Origin: Schaalia turicensis ACS-279-V-Col4
GTDB lineage: Bacteria > Actinomycetota > Actinomycetes > Actinomycetales > Actinomycetaceae
Reading direction: 5' to 3'
NCBI RefSeq assembly: GCF_000296505.1
Contig: NZ_JH815211.1
Coordinates: forward strand, 5,729-69,728
DNA length: 64,000 nt
Shown here: positions 1 to 64,000 of the stretch, in pieces
How the letters are laid out: each line of letters starts with the position of its first letter
How positions within the stretch are numbered: position 1 is the first letter of the stretch
Made by a program: the position numbers and the translations under genes
Notes under the pieces: generated by a model
What the model saw: the letters and a program-made list of their open reading frames with translations, nothing else
Databases searched by the model: none
Told to the model about the DNA's origin: nothing

Positions 1-996
1 AACTGCCGCTCCGCCGATGAACACGGCAGCGATAGCTTCAAGCTCCCATAAGAGACCATCTTGAGGCCCCACAGCCGTCGCCCGGCCTGCGAACATCATG
101 CCCGCGAGCGCCGACAGCATCCCCATATTCACCATGACAAGGCATTGAATCTTCGTCACGCGCACACCGGAAAGGGATGCCGCCTGAATGTTTCCGCCGA
201 CAGCTTGAAGATGGCGACCAAATTGGGTCCTCGTCAACATGAAGTGGTAGATGAAAATCAGAACAAGAACCACCACACCCGGAACGGGGAAAGATGTTCC
301 TTCACGTCCCGTACCAAACAGCCAGGTGAAGACCCCCACCAGCACGACGACAATCGCGGACTTCACCCAGGGTCGATAATCAACTCCCCGCAGTCCTAGC
401 CGAGCGCGCCGGCGAAAATAGGTACGAACAATCGAGGTAACCGCTACCACGGCAGTAATGACACCCACGATCACCGTTGCCGTATCGATGCCGAATATGC
501 TCCCCCAAGAAGGCAGATAACCCGAACCTAGCGTTTGAAATCTGTGAGGAAGTGGCACCGACAATGCCTGAGATTCCCACTGGACTCCACCGCGCAGAAT
601 GATCATTCCACCAACGGTGACAATAAAAGCAGGCAAACCGACCTTCGCAACAAACAGGCCTTGAATCAAGCCAATAAAAGTTCCGATCAGCATGCCAAGA
701 AGAAGGCCAACCCACCAGGGCAAGCCAAGATTGGCAATGATGATCGCCATGGACATTGATGAGAACGCCGCGACGGAGCCAACTGACAAATCCAGCTGAC
801 CGATCGTCACCACCAGGACCATGCCGATAGCGAGGACAAAGATATGAGCGTTACCGGTGACGATATTCTGCAAGTTCGCAGACGCCAGCATGTGCGATCC
901 CGTGATGAACTGGAAGAAGATCATCAGGGCAAGAACGAGGATTCCCATGATTCCCGCTTGACCTAAGCGTGAAGCGTCAAAGGGTAGTCGGCTCAC
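1..996 (-). CDS. Sugar ABC transporter permease (XylH/MmsB type), 3' end outside window
   Basis: Inner-membrane permease of a monosaccharide ABC importer. The frame stays open from a GTG at 996, preceded by GAGGAG, down to the window edge (332 codons), so the C-terminus lies outside. The translation has several hydrophobic segments and family motifs such as LAIGMVLVV, QLDLSVGSVAA and GLPAFIVTVGG, and it ends in FIGGAAV. It is clearly paralogous to the complete permease at 4548-5804, with the same order of motifs and a similar central loop. It diverges from the ROK regulator at 1148. A matching binding protein may lie to the left; that is inference. Confidence 0.9.
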   Translation of the reverse strand, partial: MSRLPFDASRLGQAGIMGILVLALMIFFQFITGSHMLASANLQNIVTGNAHIFVLAIGMVLVVTIGQLDLSVGSVAAFSSMSMAIIIANLGLPWWVGLLLGMLIGTFIGLIQGLFVAKVGLPAFIVTVGGMIILRGGVQWESQALSVPLPHRFQTLGSGYLPSWGSIFGIDTATVIVGVITAVVAVTSIVRTYFRRRARLGLRGVDYRPWVKSAIVVVLVGVFTWLFGTGREGTSFPVPGVVVLVLIFIYHFMLTRTQFGRHLQAVGGNIQAASLSGVRVTKIQCLVMVNMGMLSALAGMMFAGRATAVGPQDGLLWELEAIAAVFIGGAAV

Positions 997-1048
997 TTCG
1001 CTCTCCTCGTTGAGTGGAATATGAACGCACAAAGGCTCGTGTTGTTTT

Positions 1049-1076
1049 CCTATAGTGCACCATCTTGACAGTTCAA
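1049..1076 (-). promoter_or_regulatory. Putative sigma70-type promoter for the partial permease
   Basis: On the minus strand, TTGAAC (1071-1076) and TATAGG (1049-1054) are separated by 16 bases and sit about 50 bases upstream of the GTG at 996. The divergent intergenic region is the natural site for ROK control, but I see no clear operator palindrome. Confidence 0.45.
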
Positions 1077-1147
1077 CGCACATTTTTGAACCGATTCGCC
1101 CAGCGGGCATCCACGCATCAGCCCACTTCACTGACTATCCTAGAAAC

Positions 1148-2335
1148 GTGCCACGTTTGAACGCCCGATCCGGATCTCAATCCTCGCTCCGCGAGGCAAA
1201 TTCCGCGCGCGTTCTTGACGCGATCCGAAAGTACGGGCGTATCACCCAGGTCGAGCTATCGGCAGCAACAGGTCTTGCTCCCGCAACCATTTCGAACATC
1301 ATTAAACAGCTCTCGGCACAAGGAAGCGTTGAACTCACGTCAACGATTCGTTCGGGCAGGCGCGCTCAACTGGTTTCGCTCACACAATCGTCAACTCTTA
1401 CCGCGGGTATCTCAATCGGACGCAGAGCACTGGATATTTACATCTCCGACGAGTCCCGCACCAGCGAATTCACGAAAGTTCTGCCACTACCGGTCGACCA
1501 TAAGGCTGATACGACGCTCGACCGAGCAACGCTTCTGGTTCTTGACCTTCTTGAACAGGCAGGGCAATCGCTGGATGATCTTGCTGGTATCGGTGTTGCT
1601 TTACCTGCCCCTATTAACCCGAAAACGGGCACTCTGACCCGAAAGGGAATCATGCGAGGCTGGGAAGACATCAACATTGCTGAGGTCTTCCAACGCAGAC
1701 TTGGACGCGACACGATCGTGATGAACGACGCGAACGCTGCTGTTGCCGCTGAAAACCGATTTGGTTCGCTACGCGGGTTCTCATCGTGCGCCTATATCCG
1801 AGCCTCGTATCAAACCGGCGCGGGAATTTTGGTCGACGGAAAAGCCTATTCCGGTGCCACCGGTATTGCCGGGGAAATCGGGCACGTTATCGTTGATCCT
1901 CACGGTCCTATCTGCACGTGCGGTGCTCGTGGCTGTCTGAACACGGTTGTTGGGGCGGACTACCTTGTTGACCTTCTTCGCCTGTCACGAGGTCCCATGA
2001 CACTGCGTGACCTACTGTCACACGCGAATGAAGGTGACCCCGGATGCCAGCAGGTTCTTTCTGACGCAGGAAGCGCAATCGGACGAGTCATCTCTGACCT
2101 TGTCACGGTATTCGATCTCGAAGCCGTCGCTGTCGGTGGTGAGCTGATGAATGCGGGAGACACATTCTTGTCCCCTATTCAAAACGCTCTCTTCGAACGC
2201 CCCTACCTGCGCGACGAAGGAATCACGGCCTATCCGTCGAAGCTCGGCGCTGATGCCGAAGCCATCGGCGCGATGATCCTTGCACAAGACGCTTTTGTTC
2301 CCAGCTATTCAACTCACCGCCAGGAGGACCAATGA
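1148..2335 (+). CDS. ROK-family transcriptional repressor
   Basis: Sugar-responsive repressor with an N-terminal winged helix-turn-helix (RITQVELSAATGLAPATISN) and a C-terminal ROK sugar-binding domain. The ROK zinc motif is visible as CTCGARGCL, and GIAGEIGH is the ROK signature. I prefer the GTG at 1148 (395 aa): the HTH begins shortly after it, and a TATCCT -10-like box (1136-1141) lies exactly six bases upstream, the geometry of a leaderless transcript. An in-frame GTG at 1055 would add 31 residues of poor quality. The stop overlaps the start of the following ATPase (ATGA), so the two are coupled. It probably regulates the divergent permease and this ATPase; the effector is unknown. Confidence 0.88.
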   Translation: MPRLNARSGSQSSLREANSARVLDAIRKYGRITQVELSAATGLAPATISNIIKQLSAQGSVELTSTIRSGRRAQLVSLTQSSTLTAGISIGRRALDIYISDESRTSEFTKVLPLPVDHKADTTLDRATLLVLDLLEQAGQSLDDLAGIGVALPAPINPKTGTLTRKGIMRGWEDINIAEVFQRRLGRDTIVMNDANAAVAAENRFGSLRGFSSCAYIRASYQTGAGILVDGKAYSGATGIAGEIGHVIVDPHGPICTCGARGCLNTVVGADYLVDLLRLSRGPMTLRDLLSHANEGDPGCQQVLSDAGSAIGRVISDLVTVFDLEAVAVGGELMNAGDTFLSPIQNALFERPYLRDEGITAYPSKLGADAEAIGAMILAQDAFVPSYSTHRQEDQ

Positions 2336-3081
2336 CGATCCAAGGCGCTCCCCTTCTTGAAGTACGGGGACTTACAAAAACGTTCGGCGGTGTTGAAGCA
2401 CTCGTTAACGTTGATTTCATCGTGAACCGTCACGAAGTCGTTGCCCTTGTCGGCGACAATGCGGCAGGGAAGTCAACGCTCGCCCGCATGCTCTCAGGAG
2501 TTTTTCCTCCGGATGAGGGAACGATCGCGCTCGACGGGGAAGAAATCAGCATCGATTCCCCGCAGCACGCATTGAAACTCGGTATTGCCACCGTCTTCCA
2601 AGAAACTGCGCTCTGCGACAACTTGGACGTTGTATCGAATATTTTCCTTGGGCGTGAAGTGTTCTCGCACCGCGCCCTTGATGACGAGGGCATGGAACTC
2701 AAAGCACGCCAATATCTTGATCAGTTGGGTTCGCATATCCCCGACGTGCGAGTCCCCCTTTTCCAGCTCACCGCCGGACAGCGTCAATGCGTTGCAATCG
2801 CGCGCACCCTGGTGACTCACCCGCGTCTGGTGATCCTCGACGAGCCCACGGCCTCTATGTCCGTGGCACAAACTGCGGAAGTACTCATCCTGATTGAGCA
2901 CCTGCGCGATATGGGAATGGGGGTCATCTACATTTCCCATAATCTGACCGACGTTCAAGCTAGTGCCGACAGGGTCGAAGTTCTCCGTCACGGACACAAC
3001 AACGGTTCCTTCAACTCGCGTGATACCTCAACCGACGAACTCATAGCCGCTATCACTGGCGCTTCACATATCGCGCTGTAA
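2332..3081 (+). CDS. Single-domain sugar ABC transporter ATP-binding protein
   Basis: Cytoplasmic ATPase of a carbohydrate importer, 249 aa with one ABC domain. Walker A is GDNAAGKST, the Q-loop is near VFQET, the signature is LTAGQRQ instead of the usual LSGGQ, Walker B is LVILDEPTAS, and the H-loop is YISHN. It overlaps the ROK stop by four bases and has a strong AGGAGG. Two-domain MmsA/XylG ATPases act as one chain; this short form resembles FrcA-like ATPases that dimerise. Its likely partner is the divergent permease at 1-996. The degenerate signature and Walker A centre are unusual but within the range seen for sugar-uptake ATPases. Confidence 0.88.
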   Translation: MTIQGAPLLEVRGLTKTFGGVEALVNVDFIVNRHEVVALVGDNAAGKSTLARMLSGVFPPDEGTIALDGEEISIDSPQHALKLGIATVFQETALCDNLDVVSNIFLGREVFSHRALDDEGMELKARQYLDQLGSHIPDVRVPLFQLTAGQRQCVAIARTLVTHPRLVILDEPTASMSVAQTAEVLILIEHLRDMGMGVIYISHNLTDVQASADRVEVLRHGHNNGSFNSRDTSTDELIAAITGASHIAL

Positions 3082-3190
3082 ACGCTCCCGGCCTCGTCAC
3101 TTCTTTTCGGCGACCAACTGGCCGTTATACCCCTGTCACGGCGCGCAACGTGTTTGCGCGAACGACGCTTGAGCGCCTTGGCATACACGA

Positions 3191-3226
3191 GTTTCGCCCC
3201 CGCCGAAAAACCGACGAGGGCGAAAC
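3191..3226. terminator. Hairpin between convergent ATPase and chvE genes
   Basis: An inverted repeat of about 15 bp (arms 3191-3205 and 3211-3226) with an A/T loop lies between two convergent genes. Neither strand has a strong U-tract, which is common in this lineage, so it is a probable bidirectional terminator. Confidence 0.55.
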
Positions 3227-3263
3227 CAAAGGTGAGAAAACTAGGCGATACCTAGCGGGTCAA

Positions 3264-4391
3264 TCACTTGGCAGCGTTGACGAGCTCCATGCGGTGCGAG
3301 TCATCCTTGTAGACGTCTGCAGCGTTGTCCTTGGTGACAATCTTCGGGGTCAGCAGGAAGGACTTGACCGGGTTGCCTTCCATCGACTCGTACTGGGAAT
3401 CGTCGAGGGTTGCGCCGTCGACCTTCGGGGCTGCCTCGCCCTTGGCGAGCTGGATAGCAAGATCAACAGTTGCCTTCACCAGCGGACGAGTGTCCTTGAA
3501 GATGGTGGAGTACTGCTTGCCCTGGGTGACCCAGGTGACCGACTCGTCTTCGGAGTCCTGACCAGTCACAACCGGAACCGGCTTGCCGGCCTGCTCAACA
3601 GCGGTGATGATTGCGCGGCCAAGGGTGTCGTTCGGGGAAAGAACGCCATCCGGAACCGCGTCGCCCTGGTAGGTCGAGGTCAGCAGTGCTGCCATGCGGT
3701 CCTGAGCATTCTTCGGCAACCAGCCCTGGGTGGCGACCTGCGTGAATTCGGTCTGCCCGGACTTCACAACCAGCGTGCCATCATCAATCTTCGGTTGGAG
3801 GACGTCCATTGCGCCACCGAAGAACTTCAAGGAGTTCGAGTCATCCGGGGAGCCACCGAAGAGCTCGATATCCCACGGGCTCTCGCCAGCGTTGGCTTCG
3901 AGACCTTCAAGCAATGCCTTGCCCTGAAGCTGACCAACACCGAAGTTGTCGTAGGCGATGTAGTAGTCAAGGTCGGTCGTGTTCGTCAGCAGACGATCGT
4001 ATGCGATGACCTTGATGCCGGCATCCTTGGCTGCCTTCAGCTGGGTACCCAGCTGCGAACCGTCGATTGCGCCGATCACCAGAACCTGCACGCCATTTTC
4101 GATCATGGCTGCAACCTGGTTCTGCTGCTCAGCAACGCCACCGTTTGCGAACTGAATGGTGCATTCAATGCCCTGCTCTTCGCAGCTGGCCTTGAACATG
4201 TCTTCAGCCTCAACCCAGTTCTGCGAGGTCTTCTGTGGCATTGCGATGCCGACCGACATCTTGTCAGCCGAGGCCGCTGCGCCGGACTGATCGCCCGATG
4301 AGCTACCCGTATCACGGGCACCACAAGCTGCCATAGAGAATGCCATCGCTGCCGCTGCGCTGATGGCAACCGCACTCTTCAGAGTCTTCAT
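3264..4391 (-). CDS. chvE: Multiple-monosaccharide ABC transporter substrate-binding lipoprotein (ChvE type)
   Basis: Extracytoplasmic sugar-binding lipoprotein of 375 aa. The start at 4391 gives a signal peptide MKTLKSAVAISAAAAMAF followed by the lipobox SMAAC; the extended frame to 4436 has no better start. The mature protein has the type-I periplasmic-binding fold pattern (VGIAMPQKTSQNW, VIGAIDGSQLG, NDTLGRAIITAVEQAG). It is the last gene of mmsA-mmsB-chvE. The 156-base gap from mmsB contains a CTCAAC/GTTGAG hairpin, which may allow extra expression of the binding protein relative to the membrane parts. Sugar specificity cannot be read from sequence; the family binds several aldoses. Confidence 0.9.
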   Translation of the reverse strand: MKTLKSAVAISAAAAMAFSMAACGARDTGSSSGDQSGAAASADKMSVGIAMPQKTSQNWVEAEDMFKASCEEQGIECTIQFANGGVAEQQNQVAAMIENGVQVLVIGAIDGSQLGTQLKAAKDAGIKVIAYDRLLTNTTDLDYYIAYDNFGVGQLQGKALLEGLEANAGESPWDIELFGGSPDDSNSLKFFGGAMDVLQPKIDDGTLVVKSGQTEFTQVATQGWLPKNAQDRMAALLTSTYQGDAVPDGVLSPNDTLGRAIITAVEQAGKPVPVVTGQDSEDESVTWVTQGKQYSTIFKDTRPLVKATVDLAIQLAKGEAAPKVDGATLDDSQYESMEGNPVKSFLLTPKIVTKDNAADVYKDDSHRMELVNAAK

Positions 4392-4547
4392 TGTCTCTTC
4401 TTTCGTGTGTTTGTTTGGTGATTCTTGATGATTCATTCAATGTTCCCCAGCTGGCTTGCTTGGGAATATCTACGCTTTGTGGATGACTCAACGTTTGTTG
4501 AGCCCGTTGTTGACATGGCGATACGGTTTCTCCTTACCGCCCGATCA

Positions 4548-5804
4548 TCACTTGGAGGGAGTTTTTGTTTCGCTTTGCCGAACTGCCTTTTGATTACTCA
4601 AGGCATTTTGGAAGGTGCCAATGATGGAACGCTTGCCCTGGCGCTTCGAGTAGACGTCAACGGCGACTGCGATCAAGAGGACGAGGCCCTTAATGATCTG
4701 CGTCCAGTCGGAGCCCACGCCCATCAGCTGAAGGCCATTGTTCAGGAAGGCCATGACAAGTGCGCCAACCATGGTGCCCATGATCGTGCCAACACCACCG
4801 GAAACGGCGGCACCGCCGATGAACACGGCGGCAATGGCGTCGAGTTCCCATGCATTACCGTCAGCAGGACCCGAGGCCGTCGAACGGCCGATGAACAGCA
4901 TTCCCGCAACTGCGGCGAGGAATGCGGAGTTGCAGATGACGAAGAAGTTCGTTTTGATGACCTTCACACCGGTCAGTTCTGCAGCAGCCTTGTTGCCACC
5001 GATGGCGTAAATCGAGCGACCGAGGACCGTGCGGTCAGCGATGAACGAGTAGATCAGAGCCAGGATGACGACGATAACACCGGGGATTGGGAACGAGGTG
5101 CCGGGGCGACCCGTTGCAAAGATCCAGGCGACGATCAGGATTGCGCCACCGAGGACAACCATGCGAACAATCGGAACCCACATCGGGGCCGGCTCAGCTT
5201 CGAACTGCTGACGAGCCTTCACGCCGGAGATTTCCTTCCAGACGATCGCTAGGACTGCGATGACAGCCAGGATCATGGTCGGCAGGTTGAAGGGAATAAC
5301 ATCCGGAGCGATATCGGGCAGGTAGCCAGCGCCGAGGGTCTGGAACAGTTCGGGAACCGGGACCGTCAAAGACTTGCCGATCAGCTGGTTAGTACCGCGG
5401 AAGAGGAGCATGCCACCCAGGGTCACGATGAAGGCGGGGATTCCCCACTTTGCAACCCAGAAGCCTTGCCAGATGCCGATGAGCAGACCGACGCCGATAC
5501 CCAAAACGATGGCCAAGACGGGGCTGAGGGCCCAATCACGCATAGCAACGGCAACGACGATGCCGACGGTTGCTGCGACAGAACCGACTGACAGGTCAAT
5601 GTGGCCGGCAATGATGACCAGAACCATGCCGATGGCGAGAACGAGGACGTAGGTATTACCCATGACCAGGTTCATCAAGTTCTGTGCTTGGAAGACCTTG
5701 CCGTCCGTCTTGAACTGGAAGAACAGGGCAATCGCTGCCAGAGCAGCGATCATTCCGATTTGTCGGAAGTCTCCTCCGAATAGTGCTGTGAGATTCTTCT
5801 TCAT
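4548..5804 (-). CDS. mmsB: Multiple-monosaccharide ABC transporter permease (GguB/MmsB)
   Basis: Membrane permease, 418 aa, with about ten hydrophobic segments and the cytoplasmic central loop near KEISGVKARQQFEAEP that is typical of MmsB/GguB rather than RbsC. The motifs GHIDLSVGSVAATVG and FIGGAAVSGGVGTI fit the family. The ATG at 5804 is preceded by AAAGG and follows mmsA by 17 bases; the longer frame to 5912 overlaps mmsA and is rejected. It forms the translocation channel for sugars delivered by the lipoprotein at 3264-4391. Confidence 0.93.
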   Translation of the reverse strand: MKKNLTALFGGDFRQIGMIAALAAIALFFQFKTDGKVFQAQNLMNLVMGNTYVLVLAIGMVLVIIAGHIDLSVGSVAATVGIVVAVAMRDWALSPVLAIVLGIGVGLLIGIWQGFWVAKWGIPAFIVTLGGMLLFRGTNQLIGKSLTVPVPELFQTLGAGYLPDIAPDVIPFNLPTMILAVIAVLAIVWKEISGVKARQQFEAEPAPMWVPIVRMVVLGGAILIVAWIFATGRPGTSFPIPGVIVVILALIYSFIADRTVLGRSIYAIGGNKAAAELTGVKVIKTNFFVICNSAFLAAVAGMLFIGRSTASGPADGNAWELDAIAAVFIGGAAVSGGVGTIMGTMVGALVMAFLNNGLQLMGVGSDWTQIIKGLVLLIAVAVDVYSKRQGKRSIIGTFQNALSNQKAVRQSETKTPSK

Positions 5805-5821
5805 TGAAGTGCCTTTAGCTT

Positions 5822-7390
5822 TCAGTTTTCGTTGCTGCCAGTGGGAGTGGATGAGGTGGACGTCATCAGGTGCATCAGGCTTTCCTGATCTGCCTGCTCG
5901 GTGGGCACGCACCCCGTCACTTCGCCTTCGAAAATGGTGTAGATGCGGTCTGTGATGCCCAGAAGCTCAGGGAGTTCGGACGAGATCACCAGAACAGCCT
6001 TTCCTTGAGCGGCAAGCTCCTGGATGAACGTGTAGATCTCGTACTTCGCACCGACGTCAATGCCGCGGGTTGGCTCATCCAAGATGAGAACCTCGGGGTC
6101 AGTGAACATCCACTTTGCAAGGACGACTTTCTGCTGGTTACCTCCGGAAAGCGTTCCCACGCCCGTCATCACTGAGGGCGCTTTAATACGCAGGTTCTGA
6201 CGGGATTCTTCAGCGAATTTCTTGCCCTCTTCGATGTTCAACGCGCCGTGGTGGCGGATCTTCGAAAGCTTGGCTGAAACAACCGACTGGTGGATCAGTT
6301 CCAGAAGGTTGAGACCCAGCATCTTGCGGTCTTCAGAAAGGTAAGCAATGCCAGCGTCGATAGCTTCAGGGACGGAGTTCGCTTTCACCTTCTTGCCGTC
6401 GATAAAGACTTCGCCACCCTCGTGGATACCGTAGGAATGACCGAAGACGGAACGAGCCAGCTCTGTACGACCGGCACCCATCAGACCCGCAAGGCCGACC
6501 ACTTCACCGGCACGGACGTTGATGGACGAGCCCTTGCAGACGAAACGCTCGGAGTTCAGCGGATGGCGTACCCACCAGTCCTTGACCTCGAACTTCACTT
6601 CGCCCGGATGCGACTTCTTGTCCGGGTAGCGGTTTTCAAGGGAACGACCGACCATCAGGCGAATGATCTCGTCCTGGTCGATCTTTTCCTTGTCGGCGTC
6701 CATCCAGCCGACCGTCTTGCCGTCACGAATAACCGTGATGGCATCAGAGACGGCAGCAACTTCGTCGAGCTTGTGCGAGATCATGATCATCGCGACGCCG
6801 CGTTCGCGCTGCTTGCGCATCAGGTCGAGAAGGTGGGCTGATTCTTCCTCGTTGAGTGCCGAAGTGGGCTCGTCGAGGATCAGGAGCTTGACGTCCTTTG
6901 CAAGTGCCTTGGCAATTTCAACAAGCTGCTGCTTACCGACACCCATGTCTTTAATCAGAGTGTCTGGGTTTTCATCCAATCCAACTTCGGCCATGTACGT
7001 AAGGGCGCGTTGCTTGGTTTCGTTCCAATCGATGACGCCGTGTTTCTTGACCTCGTTGCCCATGAACATGTTCTCAGCGACGCTGAGCTGCGGGATAAGA
7101 GCAAGTTCCTGGTGAATGATGACGATGCCAGCTTTTTCAGAGTCGCGAATGTTCGAGAATCGAACTTCGTTGCCTTCGTAGAAAATGTCGCCCATGTAAG
7201 TGCCGTGCGGGTGCACGCCCGACAGCACTTTCATCAGGGTCGACTTGCCAGCACCATTCTCGCCACAGATCGCGTGGATCTCAGCGTTGCGTACCTGGAG
7301 GTTGACGTCATCAAGTGCGACGACACCCGGGAAGACCTTCGTGATATTGCGCATCTCCAGGACGATGCGCTCACGACGTGTGTTGGTCAT
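5822..7390 (-). CDS. mmsA: Multiple-monosaccharide ABC transporter ATP-binding protein (GguA/MmsA)
   Basis: Two-domain ABC ATPase of 522 aa that powers the importer. Domain 1 has Walker A GENGAGKST and Walker B LLILDEPTSAL, with MGVGKQQ in place of a classic signature. Domain 2 has the degenerate Walker A region GLMGAGRTE, signature LSGGNQQ and Walker B VLILDEPTRGID, which is typical of the MglA/XylG class. The ATG at 7390 follows a GGAG-type site; the upstream frame to 7474 is leader. First gene of the operon, with a good promoter at 7522-7550. Confidence 0.94.
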   Translation of the reverse strand: MTNTRRERIVLEMRNITKVFPGVVALDDVNLQVRNAEIHAICGENGAGKSTLMKVLSGVHPHGTYMGDIFYEGNEVRFSNIRDSEKAGIVIIHQELALIPQLSVAENMFMGNEVKKHGVIDWNETKQRALTYMAEVGLDENPDTLIKDMGVGKQQLVEIAKALAKDVKLLILDEPTSALNEEESAHLLDLMRKQRERGVAMIMISHKLDEVAAVSDAITVIRDGKTVGWMDADKEKIDQDEIIRLMVGRSLENRYPDKKSHPGEVKFEVKDWWVRHPLNSERFVCKGSSINVRAGEVVGLAGLMGAGRTELARSVFGHSYGIHEGGEVFIDGKKVKANSVPEAIDAGIAYLSEDRKMLGLNLLELIHQSVVSAKLSKIRHHGALNIEEGKKFAEESRQNLRIKAPSVMTGVGTLSGGNQQKVVLAKWMFTDPEVLILDEPTRGIDVGAKYEIYTFIQELAAQGKAVLVISSELPELLGITDRIYTIFEGEVTGCVPTEQADQESLMHLMTSTSSTPTGSNEN

Positions 7391-7521
7391 TGGTTCTCCG
7401 CTGAACTGTTGACAGATAGTTGTGTGATGGAAAGTCACCACCGTTGGCGCATTTCCATGACTCATAGTGTGCACTGTGCGGAGGGCGAAAAAGCCTTATC
7501 TACACGAACTGTAACTAAACC

Positions 7522-7550
7522 GTTATATTGAATTCACGACATAAACTCAA
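7522..7550 (-). promoter_or_regulatory. Promoter of the mmsA-mmsB-chvE operon
   Basis: On the minus strand, TTGAGT (7545-7550) and TATAAC (7522-7527) are separated by 17 bases. This is the best match in the 343-base gap between gatB and mmsA and leaves a leader of about 120 nt. I see no convincing ROK or LacI operator. Confidence 0.6.
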
Positions 7551-7669
7551 TGACTGCACGATATCTATCTCCCGCAGAAATCCAGGGTTTTCACCAAATT
7601 ACAGCCATGTCATTCGTGCGCCATACGCTCAGTTTTCGCCATCAACGAGGCCACTCACGGGCCTGAGGG

Positions 7670-7709
7670 AATAGAAAGCTGGGCGGTGGATTATCATCCA
7701 CCGCCCAGC
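7670..7709 (-). terminator. Rho-independent terminator of gatCAB
   Basis: A perfect 14-bp stem (7678-7691 with 7696-7709, loop about 4 nt) lies just after the gatB stop and is followed on the minus strand by TTTCTATT. Confidence 0.85.
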
Positions 7710-7733
7710 GACACTTCAATCAAGCGCGACGCT

Positions 7734-9230
7734 TCAGGCTCCCACCATCTCCATGATGAGTTCACGCACGCGAGCTGCGTCCGCCTGACCACGTGTCGCC
7801 TTCATGACAGCACCCACAAGTGCGCCAGCAGCTGCGACCTTGCCACCCTTGATCTTCTCGACCACATCAGGATTGGCATCCAGCGCATCCTGAACAGCCT
7901 TCGAAAGCGCACCGTCGTCAGAAACAACCTCAAGACCGCGAGCCTCGACAACCTCGGCCGGCGAGCCTTCACCAGCCAAAACGCCTTCCAGCGCCTGACG
8001 AGCAAGCTTGTCATTGATGCGACCAGAATCGATCAAGCCCTGCAACTCAGCAATCTGAGCGGGCGTGACAGGCATATCTTCGAGCGACAGTTCGCGTTCC
8101 TTCGCGCGACGGCTGAGTTCGCCCATCCACCACTTACGCGCGGATGCCGGATCAGCACCAGCCTCAACGGTGGCCTCGATAATCTCCAACGCACCAGCGT
8201 TGATGACATCGCGCATCTCCATATCGGCATAGCCCCACTCTTCGCGCAGGCGACGACGCTTCGCAACAGGAAGCTCAGGAAGCGAGGCACGCAGTTCCTC
8301 AACCCACTGGCGCGAAGGAGCAACAGGAACCAGGTCCGGCTCGGGGAAGTAACGGTAGTCTTCAGCATCCGACTTATCGCGGCCCTGCGAGGTGGAACCG
8401 TCTTCCTCGTGGAAGTGACGGGTTTCCTGGTTCACCGACCCACCGGCAGAAAGGATCGCACCCTGACGCTGCATCTCGTAGCGAACAGCGCTAGCGATAC
8501 CGCGGAACGAGTTCACATTCTTCGTTTCCGTACGAACACCCAGAGGAGATTCCGGAGTATCGCGAAGAGAAACGTTGATATCTGCTCGAACATTACCGCG
8601 CTCCATACGAGCCTCGGACACACCGAGTGCACGGAAAATATCACGCAGAGTCTGAACGTAGGCAGCAGCCACCTCAGGAGCACGCTCCCCCGCACCTTCA
8701 ATCGGGCGGGTCACGATCTCCACCAGCGGAACGCCCGCACGGTTGTAGTCAACCAGCGAGTGATCGGCTCCGTGAATACGACCCTCAGCACCACCGACGT
8801 GCGTGTTCTTACCTGCGTCTTCTTCCATGTGTGCGCGCTCAATCTGAACGCGGAACAGACTACCGTCTTCAAGCTCGACATCCACGTAACCATCGTGAGC
8901 AATCGGCTCATCAAACTGCGACGTCTGGAATGCCTTCGTCAAGTCCGGGTAAAAGTAGTTCTTACGCGCAAAACGGCAGTACTCTGCGATTTCACAGTTC
9001 AGCGCAAGACCGATCTTGATCGCGTATTCAACTGCAGTGTGGTTCACAACCGGAAGACAACCGGGAAGACCCAGCGAAACCGGCGTAACGTAGGTGTTCG
9101 GGTCTCCACCAAAGGCATTCGGCGCCGCATCGAACATCTTCGTCTTCGTACCGAGCTCAACGTGAACCTCGATGCCAAGAACCGGATCAAAGTTCGCGGT
9201 CACATCCGCGTAATCCATGAGTTCACTCAT
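7734..9230 (-). CDS. gatB: Asp-tRNA(Asn)/Glu-tRNA(Gln) amidotransferase subunit B
   Basis: Subunit B binds mischarged Glu-tRNA(Gln) or Asp-tRNA(Asn) and phosphorylates its side chain before amidation in the GatCAB complex. The 499-aa product shows the GatB core ([38 protein letters not shown]) and the C-terminal YqeY/GatB helical domain. The ATG at 9230 overlaps the gatA TGA by one base (TGATG), which indicates coupled translation; the frame extends further, but only inside gatA. Last gene of gatC-gatA-gatB. Confidence 0.97.
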
Positions 9231-10735
9231 CAGTTTTCCTCCCAAGAGCTCGCCGGGCAAGCGCCCGCCACATCATCACTGAGCGCTTCAACCAAAGCAG
9301 CGGCTTGGTACATCTTCAGATCGTGGTGCGCAGGGGCAATAATCTGGAAGCCGATCGGCAGGCCTTCGGACGAAAGCGCATTCGGAACACTCATCGCGGG
9401 GACACCGGCGAGGTTCGCCGGGATCGTCGCAATGTCATTGAGGTACATCGCCATCGGGTCGTCAATCTTGTCGCCGAACTTGAACGCCGTCGTCGGAGCG
9501 GTCGGCGAAACAAGAACGTCGACCTCTTCGAAAACACGCGCAAAGTCGCGCTGGATCAGGGTACGAACCTTCTGAGCGCTGCCGTAGTAGGCGTCGTAGT
9601 AGCCGGCCGACAGGACGTGCGTGCCGAGGATGATACGACGCTTGACCTCGTCGCCGAAGCCAGCTTCACGGGTTGCAGCCATCACGCGCTCAGCAGTCAC
9701 GGGCCCCTCGGAGGGCTCAACGCGAATGCCGTAACGCATACCATCGAAGCGAGCAAGGTTCGAAGAAACCTCAGCCGGCATGATCAGGTAGTAGGCCGCG
9801 AGCGCATAGTCGAAGCTCGGGCACGACACCTCTTTCACCTCTGCGCCAGATTCTTCAAGCTTCTTCACGGTCGCGTTGAAGGCTTTAAGAACGTCGGCTT
9901 CGTAGCCTTCGCCCGACAGTTCCTTCACCACGCCTACCTTCAGGCCAGCCATGGACTTGGTGCCTGCGACAGTTTCAACGCCGTCGACGAGGTTCCCAAC
10001 AGGCTCGTTGAGAGACGTGGAATCGAGCGGATCATAGCCACCCACAAGCTCGGTCAGAACTGCAGCGTCAGCGACGGTGCGGGTAACCGGACCAATCTGA
10101 TCAAGCGACGAGGCCATGGCAATCAGGCCGTAACGCGAAACAGCACCATAGGTCGGCTTCGCACCAACCGTGCCCGTCACTGCACCCGGCTGGCGGATCG
10201 AACCACCGGTGTCAGAGCCCAGCGCCAGCGGAACCATGTAAGCAGCAACCGCAGCAGCGGAACCGCCACCAGAACCACCGGGAATACGCTCGATATCCCA
10301 CGGGTTCAGGGTCGGACCGAACGCGGAGTGCTCGGTCGACGAGCCCATTGCGAACTCATCCATATTCGTCTTACCAACGACCGGCAGACCAGCTTCGTGG
10401 ATCTTCTTCACGATCGTTGCGTCATACGGAGGACACCAATCGCCCAGAATCTTCGACGCACACGTCGTCGGGATTCCACGGGTCACCATGTTGTCCTTCA
10501 AAGCAATCGGAATACCCGCAAGGCGGTGCAGTTCCTCGCCGGCCTGGCGCTTCGCATCAACCTCGGCCGCGGTCTTCAGAGCGCCCTCGCGGTCGATGAA
10601 AAGGAAAGCATTGATCTTAGGATTCAGTGCCTCAATACGGTCCAAGCACGCAGTTGTCAGTTCAACCGACGTGATCTGACCTGCGGCCAGCATGTCAGCC
10701 AGCTCAAGCGCGGACTTCTTCAGCAGTTCGTTCAT
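9230..10735 (-). CDS. gatA: Asp-tRNA(Asn)/Glu-tRNA(Gln) amidotransferase subunit A
   Basis: Amidase subunit that hydrolyses glutamine and passes ammonia to GatB. The 501-aa amidase-signature protein has the catalytic lysine in IALKDNMV and the Ser-rich signature [13 protein letters not shown] with the distal serine near GSDTGGS. Two adjacent ATGs exist (10738 and 10735). The second leaves a better distance to the GGGGGAGGA site and repeats the one-base TGATG overlap seen at gatA/gatB, so I use it. Confidence 0.97.
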
Positions 10736-11031
10736 CATTCCTCCCCCAGGATCTGCGGAACAAGGAACATCCCATCTTCGCTTGCAGGCGCCTGCGAAAG
10801 AACTTCATCACGGTCAAGAGTTTCCGTGACCACATCTTCACGCCAGACATTCGTCAGCGGAATCGGGTGAGAGGTTGCGGGAACATCCGGGGTCGCAACC
10901 TCGGACACCTTGGCAACTGAAGTAGCGATAACGTCGAGTTCCCCAGCAATACGTTCAATTTCGCCTGGAGTCAATGCGATTCGGGCCAGCTCCGCGACGC
11001 GGGCGACCTCGTCAGTACTGATTCGTGACAT
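10735..11031 (-). CDS. gatC: Asp-tRNA(Asn)/Glu-tRNA(Gln) amidotransferase subunit C
   Basis: Small 98-aa subunit that stabilises the GatA-GatB interface. [20 protein letters not shown] is the standard GatC N-terminus, and the tail VPQILGEE is typical. The eight residues encoded upstream of 11031 are not family-like. First gene of the amidotransferase operon, divergent from the cardiolipin synthase gene with only 81 bases between them. Confidence 0.95.
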
Positions 11032-11112
11032 AGTCGCAATCTTAGCGCCTAGCACTAATAAGCGGGATTCGCGCCCACGCCGTAATCCACACGAGGCCGT
11101 AGAATCAGCTTC

Positions 11113-12378
11113 ATGAGATTCCCGCGTAAAAGACTCATCAGCGCCGAAACCTTAGGACTGATGAAGAAGACGGCGATCGGCATCACCATCGCACAGGCAA
11201 CCGCCATCGTCACCGTCCACGCCATCGACCATATGCGTAAGCAACGTGTCCCCGGTGGCCGACGCGGATTCCCGACCCTCGAACCAGCTGACATACAAAT
11301 CCCACGTGGCACGGTGCGAACCTATACGGAAGGGCATTCCCTATACGCGGATATGCTCCGCGCAATCCAGAACGCAACAAACCATATTTACTTTGAATCA
11401 TTCATCTGGCGCGCAGACGAATGGGGCCAGCGTTTTAAAGACGCGCTCATCGCAGCAGCCCGACGCGGAGTCAACGTCTACTGCGTGTACGACGGTTTTG
11501 GAGTTCTCAATCAAGATCCACGCTTCTATTTCTTCCCCGATATTCCACACCTATGGGTTCGTCGCTTCCCCGCGATTCGTTCTGGCCTCTTGACTTTGAA
11601 TCTGCGGAACACGGGCCAGGACCATCGCAAGATCCTCGTTGTTGATTCCACCGTTGGATTCGTCGGTGGCTACAACATCGGCAACCCCTTCGCCAACGAA
11701 TGGCGCGATACCCACGTTCGCGTGACAGGCGATGCCGTGTGGGAGCTAGAAAACGGGTTCGTCGATTTCTGGAATCACTTCAAACCCCATCGTGCGCCCC
11801 AGTTGCCCGACACCGGAGCGAAGAAGTGGCATGCAGAAGTCACCGCCGCGTTCAATGCACCCCAGCGAATCCTCTACCCGATTCGTGGAATGTACATCGA
11901 CGCGATCGAGCGCGCGACCAGCCACATTCTGATTACCACCGCCTACTTCATCCCCGATAAAGAGATTCTTCAAGCCCTGATCGCAGCAGCAAAACGCGGA
12001 GTGAAGGTCAAGGTTCTGATCCCCGAATACTCCAACCACATCATGGCTGACTGGGTAGCACGCCCCTACTACGGCTCCCTGCTTCGCGAAGGCATCGAGA
12101 TCTGGCTCTACCAGCACGCCATGGTTCACTCCAAGACGATGAGCATCGACGGCATGTGGTCAACGATCGGTACTGCCAACATCGACCGCCTCTCCATGCG
12201 AGGCAACCACGAAGTCAATATGCAATTCCATTCGCGCGAGCTTGCCCAGCACATGGAAGAAATCTTCGACAACGACCTCACCACCGCTCGTCAATACACG
12301 ATCGGCGAATGGGAAGGCCGGAATATGCTCACTCGTATCACCGAGTATCTTCTGCATCCCTTTGAATTCATGGTCTAA
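11113..12378 (+). CDS. Phospholipase D-family protein, cardiolipin synthase-like
   Basis: 421-aa membrane-anchored PLD-superfamily enzyme, probably making cardiolipin from phosphatidylglycerol. Two HKD motifs are intact: HRKILVVD (first half) and HSKTMSID (second half), each followed by a G-x-x-N element (GGYN, GTAN). There is one N-terminal hydrophobic stretch near residues 17-36 instead of the two usual in ClsA, so other phospholipid transferase roles are possible. Monocistronic, divergent from gatC. Confidence 0.88.
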   Translation: MRFPRKRLISAETLGLMKKTAIGITIAQATAIVTVHAIDHMRKQRVPGGRRGFPTLEPADIQIPRGTVRTYTEGHSLYADMLRAIQNATNHIYFESFIWRADEWGQRFKDALIAAARRGVNVYCVYDGFGVLNQDPRFYFFPDIPHLWVRRFPAIRSGLLTLNLRNTGQDHRKILVVDSTVGFVGGYNIGNPFANEWRDTHVRVTGDAVWELENGFVDFWNHFKPHRAPQLPDTGAKKWHAEVTAAFNAPQRILYPIRGMYIDAIERATSHILITTAYFIPDKEILQALIAAAKRGVKVKVLIPEYSNHIMADWVARPYYGSLLREGIEIWLYQHAMVHSKTMSIDGMWSTIGTANIDRLSMRGNHEVNMQFHSRELAQHMEEIFDNDLTTARQYTIGEWEGRNMLTRITEYLLHPFEFMV

Positions 12379-12419
12379 AACCCATCTGAGCTACCGGCCG
12401 GCAACGCTCAGACACGTTT

Positions 12420-14993
<2,574 letters not shown>

Positions 14994-15117
14994 TTAGCCA
15001 TGGAGGAATGTCTTTGCAGGCATGCCTGTGGACATTTTTCAAGTTATCCACAATTCGTCTCTTTTGCGTTTGTTTCCCCGCTTCTTCCCTCGCCACACTG
15101 ACACTGAAGGAGGAATG

Positions 15118-18100
15118 ATGAGTGACATCGCGCTACAAGCCATGGCATCTCCCATGCATTTAGCCTGTGTGCGCGGAGTGGACGCTGGTCTCGTTTTCCC
15201 TCTTCCGTCTTCCGTGGGACGAGGCCGCGATCATTTCATCGTCGACCAGCAGATATCGCGCGATCACGCGAACATCATTCGGGCAAAGAAAGGGTTTCGC
15301 CTTTACGATACGGGCTCAACAAATGGAACCTTGTTGACCTTGGGACTACTGCGTCGTCGAGTACAAGGGAAGCCTCGAAAGTTCCGGCGACGGATGGTCC
15401 TACATTTAGGACGCGATACATTCGTCCTGCGTGGCAGGCCTCGAAAATACACATGGCAGGAAAGCCGAAAAGTGTCCATGCGCGCTTTCCTTGCTTTCTT
15501 CCCCTTCATCACAATGGCACTATTCTTAGGCGTCCGGCTGGGATCTTTCCGTTACGTTACATACGGACTAGGAGCTTTGGCCGTCGGACTCGTCCCGGTG
15601 ACGCTGGGAATTCGTCTGCGACGAAAGAAACAGCGCGTTCGCCTCGACCCAGCTGGTCTTGCCATCATGCTGGCTTTTCTTCAAGCGCAAGGACAATCTG
15701 CACGTGGCGGACACACCGCTAGGCAACGCTCGCATCCTGATCACTGGCAACGCAGAACGAACAGGACACCTCAAGATACATATCCAATCAATCAAAGAGT
15801 GCGCGTTTCTTTCCCCGGCTCCCTCCGTCGACTCACGCTCCAGCTCGATTCTCCCTGTGCAATCGCGTGTATCGGAGACGACGCACGCGCCACCGCATCG
15901 TGGATTACTGGCAACATCATCGCAGTATCTCGTGGCGGATACGTCATCACAGACTCCTCAGAGGAATACGCGTTTGGCAACGGCGGACCAACAATCCACA
16001 TCATGCGTGGCCACCAGTGTCCCCACTGCATGACGTCCTTGGATACTGCGCCCGCCTCTCTGAGCGATCGGGAAGGCGATGACAATCCTTGGCACGTTGC
16101 CATTGGCATGGGATTAGAAGATGTTCCGCCCTGGTGCACCCTCAACGTTGAAAAACGAATGTCATGCGCTCCACGCTGGTGGGAGCAGTTTGAACCCGTA
16201 TCCACCGGCTCATCCTTGCCCACCAGCGTCGATTTGTGTTCATTGCTTGCACACACCACCGGCAATTCCAGCCACGATGGAACACATTTAAGCATCCCCA
16301 TCGGAGTCAATGATGCCGGCACCCTCACCATTGACCTCGTCAATGATGGACCGCACGCGTTGCTGGCAGGCACAACGGGATCGGGGAAGTCAGAAGCCCT
16401 CATCACCTGGATTCAAGCCTTAATCAGCACATACACGCCAGCAGAAATACGCATGATCCTGATTGATTACAAGGGAGGAGCAACCTTTCACCGCTTCGAG
16501 TCGGCTCCACACGTAGACCGAGTGTTCACTGACCTCGATCCCGCCCAGACTCGAAGGGCTCTCAGAGGATTAACATCGCTACTTCTGCGACGCGAACAAG
16601 AGTTCTCGCACCTTGGTTTCCCCGACTATGCAACCTGGGCCCGCGCTCATCGTGACGGTACCGCCACCTGTCCACCGCCCAGAATTATCATCGTCATCGA
16701 CGAATTCAGAGTCCTCGTCGACGCACACAAAGATGGAAGCGATATCATCAACCGACTTACAGCCCAAGGACGTTCATTGGGCGTGCATTTGATTATCGCT
16801 ACACAACGTCCCGGCGGAGCCGTCAGCTCTGCCATGCGAGCAAACATCGATATCCGCATTGCGCTTCGTTGCCTGTCGGATTCAGATTCAATCGATGTGA
16901 TTGGCGATGCGAGGGCCTCTCACCTCGAACGGATTCCCGGAAGAGCAATGTGGGCTGATCGCGGGCTTTTTCAATGCGCATGGAGCCCCAACAGCACGAC
17001 CGCTGTGCAACGCGCAGATCCACACTGTGCGCCGAAGAGTTGCGACACATCAATACCGCGCACGACGACTCAGAACGAACAGTGGGAACCATTGGCGTGG
17101 GCTCCATTCCTTCCTCCGTCCATCACTTGGGAAGAACTCGACCTCCTTTCGAAAGAAGCTCCACACGTTGCAGGAATACCGCTTGGGTTGGGCGATGGTG
17201 TCGATTCTGGAGCACATACACCCGTGAGATGGAAAAGCGGGAACATCATCGTCCGTGCCCCAGCACATCACACAACCGAAACTGGCTCGCTTGTTCGCCA
17301 GATAGCAACTCGGATTTCAACCCGCTCATCGTGGGAGATCGACCTGATTGATGCTCAGGCACCCCCCTCGCCCACTACCCGTGGACTAACGATCCGGGAA
17401 GGTCAAGATATTGCCACCCTGTTCGAGCAAGCGAAACACCATACTCCTCGAATCATTGCAATCACTGACATCGCGGCCTCTCGCCACGAACTTGAACGAA
17501 TCTACGGACTTGTTGTTGCCGAAGAGATCTGGACGAACGGAATCGAAGAATGTACCCAACGTGGCGTTGTCTTCATCATGGGAAGCCTCGATACTCACCC
17601 TCTTACTCGCTTCGATCGTTCACTGGCTTCGCTCCTCATTGAACGACCCGATACGTCCGAACCTCACTATCGCGCCTCGTCCGCGACCGAGGAGCCGTGC
17701 GAACCTGGCCAGTGGTGGGTTGAAGCGGATCATCAGCGAACTCTGGCTCTTTTTCCTTCAACAGACCTCGCGAAGAAAAACCGGGGAGCGGAGGCATCGC
17801 TTGTTGCACCGACCAAAGATTGCTACGGAGGTTTCACCCACCCAGATAGTGCTCAGCTATTGATTGGCCCCGGGTGGGAGGACTTCGACGTCTACGTCTG
17901 CACACACCTATTCACTGCGCACACCCAGCCTGAACAGGATAAGAGGCTTTCGGATTGGATAATTATGCATAACGAGTCGCAGGTAATTCAGACAATTTTG
18001 AGACACAACCTCACTTCACTCGGCATTAACAATCCACACATTGAGACTCTGACTCCCACTCAATGGCCTCGACTGGCTATCCAAGAGCAAACGAACCTTC

Positions 18101-18285
18101 TCATCATTGATCCGCCACCAGATTTCATACGATCTTTCAAACACTCGACAAATCGGCTCCAAACCTCACTTTTTGCCCGACGGTGGAAGGAAAACACAGG
18201 CATTATTCGTGTCGCTGGACACTTCGATCGAGTTGCATTGAGTTGCTCTGGGCACCGACGTGACAACTTGCACACCAAATTTTGA
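15118..18285 (+). CDS. FHA- and FtsK-domain membrane ATPase (EssC/EccC-like)
   Basis: Predicted membrane-bound ATPase of 1055 aa. I chose the second of two adjacent ATGs (15118) because AAGGAGGA ends four bases before it. Order: FHA domain (about 16-100, with SVGRGRD, SRDHAN, STNGT), two transmembrane helices (about 121-165), a linker with a CPHC pair, then an FtsK/SpoIIIE ATPase with Walker A GTTGSGKS (418-425) and Walker B IIIVIDEF (about 524-530). The C-terminal third looks like a second ATPase domain whose Walker A has decayed (RAPAHHTTET). This matches the layout of type VII secretion ATPases of the EssC class, but no WXG100, EccB, EccD or EsaA-like gene is nearby. DNA-translocase roles cannot be excluded. 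Confidence 0.8.
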   Translation: MSDIALQAMASPMHLACVRGVDAGLVFPLPSSVGRGRDHFIVDQQISRDHANIIRAKKGFRLYDTGSTNGTLLTLGLLRRRVQGKPRKFRRRMVLHLGRDTFVLRGRPRKYTWQESRKVSMRAFLAFFPFITMALFLGVRLGSFRYVTYGLGALAVGLVPVTLGIRLRRKKQRVRLDPAGLAIMLAFLQAQGQSARGGHTARQRSHPDHWQRRTNRTPQDTYPINQRVRVSFPGSLRRLTLQLDSPCAIACIGDDARATASWITGNIIAVSRGGYVITDSSEEYAFGNGGPTIHIMRGHQCPHCMTSLDTAPASLSDREGDDNPWHVAIGMGLEDVPPWCTLNVEKRMSCAPRWWEQFEPVSTGSSLPTSVDLCSLLAHTTGNSSHDGTHLSIPIGVNDAGTLTIDLVNDGPHALLAGTTGSGKSEALITWIQALISTYTPAEIRMILIDYKGGATFHRFESAPHVDRVFTDLDPAQTRRALRGLTSLLLRREQEFSHLGFPDYATWARAHRDGTATCPPPRIIIVIDEFRVLVDAHKDGSDIINRLTAQGRSLGVHLIIATQRPGGAVSSAMRANIDIRIALRCLSDSDSIDVIGDARASHLERIPGRAMWADRGLFQCAWSPNSTTAVQRADPHCAPKSCDTSIPRTTTQNEQWEPLAWAPFLPPSITWEELDLLSKEAPHVAGIPLGLGDGVDSGAHTPVRWKSGNIIVRAPAHHTTETGSLVRQIATRISTRSSWEIDLIDAQAPPSPTTRGLTIREGQDIATLFEQAKHHTPRIIAITDIAASRHELERIYGLVVAEEIWTNGIEECTQRGVVFIMGSLDTHPLTRFDRSLASLLIERPDTSEPHYRASSATEEPCEPGQWWVEADHQRTLALFPSTDLAKKNRGAEASLVAPTKDCYGGFTHPDSAQLLIGPGWEDFDVYVCTHLFTAHTQPEQDKRLSDWIIMHNESQVIQTILRHNLTSLGINNPHIETLTPTQWPRLAIQEQTNLLIIDPPPDFIRSFKHSTNRLQTSLFARRWKENTGIIRVAGHFDRVALSCSGHRRDNLHTKF

Positions 18286-18402
18286 TGGGTTGTGCCCTGC
18301 ACCTCTTGCCCCCGCACATTTATTCACCGACACTTATCAATGGAATTCGGCGCGCCAATGGGCGCAGTCGAAAATGCGTGAACGAATCCAAGGAGCTGTG
18401 AA

Positions 18403-18651
18403 ATGGACTGGCGGAGTAAGGCTGCCTGCTTGAGTGTTGACCCCGAACTGTTTTTCCCGATCGGAAATACAGGTCCGGCAATTGCTCAGGCCGCGGAAGC
18501 CAAAGCCGTGTGCCACAGCTGCTCAGTCGAAGCGACCTGTCTGCAGTGGGCAATCGAAAACAACCAGGATTCTGGTGTGTGGGGTGGCTTGAGCGAAGAG
18601 GAACGTCGTTCGCTCAAGCGTCGTGCAGCACGTGCACGACGCGCATCCTGA
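18403..18651 (+). CDS. whiB1: WhiB1-type iron-sulfur transcription factor
   Basis: 82-aa WhiB protein that binds a [4Fe-4S] cluster and the housekeeping sigma factor. Cluster ligands are Cys9, Cys37, Cys40 and Cys46; the turn GVWGG and the basic tail RRSLKRRAARARRAS are present. The opening MDWRSKAAC and the segment DPELFFPIGNTGPA closely resemble Mycobacterium WhiB1. Preceded by AAGGAG, transcribed alone between the FtsK-like gene and a strong terminator. Confidence 0.93.
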   Translation: MDWRSKAACLSVDPELFFPIGNTGPAIAQAAEAKAVCHSCSVEATCLQWAIENNQDSGVWGGLSEEERRSLKRRAARARRAS

Positions 18652-18663
18652 TTTAAACGTTCA

Positions 18664-18707
18664 GCGTGTGGGGGTCCCTCTTGAGAGCCGACCCCCACAC
18701 GCTTTTA
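18664..18707 (+). terminator. Terminator after whiB1
   Basis: A perfect 13-bp stem (18664-18676 with 18690-18702) is followed directly by TTTTAA. The opposing kinase gene at 18744 is convergent and may share it. Confidence 0.85.
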
Positions 18708-18743
18708 ACGCCCCTTACCTACTAGGCACACATCCGTTCGGAA

Positions 18744-20204
18744 TCAGACCTCATCCAAGTGAATCTTCAAGGTGACAACCGTTCCACCTTCGGGGCGCAA
18801 CGACCAGTCAATCGAACCATTCAGGTCACCACGCACCATCTGCTTGACAATTTGAGTTCCCAGACCACTCATCGGGGTTCCCGGTTCAAAACCGACGCCG
18901 TCATCAGCGACCTTGACCGTCATCGTTTCACCCTCGCGTTGAACGGACACGACAATCGTTCCATCACGTTCTGCCAGACCGTGTTCAACAGAGTTTGTGA
19001 CCAGTTCGTTCAAAACGGTTGCTAGAGCTTGAGCTTGATCAGCGGCAATAACCCCGAAGGAACCGTCGGTAATAACTTCCACGCTTCGATCAGTAACAGC
19101 GACCGCACCCGCAAGACGCAGAACCGAGCGCGCGACCTCGTCAAAGTCAACAGTTTCATCGACGTTCTGAGATAGGGCCGCGTGGACCGTTGCGATTGCC
19201 TGAACTCGACGTTCTGCCTCCGCGAGCGCATCCTTGACATCTTGGCGTTCCGAGCGACGCGATTGCAGTCGAAGCAGAGCCGAAACGGTCTGCAGATTGT
19301 TCTTCACGCGGTGGTGGATCTCGCGGATCGTCGCATCTTTCGTCATGAGTTCCTGTTCACGACGTCGAACTTCAGAGATGTCGCGCGTCAGAATGACGGC
19401 TCCAAGACGCGTACGGCCTTCCGTGAGGGGGAGAGCGCGCATCGTAATGGTGGAAGCATGGCTTGAGATTTCGGTTCGCCACGAGGCACGTCCCATGACG
19501 ACAACCGCCATGGATTCTTCGATCATGGATTCGTCGGCGATCACATTGGTGATCTCTTGGGCAAGGATCTTGCCTCGCACTGCGTTGCGGATACCGAGGC
19601 GTCGCAAACACGAGGTGGCGTTCGGCGTTGTTTCGAGGACCTTGCCGTCGGGGTCGATCAGGATGACACCATCGAGGACACGCGGGACGCCACGAGCAGT
19701 CACCGCGGGGGTCGTGTCATAGGGATATTCACCGCGCGAGATCATCTGGCAGAGGTTGTCTGAGACCTGGGCTGCCCACGAGTCAAAGCCTAGGGAGAAT
19801 CGCGGTGAAGAAAGGTTGGATTCGCGGGTGACAACTGCGATGACGCGCCCATCGTGAAGGACGGGGATGCAGGTTTCCATCATCGAGTAGGTGCCTGCCC
19901 AGCGTGCAGCCGGGGATTTAACGACTTGTCCGGTTGCGATCGCGCGACGGAATTCGATTTCGCGCGCTACGGGTAGGTGGAGGCCGATGATGTCATCGAT
20001 GTGAACGGTTGTTGATGTTGCCGGTCGAGAGTGGGCAACTGCGATGAAACGTTCATCGTCGGTGGGAAGCCAGAGAACCAGGTCTGCTGCGCTCAAGTCT
20101 GCAAGGACTTGCCAGTCTGCGAGGAGCAGGTGGAGCCACTCAATGTCCTTCTCGGTCAGGGCATCGCTCGAGGCTACCTCTGCCAGTTGTGTCAGGCTTC
20201 TCAT
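18744..20204 (-). CDS. pdtaS: Soluble sensor histidine kinase, PdtaS type
   Basis: 486-aa cytosolic kinase without membrane helices. An N-terminal GAF-like sensor region (about 1-150) is followed by a PAS-like domain (GVILIDPDGKVLETTPNA), a HisKA_2 phosphoacceptor segment with REIHHRVKNNLQTVSALLRL, and a HATPase domain with N-box LNELVTNSVEHG and DDGVGF. This order matches PdtaS, which in mycobacteria signals to the RNA-binding antiterminator PdtaR; no PdtaR-like gene is in the window. The start at 20204 is chosen because a TACTAT box lies seven bases upstream, suggesting a leaderless message; earlier codons are not family-like. Confidence 0.88.
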   Translation of the reverse strand: MRSLTQLAEVASSDALTEKDIEWLHLLLADWQVLADLSAADLVLWLPTDDERFIAVAHSRPATSTTVHIDDIIGLHLPVAREIEFRRAIATGQVVKSPAARWAGTYSMMETCIPVLHDGRVIAVVTRESNLSSPRFSLGFDSWAAQVSDNLCQMISRGEYPYDTTPAVTARGVPRVLDGVILIDPDGKVLETTPNATSCLRRLGIRNAVRGKILAQEITNVIADESMIEESMAVVVMGRASWRTEISSHASTITMRALPLTEGRTRLGAVILTRDISEVRRREQELMTKDATIREIHHRVKNNLQTVSALLRLQSRRSERQDVKDALAEAERRVQAIATVHAALSQNVDETVDFDEVARSVLRLAGAVAVTDRSVEVITDGSFGVIAADQAQALATVLNELVTNSVEHGLAERDGTIVVSVQREGETMTVKVADDGVGFEPGTPMSGLGTQIVKQMVRGDLNGSIDWSLRPEGGTVVTLKIHLDEV

Positions 20205-20248
20205 AGGATTGATAGTAGCCGTTGGAAAACGTGAAGAGATGAGTGCCC

Positions 20249-20728
20249 ATGGAGTTTTCAAAGTCGTTGACGTATCCGGTGCCCCTTGCCGACTTTCAAG
20301 CAATGAGCGTTGACCCCGATTTTGTCCGTGGGCGTTTCGCGCATTTTTGTCAGGATCTTCAGGTTGAACACTTCGCCTCGGGCGTTCGAGCTCACGGCAG
20401 TGTTGATCCTGGTGTTCTGCCAGCTCAAGTGCGTCAGATGATTCGCGGAGAGTTGCGCCTTGCGTTGAGTGAAGAGTTTGTTCACGAGGCCGCGCTCACT
20501 GCCTCGACGCAGCTCTCATTTGAGGGCGCGCCCGTCACAGTCACTATGACCTCGCATTTTTCTGGGTCGAGCGAAACGCTTCGCCAGGTTGAAGGTGAAG
20601 TGAAAGTGGCAATTCCCTTCTTTGGCGCTCGCATTGAAAGTGAAGTGTTGAAGCACGTCGATGAGATTCTCGATGAAGAGCTGAAGCTCGCTTCCGCCTG
20701 GCTTCAGCGCGGAAGTAGCGAAGTCTGA
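20249..20728 (+). CDS. DUF2505 family protein
   Basis: 159-aa actinobacterial protein of DUF2505, a START/SRPBCC-like fold of unknown function. Visible features are the opening MEFSKSLTYPVPLADFQAM, a central beta-rich stretch, and the terminal amphipathic helix FGARIESEVLKHVDEILDEE that is typical of the family. A GTG six bases earlier (20243) sits behind GAAGAGA and may be the true start. Divergent from the sensor kinase with 44 bases between them. Confidence 0.75.
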   Translation: MEFSKSLTYPVPLADFQAMSVDPDFVRGRFAHFCQDLQVEHFASGVRAHGSVDPGVLPAQVRQMIRGELRLALSEEFVHEAALTASTQLSFEGAPVTVTMTSHFSGSSETLRQVEGEVKVAIPFFGARIESEVLKHVDEILDEELKLASAWLQRGSSEV

Positions 20729-20849
20729 CCTGCCTCGTCAACTGGGAAGGTAAAAACGCGACGAAAACGGATTTATTCCACTTTTTCTCGTGATATCTTC
20801 ATCGCCTTCTCAACGCGCACGGATGCGAATAATCGGTGAGAATAATGGC

Positions 20850-21296
20850 ATGAGTGAAACACAAGAGACCCCTGTTTTGTCCCCCGCCCTCTACTTGCAG
20901 CGTGAAGGCATCCGCCAGTACTCGGCGACTAATCCTCGTGGCGCCCAAGTTCTGGTTGGTGAGGGCCCCTGCCGTTTCTCTCCCGGTGAACTTCTGAAAA
21001 TTGCGGTCGCAGGCTGTAACGCAATGTCGTCCGACAAGCGTCTGACCGATCGCCTTGGCGAAGACTTTGAGCAGGTCGTGGCTGTCTCCGCGCAGTACCT
21101 CGAAGGCGAAGATCGCTTCACCCACTTTGATGTGGAACTGATCCAGGACCTCTCAAGCGTGGATGAGGAAGAGCGCGAGAAGATGATTCGTCGCGCATCG
21201 GGCGCCATCGAGCGTAACTGCACCATCGGTCACACCGTGACCAAGGGTGCCACCTATGAAAAGACCTTCACGAACGAATCCCTTTCAGAGGACTGA
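20850..21296 (+). CDS. OsmC family peroxide-stress protein
   Basis: 148-aa OsmC/Ohr-like thiol peroxidase, probably reducing organic hydroperoxides. The two conserved cysteines are visible in AVAGCNAMSSDK and ERNCTIGHTV. The start at 20850 is used because the 20 residues upstream are unlike the family. The next gene begins one base after the stop, so the two are co-transcribed. Confidence 0.87.
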   Translation: MSETQETPVLSPALYLQREGIRQYSATNPRGAQVLVGEGPCRFSPGELLKIAVAGCNAMSSDKRLTDRLGEDFEQVVAVSAQYLEGEDRFTHFDVELIQDLSSVDEEEREKMIRRASGAIERNCTIGHTVTKGATYEKTFTNESLSED

Positions 21297-21297
21297 C

Positions 21298-22047
21298 ATG
21301 TCTGTGCGTCACCGGGCAGTCGATGTGTGGCAGCGCGCGCTTGATGTGCCCTATGCGTCGACTGCCCGTAGTGCGCAAAAACTGCGCGATACTCACCCGG
21401 GAGCGACCCCCAACGAACTGGTTGAGATTGCCAACCAGCGTTTCAAAGCGCGCGTGAAACGTGAGTCTGGGGCTGCCGGGGCTTTCTCAGCGTGGCCCGG
21501 AATTGGCACTGCGCTCAGCCTTGGTGCCTCCGGTCTGCAATTCGGCACGTTCCTGACTGAAGCCGCACACCACTGCATGGTCGTCGCGCACCTGTACGGG
21601 ATTGACGTGAAGGATCCCGCGAAGCGTAACGCGCTGGTATTGGCTGCAATTACGGGGCAAGAAGGGGCTGAAGCAATCACGGCAACCGTCGGTATTCAGG
21701 CAGCATCGTGGTTCGCGTCTTCCTTTGTTGACATTCGTTCTCAGGCAGCGACCCAGTTCAATCAGATGATGGTCAAGTGGGCGAAGCGTAAGCTTGCAAA
21801 ACACGCTGCACTGTCTTCTGTCGGACGTTTAGTCCCCTTCGGAATCGGCGCGGTCGTCGGATGGAAGGCCGGCGCAGCATTGGCGAATAAGACGATCGAG
21901 GGGCTGGAGATTGCGCTGGGAACGCCTCCCGCTGATTTCTCGCACACTCGCATTATTGATGTTTCATTGAATGGCGATGCACAAAAGTCTGATGCTTTCG
22001 CTCACCTGGCACTGCCGATGGATGATAAGGCAAGCGTCCTCGACTGA
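21298..22047 (+). CDS. Conserved hypothetical protein with glycine-rich hydrophobic helices
   Basis: 249 aa, not recognised. It begins directly behind the OsmC stop, within the same message. Residues about 60-100 (GAAGAFSAWPGIGTALSLGA) and about 190-215 (VPFGIGAVVGWKAGAALAN) are Gly/Ala-rich hydrophobic helices resembling those in EcsC-like proteins, with amphipathic stretches between them. There is no signal peptide. The pairing with OsmC may point to envelope stress, which is inference only. The extended frame starting inside osmC is rejected. Confidence 0.7.
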   Translation: MSVRHRAVDVWQRALDVPYASTARSAQKLRDTHPGATPNELVEIANQRFKARVKRESGAAGAFSAWPGIGTALSLGASGLQFGTFLTEAAHHCMVVAHLYGIDVKDPAKRNALVLAAITGQEGAEAITATVGIQAASWFASSFVDIRSQAATQFNQMMVKWAKRKLAKHAALSSVGRLVPFGIGAVVGWKAGAALANKTIEGLEIALGTPPADFSHTRIIDVSLNGDAQKSDAFAHLALPMDDKASVLD

Positions 22048-22215
22048 CTTCACCATCATTTTTGGCTGATCTACCCATGGTGTCGTCGCCTGTGCGACAG
22101 TACGCACGCGATAATAAGGACAAGCAGCTGGCCTGCGCACTTTCCGTTGCACGTTAAAAGACAGACAATAGGAAGCAACAAGATATGGTGATGACCTTTA
22201 AGGAGACAACTGACT

Positions 22216-23016
22216 GTGACTATTGATCGTCAGTATGAGGATCTGCTTGCGCGGATTATGGAAGAGGGAACTCTCAAAGGGGATCGCACCGGTACAGGCA
22301 CGCGTTCCCTGTTTGGTGGCCAGCTTCGCTACGACCTGTCCAGGGGATTCCCGCTGATCACGACGAAGCGCGTTCATCTGAAGTCGGTTGTCGGCGAGCT
22401 TCTCTGGTTCCTTTCCGGCGATTCGAACGTGCACTGGCTTCAGGAAAACGGCATCCGTATTTGGAACGAATGGGCGGATGAGAACGGCGATCTCGGCCCG
22501 GTCTACGGAATGCAGTGGCGCAAATGGGGCACCGCTCAGGGCCAGACGATCGATCAGATTTCTTCGGTTCTTGAAACGTTGAAGACAAACCCCGATTCCA
22601 GGCGCATGATCGTGTCCGCATGGAACGTGGGCGAACTAGAGAAGATGGCGCTGGAACCCTGCCACGCATTCTTCCAGCTCTACGTTGCCGACGGTCGCCT
22701 GTCCCTGCAGCTCTACCAGCGCAGCGCCGACATGTTCCTCGGTGTCCCGTTTAATATCGCGTCCTATTCGCTTCTCACTCACATGTTTGCTCAGCAGGCA
22801 GGCCTTGAGGTGGGCGAATTCATCTGGACCGGCGGCGACTGTCATATCTACTCCAACCACGTGGAACAGGTGACTGAACAGCTGTCGCGCACCCCTTACG
22901 AGTTCCCGACTTTGAAGCTGAATAAGGCTCCGTCAATGTTCGACTACACCTTCGATGACGTGATCGTTGAAGGCTACGAACACCATCCGACGATTAAGGC
23001 TCCGGTGGCAGTGTGA
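22216..23016 (+). CDS. thyA: Thymidylate synthase
   Basis: Makes dTMP from dUMP using methylene-tetrahydrofolate. The 266-aa length is standard. [11 protein letters not shown], the catalytic-cysteine motif [12 protein letters not shown] and the dUMP-binding [17 protein letters not shown] are all present. Start GTG at 22216 lies behind AAGGAG. The upstream gap has a GTGCG/CGCAC inverted repeat (22092-22107) next to GATAAT, a possible promoter. It overlaps the reductase gene by four bases (GTGA). Confidence 0.97.
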
Positions 23017-23543
23017 CAACCGTTGCTTCGATCTGGGCGCAGGACAAGAATGGCGTTCTTGGAACTGGAACGTCAATGGTGTGGCACGTGCCCGCAGACT
23101 TCGCACATTTCAAGGCTTCCACGTTGGGATGCCCGATCATCATGGGACGTCGTTCCTTCGAGGCATTGGGCGCTCCCCTGCCGGGACGAACCAACATTGT
23201 GATTACGCGTTCACACCTGTACGAGGCCGACGGCATCGACTTGGTGTATTCCATCGAGGCTGCCTTAAAGCACGCGCAGGACAAGGCTGAAGCAGACGAG
23301 GCTCCCTACATTTGGATCACCGGTGGAGCACATCTGTATGCCCAGACGATGGATCTGGTAGATGAACTGGTTGTCACCGACCTTGACCTTGATATTGAGG
23401 CCTCGAATCCTGATACTCCGCTGGTTCATGCGCCAGCAATTGACCCGACCGTGTGGGCCGTTGACCCTCAGCGCTCCGATTCTGAATGGAACGACAAGTC
23501 TGGCGACGCCCGCTGGAAGGTTACGACCTACGTTCGACGCTAG
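23013..23543 (+). CDS. folA: Dihydrofolate reductase
   Basis: 176-aa NADPH-dependent enzyme that regenerates tetrahydrofolate used by ThyA. Family motifs: [52 protein letters not shown] and the ITGGAHLY loop. Start GTG overlaps the thyA stop, so the two are coupled, a common arrangement. Confidence 0.95.
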
Positions 23544-23566
23544 AACCAGAAGAAGAGATTGAAAAC

Positions 23567-24836
23567 GTGGTGGTAGCCTCGTCAACTAAAAAACCCAGAG
23601 CCTCGTCGGTGCTTGCCCACCCGACACTGCGCGCGCTACTTGCGATCGCCCTGTTTACGTACACGGCGCAGAACATGATCAACGTGTCGATCGCGCCTCT
23701 GGCGAGGGCGATGAGTATTCCGGAATGGATCGTCGGCGCCGCGGTATCGCTGGCAGCAGTTGCGGTTGCGATGCTCAGCCAGTTCTGGGGTCGTCGCTCG
23801 ATCGCGTGGGGACGCAGGCGAGTTCTGCTGACCGCCCTCTTCCTCGCATTCATTGCGGGCACGTTGTTCTCCGGCGTCGTCGCTCTGCGCGCAGCCGGTA
23901 TCGCCGGCACGGTTTTGACTGCCTCGATCATTCTGCTGGCACGAGGCCCCTTCTTCGGCTCCGCAGTCGCAGCGATTCCGCCGACCGGACAAGCTCTCAT
24001 TGCTGAGAACACTCCTGACGAAGCGTCGCGTGTGCGTGGTATGTCAGCGTTCTCTGGAGCAATCAACCTATCGATCATGATCGGCTCCCTGATTTCGTCG
24101 GCGCTTGGCACGTGGTGGATTTACGCGCCCGTGCACGCCACGCCGTGGTTCATCGCGATCGCGCTGATCATCGCGCTTGTTGCAGTGCCAAAGGATGCGC
24201 CTGCCACCAAGGACCCGGACGAGGAGACCCCCGGAACCCGTGGTGCTTCCCCCTCGCGTGAAGTGGAATGACTCGCGCATCCTGCCGTGGATTACCGGCA
24301 TCTTCGGTATTTTCTTTGCCAGTGGCGTCGTTCAGATCACGATGGGCTTCATTGTTCAGGATCGCCTGCATCTTGACCCAGCGCACGCGGTCTCCATGAC
24401 GGCATTGATGCTACTGGCGAATGCTGCCGGCGCGATGCTCATGCAGCTCCTCGTCGTCCCACGGCTGTCTCTTCCGCCGGTTATTCTGCTACGCACCGGC
24501 ATGACCTTGGGCTTTATCGCGCTAGCGACACTGACGTTTGCGTCCCACGGACCGATCATCACAGTCGCCACCTTCGTGCTCGGCGCGTCCAGCGGTCTGG
24601 CAAGCCCAGGCTTTAGCGCGGGTGCCTCGCTGGCAGTCAGCGACGAAGAACAGGGGGGCGTTGCTGGCATCATCAACGCGACCGGCGCCGTCACCTGGAT
24701 TTTTGCTCCGGTGAGTGCAACTGCACTCTACGGATGGCACCCGATTGTTCCTTTCGTCCTAGCCCTGGCTCTCGTCGCACTTTCTGTCAGTTTTGCATGG
24801 TTCCACTCGCGTCTTCGGGTAGCACAAACCCATTAG
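23567..24836 (+). pseudogene. MFS transporter, frameshifted
   Basis: A 12-helix major facilitator protein is split into two frames. The N-terminal half (from GTG 23567 behind GAAGAGA) holds six helices including the loop SQFWGRRSIAWGRRRVLL and stops at 24271. The C-terminal half continues in the +1 frame to 24836 with six more helices. Removing one C from the C5 run at 24228-24232 joins them smoothly through EETPEPVVLPPRVKWNDS. It may be a decaying gene, a phase-variable tract or a sequencing error. Substrate unknown; it follows folA by 23 bases. Confidence 0.8.
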
Positions 24837-24884
24837 GTTCGCCTAACCTGAAGCGGTACGTTTCTTCAAAGGAGAACAACCCAC

Positions 24885-26291
24885 ATGACAACAACGCGCA
24901 CTGAATCTGACTCAATGGGCACCGTCGAGGTCGCCACCGACCGCTACTGGGGCGCCCAGACCGAGCGTTCCCTGCACAACTTCGACATCGGCCGTAACAC
25001 TTTCGTGTGGGGCCGTCCCATGATCCATGCTCTGGGTGTCCTGAAGAAGTCTGCTGCACTGGCCAATGCTGAGCTCGGCGAACTCCCCCAGGAGATCGCT
25101 GACCTGATCGCCAAGGCCGGCGACGAAGTCATCGAAGGCAAGCTCGACGATCACTTCCCACTGGTTGTTTTCCAGACCGGTTCTGGTACGCAGTCGAACA
25201 TGAACTCCAACGAGGTCATCTCCAACCGCGCCATCGAACTCGCCGGTGGCGAGATGGGCACCAAGACCCCCGTTCACCCGAATGACCACGTGAACCGTGG
25301 TCAGTCCTCGAACGACACCTTCCCCACCGCCATGCACATCGCAGTCGTCTGCGAATTGCAGGCCATGTACCCGCGCGTCATGCAGCTGCGCGATACCCTG
25401 GCCAAGAAGGCTGAAGACTTCACAGACATCGTCATGGTCGGTCGCACCCATCTGCAGGACGCCACCCCGATCACCCTTGGTCAGGTCATTTCCGGTTGGG
25501 TTGCTCAGATTGATTTCGCCCTCGACGGCATCCGCTACGCAGATTCACGTGCACGCGAGCTCGCCATCGGTGGCACTGCGGTCGGCACCGGCCTGAATGC
25601 CCACCCGGCATTCGGCAAGCTCTGCGCCACGAAGATTTCCGAGGAAACCGGCATTGAGTTCAAGCAGGCAGACAACCTGTTCGCAGCCCTTGGCGCACAC
25701 GACGCACTGGTCCTGGTCTCCGGTGCCCTGCGCGTCCTGGCTGATGCCCTGATGAAGATCGCCAACGATGTCCGCTGGTACGCTTCTGGCCCGCGTAACG
25801 GCATCGGTGAACTGATCATTCCCGAGAACGAGCCCGGTTCGTCCATCATGCCCGGCAAGGTCAACCCGACCCAGTGTGAGGCCATGACCATGGTCGCCGT
25901 TCAGGTCTTCGGCAATGACGCAACCGTCGGTTTCGCTGGCTCGCAGGGCAACTTCCAGCTGAACGTTTTTAAGCCGGTTATGGCATGGAACGTTCTGGAG
26001 TCCATCCGCCTGCTCGGCGATGCGTGCGTTTCCTTCGACACGAACTGCGCATACGGCATCGAACCGAATGACGAGAAGATCCAGCACAACTTGGACATCA
26101 ACCTCATGCAGGTGACCGCCCTCAACCGCCACATCGGCTACGACAAGGCGTCGAAGATTGCGAAGAATGCTCACCACAAGGGCCTGTCGCTACGCGAGTC
26201 TGCCTTGGAGCTCGGCTTTGTCACCGACGCTGAGTTCGATGCCTGGGTTGTTCCGGTTGACATGACGCACCCGAGCGCTGCCGGCGAGTGA
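24885..26291 (+). CDS. fumC: Class II fumarate hydratase
   Basis: Converts fumarate to malate in the TCA cycle; 468 aa, soluble homotetramer. Signature [11 protein letters not shown], catalytic-site segments [14 protein letters not shown] and [13 protein letters not shown], and helical core all match. NRGQSSND favours fumarase over aspartase. AAAGGAGAA precedes the ATG. Strong codon bias suggests high expression. Confidence 0.96.
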
Positions 26292-26401
26292 GCCTGGCAT
26301 TGGCGGCCTCTGACCTGCTCGGCCAGACGTCGACACCAGCGACGTTCAGCCAGTGGGTGTAGTTCTCGTTTCTGATTGACGAGGCCGCAACCACGGTCGC
26401 G

Positions 26402-26437
26402 AAGGGGCCGGTGGGATTTGAATCCCACCGGCCCCTT
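26402..26437 (+). terminator. Terminator hairpin after fumC
   Basis: A near-perfect 16-bp GC-rich stem (26402-26417 with 26422-26437) lies 110 bases after fumC. The tail GCCATTC is only weakly U-rich. The centre resembles a tRNA T-arm by chance, but no cloverleaf can be drawn. Confidence 0.7.
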
Positions 26438-26528
26438 GCCATTCTCTGCGCGGAGGTGAACAGGACTTTCTCCTCTCACAAGGAGGCGATATCGCAGCCA
26501 TAAGATGAGTTGTGATCGAAGAGGCTCC

Positions 26529-26945
26529 ATGTTGTTCACTCGCCGTTTCGCTTCCGTTTTGAGCGTCGGACTTACTGGTGCACTACTCGCTGGTTGTTCT
26601 TCAGCTTTGACCAGCGAATCAGATGGAGCTTCAACGACTTCGCAGTCTTCGGCCAGCGCCTCTCAAGCAACTGAGGTCGGCATGGTGATCGATGTGCGTA
26701 CTCCCGATGAATACGCTGACGGCCACATCAAGGGTGCGACCAATATCGATTTCAACTCCGACGCTTTCGCCAATGACATTACGAAGCTTGATAAGAACGG
26801 CACCTACACTCTGCACTGCCATTCCGGCAACCGTGCGGGTCAGGCACTGAAGCTGATGCAAGAAGCCGGCTTCACGAACGTCATGAATGCTGGTGGCTTT
26901 CAAGATGCGTCCAAGAATCTGGGCATCGAGCTGGTCACCGAGTAG
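26529..26945 (+). CDS. Rhodanese-like lipoprotein
   Basis: 138-aa surface lipoprotein with one rhodanese domain. Signal peptide MLFTRRFASVLSVGLTGAL leads into the lipobox LLAGC, followed by a Ser/Thr-rich spacer. The domain begins MVIDVRTPDEYADGHIKGA and has an active-site loop CHSGNRAG with the sulfur-accepting cysteine. AAGAGG precedes the chosen ATG. Convergent with the sulfite/anion exporter gene next door, suggesting but not proving a shared role in sulfur handling. Confidence 0.88.
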   Translation: MLFTRRFASVLSVGLTGALLAGCSSALTSESDGASTTSQSSASASQATEVGMVIDVRTPDEYADGHIKGATNIDFNSDAFANDITKLDKNGTYTLHCHSGNRAGQALKLMQEAGFTNVMNAGGFQDASKNLGIELVTE

Positions 26946-27075
26946 TCAAACGCGTCCCCCAACCAATGCGTAAAGGCAATCGCGGGGAGGTTCAGATGGT
27001 TCAGTTGGGCATCAGAATCGACAAAGAATGAGCCGAGGCTGTGGACAGCCGAGCCTTCCCGAGAGCACAAGATAG

Positions 27076-27891
27076 CTATTTCTGGCGTCGTTTAAAGATT
27101 CCGGCTTTACGCAGAGTATTGAGCATGACCACGATCAGGAAGATCGTGAAGAGAATGTTGCCAGTTTCGGGTGAAATCCAGCCTGCGACGAATGTGCCTG
27201 CGGGTGCACTGAATGCTGCGGAGATGCCGACGATGATACCGGCTTTGAGGTCGACGATACCGTGTTTTGCGTTTGTCCAGGTTCCAGAGATGGCGGTGGG
27301 GATCATGACGAGTAGTGAGGTTCCGCGGGCAAGGAGGTCGCCGAGGCCGACGACAAGTTCCATGCCAGGGACAAGGACTGATCCACCACCGATGCCGACG
27401 AGTCCGGCGAGGATTCCGGAGAGGACGCCGACGAAGATGAGTCCTATTCCGCGTGGTATATCGAGGGTGAGTCCGGCGTCGCGTACGGGGATGTTGATTT
27501 GCTGAGAAACAATCACAAAGAGTGCGAAGACGACGATGATCCAGGGGAGGATTCGGTCTGGTAGTTTGCGTAGGAGCCAGACGCCGATTTGGGCACCGAC
27601 AAGTGCGCCGACGATGAGGATGATTGCTGCGCTCCAGGAGACGTTGCTACTGAGGGCGTATGAGGTTGTGCCCGTGAGCGCGGTGAATATGAGGGCAAGC
27701 AATGAAGTTGCTGAGGCACGACGTTGATCCATCCCGAGGACGGACATGAGTGCTGGAACGATAACGAGTCCACCGCCGACGCCGAAGAGGCCGGCGAGGA
27801 AGCCGGCAAGTAGCCCGGTGAGGATGACAAGGAGTGTGCGAGAGAAGTGTCCTGCTGGTTGGTCTTTCGCTGGTTGTAGTGTTTGAGTCAT
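27076..27891 (-). CDS. TauE/SafE family anion exporter
   Basis: 271-aa membrane protein with about eight helices arranged as two similar halves, each starting with a glycine motif (LAGLFGVGGGLVIVPAL and LAGLVGIGGGSVLVPGM), the hallmark of TauE/SafE. Members export sulfite, sulfoacetate or other small anions. The start overlaps the stop of a small damaged upstream frame by four bases (ATGA), implying a former coupling. Confidence 0.9.
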   Translation of the reverse strand: MTQTLQPAKDQPAGHFSRTLLVILTGLLAGFLAGLFGVGGGLVIVPALMSVLGMDQRRASATSLLALIFTALTGTTSYALSSNVSWSAAIILIVGALVGAQIGVWLLRKLPDRILPWIIVVFALFVIVSQQINIPVRDAGLTLDIPRGIGLIFVGVLSGILAGLVGIGGGSVLVPGMELVVGLGDLLARGTSLLVMIPTAISGTWTNAKHGIVDLKAGIIVGISAAFSAPAGTFVAGWISPETGNILFTIFLIVVMLNTLRKAGIFKRRQK

Positions 27892-28096
27892 AAGGCGTCG
27901 CAGTCCTTTGCTGTGTTGCTTGGGTGAGCGTAGATGAGTGTCAGATTATCGATGACGATTCCGTGGTTAGCGCATGCGCCACTGACTGCGGGTTCGGCTT
28001 CTGCGAGGCGTTGGACCTTGGTTGTGTATCCGTCGGCGATGGAACAATAATGCTCCATCCGCCTGTTGAGCGGGTGAAGTATGCGGTGATGTTCAC
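27888..28096 (-). pseudogene. Small HicB-like frame with a frameshift (tentative)
   Basis: From a GTG at 28096 behind GAGAGAA the translation begins VNITAYFTRSTGGWSIIVPS. In the neighbouring frame a run of 56 codons (from ATG 28058) ends exactly at the tauE-like start. Joined near 28045 they read as a short protein with HicB-like opening (xRSxGWW-type) and the continuation GYTTKVQRLAEAEPAV. The four-base overlap with the next gene supports real coding, but the assignment is weak. Confidence 0.35.
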
Positions 28097-28160
28097 GGTT
28101 GTTTTCTCTCTGACCATTCCACGATTAACGATAGAGGGAACCATGTACAAACTGAAGGCC

Positions 28161-28201
28161 GAATATAAAAAGGTCGGAACCTCGATTGAGGTCCCGACCT
28201 T
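28161..28201 (-). terminator. Original terminator of the initiator tRNA gene
   Basis: A 13-bp interrupted stem (28170-28177 plus 28079-type inner pairs at 28179-28183 with 28188-28192 and 28194-28201) is followed on the minus strand by TTTTTATA. It lies four bases beyond the CCA of the displaced tRNA 3' end, as expected for the tRNA gene before insertion. Confidence 0.8.
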
Positions 28202-28204
28202 ACT

Positions 28205-28242
28205 TGGTAGCGGGGACAGGATTTGAACCTGCGACCTCCGGG
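28205..28242 (-). other. Displaced 3' end of tRNA-fMet (left attachment junction)
   Basis: On the minus strand this reads as part of the anticodon arm, variable loop, T-arm (GCAGG TTCAAAT CCTGT), acceptor 3' half CCCCGCT, discriminator A and encoded CCA. It lacks the 5' two-thirds. The intact partner is at 34846-34919, and both share the 11-bp core at 28232-28242 and 34870-34880. It is therefore the original chromosomal 3' end, cut off by integration. Confidence 0.9.
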
Positions 28243-28355
28243 GTCTGAACTGTTTCACAGTGAAATAGCGCGGTAGAGCCAAGTATTCGTTGGAATCATG
28301 CGGTAAGTGCGCCGATTAGGTTACCGCTTGATACTGCTCGATATGGGGTATTCAC

Positions 28356-28382
28356 GATGAAACATAGGGAATAAGGTAGGGA
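28356..28382 (+). repeat. 27-bp terminal direct repeat, left copy
   Basis: Identical over 27 bases to 34748-34774 and in the same orientation. Both lie about 100 bp inside the attachment cores, a position typical of arm-type integrase sites. The last bases also form the palindrome at 28376-28392. Confidence 0.85.
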
Positions 28383-28392
28383 CTCCCTACCT
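28376..28392. terminator. Palindrome at the end of the integrase gene
   Basis: A perfect 8-bp inverted repeat around one base (GGTAGGGA c TCCCTACC) overlaps the last codons of the integrase. It may end integrase transcription or bind protein at the element end. Confidence 0.45.
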
Positions 28393-29601
28393 TTCCTCGC
28401 GCCGTGCCCGTGCGGCCTCGTAGAGGCTCGTGAGGTCGGATAGATCGCTGTAGGCCTGCGCGTTGACATCGAGCGAGTGCCCGAGTGTTCGAGCACGCAA
28501 TAGCACGTCAACGTCTGTCCGATACAGGGTATTGAGGGTTGTCCGCCAGACGTGCGTTCGGTGCGTTTCCAGCAGGGGCACGTCACACGCTCGGGCAATC
28601 TCTAGGTAGAAGCCCTTGAGGACCTTTTGAGCATTGAATCTGTCCCACTCGGTGTCGGGATTCAACGGCGCACCGACAACATATTGCCCGCCGATCTCAT
28701 CCTTTCGTCGAAGCAGGTGCTCGTACACCGCAGGCTCGACGAGAGCCGCAACACGCGGGTTGCCCGTCTTCGCATTCTCAGCCCTGATGAGACACGCAGG
28801 GCGACCGTTGCCGTCTTCAATGACATCGGACCACAGAAGCGTCCTCGCTTCGCTAACGCGTAACCCCGTGGCCATTTGAAGCAGCGTGAGGTCGATACAG
28901 TTTCGGTGAACAGCTACACGATCTTCGAGTGTGTACCTGCCCCGCTTCGGTGGGTCCACGCCTTCGGCAGGGTCCACTGTTAGGAGGTGCGTGAGTACGC
29001 GGTCGTATTCGGCACTGGTGAGCGCGCGCCCACCTTCGGGTCTCTCGCGTTTCTTTACGTTCCCGAGGTCGATCCGGGCACCAGCGAGGGGGTTGTATTC
29101 GATTACGTCGTCTTTGATGAGTTCTTCGAAGAAGTATCGGCTGGCAACGCCTTTTGCGTGACGGCCACTTTCCGATCCATGCTCGGCGGCGATCTTCTTC
29201 AAGAGTTCTTCGATGGTGCGGCGTCGCGTTACCGAGGCGATCGAGTACCCCTTGAACGCCTCATCGAGGTAGGCAAGGACGGTCTTGTAGCGATTCTTTG
29301 AGTTCTTCGAGAGTTTTGAGGAGTCAGTGACGATGGGTTTGGAGACCTTCTCCAGGTACTCGGTTGCCAGTGATGAGGGCTTCCAGTTACCACCTGTTCC
29401 GCCCTGAGCCAGCAGTTCGGCCGCCTTGGTGTGTGCCCTTGCTCGCGCTTCGCCTTTCGTCGAGCCTGTCGTGTCACGCGAGAGGAGGCGTCCGTCATGG
29501 AGGCGGATTTTCCATTGGATGCGGTATTTCCCGTTCGGTAGACGAACAGGAGTCACTGAGTCGATTGTGTTGGTTCCTGAGGGTATTTGAACTCTAGGCA
29601 T
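28387..29601 (-). CDS. int: Tyrosine recombinase (phage-type integrase)
   Basis: Site-specific recombinase of the element, about 404 aa. It has an N-terminal arm-binding region, a SAM-like core-binding domain (about 85-165) and a catalytic domain with TGLRVSEA (first Arg), HVWR (His-x-x-Arg), LGHS and the nucleophile in NAQAYSDL. The start at 29601 is chosen because TATAAT lies six bases upstream, implying a leaderless message. It acts on the tRNA-fMet site next to its 3' end and diverges from the excisionase-like gene. Confidence 0.93.
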   Translation of the reverse strand: MPRVQIPSGTNTIDSVTPVRLPNGKYRIQWKIRLHDGRLLSRDTTGSTKGEARARAHTKAAELLAQGGTGGNWKPSSLATEYLEKVSKPIVTDSSKLSKNSKNRYKTVLAYLDEAFKGYSIASVTRRRTIEELLKKIAAEHGSESGRHAKGVASRYFFEELIKDDVIEYNPLAGARIDLGNVKKRERPEGGRALTSAEYDRVLTHLLTVDPAEGVDPPKRGRYTLEDRVAVHRNCIDLTLLQMATGLRVSEARTLLWSDVIEDGNGRPACLIRAENAKTGNPRVAALVEPAVYEHLLRRKDEIGGQYVVGAPLNPDTEWDRFNAQKVLKGFYLEIARACDVPLLETHRTHVWRTTLNTLYRTDVDVLLRARTLGHSLDVNAQAYSDLSDLTSLYEAARARREER

Positions 29602-29606
29602 ACCTT

Positions 29607-29675
29607 GATTATACCTAGGGACTGGCAACTGTGGTTCAATTTAACACTGATGTGTTGCCAAAGTTAGGTATGATG
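29607..29675. promoter_or_regulatory. Mirror-image promoter/operator pair between int and the HTH gene
   Basis: Two near-identical motifs of 22-23 bp face opposite ways: minus strand 29607-29629 and plus strand 29654-29675. Each reads GTTGCCA, four or five bases, then TAGGTAT(A/G)AT. The minus copy contains the TATAAT used by int. A regulator binding both could coordinate the two directions. On the plus strand TTGCCA (29655-29660) is also spaced 18 bases from TATTAC. Confidence 0.55.
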
Positions 29676-29819
29676 TGGTATTACTTTGGTAGACGATAGG
29701 GATGTCGAAAAACCTAGTAGGCGTGGCCTCCGTTGCCACAAAAACGAGCGATGCAACACCCGTTGCAACCGAGGGGTCCCACTCGGGTCGCCTAGATGCT
29801 TCATGTCTAGGAGACCTCA

Positions 29820-30056
29820 ATGTCTACCCCTACTACTACTTCTACCCTCGTCACCCCCGCTGCCCTCACTGCTGAGGAAGCTGCCACTTATCTCGGCCTG
29901 TCACGGCAAACGCTCGCTAACTGGCGAGTTCGTGGTCTGGGGCCTGCGTATTCGCGTCTTGGAGGCGTTGGTCGTCCGCGCATCGTGTACCTCGTTGAGG
30001 ACCTCGATGCGTTCCTTCGGGCTACTCGTGTCGAGACGACGGGAGGCCAGCGATGA
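29820..30056 (+). CDS. Excisionase-like helix-turn-helix protein
   Basis: 78-aa MerR/HTH_17-type DNA-binding protein with AALTAEEAATYLGLSRQTLAN as recognition helix region and a wing (GRPRIVYLVEDLDAFL). Proteins like this act as Xis or repressor in small integrative elements. TAGGAG precedes the ATG. A CCTAGA/TCTAGG hairpin (29791-29812) covers the leader. It overlaps rep by four bases (ATGA). Confidence 0.82.
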   Translation: MSTPTTTSTLVTPAALTAEEAATYLGLSRQTLANWRVRGLGPAYSRLGGVGRPRIVYLVEDLDAFLRATRVETTGGQR

Positions 30057-32158
30057 CTTCCCCGACCATCACCACCTTCTCCCCCACGAGGGAGGGGCCT
30101 TCGGCCCCGACGCTTGCCCCCGAAGGGGGCACGCCCTCGTGTGAAAACGACTGTCTTTCGACGGCGGAGTGGAACGAAAAACAGGGGTTTGAGGGCATTT
30201 CAGAGCAACCAAAAAACCCGGTCGTTTTAGTCGTTCCGGGTTCTTCGGCCCCTACTTTTCCCTGTAATTCCAACGATAATGCGCGGGACACTGGGCTTGT
30301 GTCCCGCGCAGTCGGTTCAGTCGTTTTTGGGAGTGAAACGACCAAAAACGACTGGAACGACTACTCTGAATCCACACCCGAGGCACTGCGGTTCCTCGGT
30401 CTCGTCGGTACCGATGAGGATCCCTATCGAGACGGGGGGCCGTGGGCTTACGCGAATGAGCCAGGGGGTCGTGTTTTTATGATTACGCAGAACCTGAGCC
30501 ATCCGTCCACAGGCCAGACCCTTATCACCACGGAGCAGGTGGGAAAGGCGCTCGCGAAGAAGGGTGTGAAGCGTTTCGCCTGGATTCTGCACGACAAGGA
30601 TGTGTACACGTCTGCCGAGGTCGCAAAGAACTCCGCCCTCGTCCAGGGGTCACCTAAAGCCCCGCATGTCCACGTTGTGATCCAACGCAGTTCTTTTGCG
30701 TCAATTGCTCAGGTCGCCCGTGCGTTTGGAGTGCCACCGCAGTGTGTGGAGCCAAAGCCCCCGTCGGCGTTTCTCGACCTTGTTGAATACCTCACCCACG
30801 AGAACCCCAAGCAGCAGGCAGCAGGCAAGCATCTTTATGACGACTCGGAGGTTCACGCCTCGAAGGGTTGGGACTGGCGTACCGATCTGGAGGAGCACAA
30901 GATAGCCCGCCAGGAGAAGGGTCTGGGCAAGGCGCTTCAGCGTCGTCGCAAGGAGGCCGCTCTCAAGGTTGCCGGTGGTGAGTGGAGCCTCGATCACGTG
31001 CGTAAGCACGACCTTGAACTCTGGTCAGCGCCGGGGGTGATGAGCCACCTCAAGGGCCTGCGGGCCGACTATCTGGCCAGTTTGGCCCCTCCCCTGGAGG
31101 TCGTGAACTTTTATGTTTTTGGGCCTGGTGGTGTAGGCAAAGACCTCCTCGCTCATGCCCTCGCTCGGTCCCTCAACCCGACGGCGGAGAAGCCCTACTT
31201 CACCGTGGGCGGGTCGAACGTTTCATTTGAAGACTACGACGGCGAGGAGGTCATCATCTGGTCGGATTTTCGAGCTTCGACCATGCTTGACGCTTGTCGT
31301 CGAGACCGGGGTCTGTTGTTCCGGGTCCTGGGTCCGTACCGCGACGCCTCGGAGAAGGTCATCGTCAACGTCAAGGGTTCTCACACACAGTTGGTTAACC
31401 GGGTCAACATCGTCACCGGGCCTGACGATTACAAGACGTTTCTCAACGGCCTTGCTGGGGAATACGCCTACACAAACAGGATGGGGGTCAAGGTCGTCCA
31501 GACCTCGGAGAACAAGGATCAGGCATACCGCCGTTTTCCCCTCATCATCCCGGTGCAGGAGGGTGAGTTCTCGATCTACGTGAACCTCGGCTTTCTCAAC
31601 GGCACCCGCGAGTACGACCAGTACGAACGCCATGAGCGGCTACGCCACAACCTCGAACTCTTGAACCGCCGCTGCCAGGCGATCACCGATGCCGCCGAAC
31701 GGGAGTCCGCGATTCGCCAGATCGAGGCGCGCACCGTCGCGCCGATCCTGGAACAACGCGCCCGGCTAACCGGCTCGGACGACGAGTCCGTGAGTGTCGA
31801 CGACATCTTGAGTGAGTTCGCAACTGCCGGACAAAAGATCATTGAGCCGGAGCCCACGCCAGAGGAGATTGAGGCGGGCGAACGAGCCGAGGCAAACGCC
31901 CGGACGTGGGCTGTTGCTCATCAGGCACTAGACATCATCGAGGCCGACCGGAGGGCCGCCGAGTACAAGGCTGCTGAGGAGCGGCGCAAGGCCAATGAGC
32001 TGGCCCGGGAGCAGCGCGAGCGGGAGATGCTCGCGGCGAAGAAGGCCGAGCTCGCGGCCGCCGGACAACTCGACCTCATCCCGAAGGTGGGGATTGAGTA
32101 TATCGACGGCAAACCACGGGCAACACTTCCTCGTCCAAAGAACCAGTGGGACCTCTAG
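30053..32158 (+). CDS. rep: Replication initiator: HUH endonuclease plus SF3-like helicase
   Basis: 701-aa Rep-like protein. The first ~140 residues are low-complexity and overlap a hairpin cluster. The HUH nuclease follows: motif 1 about MITQNL, the HUH pair in PHVHVVIQ, and a Tyr in LVEYLTHENP. An SF3/P-loop domain has GPGGVGKD where S/T usually ends Walker A, and EVIIWSDF at Walker B. A charged coiled-coil tail ends the protein. The layout recalls rolling-circle Reps of plasmids related to CRESS viruses. The start at 30053 couples to the HTH gene and has GGGAGG; an ATG at 30479 right before the HUH domain is the alternative. Confidence 0.82.
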   Translation: MTSPTITTFSPTREGPSAPTLAPEGGTPSCENDCLSTAEWNEKQGFEGISEQPKNPVVLVVPGSSAPTFPCNSNDNARDTGLVSRAVGSVVFGSETTKNDWNDYSESTPEALRFLGLVGTDEDPYRDGGPWAYANEPGGRVFMITQNLSHPSTGQTLITTEQVGKALAKKGVKRFAWILHDKDVYTSAEVAKNSALVQGSPKAPHVHVVIQRSSFASIAQVARAFGVPPQCVEPKPPSAFLDLVEYLTHENPKQQAAGKHLYDDSEVHASKGWDWRTDLEEHKIARQEKGLGKALQRRRKEAALKVAGGEWSLDHVRKHDLELWSAPGVMSHLKGLRADYLASLAPPLEVVNFYVFGPGGVGKDLLAHALARSLNPTAEKPYFTVGGSNVSFEDYDGEEVIIWSDFRASTMLDACRRDRGLLFRVLGPYRDASEKVIVNVKGSHTQLVNRVNIVTGPDDYKTFLNGLAGEYAYTNRMGVKVVQTSENKDQAYRRFPLIIPVQEGEFSIYVNLGFLNGTREYDQYERHERLRHNLELLNRRCQAITDAAERESAIRQIEARTVAPILEQRARLTGSDDESVSVDDILSEFATAGQKIIEPEPTPEEIEAGERAEANARTWAVAHQALDIIEADRRAAEYKAAEERRKANELAREQREREMLAAKKAELAAAGQLDLIPKVGIEYIDGKPRATLPRPKNQWDL
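30085..30361. repeat. Cluster of inverted repeats at the 5' end of rep (origin-like)
   Basis: Within 277 bases: a three-way junction (outer arms 30085-30092/30134-30141 enclosing hairpins 30094-30108 and 30116-30130); arms 30215-30221/30236-30242 with a TCGTT direct repeat in the loop; a perfect 11-bp stem 30281-30291/30299-30309; and a 20-base inverted repeat 30311-30330/30342-30361 with 18 matches. This density is typical of a nicking origin. It lies inside the frame of rep. Confidence 0.75.
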
Positions 32159-32206
32159 CCGTTCCACAATCAGACCACCAACCAACCCAACGAAAGGAAC
32201 AAAATC

Positions 32207-32551
32207 ATGACCAAGACATCAGCCGAGATCGAGAAGGAATTGGAGCAGGCGAACACCCGCGCCCGGACGCTCCGCAATCAACTCAAGCGTGCACGCGCGG
32301 ATGAATTGCTTTCCGCAAAACAGGCCCTCGGAGAGGCCGTTGCAACCCTCGTTTTTGCGGAAACGACAGAGGCGATTCAGGCCGTCATCCGTACCCTGGA
32401 TGACCCGGTAATCGCCGATGAACTGCGTCGTGTTTTCGATGCGAACAGCACCGAAAACGACGTTCCCGAGGAGCACGAGAACGAGTCCCGGTGGGGCTCG
32501 GACGAGGGCGACGATCAGCCGGGAACCGATGTGCCACCGGCACAGTGGTGA
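32207..32551 (+). CDS. Small coiled-coil accessory protein of the element
   Basis: 114 aa, not recognised by family. The first half is a heptad-patterned helix (EIEKELEQANTRARTLRNQL), and the tail is acidic and probably disordered. Placed between rep and the hairpin array before the relaxase, where mobilization accessory proteins often lie. A good AAAGGA site precedes the ATG. Confidence 0.6.
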   Translation: MTKTSAEIEKELEQANTRARTLRNQLKRARADELLSAKQALGEAVATLVFAETTEAIQAVIRTLDDPVIADELRRVFDANSTENDVPEEHENESRWGSDEGDDQPGTDVPPAQW

Positions 32552-32560
32552 CCGGCCTCT

Positions 32561-32849
32561 GGTACCACCCGGAAAGACCGAGCGAGCGAGGTATTGAAGG
32601 GTGGTACCGCCCCTGCGGAGCAGCCCCCGGACACTGGAGCGAAGCGTAAGTGTCTTAGGGGGTTAATACACAGGTGTAAACACGGGGAGCGAAAGCGAGG
32701 GTCCCGTGGTTACAGCTGTGTGACCCGTGGGGCAAATCTTTGGGCAGGGAGCAACGCGACCGGGGACCCGAAGATTTGGCACACGGATGCGGTGGAGGCG
32801 CGAGAAGGGGCAAGCGACCGCAGGGAGCAGGGGTCCCCGCTCGCACCGC
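32561..32849. repeat. Array of five consecutive hairpins before the relaxase (oriT or structured RNA candidate)
   Basis: Stems: 32561-32570/32599-32608 (10 bp perfect); 32624-32635/32649-32662; 32668-32686/32703-32721 (17 of 19 paired); 32725-32744/32767-32786; 32789-32810/32835-32849. Most loops carry a related purine-rich motif such as GGAGCGAAGCG, GAGCGAAAGCG or GGAGCAACGCG. The region fills the gap between two genes. An overlapping 102-codon frame exists but its composition follows the hairpins, so I treat it as non-coding. Confidence 0.78.
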
Positions 32850-32898
32850 CAACGCGACGACAAACGAGAGAACAACATGAACGAGTGAGGCGAAGAAA

Positions 32899-34329
32899 AT
32901 GAGCGACGCAACAGGACGCACCGGCTTTCGGGTCACGCACACGAAACCCGTTGGGGAACGGCGCGCGATTGTCCATGAAATGATGCGCGAGCTCGACCCA
33001 AAGGCGGTCGAGTATTGGGCACGTGAGAACACGAATATCGTCGTTGAAGATGAGGTTCTTGACCGCGCGTTCGTCAACGACGGCACGGGCAAGTTTGTTC
33101 GAGCAACCTCGATGCAGCAGGTACTCGATTACGGGCAATCGAGGGTGGATCGTTTGAGTTCACCGTTGCGTGAGGACAAGCCGGACAAGAAGGGCAAGAT
33201 GCGGGGCGGCACGGTGACGACTTCGATGTTCGTCGCTCACCTTCCGAAGAGCATGTGTCGGGAGGTTCCCGACTTCTATGGTAAGGGCCGTTCCCGTTGG
33301 ATCGCACGCGATCGCGACGAAGCCCAGCGCTACTTTACGGACGTTGTGCGTTTCCTCGGAAACAACGTCGTCCCCGGCGGGTTCGGCGCGATCCTCGGGT
33401 TCGACATTCAGCATTCGGAGACGACGCCACACATCCAGCTTCTCGCGGACACGTTCGCCGATGACCCAAAGCATGAAGGCAACCTGCGTCCTGAGTGGTC
33501 GCGCGCGTATGCTGCGCACCGTGACGTGCGCGGTGAGGACGGGAAAATGGTCACAGGGCGCGAGAAACTTGAGCGCTATCAAGATGATCTCAAGGCGTAC
33601 ATGGTCGAACGCGGTTGGCCGGTCGAGCGTGAGGTCGATGCTCTCCGACACGACAAGACTGCGACGAAGGCGACGTACGGCGCATTGAGGGACGAACGTC
33701 GTGATCTCGACGAGAAGCGCGAGCAACTCAAGGCCGATCGTGAGGAGTTGATCCGCGACGGTGAGGACCTTGAGCGTGAAGAGTACCGGGTCAGTCTCGC
33801 TCGCAAACAGGTCGAGAAAGACCGCGCAACTGCTCGCGATGAAGGCCGACACGAGGGCTACGAGCAAGGTCATGAGGAGGGTCTCGCCCAGGGTCGGGCT
33901 GAGGTCCAGCGCCTCCAGCAGGCCGCACGCGAGCAGGCCCTCAGGGCGCAGACTGCGGCGCAGGAGGCAGAGCAACACCTCGTCTCTGTCAAGACCGCCC
34001 GCCCCCTCTCGGGGGAACAGGCTCGCAGGTTCTTCGCTGATGGTGTCGAGTTGTTCGCTAGTTCCCTGGTCAAGGAGATCAACGATCCCGCCGTGAAGGC
34101 GCTCATTGAGGCCAAGCGGCAGGTGTATCTCACCTTTGCGAAGTCTTCCGGCTTCGGTGAGCAGATGAAGTCGATGACGACTTACAAGGATCCGGTGCGC
34201 GAGCGTGATCTCAAGCGTCATGAGCACCGTCAACGGAGAGTCGAGCATAACGTTCGCGATGTTGTTGCGAACCTTGCTCCGAGCGACGGGCAGGACACCG
34301 AGCGCGAGGGCGACGGCTACAGCCTGTGA
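32899..34329 (+). CDS. mob: Mobilization relaxase, MobV/Pre-like
   Basis: 476-aa predicted plasmid-type relaxase that nicks oriT and leads the strand into a recipient. The nuclease region shows the family histidine cluster as HSETTPHIQL (H-x-E-x-x-P-H; the third histidine position is Gln). A long charged coiled coil follows (about 270-360, RDLDEKREQLKADREEL), then a helical tail. It starts 50 bases after the hairpin array. Confidence 0.75.
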   Translation: MSDATGRTGFRVTHTKPVGERRAIVHEMMRELDPKAVEYWARENTNIVVEDEVLDRAFVNDGTGKFVRATSMQQVLDYGQSRVDRLSSPLREDKPDKKGKMRGGTVTTSMFVAHLPKSMCREVPDFYGKGRSRWIARDRDEAQRYFTDVVRFLGNNVVPGGFGAILGFDIQHSETTPHIQLLADTFADDPKHEGNLRPEWSRAYAAHRDVRGEDGKMVTGREKLERYQDDLKAYMVERGWPVEREVDALRHDKTATKATYGALRDERRDLDEKREQLKADREELIRDGEDLEREEYRVSLARKQVEKDRATARDEGRHEGYEQGHEEGLAQGRAEVQRLQQAAREQALRAQTAAQEAEQHLVSVKTARPLSGEQARRFFADGVELFASSLVKEINDPAVKALIEAKRQVYLTFAKSSGFGEQMKSMTTYKDPVRERDLKRHEHRQRRVEHNVRDVVANLAPSDGQDTEREGDGYSL

Positions 34330-34345
34330 GCCCGGCGAAAAGATG

Positions 34346-34371
34346 ACCCCCTAGCCACCTGGCTAGGGGGT
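34346..34371. terminator. Bidirectional terminator between relaxase and ArdA-like genes
   Basis: A perfect 11-bp stem (34346-34356 with 34361-34371) lies between two convergent genes. Confidence 0.8.
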
Positions 34372-34379
34372 CTCTCACA

Positions 34380-34640
34380 TCACAGGTCGAGAAACACGTA
34401 CACACCCCCGTTAGGGGCATCACACACGGTGTACGAGTGCAGTTGATCGCACTCGTAGAGGTCCCAATCAAAATACCTCACCGCCTCCTCAGGCCAGTCG
34501 CGCTGCATGTACTTGATCTCCTCAGCGAGGTACTCGCCAAACGAGGACCAGTAGCCTTGATAGGCGTCCTCGAAGCGCCCCGGCTCTGCCATGCCACTAT
34601 CAATCCAGAGTTCGAGCGCTTCCTGTATGTTTTCGTTCAT
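34380..34640 (-). CDS. Short ArdA-like antirestriction protein
   Basis: 86-aa acidic protein resembling the C-terminal half of ArdA, a DNA mimic that blocks type I restriction enzymes. The motif FEDAYQGYWSSFGEYLAEE matches the ArdA stretch around DAYQGxxxSFxDYA, and the end YFDWDLYECD...GGVYVF also fits. Usual ArdA is about 165 aa, so this is a half-length version. The start at 34640 follows CGGAGG, and the longer frame is rejected. Location at the edge of the mobile element fits a role in protecting incoming DNA. Confidence 0.68.
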   Translation of the reverse strand: MNENIQEALELWIDSGMAEPGRFEDAYQGYWSSFGEYLAEEIKYMQRDWPEEAVRYFDWDLYECDQLHSYTVCDAPNGGVYVFLDL

Positions 34641-34747
34641 ATCGACCTCCGAGTAGGTGGAGGCCATCTCGGGCTGGGCACTCGGAAAAGCCCGCACATG
34701 GACGAGACGACCTCCAGAGCCTCACTCGGGACGCGACAGCGGCCTGG

Positions 34748-34774
34748 GATGAAACATAGGGAATAAGGTAGGGA
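34748..34774 (+). repeat. 27-bp terminal direct repeat, right copy
   Basis: Identical to 28356-28382 and in the same direction, 96 bp inside the right core. Probable arm-type site for the integrase or excisionase. Confidence 0.85.
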
Positions 34775-34796
34775 ATCGGCCTCGTCAGAACAAAAC

Positions 34797-34840
34797 AAAG
34801 CCCGGTATCTCAGCGACTTTTCGTTGAGATACCGGGCTTT
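34797..34840 (-). terminator. Element-supplied terminator of tRNA-fMet
   Basis: A stem of about 20 bp (34797-34816 with 34821-34840) begins a few bases after the tRNA 3' end and is followed on the minus strand by a T-rich tail (TTTGTTTTG). It belongs to the element and replaces the displaced terminator at 28161-28201. Confidence 0.88.
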
Positions 34841-34845
34841 TCTCG

Positions 34846-34919
34846 TAGCGGGGGCCAGATTTGAACTGACGACCTCCGGGTTATGAGCCCGGCGAGCTAC
34901 CGAACTGCTCCACCCCGCG
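34846..34919 (-). tRNA. Initiator tRNA-Met (CAT), chimeric 3' end
   Basis: A full cloverleaf folds: acceptor CGCGGGG/CCCCGCT with an unpaired position 1-72, D-arm GAGC/GCTC, anticodon stem CCGGG/CCCGG with loop CTCATAA, T-arm GTCAG TTCAAAT CTGGC, discriminator A. The 1-72 mismatch and the three G-C pairs beside the anticodon mark an initiator. The 3' third comes from the mobile element; CCA is not encoded (CGA follows), so the CCA-adding enzyme is needed. The T-stem carries one G-T pair. Confidence 0.95.
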
Positions 34920-34965
34920 TCGGTAGTTACTACCCTAGCGTGCTCGCGACAGAGCTTCAAACGGA

Positions 34966-35001
34966 GGGCGGTGAGCTTCGTCTCGTAGAAGCTCACCGCC
35001 C
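34966..35001 (-). terminator. Terminator of the UPF0182 gene
   Basis: A perfect 14-bp stem (34966-34979 with 34988-35001) with an 8-nt loop lies 40 bases after the stop. Confidence 0.75.
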
Positions 35002-35040
35002 GGGTTTCGTCAAGGATAGGGCTGAGTGCGCGGGGGAAGA

Positions 35041-38000
35041 TCAGCCGTTTGACTGCGTTGCGTCAGCGCCCGGAGAGCCGAGGGGCGAACCGGATTGTGG
35101 CGTATCGGTGGAGCCGGATGTGACGCCAGTGGACTGTCCAAGTTCTTCTTGTGCGGCAAGGGCTCGCGCCAATGCGTCATTGAGCTTCTTCTGGGATTCG
35201 CCGTACGCACTCCAATCTCCGCTACTCAAGGCTGTTTGGCCGGCTTGCATGGCCGCTGAGGCGTCGGTCAGTGCTTGATTCAAGCGCTGTTGAGCAGTTT
35301 GGGTGACGGTGTTTGAAGTATCGTCACCTTCTGCGGTTTCTCCACCTGCGTTGTTCGCGACTGTCGCGGCCGAGTCACCGCCGAAGGTCTGATCCAAGGA
35401 TTCTTCTAGAGTCGGCGCGAAACCGACCTGATTACCGAAGGCAGTCAGGACTGAACGCAGAACCGGGTAGGACGCTGAGCCGGTGCCCTGGACGTAGACA
35501 GGCTGGACGTAAAGCAGACCGCCACCAACGGGCAGAGTCAAGAGATTGCCTCGAATAACCTGCGAATCCGCTTGATTCAACAAGTTGAGCTGGCGCGCGA
35601 TAGTCTCATTCGAGTCGTATGCGTTCTGCACCTGGCCTGGGCCGGGCACGGTAGTCGATGACGGCAAGGCTAGCAACCGGAGCTTTCCATACCCATCGCG
35701 GATCTTTCCGGCCTCGTTCCCTGTCTCTGAGTCGACGGCGAGGAAGCCTGCCATTGCTTCACGTTTGGATTCACCACCGGGAACAAACACGGAGGTCAGT
35801 GAGAACTCCGCGGTTTCCTGGGTCGGCATCTGCATTGTCAGGTAATAGGCAGGCTGAGCCGTCACTCCGGAAGAAACTCCGCCCGACTGCGATGCGTTCG
35901 AGGATGCGGACACTGCGGTTGATGTTTCTTCGGCGAGGCGCCAACGGTCACCACCGGCGTAAAAGTCGGATGCATTGGTGACGTGGTAGCTGGTAAGAAG
36001 CTCACGCTGGACCTTAAACATGTCCTCCGGGTAGCGCATGTGACTCATCAAGTCACCGCTGATTCCACTCAGGGGTTCGACACGATCCGGGTAGATCTTC
36101 ATCCACGTCGAGAGGATCGGGTCTTCCTGATCCCACTGGTAGAGGTGAACGGACCCGTCGTATGCGTCAACGACAGCCTTCACTGAGTTGCGCATGTAGT
36201 TAATCGTCTCTGCGCGCACATATTCGCCAACCTGCGAGGATCGGGAGTCAACGGTTGAGCTGGACAGGGACTGGTGTTGCGAGTAGGGGTAGGAGTCTGT
36301 TGTCGTGTAGGCATCAACAATCCACACCAGGCGCTTCTCGGTTGACGGGTCCCCATCCATGTCGACGACAGCCGGGTAGGCTTCCTGTTCCAAAGTCAGG
36401 AACGGGGCAACCTTTGCGACGCGGTCCAACGGATCACGGTTGTAGAGGATCTGCGAAGCAGAGTTGGTCTGAGACGAGAAGAAGATGTCGGTGGAACCAA
36501 ACTTGATCGAGTAGAGGAGCTTGTTCCAAACGTTGCCGACGCTTGGGCCACCGTCGCCAGTGAAGGTTGTGGCAACCTGACCGCCTTGGACGTTGTCATC
36601 CGGGTAGTCGAGTTCTTGCGGATCGCTCCCTTCCGGAGCACCGACGATCGAGTAATAGGGGGCGTTCGGGGAGAAGTAAACGCGTTCTTCGTAGTCCCCC
36701 ATTTCGCCGACTGAGGGCACCGACTGCTCCCAGTATGAGGGCAGGCCATCAGAGTTCAGTGAATTACCGTAGGCGGCGACAACACCGTAGCCGTGCGTAT
36801 ATACGGTGTGCGTATTCACCCAGGTCTGTTGTTCCGCAGACAAACCGGCGAGGTTCATTTCGCGCACTGCGATGACCGTGTCTCGACGCTCATCACCGAC
36901 CGTGTAACGGTCCACGGACATTCCCGAATCGAAACCGTAGTAGGGACGCGACTGTTGCAGTTGCTGGACGGTCTTCGTGATCACCTGCGGGTCAAGCAGA
37001 CGAATCTGCGACGTTGATTCAGAGTCTTCGCGCAGCTGTCCGGGCTGAGCGCTGGTTGCGGCGTCATAGTTGGTGTATTCCAGATCATCGAGGCCGTATG
37101 CTGCGAGGGTGGCATCAATGTTGTGCTGAATGTATTCAGATTCCAGGGCTCGTTCGTTCGGGGTGACGCGGAACTGCTGGATGAGCGCGGGGTACGCGCC
37201 ACCAATGATGACGCCAGAAATCACGGTCACGGCGACACCGATCGTGGGCAGACGCCAGGAGCCCCTGAACGCTGCGACAAGGAAAAGCAGAGCTATCAGG
37301 AACGAGATAACGGCCAGGATCGAATGAGCTGGAAGCGTTGCGTGAATGTCGGAGTAGAGGGCGCCATCAATATTGGCGCCGTCTTGAGTAAGCAGGTCAT
37401 AGCGGCCGAGCCAATAGTTCGCTCCAATGAAGAAAGAAACCAGTGCAGCGAAGACTCCCGTCTGTAGACGAGCGGGCTTTGACGCGTGAGGACGCGGAAG
37501 CAGGCGAACGGTGCCGTACACGTAGGAGACAACGAATGCTGCAATCAAGCAGAGGATCGAGATTTTCAGCAGGAATCCGACGACTAGGTTCAGCATCGGC
37601 ATTGTGAAGACGAAGAAGGCGATATCGAAACCAAACTGAGGATCCGTCTTCCCGAAGGGCGTCTGATTCACGAATTGCAGAACCGTCTGCCAATCATTCG
37701 CGAGATTGGCACCGTTCGTGAAACCGAGGAACAGCGCGACCGCCCAGAACGCGATACGACGAACCGGGTCCAGTGCCTTCTGGTATTCGCGAAGGGTTGC
37801 GGACGCTTGACCTCGCGTGGAGGCTTCGCGGTGCTTATACGCGTAGTTGAGCGACCAGAGAATCAGGCCGGCCGCGACAAGGAAACCAAAGACGAAGAGG
37901 CCGGCGTGAGCAATCCATTGGGTCAGCACGATACGCACTGAATGCATCTGGCGGAACCAGAGGATCTCGGTCCATACGACTGAGGCCGCATAGATGATCG

Positions 38001-38121
38001 CGCCAATTCCAACCAGAATCAGCAGCGTCAGAGTCATTGGGCCCAAACGCGGACGGTCAGTGTTGTTCCCTCCCCTCTGTGGCTTCATTGACTGAGGTTC
38101 GGGCATGGGAAAGGCGCTCAC
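35041..38121 (-). CDS. UPF0182 family large membrane protein
   Basis: 1026-aa protein of UPF0182/COG1615, function unknown. About seven transmembrane helices fill the N-terminal third (TLTLLILVGIGAIIYAAS, IAHAGLFVFGFLVAAGLIL and others). A large extracytoplasmic domain follows (GYGVVAAYG, FWYFSPNAPYYS-like family stretches) and a Ser/Gly/Gln-rich disordered tail. Start GTG at 38121 with GAGGAG. The order UPF0182, PDZ-Lon protease, zincin-like protein, cyclodehydratase-like protein, UvrD2, NudC parallels Rv3193c-Rv3199c. Confidence 0.92.
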   Translation of the reverse strand: MSAFPMPEPQSMKPQRGGNNTDRPRLGPMTLTLLILVGIGAIIYAASVVWTEILWFRQMHSVRIVLTQWIAHAGLFVFGFLVAAGLILWSLNYAYKHREASTRGQASATLREYQKALDPVRRIAFWAVALFLGFTNGANLANDWQTVLQFVNQTPFGKTDPQFGFDIAFFVFTMPMLNLVVGFLLKISILCLIAAFVVSYVYGTVRLLPRPHASKPARLQTGVFAALVSFFIGANYWLGRYDLLTQDGANIDGALYSDIHATLPAHSILAVISFLIALLFLVAAFRGSWRLPTIGVAVTVISGVIIGGAYPALIQQFRVTPNERALESEYIQHNIDATLAAYGLDDLEYTNYDAATSAQPGQLREDSESTSQIRLLDPQVITKTVQQLQQSRPYYGFDSGMSVDRYTVGDERRDTVIAVREMNLAGLSAEQQTWVNTHTVYTHGYGVVAAYGNSLNSDGLPSYWEQSVPSVGEMGDYEERVYFSPNAPYYSIVGAPEGSDPQELDYPDDNVQGGQVATTFTGDGGPSVGNVWNKLLYSIKFGSTDIFFSSQTNSASQILYNRDPLDRVAKVAPFLTLEQEAYPAVVDMDGDPSTEKRLVWIVDAYTTTDSYPYSQHQSLSSSTVDSRSSQVGEYVRAETINYMRNSVKAVVDAYDGSVHLYQWDQEDPILSTWMKIYPDRVEPLSGISGDLMSHMRYPEDMFKVQRELLTSYHVTNASDFYAGGDRWRLAEETSTAVSASSNASQSGGVSSGVTAQPAYYLTMQMPTQETAEFSLTSVFVPGGESKREAMAGFLAVDSETGNEAGKIRDGYGKLRLLALPSSTTVPGPGQVQNAYDSNETIARQLNLLNQADSQVIRGNLLTLPVGGGLLYVQPVYVQGTGSASYPVLRSVLTAFGNQVGFAPTLEESLDQTFGGDSAATVANNAGGETAEGDDTSNTVTQTAQQRLNQALTDASAAMQAGQTALSSGDWSAYGESQKKLNDALARALAAQEELGQSTGVTSGSTDTPQSGSPLGSPGADATQSNG

Positions 38122-38282
38122 AGCGTCACTCCTCTACGTTGATTATCGTGCCCTCATCCTACCCGCGGTGCGCGTGAGAGTGCGCGACGAGGCTCCTGTT
38201 GGAACGCTAGCCTTGACTGGCATTCATCAGAACTCACAATTCGGTGACACCTTTGCGTGTTTGACGTGAGAACATACATTCC

Positions 38283-38849
38283 ATGACTATCGAAGAACCT
38301 CAGATGCCGAGCGCGCGTCAGATTGCACTTGCGAATGTTGTTGTCGACATTGAACGTAGCGCTGCACGAATCGGTTGGGATCATGCCCCCTCGCTCTATG
38401 CGCTTGTCCACACGTCCCAGCTTCTTGCCCAGCCGGACTTGCCCGAGGATATTGCTCAGCAGATCCGCAAGGGGTGGGATGGGAGCGAAGAACACCTGTC
38501 TGCCGTGATTCAGGAAGATCTTCGGGAAGACGACCTCGAAGAGGTGCTCGGACATCTTGGCTGGCCAGAGCAGGTTGCTGGTGCTGCGATTACGGTTGAG
38601 CGTCTTGTCGTACCCCCGGAGGTTGAAGATCAGGCTCCCGAAGATCCCGAAGAAGCCATCCAGTTCATTTCGAACCACCCGTCACGCGCGGATGTTCGTC
38701 TTGCTGTTGGCGCGCTTCGCACCGGCGAATCCTGGTGTGCTCTGCGCACGAAAGCATTCGACTCCGACGACAAGGTTGGTCAGGGAACAAACCTTATTCC
38801 GAACCTCGTCGACGCTCTTCTCGCATCACTCGAACCGGACGTCGACTGA
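38283..38849 (+). CDS. PPA1309 family protein
   Basis: 188-aa actinobacterial protein of unknown function. The family pattern is clear: ALANVVVDIERSAARIGWD, the acidic segment, AAITVERLVVPP, and near the end the pair RLAVGALRTGESWCALR and LVDALLASLEP. Inserted between the divergent UPF0182 gene and the convergent protease gene, its usual neighbourhood in this phylum. Confidence 0.85.
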   Translation: MTIEEPQMPSARQIALANVVVDIERSAARIGWDHAPSLYALVHTSQLLAQPDLPEDIAQQIRKGWDGSEEHLSAVIQEDLREDDLEEVLGHLGWPEQVAGAAITVERLVVPPEVEDQAPEDPEEAIQFISNHPSRADVRLAVGALRTGESWCALRTKAFDSDDKVGQGTNLIPNLVDALLASLEPDVD

Positions 38850-38865
38850 CGGCTATTTCCAAACA

Positions 38866-40095
38866 TCACTCGCAGGTCGGCAGGGTATCCCCCTGGCCGG
38901 CCGCGATTGTTTCTACGGCACTTCTGGCTTCTGACAGGGTCGAGACAGAGACGACACTGAGGCCTTCGGGGACGTTTCCGACAACTTCATCGCAGTTCGA
39001 AGAGGGGGCAAGGAACCACGAAGCCCCGTCGCGCTTGGCTCCCCACATCTTCTGCACGATGCCACCGATCGCACCCACTTCACCGTCGTAGGACACAGTC
39101 CCTGTTCCGGCAATGCTCTCAGTTCCTGCGAGGGCACCAGGGGTCATGCGGTCGATAATTCCAAGCGCAAACATCATGCCTGCGCTGGGACCGCCCACGT
39201 CTTTCAGATTGAACTGAATATCAAGCGGAAACGTGGCTTCAACAGACAGGTAAACGCCTAGGCGGGAGCCTTGCTGTCCTTCGGGAGCGGCCACCGTCGT
39301 GATCGGAATATCGACCTGTTCCCCGTTGCGTTCAACGGTCAATGTCAGTGTTGTGCCAGCGGGGATAGTCTTGACCAGCGCAAAAACAGTTGAGGCTCGA
39401 TCAATCGGATGGACGACTCCTTGGGCATCAGTGAGTGACACAAGCAAGTCACCCGATTGAACGCTACCCTCTGCGTTTGTTCCTTTGACCGCTTGGACGA
39501 CACGCACTGATGCGGGCACGTCCCAGCCAAGCGATTCCAGAGCCGCAACTTCCGCGGTCGACTGCGAATTCGACATCATCGCTGATTGGGCTTGGTCAAC
39601 CTCTTCTTGGCTGACATCTGAGGGATATGCCTCTTCGTAGGGAACAAGGACGGACTTCGAATCGAAGTAGCCCATGATCAGCTCAGCAAGATTCAAACGG
39701 GCGCTCGGCCCACCTCGTTGAGACACTGTCACCATCCGAAGCTGTCCGACACCGTCCTCACTTTCCGTCGAAGGTTCAACAGCGACGGACTGTCCCGAAT
39801 CAGGGTCGGTGCCGGAGATTGTGATCAGGTCGGTGCCTCGATATGACCCAACGACGTTGAACGTCGGTCCCGGCGATTCCAGCACATACGGCATTGGTAG
39901 AGCGAATAGTGCGACTCCTAGAATCACGCCACCGGCGACCGCGGCGATGGTGGGACGACTCGGCACCCATTTCTTTACCCGCTGGCTGGGGGTGTCGTCC
40001 GTGTTTTCTGACCGCACCGTGGCGTCTTCAAGCTCGCCGGTTAGGAGGCTGTGATCCTGCTGTTCATCAATACTCACCGGATCATTGTCGCCCAT
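38866..40095 (-). CDS. PDZ and Lon-type (S16) serine protease, YlbL-like
   Basis: 409-aa membrane-anchored protease. Cytoplasmic N-terminus, one helix (about 47-68, IAAVAGGVILGVALFAL), a PDZ domain (about 190-265, VRVVQAVKGTNAEGSVQSGD) and a Lon-type proteolytic domain facing outwards. The catalytic dyad is Ser in GGPSAGMMF and Lys in GIVQKMWGA. The ATG at 40095 is preferred to 40113. Counterpart of Rv3194c; substrates unknown. Confidence 0.9.
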   Translation of the reverse strand: MGDNDPVSIDEQQDHSLLTGELEDATVRSENTDDTPSQRVKKWVPSRPTIAAVAGGVILGVALFALPMPYVLESPGPTFNVVGSYRGTDLITISGTDPDSGQSVAVEPSTESEDGVGQLRMVTVSQRGGPSARLNLAELIMGYFDSKSVLVPYEEAYPSDVSQEEVDQAQSAMMSNSQSTAEVAALESLGWDVPASVRVVQAVKGTNAEGSVQSGDLLVSLTDAQGVVHPIDRASTVFALVKTIPAGTTLTLTVERNGEQVDIPITTVAAPEGQQGSRLGVYLSVEATFPLDIQFNLKDVGGPSAGMMFALGIIDRMTPGALAGTESIAGTGTVSYDGEVGAIGGIVQKMWGAKRDGASWFLAPSSNCDEVVGNVPEGLSVVSVSTLSEARSAVETIAAGQGDTLPTCE

Positions 40096-40209
40096 GGTTT
40101 GCCCCGAGGGCACGCTGGGATGCCTATTTCAGTGTTTTCCAATTCCTCTTTCAGCGCACGCCCATGGTTCATCGCGCGATTCTACAGGTGGCGCGGGTAG
40201 GCTCGCAGT

Positions 40210-41742
40210 ATGAACGAGGACGAAACGTTCCCCCAGGACAATCCATTCGAAGACTTTCTGCGCAATATGCTCGGCGCCAACGCAGCGGAAGAAGCAATGC
40301 GGGCGCTGAACGCACAAGGGTTCGATCCTTCAATGTTGCCTCCGGAGGTTCAGAATCCAAACACTTTGAACGCCGCATTGAAGCAGATGCAGTTCTTTAT
40401 GAATACGTCCACGGGTCCCGTTGATTGGCGAATCGTGAATGATTCTGCACGCCAACAAATCTACTCTGCGGGCGATCCAGCTGTGAGTGCAGCCCAGGCG
40501 GGACGCGCACGTCAAGCGTTGAGCGTTGCTGACTTGTGGCTTGATACTGTCACCGATTTTGCCCCCGGACAGGTCGAGCGCGCGGCGTGGAGTCGCATTG
40601 AGTGGACCGAGGTCACCCTTGAGCAGTGGAAACGAATCTGCGAACCAATTGCGCTGAATGTTTCTCGTGCGCTCACGTCTGTGATTGAAAACCAGATGGG
40701 CGGGATCTCAGGCGATCCTTCGCTTCTTCCTGAGAGCTTTGCCTCTATGGCAAGCCAAATGAAGAGCCTGACTCCGAAGTTGGCGACAATGATGTTTTCT
40801 TCCCAGCTTGGAATGGCACTGACCGCGCTTGCGCGCGAAACGTTCGGCACGAATGACGTGGGTATTCCCCTCTTGACGAAGCCGACAACTGGTTTGGTGG
40901 TGTCGAACGTTGAGGATTTCGCAGACGGGCTGGATATTCCTTTCGAAGAGGTTCTACAGTTCGTTGCTGTTCGCGAGTGCGCTCATCGTCGTCTTTTTGC
41001 TTCAGTTCCGTGGCTTGAGGGCGATCTGATGCGAGCCGTCGAAAACTACGCGACTCATATCGAGATCGACATGGAAGCTCTTTCTGATGTTGCCCGCACG
41101 TTGGATCCGACGGATCAGCAGTCGATCGAGGAAGCCCTGTCGGGTGGCGTGTTTGCGATGAATATTTCGCCCGAGCAGAAGCGTAGTTTGGAGCGTCTTG
41201 AAACGATGCTTGCGCTGATCGAAGGCTGGGTTGAAGTTGTGACGGCTCAAGCGACCGCCCCGTATCTTCCTCACGCCGATCAGTTGCGCGAAATGATCCG
41301 TCGTCGTCGCGCTACCGGCGGCCCAGCCGAGCAGGTGCTGGGTCAGTTGATCGGATTGCAGATGCGTCCGCGTCGTGCACGAGGCGCCGCATCGATCTTC
41401 AGTCTTGTCGCAGCCGACGGTGGGAGGGAAGCTCGCGACGCCCTCTGGTCACATCCTGACATGGTGCCGACGCAGGCAGAGCTTGATTCTCCCGACACCT
41501 TCTTGACGATCCGCCAGGCGGCTCGTGAACAAGACGCGGATATCGATGCTGCTCTCAATGCCCTGTTGGACGGCACGATGGGGTGGGCTGAAGGGCTTTC
41601 TCCGGAGAGTGATCCCGAGAGTGAAACGTTGGCGCGGGCAGGATTTGCTCCGGACGATCAGGCCGAGGATCAGTTCAATGATTCTGCTGACGGTTCTGAA
41701 GACAAGGATTCTGATCCTTCTTCGGGGGATACTCAGGCCTAA
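40210..41742 (+). CDS. Zincin-like metallopeptidase family protein (DUF2342)
   Basis: 510 aa, counterpart of Rv3195. The central helix reads VAVRECAHRRLF, i.e. R-E-x-x-H where classical zincins have H-E-x-x-H; relatives in this family often show the same, so activity as a protease is uncertain. A conserved WLEGDLMRAVENYA follows, then a second helix around ALIEGWVEVVTAQAT. The tail is acidic and disordered. Divergent from the PDZ-Lon gene. Confidence 0.85.
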   Translation: MNEDETFPQDNPFEDFLRNMLGANAAEEAMRALNAQGFDPSMLPPEVQNPNTLNAALKQMQFFMNTSTGPVDWRIVNDSARQQIYSAGDPAVSAAQAGRARQALSVADLWLDTVTDFAPGQVERAAWSRIEWTEVTLEQWKRICEPIALNVSRALTSVIENQMGGISGDPSLLPESFASMASQMKSLTPKLATMMFSSQLGMALTALARETFGTNDVGIPLLTKPTTGLVVSNVEDFADGLDIPFEEVLQFVAVRECAHRRLFASVPWLEGDLMRAVENYATHIEIDMEALSDVARTLDPTDQQSIEEALSGGVFAMNISPEQKRSLERLETMLALIEGWVEVVTAQATAPYLPHADQLREMIRRRRATGGPAEQVLGQLIGLQMRPRRARGAASIFSLVAADGGREARDALWSHPDMVPTQAELDSPDTFLTIRQAAREQDADIDAALNALLDGTMGWAEGLSPESDPESETLARAGFAPDDQAEDQFNDSADGSEDKDSDPSSGDTQA

Positions 41743-41882
41743 CGATGAAGCCCCTCATCACCTCCGCGCTGATGCTTGTGGATAACTTTTTCGCGCGAGC
41801 ACGCTCGGCCTGTGGATAAACGCTGAGCCGGGTTGAAGGCTGGCATACTCATCGCCATCGAGTTCTCACGAAGAGGTGTGCG

Positions 41883-42791
41883 ATGAAGTTGAAGCCCGGT
41901 GTCACGGTGTTGAGGGTTGGGGATCATTCGGTCCAGGTTGGAACAGATCACGGTCACCACATGGTCCTTCGTGGCCTGCATGATCGTCAGATCAATGCCT
42001 TGATCGCGTGCAGTCAACATTCTGTGTCTTTGGATGCCGATCAAGATGATCCTTTGCCGAGCACTTTGCCGATTCGTCTTCGGATGCGCCTGCAACACGC
42101 TGGATTCTTAGAAGATGTCACTCTGCCCCAACACCTCGCGTTGACGTTCACCGTCTTCGATGACGTATCCGCGCGAGTTTTGGATCTGGTGAAAAATGAC
42201 TTCTATCTTGAGGTCATTCCTCTGCAACCACGTCGGGTTGATGACCGGATTGCCAGGGTGATTGGTGAAGGCTTTCTAGGGTTGCCGCTGAAACGGTCAC
42301 TATCAAATCGCTATGACTTACTCCCCCGCTATGTACCTCATACTCATGGTCAAAATGAGGCTTTAACGATTGTGTCCTCTCAGCGGTTTCCCGCGTTCGA
42401 AGACTCCTGGATGCTCGTGAAAGAAGATATCCCCCACCTTCTGGTCACTGAACTGGAAGACGGCTATGACGTCGGGCCTCTTGTCATCCCAGGACTCAGT
42501 GCGTGTGGAGCATGTTTACTCTCCCAAGAAAACGCTAGAGATCCTGATTTTCTTGATCACCGTAAGACAGCGATGCGGACGCCATTGGTTGCTCCCACCC
42601 CTCTTGCCACCCATGGCGCAGCCTGGTCGATTGCCAGGTTTATCCAGACTTTTATGGGGAATGATCACCTGATGACATCGAGCATTCACCATATTGATGC
42701 TCACGGTGGCTTCTCAATACGACAAGCTGTACCTGAAGCGAACTGCGGGTGTAAGGAGAACAGTCTAAGCGAGCGTACTTCCGATCGATAG
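41883..42791 (+). CDS. Cyclodehydratase-like (TOMM leader-binding type) protein
   Basis: 302 aa, in the position of Rv3196 next to uvrD2. The middle carries VGPLVIPGLSACGACLL, the stretch typical of the E1-like/cyclodehydratase C protein of azole-peptide synthesis, with a CxxC pair plus a late CGC. The N-terminal half has a winged-helix-like leader-binding region (LKPGVTVLRVGDHSVQVG). No YcaO enzyme or precursor peptide is nearby, so this is probably a repurposed stand-alone member. Confidence 0.72.
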   Translation: MKLKPGVTVLRVGDHSVQVGTDHGHHMVLRGLHDRQINALIACSQHSVSLDADQDDPLPSTLPIRLRMRLQHAGFLEDVTLPQHLALTFTVFDDVSARVLDLVKNDFYLEVIPLQPRRVDDRIARVIGEGFLGLPLKRSLSNRYDLLPRYVPHTHGQNEALTIVSSQRFPAFEDSWMLVKEDIPHLLVTELEDGYDVGPLVIPGLSACGACLLSQENARDPDFLDHRKTAMRTPLVAPTPLATHGAAWSIARFIQTFMGNDHLMTSSIHHIDAHGGFSIRQAVPEANCGCKENSLSERTSDR

Positions 42792-42806
42792 TACGAAGAG
42801 AACGTA

Positions 42807-44843
42807 TTAAAGAAGATCGTCCTTAGTCACTTCAACTGTTTCGCCGTCCAGGATCGCTAAAACGGATGATCCGAACGCATCTGCTTTGATCTCGCCGATG
42901 CCGGAAATCCCAAGAAGCTCACGATGGTTCTTCGGACGCCTTGTCGCAAGCTCACGAAGCGTGACATCCGAAAAAACCGTATAGGGAGGCTTACCAGCGA
43001 GCTTTGCAACATCACTTCGCCACGAGCGGAGGGCTTCGAAAAGATCGAGGGTCTCTTTCGACGCTGTTGCTTGGAACTCGCGTGTCGCTTGCTTCGATGA
43101 TGATGCGTGAGCGTGAGCGGGCTTCTTCGTCTTTATCGAGGGGCTATGTGGCCACACGCTGTTCAGCAGACGACTACGTTTACGCTTCGAACGATCCCCA
43201 TCACGCCGGCTTCGCGCCCACGACACTTCAAGAATGTCCCGCGCACGAGTGATACCAACGTAGAGAAGGCGACGTTCTTCTTCGATTGCTTCGGGGGTCT
43301 GAGCGTAGGAAATAGGGAGCAGACCTTCGCTGAGCCCCGGCATAAAAACAGCTGACCATTCCAGCCCCTTCGCCGAGTGAAGAGTCATGACTTCCACGCC
43401 CTCTTTATTTGGCTCTTCTGCTGCCTTGCGCTTGTGCGTGAGCTCTTCAATGAACCCAGCAAGATCCGGAGCAGATGAATCAGTAGCCAATGCGATCAGC
43501 GTATTGAGGTTATTCCAGCGTTCAAGCGCATTTGCTCCATTGGGAGCTTGAGGCGTCCAGCCGATGGCTCCCAAGTGTTCTTCTATGTGGTCGCGCAGAG
43601 AGCCAGGGGAATCCTGGCCAGACTTCGACACCGCGATCAGATGGCTGACTGCACGGCGAACTGATTCTCTATCAAAGAATGGGGTCTCGTCTTGAAGAGC
43701 AATCGGGATCTGACGCGCTGAAAACACTTCTTCGTAGAGTTCGGATTGAGCGTTGATACGAAGGAGGACAGCGATATCGTGGGCAGGTGTTCCACAATGT
43801 ATGAGCTCTTGAATCTTCGACGCGATGGCTTCAGCTTCTTCCCTATCTGACGAATAGCTTGCGAATTCAACATGCGCACCCGAAGGTCGTTGAGAGCTGA
43901 GCGTGACAGCGCCACTGGTTTTTCCTGCCCCCAGCATGACCGAGTTAGCGACATCAACAATTTGAGGGGTCGACCGATAATCTCTGGTCAGTTCAAGGAC
44001 GTGCGCGCCCTTGAATTTCTTTGGGAAATCGACAAGAAATGATGATTGAGCACCTGCAAATGAATAAATTGTCTGGGCAACATCGCCAACGACACACACG
44101 TCGTGACGATCACCGATCCATAGATCCAACAACGACTGTTGCAGGCGTGACACATCCTGGAATTCATCAACCACGAAGTTCTGGTACTGGTTACGCACTT
44201 GCCTAGCAACGTCAGGACGATCCTGCATGATGGCGGCCATCAAAATAAGGACGTCTTCAAAATCGATCGCACCACGTTCGCGCTTAGCGTCCTCATACAG
44301 GCGAAGTATCGTTGCCATCTCATCAGCGCTTAAGCCATCTGGAACAGGGTGTCCGTCGCGCACTACTTCGCCGTAGCGCTCTGCGTTAACCATCGACACT
44401 TTCGCCCATTCAATTTCGGCAACAACATCGCGGAATTCAACATTTCCCTGCGCTATTCCAAGGCGGGACATCACGGGATAAACAAGCGATGATTTACTGG
44501 GGATGAGCTCTGGAATCTGACCACCAATTGCTGTTGGCCAGAAGAATTTCAGCTGACTGAGTGCAGCCGAATGGAAGGTTCGAGCAGGAACTCCGGGAAC
44601 GCCAAGCTGGGTAAGTCTTTGCCCCATTTCAAAAGCAGCGCGACGCGTGAACGTCACTGCAAGAACCGAATGTGGCGTGAACGCACCCGTTGCCACACCG
44701 TACGCAATGCGATAGGTGATCGCACGCGTTTTCCCTGTCCCTGCGCCAGCAAGAACAGCCAATGGCCCTTTCACTTGCAGGGCAACAGCGCGCTGATCCG
44801 GGTCAAGCGCGTCAAGAAGAGCATTCGGGTCTGGCAAATTCAT
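42807..44843 (-). CDS. uvrD2: ATP-dependent DNA helicase, UvrD2-like
   Basis: 678-aa superfamily 1A 3'-5' helicase for repair. Motif Ia and Walker A VLAGAGTGKTRAITYRIA, DEFQDVSRLQQ, VGDVAQTIYSFAGA, TLHSAKGLEW and VGITRARD are all present. A C-terminal HRDC domain covers about 590-665. The tetracysteine motif of mycobacterial UvrD2 is absent: no cysteine lies in the last ~150 residues. The start at 44843 is chosen because the family begins near LPDPNALLDALDPDQ; the longer frame overlaps nudC. Confidence 0.93.
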   Translation of the reverse strand: MNLPDPNALLDALDPDQRAVALQVKGPLAVLAGAGTGKTRAITYRIAYGVATGAFTPHSVLAVTFTRRAAFEMGQRLTQLGVPGVPARTFHSAALSQLKFFWPTAIGGQIPELIPSKSSLVYPVMSRLGIAQGNVEFRDVVAEIEWAKVSMVNAERYGEVVRDGHPVPDGLSADEMATILRLYEDAKRERGAIDFEDVLILMAAIMQDRPDVARQVRNQYQNFVVDEFQDVSRLQQSLLDLWIGDRHDVCVVGDVAQTIYSFAGAQSSFLVDFPKKFKGAHVLELTRDYRSTPQIVDVANSVMLGAGKTSGAVTLSSQRPSGAHVEFASYSSDREEAEAIASKIQELIHCGTPAHDIAVLLRINAQSELYEEVFSARQIPIALQDETPFFDRESVRRAVSHLIAVSKSGQDSPGSLRDHIEEHLGAIGWTPQAPNGANALERWNNLNTLIALATDSSAPDLAGFIEELTHKRKAAEEPNKEGVEVMTLHSAKGLEWSAVFMPGLSEGLLPISYAQTPEAIEEERRLLYVGITRARDILEVSWARSRRDGDRSKRKRSRLLNSVWPHSPSIKTKKPAHAHASSSKQATREFQATASKETLDLFEALRSWRSDVAKLAGKPPYTVFSDVTLRELATRRPKNHRELLGISGIGEIKADAFGSSVLAILDGETVEVTKDDLL

Positions 44844-44883
44844 AGAACGATTGTCCCACTGACCATGGAGAAACCAATGTGCA

Positions 44884-45891
44884 TCATGGGCGCCGAAGCG
44901 GGTCAAGCGAGCTTGGGCTCTCAGGCAAGTCGCTTCCGTACCAATCCACAAGCAGGGCATACGCAATGGATGTTGGGCCCGGCGCACTCACTTCACCGCT
45001 GTGAAGAGCATCGCGCAATTCACTCCGGCTAAAGAACCGCGCCCATTCGATCTCTTCCCCATCGGGAATCGGCACAACCGGTGTTCTAACAGCTACTCGC
45101 GCGGTGTACCCAATCATCTGCGAACGAGGGAACGGCCACGGTTGCGTCGCCTGATATTCAACGCTGGCCACATCCAGACCAACTTCTTCTTTAACCTCGC
45201 GAATAACTGCATGTTCAGGCGATTCTCCGGCCTCGACAAAGCCGGCGATCAGAGAACACATTGTGGTGCGCCACGCCGTATTGTGCGCAAGCAACACACG
45301 ATCCTCATCATCGTCGATGCGCACAATAACTGCCGGGTCCTGTCGCGGATATTCCACGTGCCCACACCCGGAACACTCCGTCGCCCAGCCACTCAGAATC
45401 GAGCGAACAGGCTTCCCACAACGAGCGCAGAAACGGTAGGAGGCATGCCAAGTAGCAAGAGACACACCCACTATCGCAACCCCAGAATCCGAAGCACTCA
45501 ACATATGCCCGCCCCATCGCAGGTGAACCCACTGCACGCCCGGAAGCTCAGCGTCATTGTCAAGGCAGAGCACAATCTGCCCCGCCCCATCATCAGTGGC
45601 ACCGACGAAATAGGCGGGGGCGGCCTCGTCGATCAGAGAGAGGGCGACCGGGGTGGAAATCGTTGCCAACTCAATCTCTGCACAGGCATCACGAACTGGA
45701 ATAACGCCGATCGCGCCATTTGGCTTTACTACAACTGCGCGGACGGACGACAGCCCTGCGCGATCCTCTTCACTCACCCCTGCACCCAAAGCCTTTACGC
45801 CGCGTTCAAGGAGCGCGCGTGGGCTGACATTCTCACGCACGGAAACCAGGGCGCGAGGAGTTAGCCGGACAAGGGGAAGGTGAAGTGTCAT
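44884..45891 (-). CDS. nudC: NAD(+) diphosphatase / NADH pyrophosphatase
   Basis: 335-aa Nudix hydrolase that cleaves NAD(H) and can decap NAD-RNA. Zinc-binding cysteines in FCARCGKP and ECSGCG, the SQPWPFP-type motif as TQPWPFPRSQM, and the Nudix box GFVEAGESPEHAVIREVKEEVGL are intact. It lies 40 bases upstream of uvrD2 in the same direction (Rv3199c-Rv3198c order) and diverges from rph. Confidence 0.94.
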   Translation of the reverse strand: MTLHLPLVRLTPRALVSVRENVSPRALLERGVKALGAGVSEEDRAGLSSVRAVVVKPNGAIGVIPVRDACAEIELATISTPVALSLIDEAAPAYFVGATDDGAGQIVLCLDNDAELPGVQWVHLRWGGHMLSASDSGVAIVGVSLATWHASYRFCARCGKPVRSILSGWATECSGCGHVEYPRQDPAVIVRIDDDEDRVLLAHNTAWRTTMCSLIAGFVEAGESPEHAVIREVKEEVGLDVASVEYQATQPWPFPRSQMIGYTARVAVRTPVVPIPDGEEIEWARFFSRSELRDALHSGEVSAPGPTSIAYALLVDWYGSDLPESPSSLDPLRRP

Positions 45892-45946
45892 ACCTCAACG
45901 CTAACCCTCCTGGGGTTCGCTTCGCGAAGTGAACTAGGCTGGAGGC

Positions 45947-46714
45947 ATGACTCATGATGTATCTCGCGCCGATGGGCGCTCATTCGACCAGCTCCGTCCC
46001 ATTTCCATGACCCGCGGTTGGGCGGGCGTCGGTGAAGGCTCCGTCCTTGTCGAGTTCGGAAATACTCGCGTCCTCTGCGTCGCCTCGCTGACAGAGGGTG
46101 TTCCGCGCTGGCGTAAAGGGAGCGGAGAAGGTTGGGTCACCGCCGAATACTCGATGCTGCCACGCGCAACCGCTGAACGCTCACAGCGCGAATCCATCAA
46201 GGGCAAGGTCGGTGGACGCACACAGGAAATCTCACGCCTCATTGGTCGAAGCCTGCGCGCAATCATTGACGTGACAGCTCTGGGCGAAAACACAATTGTC
46301 CTCGACTGCGACGTTCTGCGTGCAGACGGTGGCACTCGCACCGCGTCCGTGACCGGCGCCTACGTTGCGCTGGCTGAAGCGGTCCGCTGGGGCACCGAAA
46401 AAGGTCTCATCACACCCAAGGCTGGCACGTCCGTGCTGACCGACTCCGTGTCGGCGATCTCCGTTGGCATTATCGACAGCACCCCGATGCTCGACCTCCC
46501 CTACGTTGAAGACGTCCGCGCAGAAACTGACATGAACATCGTTCAGACCGGCAACGGCAACTTCATCGAGATTCAGGGCACTGCCGAGCACGCGCCCTTC
46601 AACCGTGATGAACTGGGAGACCTGCTTGACCTGGCAGCGATCGGCAACGCGCAACTGGCCGATCTGCAACGTCGTTGTTTGACCGCTGGCGAACTTGAGA
46701 CGGTCACCCTCTGA
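45947..46714 (+). CDS. rph: Ribonuclease PH
   Basis: 255-aa phosphorolytic 3'-5' exoribonuclease that trims tRNA precursors. Family stretches: [16 protein letters not shown], the RNA-binding [20 protein letters not shown], the phosphate-binding [12 protein letters not shown], and [19 protein letters not shown]. Its stop overlaps the rdgB start by one base (TGATG). Position beside the Rv1339-like and murI genes matches Rv1340 synteny. Confidence 0.96.
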
Positions 46715-47337
46715 TGACGACCCCCAAACTGGTTTTCGCCACCGGCAACGCCCACAAAATCGCGGAGTTGGAAGCAATTCTGGCCCCCGCATACGCAGGG
46801 TACGAGGCCGGGATCATTGCCAAGATGAGTGACTTTGATGCGCCCGAACCGGTAGAAGACGGTGCATCTTTCGAAGAAAACTCTCTGATCAAAGCTCGTT
46901 CTTTGGTGAAGCTGACCGGGTTGCCGGCGATCGCGGACGATTCCGGTTTGTGCGTTGACATTCTGGGTGGAGCGCCCGGCATTTTCTCTGCTCGCTGGTG
47001 TGGCCACCACGGTGACGATGCAGCAAACCTCGATTTGCTCCTTGCTCAGTTGGCCGATGTGCCTGATGCGCTACGAGGTGCCGCATTCGTCTCTGCTGCT
47101 GTATTGGTTCTGCCTGACGGGCGCGAGTTCGTTCAGCGCGGAGAGGTTCGTGGTACTTTGCTTCACGAGCGCCGTGGTAGTGGCGGATTTGGCTACGACC
47201 CGATCTTCGTTGCCGATGGCTTTAACGTGACGACAGCGGAAATGACGCCCCAGCAGAAGAATGCGATCAGCCATCGAGGCATTGCATTCCGCGCCCTCAC
47301 TCCCGCGGTTGTCGATGCGCTCCAACAGAGCCAGTGA
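46714..47337 (+). CDS. rdgB: XTP/dITP pyrophosphatase (Ham1/RdgB)
   Basis: 207-aa enzyme that removes non-canonical purine nucleoside triphosphates. FATGNAHKIAELEAIL, ADDSGLCVDIL, GAPGIFSARW, GFGYDPIFV and the ending ISHRGIAFRAL match the family throughout. Coupled to rph. Confidence 0.96.
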   Translation: MTTPKLVFATGNAHKIAELEAILAPAYAGYEAGIIAKMSDFDAPEPVEDGASFEENSLIKARSLVKLTGLPAIADDSGLCVDILGGAPGIFSARWCGHHGDDAANLDLLLAQLADVPDALRGAAFVSAAVLVLPDGREFVQRGEVRGTLLHERRGSGGFGYDPIFVADGFNVTTAEMTPQQKNAISHRGIAFRALTPAVVDALQQSQ

Positions 47338-47370
47338 TCTCAATTCATCCTTGTTTCAGTAAGCAGGCAT

Positions 47371-47412
47371 GACAAGAGAGGCGATGCCACCGGTGGCATC
47401 GCCTCTCTTGTC
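47371..47412. terminator. 42-bp perfect palindromic terminator
   Basis: All 42 bases form a perfect inverted repeat, giving a stem of up to about 19 bp. It lies between rdgB (plus) and the small gene at 47461-47589 (minus) and probably ends both. Confidence 0.88.
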
Positions 47413-47460
47413 TATTAAGTTGTCACGCTAGCGAGAGCGGTGTTTATCACCAAGCCGGAT

Positions 47461-47589
47461 TCAGCGGGCGACCAGATTGCCGTAAATCGGGCGATCCATG
47501 CAGAACTGCAGTTCATCACGCTGCTGTCTGCGATAGCGAGTGACATAGGAACGGAAGCGGTCTAGCTGACGACGGACCAATGACATCAT
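47461..47589 (-). CDS. Small basic protein, 42 aa
   Basis: Not recognised. A frame of 43 codons reads from an ATG at 47589 behind GGAGAAACGTC to a TGA at 47461. The product is highly basic (MSLVRRQLDRFRSYVTRYRR at its start) with an aromatic, less charged tail ending DRPIYGNLVAR. It resembles short DUF1127-like arginine-rich proteins only loosely. It diverges from the LysR-type gene across a 140-base AT-rich promoter region and ends 48 bases before the palindromic terminator, which is the normal architecture of a real gene, possibly the regulator's target. Confidence 0.6.
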   Translation of the reverse strand: MMSLVRRQLDRFRSYVTRYRRQQRDELQFCMDRPIYGNLVAR

Positions 47590-47698
47590 GACGTTTCTCC
47601 ATTCAACTCTGTGTCGTATGCCTCACTGTTCACGACTCGATACATATAAGTATGCACGCCACTCACATACAGTTCAATTGAACTATTCTTTTTTGTAA

Positions 47699-47714
47699 TT
47701 TAAGTTTTACTTAA
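47699..47714. promoter_or_regulatory. Palindrome in the LysR-type leader, possible autoregulatory site
   Basis: TTAAG and CTTAA flank TTTTA (47700-47714), 15 bases before the LysR-type ATG. A second palindrome, TTCAATTGAA (47673-47682), lies upstream. LysR proteins usually bind such dyads near their own start. Confidence 0.45.
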
Positions 47715-47729
47715 GCAATAGGAGCTCCG

Positions 47730-48662
47730 ATGCATCTCGATCCAAAACGACTCCAAGTTCTTCTTGAAGTTCACCGAGAAGGTGGAATCGTCGCCGCGTC
47801 AGACTACCTGGGGGTCTCTGCATCAGCGGTGTCACAACAAATCAAAAAACTCGAGGAAGAAGTCGGTCTGGACCTCGTCGATCGCAACCCAGCCGGCGCT
47901 CTTCTTACCCCCGCAGGGCGCATTCTTGTCAACGGCGCCGAACGCATCGAGAATAACCTTAACGACATTGCCCGAAATCTTCGCCCCATCGCCGGACACC
48001 TGACCGGTGTCGTACACATCGGCGCTTTTCACACGGTTATTCGTAACGTCCTCCTCCCCCTCACCTCCCAGCTGGAACAAGAGCTTCCCGGCGTCGAAAT
48101 CCACATCGATGAATCCGGCGAAGGCCCGGGCATGACGAAGATGCGTTCAGGCAAGTTCGACCTGCTCATGCTGGAACGTGACACCGCCCCCGGCAACGCG
48201 CCACGCGGCTTCACCGATGTCCAATTTATCGACGAACCCTGGGTACTGGTCAGCCCCTCCAACGCCCCGCTAGTGGGATCCGAACGCGACCTTGCCGACG
48301 TCCAATGGCTCCGGGTCGCACCGGACACGATCGGCGCACTCCCCATGCAACGTGTGGCAGCTGCAACGTCACACATCCACTGGGTGCCCTACTCGTACAT
48401 CAACTACGAGGCGGCGCACGCCCTTGTTCGCGCCGGTAAAGGCTCAACGATCATGCCCTACATGGCTATCCAAGGAATTGCACTGGGAGGTATGCGTGTC
48501 ACAACTCTGCCAGCACTGGGCTTCAGGCGCATTTTGGTGCGTCACCGCAACGGAGAAGATTCACCGAACACTGCAACCGGCCAGGTCCTTGCTGCCCTCT
48601 TCCAGTGGGTTGCAACCCACCACAATGACTGGCGTGGCAACACATACGAGACCACTCAGTAG
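47730..48662 (+). CDS. LysR-family transcriptional regulator
   Basis: 310 aa. The N-terminal HTH (LLEVHREGGIVAASDYLGVS, ASAVSQQIKKLEEEVGLDLV) is typical. The effector domain has HIGAFHTVIRNVLLPL and a C-terminal sensing fold. RBS AGGAG. The regulated function is unknown; the divergent 42-aa gene is the obvious candidate target. Convergent with the metallohydrolase gene (18 bases apart). Confidence 0.9.
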   Translation: MHLDPKRLQVLLEVHREGGIVAASDYLGVSASAVSQQIKKLEEEVGLDLVDRNPAGALLTPAGRILVNGAERIENNLNDIARNLRPIAGHLTGVVHIGAFHTVIRNVLLPLTSQLEQELPGVEIHIDESGEGPGMTKMRSGKFDLLMLERDTAPGNAPRGFTDVQFIDEPWVLVSPSNAPLVGSERDLADVQWLRVAPDTIGALPMQRVAAATSHIHWVPYSYINYEAAHALVRAGKGSTIMPYMAIQGIALGGMRVTTLPALGFRRILVRHRNGEDSPNTATGQVLAALFQWVATHHNDWRGNTYETTQ

Positions 48663-48680
48663 CAGTCCCAGCGATGAGCG

Positions 48681-49487
48681 CTACGTGTCACCCACCACGA
48701 ACGAAGATCCAAGGCAGGCGAAATCAACGGGACCAGACCAGGTCTGACGCAGTTCAGCAAGCACCTGTTCAGTTTCTGTCCACGGTTGAATGTGCGTCGC
48801 AACCAGTCGACCAACATGTGCTCGCGTCGCAAAGCTACCTGCGCGCACCCCATCCATGTGGATTCCACGAACTGAATCTTCACGAGTGAAACCAACTTCA
48901 CTCAGAAGAAGATCCACATTCATAGCTCCAGCATCGATACGAGGGCTTTCATCCGTATCGCCGGTAAAGAACATCGACACCGCGGTCGACGGATCTGACT
49001 GACTCGGCCCCTCAATGCGCGTTCCGAACGAGGGAATTGTGTGGATACCCTTGAACGATGTCAGAGTCATCGGACCAATCTGATAGGACTGGCCATCTTC
49101 AACGGTTCGAATATTGAATTCGTTCGCATACAGCTCTTCTTCGACGACGCCGTCGATCTGGCGGATACGTTCCAACAGACCTTCGGGACCGACAACCATC
49201 AGCGGAGGCAAATCAGAGCCGGGGCCCCACTTGCGGTACACCTGTAGCGAGATGATGTCAGCCATATGGTCAGCGTGGCAGTGCGAAAGGACCACCGCAT
49301 CAATATCGCGGGGGCTAATCCAACGCCAGAGAGCACCGAAAGAACCGGGGCCCATCTCGAGAACCACGTTCCACACGCGATCCTCACCGGTGCTCGGATC
49401 AACGCCGTTCGCTTGAACCAAGTAGCACGAGGCCGGAGACTTCGGACCGGACATGGAACCGGTGCACCCGATCGTTGTCAGTTTCAT
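48681..49487 (-). CDS. MBL-fold metallohydrolase, Rv1339-like phosphodiesterase
   Basis: 268-aa metallo-beta-lactamase-fold protein. The metal ligands are in SHCHADHMAD, later the aspartate in FFTGDTDESPR and the histidine in VATHIQPW. The start LTTIGCTGSMSGPKSPASCYLV matches Rv1339 and relatives, reported as atypical cyclic-nucleotide phosphodiesterases. Overlaps murI by four bases. The murI-MBL-rph-rdgB region mirrors the mycobacterial order. Confidence 0.88.
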   Translation of the reverse strand: MKLTTIGCTGSMSGPKSPASCYLVQANGVDPSTGEDRVWNVVLEMGPGSFGALWRWISPRDIDAVVLSHCHADHMADIISLQVYRKWGPGSDLPPLMVVGPEGLLERIRQIDGVVEEELYANEFNIRTVEDGQSYQIGPMTLTSFKGIHTIPSFGTRIEGPSQSDPSTAVSMFFTGDTDESPRIDAGAMNVDLLLSEVGFTREDSVRGIHMDGVRAGSFATRAHVGRLVATHIQPWTETEQVLAELRQTWSGPVDFACLGSSFVVGDT

Positions 49488-50320
49488 TGGGCACTGGCTC
49501 CTGACGCAATCGAGATTTCTTGCACGTTGCCAACTTCGGGGCCAAGAAAACGTCGGGCCAGACGTGGGAACGTATCGCCGGAGTCGGTTGTCATGAACTG
49601 GTGATGGGGACCGTCACCTTCCGCCCATGGTTCATGTAAGAGATCGCGGTCGGTCAGTTCGTTGTACGTCACGTTGGCAGTCGCTTCTGACGAGGTCACA
49701 AGGGACACTCCTTCGCCCATGACACGGCCGATAACGCCGGTCAACAACGGGTAGTGCGTGCATCCCAGGATAAGAGTGTCGACGCCATCGTCCTTGAGTG
49801 GCTGAAGATACTCGCGCGCGACAGCTTCCAGTTCAACTCCGGTTGTCACACCACGCTCAACAAAGGGAACAAAATCAGGGCACGCCTGCTGTGAGACATG
49901 GAGACCTGGAACGGCCGCAAGCGCGTTTCGATATGCTTCCGACTGGATGGTTGCCTGCGTACCAATCACGCCAATACGACGATTCCTCGTGGTCGCGACA
50001 GCCTGCTTGGCGGCCGGAGTGATGACCTCAATGACGGGGATATGCGCGTCAATCCAGTAGCGTTCGCGCGCATCTGAAAGGGCTGCAGCCGTTGCCGTAT
50101 TACAGGCGATCACCAGCGCTTTCACACCACGGAAAGCGAGTTCATCCAAGCATTCCAATGTGAAGCGACGCGCTTCTGCAATTGCACGAGGCCCGTAGGG
50201 GGTGTGGGCGGTGTCGCCGAGGTAGAGGATTTCCTCGTCCGGCAATTTATCAATGACGGCACGCGCGACGGTCAGGCCACCGAGGCCAGAATCAAAAATA
50301 CCGATAGGCGCGTTATCCAT
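49484..50320 (-). CDS. murI: Glutamate racemase
   Basis: Makes D-glutamate for peptidoglycan. 278 aa with the opening IGIFDSGLGGLTVARAV and both catalytic cysteines in VIACNTATAAAL and ILGCTHYPLL. The stop overlaps the following hydrolase start (ATGA). Confidence 0.96.
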   Translation of the reverse strand: MDNAPIGIFDSGLGGLTVARAVIDKLPDEEILYLGDTAHTPYGPRAIAEARRFTLECLDELAFRGVKALVIACNTATAAALSDARERYWIDAHIPVIEVITPAAKQAVATTRNRRIGVIGTQATIQSEAYRNALAAVPGLHVSQQACPDFVPFVERGVTTGVELEAVAREYLQPLKDDGVDTLILGCTHYPLLTGVIGRVMGEGVSLVTSSEATANVTYNELTDRDLLHEPWAEGDGPHHQFMTTDSGDTFPRLARRFLGPEVGNVQEISIASGASAQ

Positions 50321-50329
50321 GCTTTGACC

Positions 50330-50905
50330 CTAGTTGCTACCGCCTTGGGAATTCAGGGCTAACACCAGTGAGTCTTGCCACCAGGTAAGGAGCATGTAGA
50401 TAGCGCTTGCCGACTGCTGACGGGTCCCATTCGGTTTTTCGCTTGCAATCTTCGCGATTTGCTCCACGTCATCATCGGAAGCGATCTGAAGTTCACCGGC
50501 AAGTCCGAGACGAACATCATTAAGCGCACCAAGCCAATCCCAGACCTCGTCAGCATCGAAACTGACTTCTTGAATACCGAGGGCTTCGGCGCGCTCAATA
50601 TGCGCGCACACTTTACGCAGTCGAGCAGACTTTTCTGCCCGCAAAAAATCTTCCGTCAGCGCACGCAAACCCGTTGCGTCCTGAGGGTCAGAGCTCATCG
50701 CTGGAAGTAAATAGTCCAGGGAGTGTTCTTCTGGAGCCTCGCGATGATTCTCCAACGAGGTTGCCGCCGCAACGAACGCTGGCATATCCCCTGGATCATC
50801 AAGGACAACAAGAATCTCACGCATCAGCTGCGCAATCAACGTCGAATACGGGGGGTGCAATTCGGCGCTGAAAGCGCCGGCCTCGTATACAAAAGGACCA
50901 ATCAC
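50330..50905 (-). CDS. DUF2017 family protein
   Basis: 191-aa actinobacterial protein of unknown function that always travels with clpS. Conserved patches are [46 protein letters not shown] and [17 protein letters not shown]. It overlaps clpS by four bases and precedes murI by nine, so clpS-DUF2017-murI-MBL is one operon. Confidence 0.85.
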
Positions 50906-51189
50906 GAGTCAAGTTCCAACGTCGCGTGCAAACCGTACCCGTGCATCGCCACAACATCGGCTTCCATGCGTTCGCGAAGTCCCGTAGATACGGTTGCTTT
51001 GCCGAGCACGTGGACCTCACGCATCAGGGAATCAGCGCGATCGTGCGAATAGCCGAAGTGACGGACAAACACGTTGGTCACATACGACATCAGATTGACC
51101 GGGTCGTCCCAAACGACAGTACGCCACTGCGCGAGCCCAGCTAAGGTGGGGGCCGGGCGTTCAAGTGGCGTCGATGAAGTCGTTGGCAT
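50902..51189 (-). CDS. clpS: ATP-dependent Clp protease adaptor ClpS
   Basis: 95-aa adaptor that delivers N-degron substrates to ClpA/ClpC-Clp[23 protein letters not shown] and [20 protein letters not shown] carry the fold and binding residues. First gene of the operon; divergent from pncB. Confidence 0.94.
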
Positions 51190-51270
51190 GTTTCAAGCCT
51201 AAGCAACGATTTCGTACCATGGTGTGGTTTCAACACGCGAACTTGTGGTATATCGCGCTAGGTTTGTCAT

Positions 51271-52611
51271 ATGCCCTCATCAATTTCAACGTCACTGCTG
51301 ACGGACATGTATGAACTGACCATGTTTGATGCTGCTTTGAAAGCCGGCACCGCATGGCGCACATCCACTTTCGAGGTTTTCGGGCGTCGTCTTCCCGCAA
51401 CCCGACGCTTCGGTGTTGTCGCAGGTATTGGTCGCATTCTCGAAGCGCTCGAACGCTTCGAATTCGAGCCCGCTCAGATCGATTGGCTTCACGCCGAGAA
51501 AATCGTCTCCGATGACGCACTTGATTATCTGAAGAATTTCCACTTCACCGGTTCGATTCGTGGCTACGCCGAAGGCGAATGCTATTTCCCAGGCTCTCCT
51601 CTGCTGACCGTCGAGGGAACCTTCGCCGAGTGCACGATGCTCGAGACGCTTCTTCTGTCGATCCTGAACCATGACTGCGCGATCGCGTCGGCCGCGTCAC
51701 GTATGACAATCGCCGCCCACGGTCGCCCGTGCATGGATATGGGAGCTCGACGAGGCCACGAACGAGCCGCTGTTTCCGCAGCGCGCGCAGCAATCATCGG
51801 CGGCTTTGCTGGAACCAGCGATCTGGAAGCAGCCAAGCGCTACGGAATCCGCGCGATTGGCACCGCAGCCCACTCTTTCACACTCCTGCACGATTCGGAA
51901 CGCGAAGCATTCGACGCTCAGATTGCACTGCTTGGCCCATCGACGACACTGCTCGTTGACACCTACGACGTCGAACAGGGCGTCATCAACGCTGTTGAGG
52001 CCGCACGCGCTGCCGGCGGTGAACTAGGCGCCGTTCGTTTGGACTCTGGCGACCTTGTTGCCACCGCCTTCAAGGTTCGCGGTCAGCTTGATGCTCTCGG
52101 TGCAACGACCACGAAGATCACGGTCACCAACGATCTGGATGAGTACGCTATCGCAGCCCTAGGCGCCGCGCCGATCGACTCCTATGGGGTTGGAACGAAG
52201 CTGGTCACCGGTTCGGGCGTGCCCACAGCGGCCCTCGTGTACAAACTCGTGTCCCGCGAAGACGAGAACGGCAATCCGAAGCCTGTTGCGAAGAAATCGG
52301 AATCCAAGTCGACGGTCGGTGGCAAGAAGTTCGCTGGTCGTGTCATCGACGAAGACGGATACGCAGCCGAAGAGATCCTGGTTGTCACCGATTCTGAAGC
52401 CGATGCGAAGGCTGAACTTGCCAAGCGGGGCGCACGCGAACTTCAAATTCCGCTGATCACTAACGGCACAATCGATTCTTCCCTCTGGGGAGACGACGCA
52501 TTAGAGAAAGCACAAGCAACGCACGTGCGCTCGCGTAACGAACTTCCCTATCAGGCCTGGCGCCTGTCCGAGGGCGAGGTCGCGATCCCGACACGCTATG
52601 TGAAGCTCTGA
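51271..52611 (+). CDS. pncB: Nicotinate phosphoribosyltransferase
   Basis: Converts nicotinate and PRPP to nicotinate mononucleotide in NAD salvage. 446 aa. LLTDMYELTMFDAAL, the GSI beta stretch, MGARRGHERAAVSAARAAIIGGFAGTSD-type active site (shown in part) and DSYGVGTKLVTGSG are typical. TAGGTT lies six bases before the ATG, so the message may be leaderless. Divergent from clpS, as in Rv1330c-Rv1331. Confidence 0.95.
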   Translation: MPSSISTSLLTDMYELTMFDAALKAGTAWRTSTFEVFGRRLPATRRFGVVAGIGRILEALERFEFEPAQIDWLHAEKIVSDDALDYLKNFHFTGSIRGYAEGECYFPGSPLLTVEGTFAECTMLETLLLSILNHDCAIASAASRMTIAAHGRPCMDMGARRGHERAAVSAARAAIIGGFAGTSDLEAAKRYGIRAIGTAAHSFTLLHDSEREAFDAQIALLGPSTTLLVDTYDVEQGVINAVEAARAAGGELGAVRLDSGDLVATAFKVRGQLDALGATTTKITVTNDLDEYAIAALGAAPIDSYGVGTKLVTGSGVPTAALVYKLVSREDENGNPKPVAKKSESKSTVGGKKFAGRVIDEDGYAAEEILVVTDSEADAKAELAKRGARELQIPLITNGTIDSSLWGDDALEKAQATHVRSRNELPYQAWRLSEGEVAIPTRYVKL

Positions 52612-52629
52612 ATCGCTGAGAGACGCGAC

Positions 52630-52660
52630 GGCGCTCGCGCACCTTGGGTGCGCGAGCGCC
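52630..52660. terminator. Bidirectional terminator pncB / helicase
   Basis: A perfect 14-bp stem (52630-52643 with 52647-52660) with a three-base loop between convergent genes. Confidence 0.82.
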
Positions 52661-52701
52661 ACGTTGTATCAGCTCATCATTCACATTCAGCTGCGTCAGG
52701 C

Positions 52702-54516
52702 CTAGTGTTTTCCAACGAACCACTGGCGAAGCAAAGCAATGCGCGCTTCAATCTGTTCCGTGGTTGCACGGGCGATCTCCGGGCCGCCACAGCGTTGACG
52801 CAGCTGAGCGTGAACCATCGCGTGCGGTTCGCCGCTACGACGCGACCAGGACGAGACCAGGTGTGAGAGTTCCTTACGCTTTGCGGCGCGGAGACGGTGG
52901 TCTGAGACTCCAGCGTTCGCCTCACGCATCTTCGCTGCGATCTTCGACTTCTTTTGAGCTGCAACCTGTTCAGCTTGGCGCGCCCTCAAAAGAGTAGTCA
53001 CTTGATCTGCATCAAGCAGGCCGGGAATCCCCAAGTATTCCTGTTCTTCGACTGAACCAACCTGAGCGCCTTGCCCCCAGGCAGCACCGTCGAAGAGCAC
53101 GCCATCAAACTCTGCGTCTGCACCCAAGGCCTCGTACTGATTGAGCAAATCCGACGATGCTGACTCACTCACATTTGCCTGGGCGACCATGGCGTCTTCA
53201 GGATTCCACATGGCGTCTTCGTCATCAGCTGACTTCGGACGGTCAAGCGCGTGGTCGCGTTCAGCTTCCATCTGTGAAGCAAGCTCCAGCAGTGGAACGA
53301 CCGAAGGAACGAAGACTGTCGCTGTCTCACCGCGTTTGCGGGCACGGACAAAACGTCCAACGGCCTGGGCAAAGAACAGCGGGGTGGACGTGTTTGTCGC
53401 GTAGACGCCCACCGATAGACGAGGCACATCCACGCCTTCCGACACCATTCGGACGGCAACCATCCAACGGTCATCCGATTCTCGGAACGCATCAATGCGA
53501 TCCGAGGCGTCAGCATCGTCGGACAGGACGATCGTCGCCTTCTTACCCGTGATCTCGTACAGATGACGCGCATAGGCCCGCGCCTGCGTCTGATTAGAGG
53601 CGATCACCAGACCACCGGCATCAGGGATCTGACGACGCACTTCTGCAAGACGCAGATCGGCGGCACGAAGAACGGCAGGAATCCACTCACCCTTCGGATC
53701 AAGAGCCGTGCGCCAGGCCTGCTTCATCATGTCTTTCGTCAGAGGTTCACCCAGGCGAGCGCTCATTTCATCGCCGGTCGAGGTACGCCATGACATCTGA
53801 CCCGAATAGGACATGAACAGGACCGGGCGAACAACCATGTCTCGTAGAGCATCGCCGTAGCCGTAGCTGTAGTCGGCGTGAGAGCGACGAATACCATCGG
53901 CATCTTCCACGTAGCGAACAAACGGGATCGGCGACGTATCAGAGCGGAAAGGAGTGCCTGTCAGAGCAAGACGGCGCGTTGCATCGCCGAACGCTTGGCG
54001 CACACCGTCACCCCACGACAGCGAGTCACCAGCGTGGTGGATCTCGTCCAAGATGACGAGGGTCCGATAGTCGCGTGTACGCATTTCATGGACCGCAGGA
54101 TTAGCGCCGACCTGCGCATACGTAACGGCAACACCATCAAAATGCGAGCCCGCACGGCCCTGAGCATTCGTAAACGACGGGTCAATATGAATACCGACTC
54201 GCGCAGCAGCATCGGCCCACTGGCCTTTCAAATGTTCAGTCGGGCAGACGACGGTGACCTTATCGACGATGCCCTGCCCCATCAGCTCCACAGCAATACG
54301 GAGAGCAAAGGTCGTTTTACCCGCACCGGGAGTTGCAACCGCAAGGAAGTCACGCGGTGCCTCAGCCATGTATTGCTCAAGAGCAGCTGCCTGCCATGCG
54401 CGAAGCGAACCCGCTGTTCCTCTTCTGGCACGCGCAGGAAACGAGGGAGACAGCGAGCGAGCGGCAGCAGGTGAGATGCGGGATGGATAGAGATGACGAT
54501 CCTTGGAGGAGCTCAC
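52702..54516 (-). CDS. DEAD/DEAH-box (SF2) helicase
   Basis: 604-aa superfamily 2 helicase. Walker A VATPGAGKTT, motif II DEIHHAGDSLSW, motif III LTGTPFRSD, and the late motif QAVGRFVRARKRGE. The C-terminal ~180 residues are charged and helical. Overlaps the DUF3039 gene by four bases, a pair conserved in actinobacteria. Role probably in DNA or RNA repair; not defined. Confidence 0.88.
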   Translation of the reverse strand: MSSSKDRHLYPSRISPAAARSLSPSFPARARRGTAGSLRAWQAAALEQYMAEAPRDFLAVATPGAGKTTFALRIAVELMGQGIVDKVTVVCPTEHLKGQWADAAARVGIHIDPSFTNAQGRAGSHFDGVAVTYAQVGANPAVHEMRTRDYRTLVILDEIHHAGDSLSWGDGVRQAFGDATRRLALTGTPFRSDTSPIPFVRYVEDADGIRRSHADYSYGYGDALRDMVVRPVLFMSYSGQMSWRTSTGDEMSARLGEPLTKDMMKQAWRTALDPKGEWIPAVLRAADLRLAEVRRQIPDAGGLVIASNQTQARAYARHLYEITGKKATIVLSDDADASDRIDAFRESDDRWMVAVRMVSEGVDVPRLSVGVYATNTSTPLFFAQAVGRFVRARKRGETATVFVPSVVPLLELASQMEAERDHALDRPKSADDEDAMWNPEDAMVAQANVSESASSDLLNQYEALGADAEFDGVLFDGAAWGQGAQVGSVEEQEYLGIPGLLDADQVTTLLRARQAEQVAAQKKSKIAAKMREANAGVSDHRLRAAKRKELSHLVSSWSRRSGEPHAMVHAQLRQRCGGPEIARATTEQIEARIALLRQWFVGKH

Positions 54517-54854
54517 TTATCCGAGCCACCATTCCCGTCTGAGAACGGCCAGTTCCGTCCGTTCTTCCCCATCGAGTCACGAAGTTCCTTGCATGTCGGA
54601 CACACCGGGTAGCGTGAAGCATCACGCGTCGGAATCCAGACTTTGCCGCATAAGGCAACGACAGGCTGTCCCGTCATCATTGATGAATCAGCTTTATCCC
54701 TACGCACGAAGTGCGCGAATCGATCGCCATCGCCGGGAGCCTTTTCGCGTTCAACCTCAGTTCGTTCAAGCAAGCCGGTCGACGATTGAGTCGAGGGAGC
54801 AGAGGGCGACGAGGGCCCTTGGGGTTCATTGAGGGAGTTACGCATGCCTCCCAT
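54513..54854 (-). CDS. DUF3039 family protein
   Basis: 113 aa, unknown function. DGDRFAHFVRRDKADSSMMTG and VVALCGKVWIPTRDASRYPVCP are the DUF3039 core; two cysteines in CPTC form half of a putative zinc site with the CGK cysteine. The start could be 54854 or 54845; the second lies very close to GGGAGG. Coupled to the helicase. Confidence 0.82.
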   Translation of the reverse strand: MGGMRNSLNEPQGPSSPSAPSTQSSTGLLERTEVEREKAPGDGDRFAHFVRRDKADSSMMTGQPVVALCGKVWIPTRDASRYPVCPTCKELRDSMGKNGRNWPFSDGNGGSDK

Positions 54855-54981
54855 TGTAGGACCGCTAGCGCGGTCTCTCTTGGTGAGAAAGTGAGCTGAA
54901 CGCGAAAGAAAACCGCTTCATTCAGCAACAAAACAGGCGCTAGGGGCAAAGGAAGAGGAAAAGGCAGAGAAGTTTCACACA

Positions 54982-55022
54982 CGAGTGCGGGGCGGAAACC
55001 AGTGGTTTCCGCCCCGCACTCG
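54982..55022 (-). terminator. Terminator of hup
   Basis: A perfect 19-bp GC-rich stem (54982-55000 with 55004-55022, loop AGT) begins 19 bases after the hup stop. Confidence 0.88.
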
Positions 55023-55040
55023 AAGAGTTTGATCAGATGA

Positions 55041-55322
55041 TCACTTGGCAACAGCCTTCTTCAGGGTGGAGCCAGCGGAGAGCTTCACGCCGAAGCCAGC
55101 CGGGATCTGAATCTCTTCGCCCGTGCGCGGGTTGCGACCGGTGCGTGCTGCACGCTCGACGCGCTCTACGGAGAACAGGCCGGTGATCTTCACGGCTTCA
55201 CCCTTACCAAGGGACTCAACCAGGACGTCCTGGAAAGCGCCAAGAGCTGCATCTGCTTCGACCTTGGTCAGGTTTGCGCGCTCTGCGATCTGCGCAACGA
55301 GCTCGGTGCGATTGATGGGCAT
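55041..55322 (-). CDS. hup: HU-family nucleoid protein
   Basis: 93-aa DNA-bending protein. MPINRTELVAQIAERANLTK and the DNA-contacting arm RTGRNPRTGEEIQIPAG are standard. This is the short HU form without the lysine-rich actinobacterial tail. Start at 55322 behind AGGAATGAGG; the frame to 55400 is leader. Confidence 0.96.
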   Translation of the reverse strand: MPINRTELVAQIAERANLTKVEADAALGAFQDVLVESLGKGEAVKITGLFSVERVERAARTGRNPRTGEEIQIPAGFGVKLSAGSTLKKAVAK

Positions 55323-55497
55323 GAGAACCTCATTCCTATTGTTACTATCAGCTGTCACGGCGACAGCCACTGGGGAAACAGTACGAAAAAACTGAGCCAT
55401 TTGTCAGTTCGTTACGGCATTTTTCGCAATTTATGGCTTATTTCTCGCATTTTGGATCCCCATAGAGCATGAGCGACCACCTAAAAAGCCATTTTTA

Positions 55498-55552
55498 TTG
55501 ACTTGGGTCACATTTCTTTGGTTACCTTTGCTGACAGAACAAAGTAATCAAA
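55498..55552 (+). promoter_or_regulatory. Possible promoter with dyad upstream of the permease-OHCU gene
   Basis: TTGACT (55498-55503) is followed by a long inverted repeat: 55517-55524/55545-55552 and 55526-55530/55540-55544 around a nine-base loop. The dyad covers the expected -10 region and could be an operator. The remaining 55323-55783 gap also has a hairpin GTCTTTC/GAAAGAC (55575-55600). I could not assign a known riboswitch class. Confidence 0.4.
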
Positions 55553-55783
55553 CGAGGTTCGAATAACTCAACAGGTCTTTCAAAGCCATGAACGAAAGAC
55601 CACATCATCACGCACACACAACCACGTGTCCAGCGCACCAAGGGGATAGCTTACTCCCTTGTTTCCCCTCCTCGAACACTCGTCCAAACCGGGTGCGAGA
55701 TAGGCCACGCGATGCAGGAAACACCCGCGCGCGAGAGGAAGATTGGAAGAGCCCAACAACCTCTTAGAGTTCCAGGAGAATCC

Positions 55784-57748
55784 ATGGCTCTCGGACGAAA
55801 TGAAACGCCTACCGAAACCGGCAAGACCGTTCATCCCGTTGACCAAGTCCCATCCTTTGGCAAACTTTCAGTTCTTGGCATTCAGCACGTGTTGGCTTTC
55901 TACGCTGGCGCCGTCGTTGTTCCTCTTGTTATCGCATCCGGTCTCGGCCTCGATAACGAAACCCTGATCCACCTGATCAACGCCGACCTGTTCACCTGCG
56001 GTATCGCCTCGATCATTCAGTCGGCCGGCCTCGGCCCGAAGATCGGAGTGAGGCTGCCCCTTATCCAGGGCGTCACCTTCACTGCAGTTTCGCCCCTTAT
56101 CGCAATCGGTATCGCCGCCACTCCAGCCGGTGCCGATCCGAAGACCGGCCTTGCCACCATGTATGGCTCCATCATTGCGGCCGGCCTCGCCACTTTCTTC
56201 GTGGCACCTTTCTTCGCGAAACTCCTTCGCTTCTTCCCACCCGTCGTCACCGGCACACTTCTGACCGTCATGGGTATCACGCTCATCTCCGTCTCCGCTG
56301 GCGACATCGTGTCGTGGGGCACCTACGCGGCAGAGGGGCAGGACGCTGGCGCACTCACTCTGCGCGGCCTCGCCTACGCATTCGGCACCCTGGTAATCAT
56401 CGTTGCCATCCAGCGCATCTTTAAAGGCTTTATGTCGACCATCTCGGTCCTCGTCGGCCTGGTTGTCATGACCGCTATCGCATTCGCCCTTGGCGACGCC
56501 AACTTCTCTGATATCGGTCAGTCGGCATGGGTTGGCGTGACCACCCCGTTCTTCTTCGGCATTCCGAAGTTCAACATCGCCGCAATCATTTCAATGCTCA
56601 TCGTCATGGCAGTAACCATGGTTGAAACCACCGGCGATGTTTTCGCAACCGGCGAGGTCGTCGGCAAGCGCATCACGCCGAAGCACGTTGCAAACGCTCT
56701 TCGCGCAGATGGTCTATCCACCCTCCTCGGTGGCGTCTTCAACTCGTTCCCCTACACCTGCTTCGCCCAGAACGTCGGTCTGGTTCGACTGACCCGCGTG
56801 AAGTCCCGCTGGGTTGTCACTGCAGCCGGCATCATTATGATCATCCTCGGCATCCTGCCGAAGGCTGGCGCAGTGGTTGCCTCGATTCCCGGGCCGGTCA
56901 TCGGTGGCGCATCTCTGGCCATGTTCGCGAACGTTGCCGTTGTCGGTATCCAGACCTTGTCCAAGGTCGACATGCGCGATCACCGCAATGCCGTCATCGT
57001 TTCGACCTCCATTGGTCTGGCCATGCTGGTCACTCTGAAGCCCGATCTTGCATCCCTGATGCCGTCATGGTTGCAGATCATCTTCGGTTCCGGCGTGACC
57101 ATCGGTGCGCTGATAGCTTTCATTCTGAACCTGCTCTTCTTCCACGTTGGCAAGCAGGATGGCCCGGATGTTGCAATCGTTGACGGTCGTCCCGTGGACC
57201 TCGATCAGGTCAATGCGATGGATCGCGAGACCTTCGTTGAAGCCTTCAAGAGCATGTACGACGGTGACGTCTGGCCCGTCGAACGCGCATGGGAGCAGCG
57301 TCCGTTCACCGATGCAACCGAGCTCCGTAAGGCATTCGAGGACGAGGTCCTCGGTGCATCTGCTGATGAACAGGAAGCTTTGATCAGCGCCTACGTTGAC
57401 ATCGCCGACTTAGCCTCCAACCAGGATGCCAACGAGCAGGCGCATGCTGACACCGCAGCCCTCGCTCTTGGCGAATTCAACGATGCTGAACTCAAGGAGC
57501 TGCAGGCAGCATCGGCTGCCTACCGCGAGAAGTTTAATCGCCCGCTGGTCGTCTGCGTGACCAATCTTGCCGATCGTGAACAGCTGATTGCTTCGGCATG
57601 GAAGCGCGTCGAGTCTTCGCAGACGCGTGAAGCACGCTTCGCACTCGGTGAGGTCATCGACATTGCCGACGAGCGTTTCAACATTCTGGTTGCTGATGCG
57701 AACCCGATCCGCACCGCGTGGGGTCGCAACTTTGACCAGGTCGACTGA
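55784..57748 (+). CDS. NCS2 purine/urate permease fused to an OHCU decarboxylase-like domain
   Basis: 654 aa. Residues 1-455 form an NCS2 (UraA/UacT-like) nucleobase transporter with about 14 helices and motifs GIQHVLAFYAGAVVVPL, SAGLGPKIGVRLPLIQGVTF and METTGDVFATGEVV. Residues about 473-635 match OHCU decarboxylase, the last enzyme of urate breakdown (LDQVNAMDRETFVEAF, QRPFTDATEL, a retained NEQ, YREKFNRPLVVCV). The family motif H-P-D-L is here Y-V-D-I (Tyr about 537), so the catalytic histidine is missing. ATG at 55784 behind AGGAG. Substrate probably urate or xanthine. Confidence 0.88.
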   Translation: MALGRNETPTETGKTVHPVDQVPSFGKLSVLGIQHVLAFYAGAVVVPLVIASGLGLDNETLIHLINADLFTCGIASIIQSAGLGPKIGVRLPLIQGVTFTAVSPLIAIGIAATPAGADPKTGLATMYGSIIAAGLATFFVAPFFAKLLRFFPPVVTGTLLTVMGITLISVSAGDIVSWGTYAAEGQDAGALTLRGLAYAFGTLVIIVAIQRIFKGFMSTISVLVGLVVMTAIAFALGDANFSDIGQSAWVGVTTPFFFGIPKFNIAAIISMLIVMAVTMVETTGDVFATGEVVGKRITPKHVANALRADGLSTLLGGVFNSFPYTCFAQNVGLVRLTRVKSRWVVTAAGIIMIILGILPKAGAVVASIPGPVIGGASLAMFANVAVVGIQTLSKVDMRDHRNAVIVSTSIGLAMLVTLKPDLASLMPSWLQIIFGSGVTIGALIAFILNLLFFHVGKQDGPDVAIVDGRPVDLDQVNAMDRETFVEAFKSMYDGDVWPVERAWEQRPFTDATELRKAFEDEVLGASADEQEALISAYVDIADLASNQDANEQAHADTAALALGEFNDAELKELQAASAAYREKFNRPLVVCVTNLADREQLIASAWKRVESSQTREARFALGEVIDIADERFNILVADANPIRTAWGRNFDQVD

Positions 57749-57772
57749 CCGATCCCGATTCGTTGAAACTCC

Positions 57773-57812
57773 GCTGGGGGGGCTGGCACACGCCAGCCCC
57801 CCCAGCGCTTTT
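57773..57812 (+). terminator. Terminator of the permease-OHCU gene
   Basis: A perfect 15-bp GC-rich stem (57773-57787 with 57792-57806, loop ACAC) followed by GCTTTTC. Confidence 0.88.
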
Positions 57813-57832
57813 CTCCCCCGAATTGTCAGCGC

Positions 57833-58079
57833 CTACTCATCCCGGCCTACCTGCACCACGGCCTGAACTCTATCTTCTGGTCCGACGTTATCGGCATCAA
57901 CGACAGTGGTGACTTCCTCGGGGGCTTTCACACACGATGGGCCCACGATCTGGTTATACACCGGATCGCGGACCCATTCGTTATGCGCGCAAGGCGCTGA
58001 AGTGAAGAAAGGTAGAAGTTCTGCGGGTACCTCGTCCCCCAACGAGAAACAGAAGGAGCAACTCTGGCGAAACTGTGGA
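57833..58079 (-). pseudogene. Possible gene remnant after the BASS transporter
   Basis: The minus-strand frame stays open with sensible codon choice to a stop at 57833, reading LGDEVPAELLPFFTSAP, CAHNEWVRDPVYNQIVG and a Val-rich end, with several cysteines. The only upstream ATG lies inside the BASS gene. It may be the 3' end of a broken secreted protein; family not recognised. Confidence 0.3.
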
Positions 58080-59060
58080 TTACTTGTCCAGTGGGCGACG
58101 CTGGAAGAACGCCGCCAGCGCGGAGCCGGACACGTTGTGCCAGACAGAGAAGATTGCGCCGGGGACGGCTGCTTCGGGGGTAAAGTACTGGGCACCGAGA
58201 CCCGCTGCTAGACCGGAGTTCTGCATACCAACTTCGATGGCAGTCGTGCGAGCTGCACGCTCACCGACACCGGTCAGCCGGGCAAAACCGTAGCCGAGGC
58301 CCAAGCCAAGCGCATTGTGCACGATGACGACGGCAAGAACCAGCAGGCCACCCGACAGTATGCGCTCAGACGAGGCGCCAACCAACCCGAGGACTGCATA
58401 GGAGATGCCAAGGACACTCATCCAGGGCAGGGCGGGAAGAACCGTGGCAACGAAGCGTGGCATCAGGCGACGAACAATCAGGCCAAGGACCACGGGGATG
58501 AAGACGATCATCATGATCGACTTTGCCATCGCGGGCGCGTCGACGGGCATGTACTGGCCGGCCAAATACTTGGTCAAAATCGGCGTGACCAGCGGAGAAA
58601 GCAGCGTGGAAACGGAGGTCATCGCAACCGACAGGGCAACGTCACCCTTCGCAAGGTAGGCGACGACGTTCGACGCGGTTCCACCGGGCGCACAACCGAC
58701 AAGGATGACGCCAACTGCGAGCGCCGGATCGAGGTGAAATGCCCAGGTGACGAAGAGTGCGGACAGAGGCATGACGATGAACTGGAGCAGGACACCCAGG
58801 ATGATGGGCCAGGGGCGACGGGCAACAACCGCAAAGTCAGGAAATGTCAGTGTCAGACCCATGCCGAACATGATGACCATCAGCGCGTAGTTCACGCCGG
58901 AAACCAGTGGCGCAGCAGCGTCGGGGAAGATCAGTCCACCAACAAGTGCGCCAAGGATGATCAGGGGGAATACGGTCACCGCGATCTTTGCGGATCGGTC
59001 TTCTTGTGCGCTGGGCGCAGGAGTTTGGGGCGCGGGAGCTGTCATCGTTGGGGTGCTCAT
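58080..59060 (-). CDS. Bile acid:sodium symporter family (BASS) transporter
   Basis: 326-aa membrane protein with about ten helices. GLTLTFPDFAVV, LVGCAPGGTASNVVAYLAKG, the sodium-site SVSTLLSPLVTPILT and EVGMQNSGLAAGL are characteristic of BASS. The N-terminus is Pro/Thr-rich. Substrate in bacteria is often pantoate or a keto acid, unknown here. Confidence 0.93.
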   Translation of the reverse strand: MSTPTMTAPAPQTPAPSAQEDRSAKIAVTVFPLIILGALVGGLIFPDAAAPLVSGVNYALMVIMFGMGLTLTFPDFAVVARRPWPIILGVLLQFIVMPLSALFVTWAFHLDPALAVGVILVGCAPGGTASNVVAYLAKGDVALSVAMTSVSTLLSPLVTPILTKYLAGQYMPVDAPAMAKSIMMIVFIPVVLGLIVRRLMPRFVATVLPALPWMSVLGISYAVLGLVGASSERILSGGLLVLAVVIVHNALGLGLGYGFARLTGVGERAARTTAIEVGMQNSGLAAGLGAQYFTPEAAVPGAIFSVWHNVSGSALAAFFQRRPLDK

Positions 59061-59251
59061 GCCTCTATTGTGCCCAGCTTTGACGAAGAAAGCCCGTTTC
59101 GTCTGCTTTAGTAAGCGACGTCTCGTGGTTGACGAGGTCGGGGTGGCATTATGGACTCCTTTCGGGAAGGGGTTCCGGGCACCGGTTTAACGTGTCTCTT
59201 GACGACGCTTTGTCATCTCCATTGCCCGGCATTTTGCTTAGAGTTTGTGTC

Positions 59252-60076
59252 ATGGAACCGAAGAAGATGACACCAAAGAGTGGCGTTAAACGCTCGCTCG
59301 GCGCGAAGGGATGGGTTCCCGGTCAGAAGGGGTCGTGGGGAATTGCGTTGCTCCCGCTTCTCTTGGGGTGTTGGCTTGCCGGCTGGCATCCGCTTTTTGC
59401 GTTGCTTATCCCCGCGTGGTTTAGCGCGTTCGCGTTCTTCCAAGTGTTTGAGAAGTGGATGAAGGCGCCGTCTTCTCGTCGTTCTTCCCTTCAACCTGCG
59501 TTTATCACGTGGACTGGGCTGACCGCTCTGCTCGGCATTCCGCTTCTGGTTGTGGCGCCTCGACTGCTGGCGTGGGCTCCGTTCTTTGCTCCACTGGTTG
59601 CGCTGGCCTTGTGGGGGGTGTCGCGCGGGCATGATCGTGCGATTGCGACCAGGTTCTCGTCGGTTCTTGCGTCAACGTTGATGACACCTGTTGCCGCCAG
59701 TTTGTCGCTTGATGTGTATCCGACGAACACTGAGCTTGGTTTTGCTTGGGTTTCCTTTGGCGTGCTCAGCGCCTATTTCATCGCCTGCGTTCCGTATGTG
59801 CGTTCACTGATTCGCGGACGCAAAAACCCGCGCCCGTGGATTATTGCCGGCGGGGTTCTTCATCTGCTTGCGCTGGTCGGAGTCTGCTGTGCAGTATGGG
59901 CGAATCTGCTCGGCTGGAGTTCCATCGTCTTGTGGGTTGCTCTGCTGGCCCGATCCCTGATTGTTCCGCTCTGGCAGGCACGACGCGCAAAGCCGATTCC
60001 TGTGATCGTTCTTGGGCGCAGTGAGATTGTGTGGTCACTGCTTGTGGTTGCCAGCTTGACCATCCCACTCATCTAG
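59252..60076 (+). CDS. YwiC-like family membrane protein
   Basis: 274 aa with about eight hydrophobic helices. GWVPGQKGSWGIALLPLLLG is the YwiC-like signature (PxQHGAWxMxxxP type, here QKGSW), with GRSEIVWSLL near the end. Function unknown. TAGAGT lies seven bases before the ATG, so the message may be leaderless; the longer frame from 59129 is not supported. Confidence 0.8.
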   Translation: MEPKKMTPKSGVKRSLGAKGWVPGQKGSWGIALLPLLLGCWLAGWHPLFALLIPAWFSAFAFFQVFEKWMKAPSSRRSSLQPAFITWTGLTALLGIPLLVVAPRLLAWAPFFAPLVALALWGVSRGHDRAIATRFSSVLASTLMTPVAASLSLDVYPTNTELGFAWVSFGVLSAYFIACVPYVRSLIRGRKNPRPWIIAGGVLHLLALVGVCCAVWANLLGWSSIVLWVALLARSLIVPLWQARRAKPIPVIVLGRSEIVWSLLVVASLTIPLI

Positions 60077-60079
60077 TCC

Positions 60080-60605
60080 GATTTATCTACCCAAAGCAAC
60101 GCCGAGGAACCGCATAGCAGTGTGACCTCGTCAATTGAACAACTGGAACTGCGCCCAGCTCGCTTCAATCCTGCAAGGCTTGGACTATGACGACCGATGC
60201 ACGAATTACCGCTTTGATCGAGGGCCTGCTCGAAGGACATCCGGAGAGGCGTGTCGACCCGGCGCGCTCTGGCACGCCGATAGGCACTACGAGAGAGCCC
60301 AACGATCTGGCGAGCATATCTTCGGGAGTAGCCCCGCTCGACCAGATACCACACGGCATCATGATGGCGAGCGGGGCTTAGAAGTTTCCTTCCGATAATT
60401 CCTTCCACGTTGCCTTTTCCAGCTCCGCCTGGCCGAGGGGCCGTTTGTGGCAAGCGTTCTCCTCACGAAGACGCTGGAGCTCTTTGGCTTCACTCGTGCT
60501 CATCGACCCATACGTTGACTACCACAGATTCAACGTTGCTTCGCTGATCCCCAGCTCGTTGATAATCTGCGCCGTCGTCGACTCATATAGGCAGTTTCGG
60601 CTACT
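60080..60605 (-). mobile_element. Decayed IS3-family insertion sequence
   Basis: Minus-strand reading gives the OrfA piece TTAQIINELGISEATLN followed by an in-frame TAG, then STSEAKELQRLREENA and QAELEKATWKELSEGNF with a stop near 60377. An OrfB start then reads LSPARHHDAVWYLVERGYSR and RYARQIVGLSRSAYRR before losing frame. No DDE domain remains. It directly follows the adhesin gene's stop. Confidence 0.85.
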
Positions 60606-60618
60606 TTATCTTCGTATT

Positions 60619-63330
60619 TTAGTGCTTTCTGGTTTTCTTACTACCAGCGATAAGTAATCCGCCAGCCACAAGAATCATCGCTGCAACGTGATACGGCATC
60701 CCAGCATATCCAGTTTTCGAGAGCTTCCCGGAATTAGGGGATTTAGACGCTTTAGTGGCGCCATCGCCATTGTTGTTGCTTCCACCATTCGGGTTGTCAA
60801 CCGGGATCTTCTTCCAGACGGCTTTGATAACGGTATCCTTGTCAGCCTTGATCTTGGTTCCAGGCGTAACCTCTTGGCCGTTTACTTCCCAAGCCTTAAA
60901 TTCCTGGGTGTCATCCGGAGCAGTGAAACCGTTAGGCAACACCGTGTACTCACTACCCTTATCCACGGTCGCGCCATCCATGCTGCCCTTACCACCGTTA
61001 GCGTCGTAACTGACCTTCACCTGGATCTTCTTCCAGATAGCTTTCACTTCGGTGTCTTTAGTGACCGTAATCTCGGCGTTCGGCGCAACCTTCTGACCAT
61101 CAACTTCCCAAGTATCAAACTCTTGAGTGTCATCCGGAGCAGTGAAAGCGTTATCAAGCAGGGTATATTTACTACCCTTATCCACGGTTTTACCAGTCAT
61201 GGTTCCGCTACCACCGTTAGCGTCATAACTGACCTTCACCTGGCTCTTCTTCCAGACAGCTTTCACTACGGTGTCTTTAATGACCGTAATCTCGGTAGCC
61301 GCAGCTACCTCTTTGCCGTCAATTTCCCAGTAATTGAACTCTTGGTTCTCAGGGGCTTTGAATTTATTATCCAAAATCTTGTACTTTGAGCCCTTGTTGA
61401 GCTTCTTGCCATCCATTTTGCCGGTGCCGTCATTACCGTTGTAGCTAACAGTGGCAGTTTCGAGCTTCTTGGTTGCCGGATCTGAATCGAGCTTATCGGT
61501 GTCACCCTCCAGACCGCCATTATCTTTTGCGGTTGCCGTGACAGTTCCACCAACTTCGATGTCTTCAACTTTCAGAGTAATCACACCGGTGTTCGCATCA
61601 ACCGTGGCATTATTATCGGCTGTCCAAGTGGTCTTACCGGAAGTTTCGTCTACAGTTCGCGTTGCGGTGACGGTTTTCTCTGCTCCGGAAGCATCCTTAT
61701 AGGTGACGGTGTAGGACAGCAAGTCAGTATCTTCACCCGGCTTTTCATAGACAGGCGGGGTAATGGTTACTTCACCCTTATCCGTATCTACCGCAATCGC
61801 AGGAGATTTAGGTGCGATATTTTTCAGCAGATCCTTGGCTGGGATTGTTCCTTTTGGTTCAGCTCCGTCTTTTACCTTGACTGAACCATCTTCATTTGTT
61901 TCTGGAACAAATTTATAATCATTGTTCGGATCCCAATCACCTGCTACATCATCAGCGCTAAATATCTTAACATTTCCGCTGTCATCAAATTGTATAGCTG
62001 CCGGAACTCCATCCCAGTCTCCAGTTCCATCGGGGAGTTTAGATACGCCATTTACCGTATTGGCATCTCGAATAGCTTTATCGATGGCTTCTTTATCCGC
62101 ATCCGTTAATTTGCGAGGATCCCTCACGGCGACTTTTTTGGGGGTTGTTATTACCGGCTCAGACTTCGCGCAAGAACGGAATTTATGTGGCTCTTTGACA
62201 AGGATACCGAACTCTTTTCCGAGTTCTAAATCCTTAACCTTATCCTCGATTGGGAAAGTAACTGTTGTGCCGTTAACGGTTACTGCTTGAGACATCTCTT
62301 GCGAGTTAGATTTGTCAATTTTACAGCTTCCATTTTCGACAAAATTCTTGCCCTCCCCATCCGTAAAATTATTGATAAAATAAAATTTCGTACCTTCGGC
62401 AACCTCTTTATGAAGTGTAACGATAATCTGCCCGTCTGTTACCTGGACTTTTTCTATTGTCAGACCAGTAGATCTTTCCTTTACCTCTTTGATTTTTAGG
62501 CCCGTAGCTTCAATTTTTCCGGAGGTTGTTCCATCGGTATAGGTCACTTCATAGTACGCATGGTCCGTGTAATCGATAGAGAATTTAACACTCTTAAAGT
62601 CTTGCTTAATGTCCGGATTGGCACCATTCAGCATTTCAAGAGCTTCTGCTTGCTCATCTTTATTTACAAGATTGGCGTCCGGGTGTTCAATCCAGATTTC
62701 TCCTACCGGCATTTTGAGCTTGTCTTTATTCTCAACTGCCATTGATGACTGAGCTTTGGCGGTTGCCACAGCAGATGTGGCGCCATTAAAAGTTTGATAG
62801 GCAGTGACGGTATCGCCTTCTGCAACAGTAACGCCGGCAGGTAGATTTACCTTCCAAGTAGATCCGCTCGTGGGCGTAACGGAAACAGTGGCTTTTTCGT
62901 TACCATTCTTATCTTTTAATGTCACATATACAGTCCCTCTTACAGTCTTTCCATCAACTCTTCCTCGTTGTAATTTACCGCCGGAAATAGTTGTGGCGTC
63001 TACAAAGACTGGGAAAATGGTCGGTGTATCTACAGTTGATTGGCGCACTGGTTGATCAACAATCTCCGGCCCAAGCTCTAGACCATCGCCCGACTGGGTA
63101 TCAGTTTCAACTTCTGGAGTGCTTACTGGTGCCGGGCTGACGCTTTGTTCGTCAGCTTGGGAGCTCATCTGCAGATCCTCGGCTTGAGCCAAGGACGGGG
63201 TCGATAGCGTGAAACCCAAAGCGCAGGCCAAGGTTACGATCAGAAATTTTCTAAAAACGTGAGCTGGTTTAAGCAACGCTCTGCCGGCAAGCGCTATAAA
63301 AGAACCGGGCACGCCCTTGGGGTTGCGCAT
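60619..63330 (-). CDS. Cell-wall-anchored repeat adhesin with variant sorting signal
   Basis: 903-aa surface protein. Signal peptide with a long basic n-region and core FLIVTLACALGFTLS, cleaved near AQA-ED. The middle holds beta-sandwich modules, including a Rib-like stretch (YTVTYKDASGAEKTVTATRT). Three InlB-type repeats of ~72 aa follow. The C-terminus is LSKTG, a hydrophobic helix and KKTRKH, so the LPxTG proline is replaced by Ser. The N-terminal two-thirds is AT-richer than the neighbours, suggesting transfer. RBS AGGAAG. No sortase gene is in the window; ligand unknown. Confidence 0.88.
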   Translation of the reverse strand: MRNPKGVPGSFIALAGRALLKPAHVFRKFLIVTLACALGFTLSTPSLAQAEDLQMSSQADEQSVSPAPVSTPEVETDTQSGDGLELGPEIVDQPVRQSTVDTPTIFPVFVDATTISGGKLQRGRVDGKTVRGTVYVTLKDKNGNEKATVSVTPTSGSTWKVNLPAGVTVAEGDTVTAYQTFNGATSAVATAKAQSSMAVENKDKLKMPVGEIWIEHPDANLVNKDEQAEALEMLNGANPDIKQDFKSVKFSIDYTDHAYYEVTYTDGTTSGKIEATGLKIKEVKERSTGLTIEKVQVTDGQIIVTLHKEVAEGTKFYFINNFTDGEGKNFVENGSCKIDKSNSQEMSQAVTVNGTTVTFPIEDKVKDLELGKEFGILVKEPHKFRSCAKSEPVITTPKKVAVRDPRKLTDADKEAIDKAIRDANTVNGVSKLPDGTGDWDGVPAAIQFDDSGNVKIFSADDVAGDWDPNNDYKFVPETNEDGSVKVKDGAEPKGTIPAKDLLKNIAPKSPAIAVDTDKGEVTITPPVYEKPGEDTDLLSYTVTYKDASGAEKTVTATRTVDETSGKTTWTADNNATVDANTGVITLKVEDIEVGGTVTATAKDNGGLEGDTDKLDSDPATKKLETATVSYNGNDGTGKMDGKKLNKGSKYKILDNKFKAPENQEFNYWEIDGKEVAAATEITVIKDTVVKAVWKKSQVKVSYDANGGSGTMTGKTVDKGSKYTLLDNAFTAPDDTQEFDTWEVDGQKVAPNAEITVTKDTEVKAIWKKIQVKVSYDANGGKGSMDGATVDKGSEYTVLPNGFTAPDDTQEFKAWEVNGQEVTPGTKIKADKDTVIKAVWKKIPVDNPNGGSNNNGDGATKASKSPNSGKLSKTGYAGMPYHVAAMILVAGGLLIAGSKKTRKH
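60800..61450 (-). repeat. Three tandem ~216-bp repeats in the adhesin (InlB B-repeat type)
   Basis: Units at about 61235-61450, 61018-61234 and 60800-61017 each encode VSY(D/N)xNxGxG, a W-E-(V/I)-(D/N)-G strand and K-A-(V/I)-W-K-K at the end. The second and third are closest, with long identical DNA stretches, so copy number could change by slippage or recombination. Confidence 0.85.
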
Positions 63331-63860
63331 GAGAACTTCCTGTCCAGTGTCGCTAGTTGGATCTATTCCCCCTCAAAGTACCACTGTTTCATCCACAAAA
63401 CCAGCCCGTTGAGCTCAGGTAGGTGGTGACAGCTACAGGAATATAGCTAAACAGATAAAGCAAATTAGCTAGACGTTCATTAAATACATTTTAGCTATTG
63501 AAATTCTTATGCATACGTGATTTTTTTTGGTAATCAAATCATCCATTAACGGCAATTTGGAATGAATGTCCACGAAAAAACGTAACAAACTTTTACTGCT
63601 TAATTTAGAAGCTCTGGCTTCGGGCAGTTACTCCACGATCGCTCTAGGTTATAGATCTATCCTGTGAAACCGCAAAGTTTTAGCGACTCGCACGCTTTTG
63701 GCGGATGGACATATTTCTTGTAGCTTACTTCTCGGAGCCTTCCAGCCTACCGGAAATCTGACAAACTGTGCCGAGCCAGCGATAAGTCAAATACCTAACC
63801 AGGAAGACTTCCGAAACCCATGAAGCTACCCCGACAGGGCGAAACGCCACGTTTTAGGGC
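63331..63860. other. AT-rich region without a recognisable gene
   Basis: No credible coding frame with a ribosome site was found on either strand. The part next to 63330 must contain the adhesin promoter; no clean -35/-10 pair with 16-18 base spacing is evident. Composition is lower in GC than the window average, like the adhesin's 5' half. Confidence 0.5.
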
Positions 63861-63866
63861 ATAAAA

Positions 63867-63945
63867 ACAGGACGTTCACTTCGTATCAAAATGAACGTCC
63901 TAGCGGTGGAGATGGGGGGAATCAGTCCTGACACCACCGCTGACC
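63867..63945 (-). other. Terminator-like hairpin beside a possible RNA-gene 3' remnant
   Basis: On the minus strand the segment 63902-63925 reads ATTCCCCCCATCTCCACCG, very like the acceptor end of tmRNA (ATTCCCxCCATCTCCACCA), and is followed at once by a 12-bp stem (63869-63880 with 63889-63900 roughly) and TTTTTA. The T-loop position is degraded and the AGCGGTGG/CCACCGCT repeat (63902-63909, 63934-63941) offers another reading. It may be an old attachment remnant. Confidence 0.3.
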
Positions 63946-64000
63946 AGTGCAAACAGCCATGGAAGCGGTGGCGCGTGCAATCAGCGTGCAACTAGCCCGC

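Follow-up and report, generated by a model that had tools for sequence, protein, structure and literature searches.

A hairpin array beside a MOBV-like relaxase gene is probably the transfer origin of an integrated actinobacterial element

Introduction

Between a gene for a 114-aa protein and a relaxase gene of Schaalia turicensis ACS-279-V-Col4 lies a spacer of 347 bases (32552-32898) that is filled by five successive inverted repeats, which raises the question of what such an array does. The original prediction argued from position for an origin of transfer (oriT) and, the number of hairpins being odd for an oriT, held three other options alongside it: a structured RNA, a landing pad with several protein sites, and a single-strand origin. 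Coordinates are positions in the window, the 64,000-nucleotide stretch of contig NZ_JH815211.1 that was analysed.

Results

Gene content of the element

The array sits in a region (28356-34774) that resembles an integrative and mobilizable element (IME), with an integrase, an HTH protein, a Rep, the 114-aa protein, the array, the relaxase and a weak ArdA-like protein:

28356-28382, + strand: left copy of a perfect 27-bp direct repeat, probable attachment site
28387-29628, - strand: tyrosine integrase (Pfam Phage_integrase 29.6 bits, cut-off 27.1)
29820-30056, + strand: HTH_17 protein (Pfam HTH_17 44.7 bits), possibly an excisionase
30053-32158, + strand: replication protein with Rep_OBD and RNA_helicase domains (Pfam, both above cut-off)
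32207-32551, + strand: 114-aa protein gene, its last 250 nt with conserved folding (synonymous-codon shuffles)
32899-34329, + strand: MOBV-like relaxase gene, 476 aa (profile and fold comparisons)
34380-34697, - strand: ArdA-like anti-restriction protein, weak match (Pfam ArdA 22.8 bits, below the cut-off of 27; PHROG anti-restriction E 0.0017)
34748-34774, + strand: right copy of the 27-bp repeat (repeat match), probable attachment site
34845-34919, - strand: tRNA-Met gene, ~70 bp from the right repeat

The weak ArdA-like gene lies at the far end of the element, and Pfam named neither a coupling nor a secretion protein among the seven element proteins scanned. The Rep domain pair (PF01719 + PF00910) was also present at locus L050 (2602-5079). 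Two strong hairpins occupy the 5' part of the rep frame (30180-30400, z -6.0; 120-nt window at 30261, z -9.0), possibly a double-strand origin, or else the rep start may lie further downstream.

The relaxase scored 21.6 bits against NCBIfam MobV, below the cut-off of 100, had no Pfam match up to E 10 and a PDB profile match at E 0.039, and a Foldseek search with its model gave no match at E 0.001. Its predicted fold, in a model of middling quality, is closest to MobM and is here called MOBV-like. Motif III of MOBV1 relaxases is given as HxDExxPHUH in the relevant passage of PMC5090054; the window relaxase has QHSETTPHIQ, with Gln at two positions where MOBV1 has His, and so departs from the MOBV1 pattern, and the relaxases of L008 and L009 carry TPHMH in this motif. 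Searches of viral contigs and of plasmids returned no copy of the relaxase, and a search of plasmids with 4.4 kb of element DNA returned none.

Distribution of the locus

There were 564 relaxase homologues, and 64 of the 114-aa protein, of which those with a printed name were all Actinomyces or Schaalia. Three named genomes matched the relaxase query, Actinomyces culturomici (L001, the closest), Brevibacterium sandarakinum (L002) and Brachybacterium tyrofermentans (L003), and matches were present in 10 of 213 genomes of the family of L001. Wider protein searches found 4 of 396 genomes across the order (two known, two at E ~1e-3) and 2 of 35 in the genus of G179, both known, whilst the L002 relaxase as query found 1 of 60 genomes in the family of G002 (itself) and 3 of 47 in that of G003 (itself and two matches to the coiled-coil part, E 1e-4 and 5e-4).

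The order 114-aa gene, spacer, relaxase was kept in four loci (L001, L007, L008 and L009). L002 kept HP2, the second hairpin of the array, with two further hairpins by eye and fold, and has no 114-aa gene. The Rep was swapped around a constant 114-aa gene, array and relaxase: Rep_OBD/helicase proteins occur in the window, L001 and L031 and a D5/DUF5906 protein in L032, and the Reps of the window and L001 share only 26% identity. We left out L003, where a transposase-like frame (by eye; 3105-3965) directly upstream of the relaxase replaces the spacer in the expected origin place, and the threshold matches L016-L017. Also left out were L010-L015, six genomes of the family in which the relaxase match starts only at residue 100-105; these relatives, without roughly the first 100 residues, are preceded by ~1 kb of hairpin-dense DNA, where GC-GNNA-GC occurs 17 times on the + strand and never on the - strand in the three loci counted (L010, L012 and L015).

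In plasmids, the L010 hairpin region had no match and the L001 spacer just two weak pieces of 36-42 bases. Two loop patterns were tried and rejected. The HP1 loop pattern matched 13 viral contigs, the printed flanks of which showed no array. The HP2 loop pattern, which demands GAGCG and hence misses L001, matched 2 of 394 genomes of the class, as did its reversed control, a chance result.

Hairpins of the spacer and their conservation

The features of the spacer are as follows:

32561-32608, + strand: HP1 (arms 32561-32579 and 32590-32608; loop GAGCGAGCGA)
32613-32623, + strand: mini-hairpin CTGC-GGA-GCAG directly before HP2, read off the sequence (GCGGAGC at 32615-32621)
32624-32662, + strand: HP2, proposed nick hairpin (arms 32624-32635 and 32649-32662; TTA bulge 32655-32657)
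32658-32670, + strand: GGGGG/TTAATACA, proposed nick 32662/32663, from comparison with published MOBV nick sites
32668-32721, + strand: HP3, first hairpin past the proposed nick (arms 32668-32686 and 32703-32721; apex GAGCGAAAGCGAGGGT)
32725-32786, + strand: HP4 (arms 32725-32744 and 32767-32786)
32789-32855, + strand: HP5, imperfect in the window (arms 32789-32804 and 32840-32855)

The five hairpins first described are thus where they were placed, and their loops do have AGCG-type purine cores in common; that inventory had overlooked the mini-hairpin and a further set of hairpins inside the 114-aa gene (32310-32556). Folded as DNA, 32555-32860 reached -80.9 kcal/mol; shuffled versions averaged -56.7, and none of 100 folded as well (z -6.1). 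A scan of 200 windows of 120 nt across 26-38 kb also found strong folds elsewhere nearby (windows 26361, 30201/30261, 34341 and 34761 at z <= -5), and it is therefore conservation in relatives, not fold energy alone, that sets the array apart. Terminator-like sites in 32100-33000 (5 against a mean of 1.2 in shuffles, 4/5 on the - strand) carry no weight in the argument.

We compared the DNA duplex energy of each 5' arm paired with its own 3' arm to that with the 3' arms of relatives, taking means without L009, which is near-identical to L008. Own and swapped means were -16.5 and -6.9 kcal/mol for HP1, -11.7 and -6.8 for HP2, -20.1 and -7.2 for HP3, -20.2 and -8.4 for HP4 and -17.8 and -9.0 for HP5, values in which arms picked from predicted pairing bias the comparison toward own pairs. 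The exception was L007, whose own HP5 pair (-7.8) was weaker than the swapped mean. For HP2, six sequences (window, L001, L002, L007, L008 and L009, two of them near-identical) were aligned and scored on the window's structure: 92.4% of cells were paired against 77.0% in shuffles, both sides had changed in 5 of 11 pairs (reached by 9/500 shuffles) and one side only in none, and the covariation score, from few independent sequences, was 0.485 against 0.159 in shuffles, matched by 0/500 shuffles and 0/6 slid versions. Further pair types were unexceptional in number (153/500 shuffles). The original prediction had looked to homologous elements to decide on the stems, and there they are mostly maintained by compensating changes, HP5 of L007 and HPa, a hairpin inside the gene, being weak. 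It had also named evidence for translation of an overlapping 102-codon frame as a refutation; we reject that frame as a conserved gene, since none of the five relatives examined has a + frame that runs uninterrupted across the spacer; a - frame is open across it in L001, L007 and L002 and closed in the window, L008 and L009.

Folding inside the 114-aa gene

Further hairpins extend into the gene upstream:

32310-32363, + strand: HPa, with slight covariation support
32371-32416, + strand: HPb (arm-swap and synonymous shuffles)
32430-32460, + strand: HPc (arm-swap and synonymous shuffles)
32518-32556, + strand: HPe, spanning the stop codon (arm-swap)

Own and swapped means were -14.7 and -10.1 kcal/mol for HPb, -15.7 and -11.0 for HPe, -12.5 and -9.9 for HPc, and -14.8 and -13.2 for HPa, where the gain is small. 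Bases 96-345 of the gene folded more strongly than 200 synonymous-codon shuffles in 5/5 relatives (z -3.7 to -6.4; 0/200 each), the first 95 bases showed no excess (z -0.5 to +1.1), and 28 control windows of 250 bases from four relaxase genes and one rep gene gave z -2.8 to +1.5. The same test on the - strand was equally strong (z -3.3 to -5.7) and therefore shows pairing, not strand. Taken singly, not all of these hairpins pass: HPa was not significant in the window (21/200 shuffles), L008 (16) or L009 (64), nor was HPb in L001 (36/200).

Its homologues show the gene to be real, and the sequence that folds within it therefore seems to have a double role. In 7 of 10 pairs synonymous divergence was lower in codons 32-114 than in codons 1-31, in one it was equal and in two higher; the closest relatives differ between the two parts, and recombination may contribute to the difference. 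The 114-aa protein is a candidate relaxosome accessory; its model shows a single long helix, two short helices and a disordered tail.

The folded strand

The + strand of the six spacers has 22 copies of GC-GNA-GC or GC-GNNA-GC (19 and 3) and the - strand none, with ~2.5 expected per strand, whereas GCGNAGC in the whole window shows no such bias (21 on +, 36 on -). Stem mismatches (15 stems, 283 positions) were A.G 23, G.T 14, G.G 5, A.C 2, A.A 2 and C.T 1, against 8.6, 7.3, 9.2, 6.8, 2.0 and 5.9 expected by composition; the tally omits L009, L008 HPe, L001 HP3 and L007 HP1, HP4 and HP5, the arms of which were unequal as chosen, and keeps L007 HPe and HP3. Together, loop bias and mismatches establish that the + strand of the spacer folds.

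A transcript would have this same sequence, and we lean toward DNA as the folding molecule because the GTTA loops of L008 and L009 are not GNRA (only GAAA, one of the three GNNA loops in the six spacers, is) and A.G mismatches exceed G.T. Loops of the d(cGNNAg) and d(GCGAAGC) kinds are very stable. The d(GNA) loops with a C-G closing pair are described, in the part of PMC5815330 that concerns them, as a known stable DNA loop family. In Rfam 15, the sole match at curated score was a tRNA elsewhere in the window, and the array had no related match up to E 5.

The nick hairpin and a search with HP2 alone

HP2 has a bulge in its right arm (TTA or TTT(A) in the window, L001, L002, L007, L008 and L009) and the proposed nick where this arm ends 3', on the coding strand of the relaxase and upstream of its gene. 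A covariance model built from HP2 only (R1, E 0.01) matched 6 of 213 genomes, four known and two new (G089 and G031; 38.4 bits, E ~1e-5), both of which the window relaxase search had missed. Each new site lies ~160 bases upstream of a gene for a 421-aa protein. At L050 this protein scored 83.2 bits against MobV (E 2.5e-23, below the cut-off of 100 bits) and aligned with the window relaxase profile at a probability of 96.7, the Rep is 39% identical to that of the window over 586 columns, and folding of the gap reaches z -5.3, the proposed nick being immediately followed by a long hairpin (apex GGGCGCAGGGTCCC). The copy at L051 is near-identical by eye, the MobV scan having covered L050, and the two sites are one independent confirmation. 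Across 396 genomes of the order R1 matched only G001 and G031, and it reached just 16.7 bits in L010, L011, L012 and L015 and in the longer forms L034, L035 and L037.

Discussion

The array is probably the oriT of an integrative and mobilizable element (we estimate roughly 0.7), with HP2 nicked by the MOBV-like relaxase and the extra hairpins acting as repeated sites read by shape. The layout of the nick hairpin, the predicted MOBV-like fold and the finding of a MobV-like gene elsewhere by HP2 alone support this reading, and give the first argument from position a firmer footing; the number of hairpins remains odd for an oriT, and L002, with HP2 but few other hairpins and no 114-aa gene, weighs against it. 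The hairpins, their covariation, the strand that folds in the spacer, the link to the relaxase gene and, from a middling model, the relaxase fold come from the computation itself, whereas we infer the nick, its position, the strand transferred and the binders of the extra hairpins. The relaxase would recognise HP2 as a folded single strand and cut it at the 3' base of the stem (32662/32663). Transfer would take the + strand, the coding strand of the relaxase, with HP3, HP4 and HP5 entering first. HP1 and HP2 would enter last, together with the hairpins inside the 114-aa gene, which would make HP2 available once more when the ends are rejoined. The extra hairpins, many of them GNA-looped, would fold in the transferred strand and may be read by relaxosome proteins (the 114-aa protein being the first candidate), by the relaxase, or by host priming enzymes that start the second strand in the recipient.

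Repeated reading by shape is suggested because a common apex recurs on unrelated stems. Tentatively, and with the odds against it, this can be taken further, to a folded single-stranded DNA domain of ~550 nt with ~10 hairpins, lying partly over a gene and with a repeated apex (GGG..GCGNAGC..AGGGTCCC), read by relaxosome or recipient priming machinery as a DNA counterpart of structured RNA.

An alternative that we hold possible, if short of even odds, confines the oriT to HP2 and makes HP1 and HP3-HP5 a separate single-strand origin or promoter, at which host RNA polymerase or primase would start the second strand in the recipient. Such origins are folded, orientation-specific DNA, ICEBs1 sso1 having three predicted stem-loops and aiding stable acquisition in the account drawn from PMC4595007, and TAGCG, with which the CS-6 motif TAGCGA/T quoted in PMC10378824 begins, occurs on the + strand of four of the six spacers (three times in L001, twice each in L007, L008 and L009) and on the - strand of none. 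However, TAGCG is missing from the window and L002, the full TAGCGT is in none of the six spacers, and no sigma70-like promoter was found in 32100-33000, a model from which actinobacterial promoters may differ.

We consider it improbable that the array is a structured RNA, for example a small RNA or an mRNA leader of the relaxase: the stems covary, and rep, the 114-aa gene and the relaxase gene all have the folding strand as their sense strand, but the loops, the mismatches, the missing Rfam family and promoter-like site, and the HP2 layout of a DNA nick hairpin all point away from RNA, none of them decisively. Of the three options set beside oriT at the outset, RNA has thus lost ground, and the landing pad and single-strand origin are kept for HP1 and HP3-HP5. 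A double-strand origin or relaxase-like target of the upstream Rep is very improbable because Rep is exchanged while the array stays: the Rep domain pair is a candidate relaxase superfamily in streptococcal IMEs in the pertinent section of one study (PMC5357655), but in L008 the neighbour of the array and relaxase is a D5/DUF5906 protein that lacks a Rep domain, the Reps of the window and L001 are little alike, and the 5' part of the rep frame has a strong hairpin region of its own.

Comparison with known systems

As an oriT, the array would bring integrated elements of actinobacteria within the range of the MOBV-type transfer origin, and the HP2 model finds such an origin with no protein input. 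The locus is also a case where selection for shape seems to act on single-stranded DNA, not RNA, along hundreds of bases, coding sequence included, which opens the question of what share of a transferred strand is functional structure.

The array resembles the published single-strand origins ssoA, ssoU and ICEBs1 sso1 in that more than one stem-loop, in a set orientation, belongs to an element that shows rolling-circle features; it differs from them in lacking CS-6 TAGCGT and in holding the nick hairpin, and any priming role is putative. Like Frpo single-strand promoters (as summarised in PMC11541004), it would be a folded part of the transferred strand close to the origin, yet it has many hairpins against one, and no -35/-10-like pair under a sigma70-like model, from which actinobacterial promoters may differ.

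In layout the array is like the published MOBV1 oriTs of pMV158 and IMESag-rpsI. Their nick hairpins have a stem in two parts with a 3-nt bulge on the right and are cut where the right arm ends 3', ahead of the relaxase gene and on its coding strand, and HP2 with its proposed nick has the same arrangement. The nick letters there are TAGTGTG/TTA and TAGTGCG/TTA, against TTAGGGGG/TTA in the window. Those oriTs span ~42 bp with three overlapping inverted repeats around the nick, whereas the arms called here form successive, separate hairpins, ~10 over ~550 nt, GC-rich, with GNA-type loops and extending into a gene, and the window relaxase is only distantly related. We found no description of such an array in open-licence PubMed Central papers. 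MOBV oriTs are already known; an oriT set amid ~10 GNA-looped hairpins that reach into a gene is, as far as we have seen, a new variation on them.
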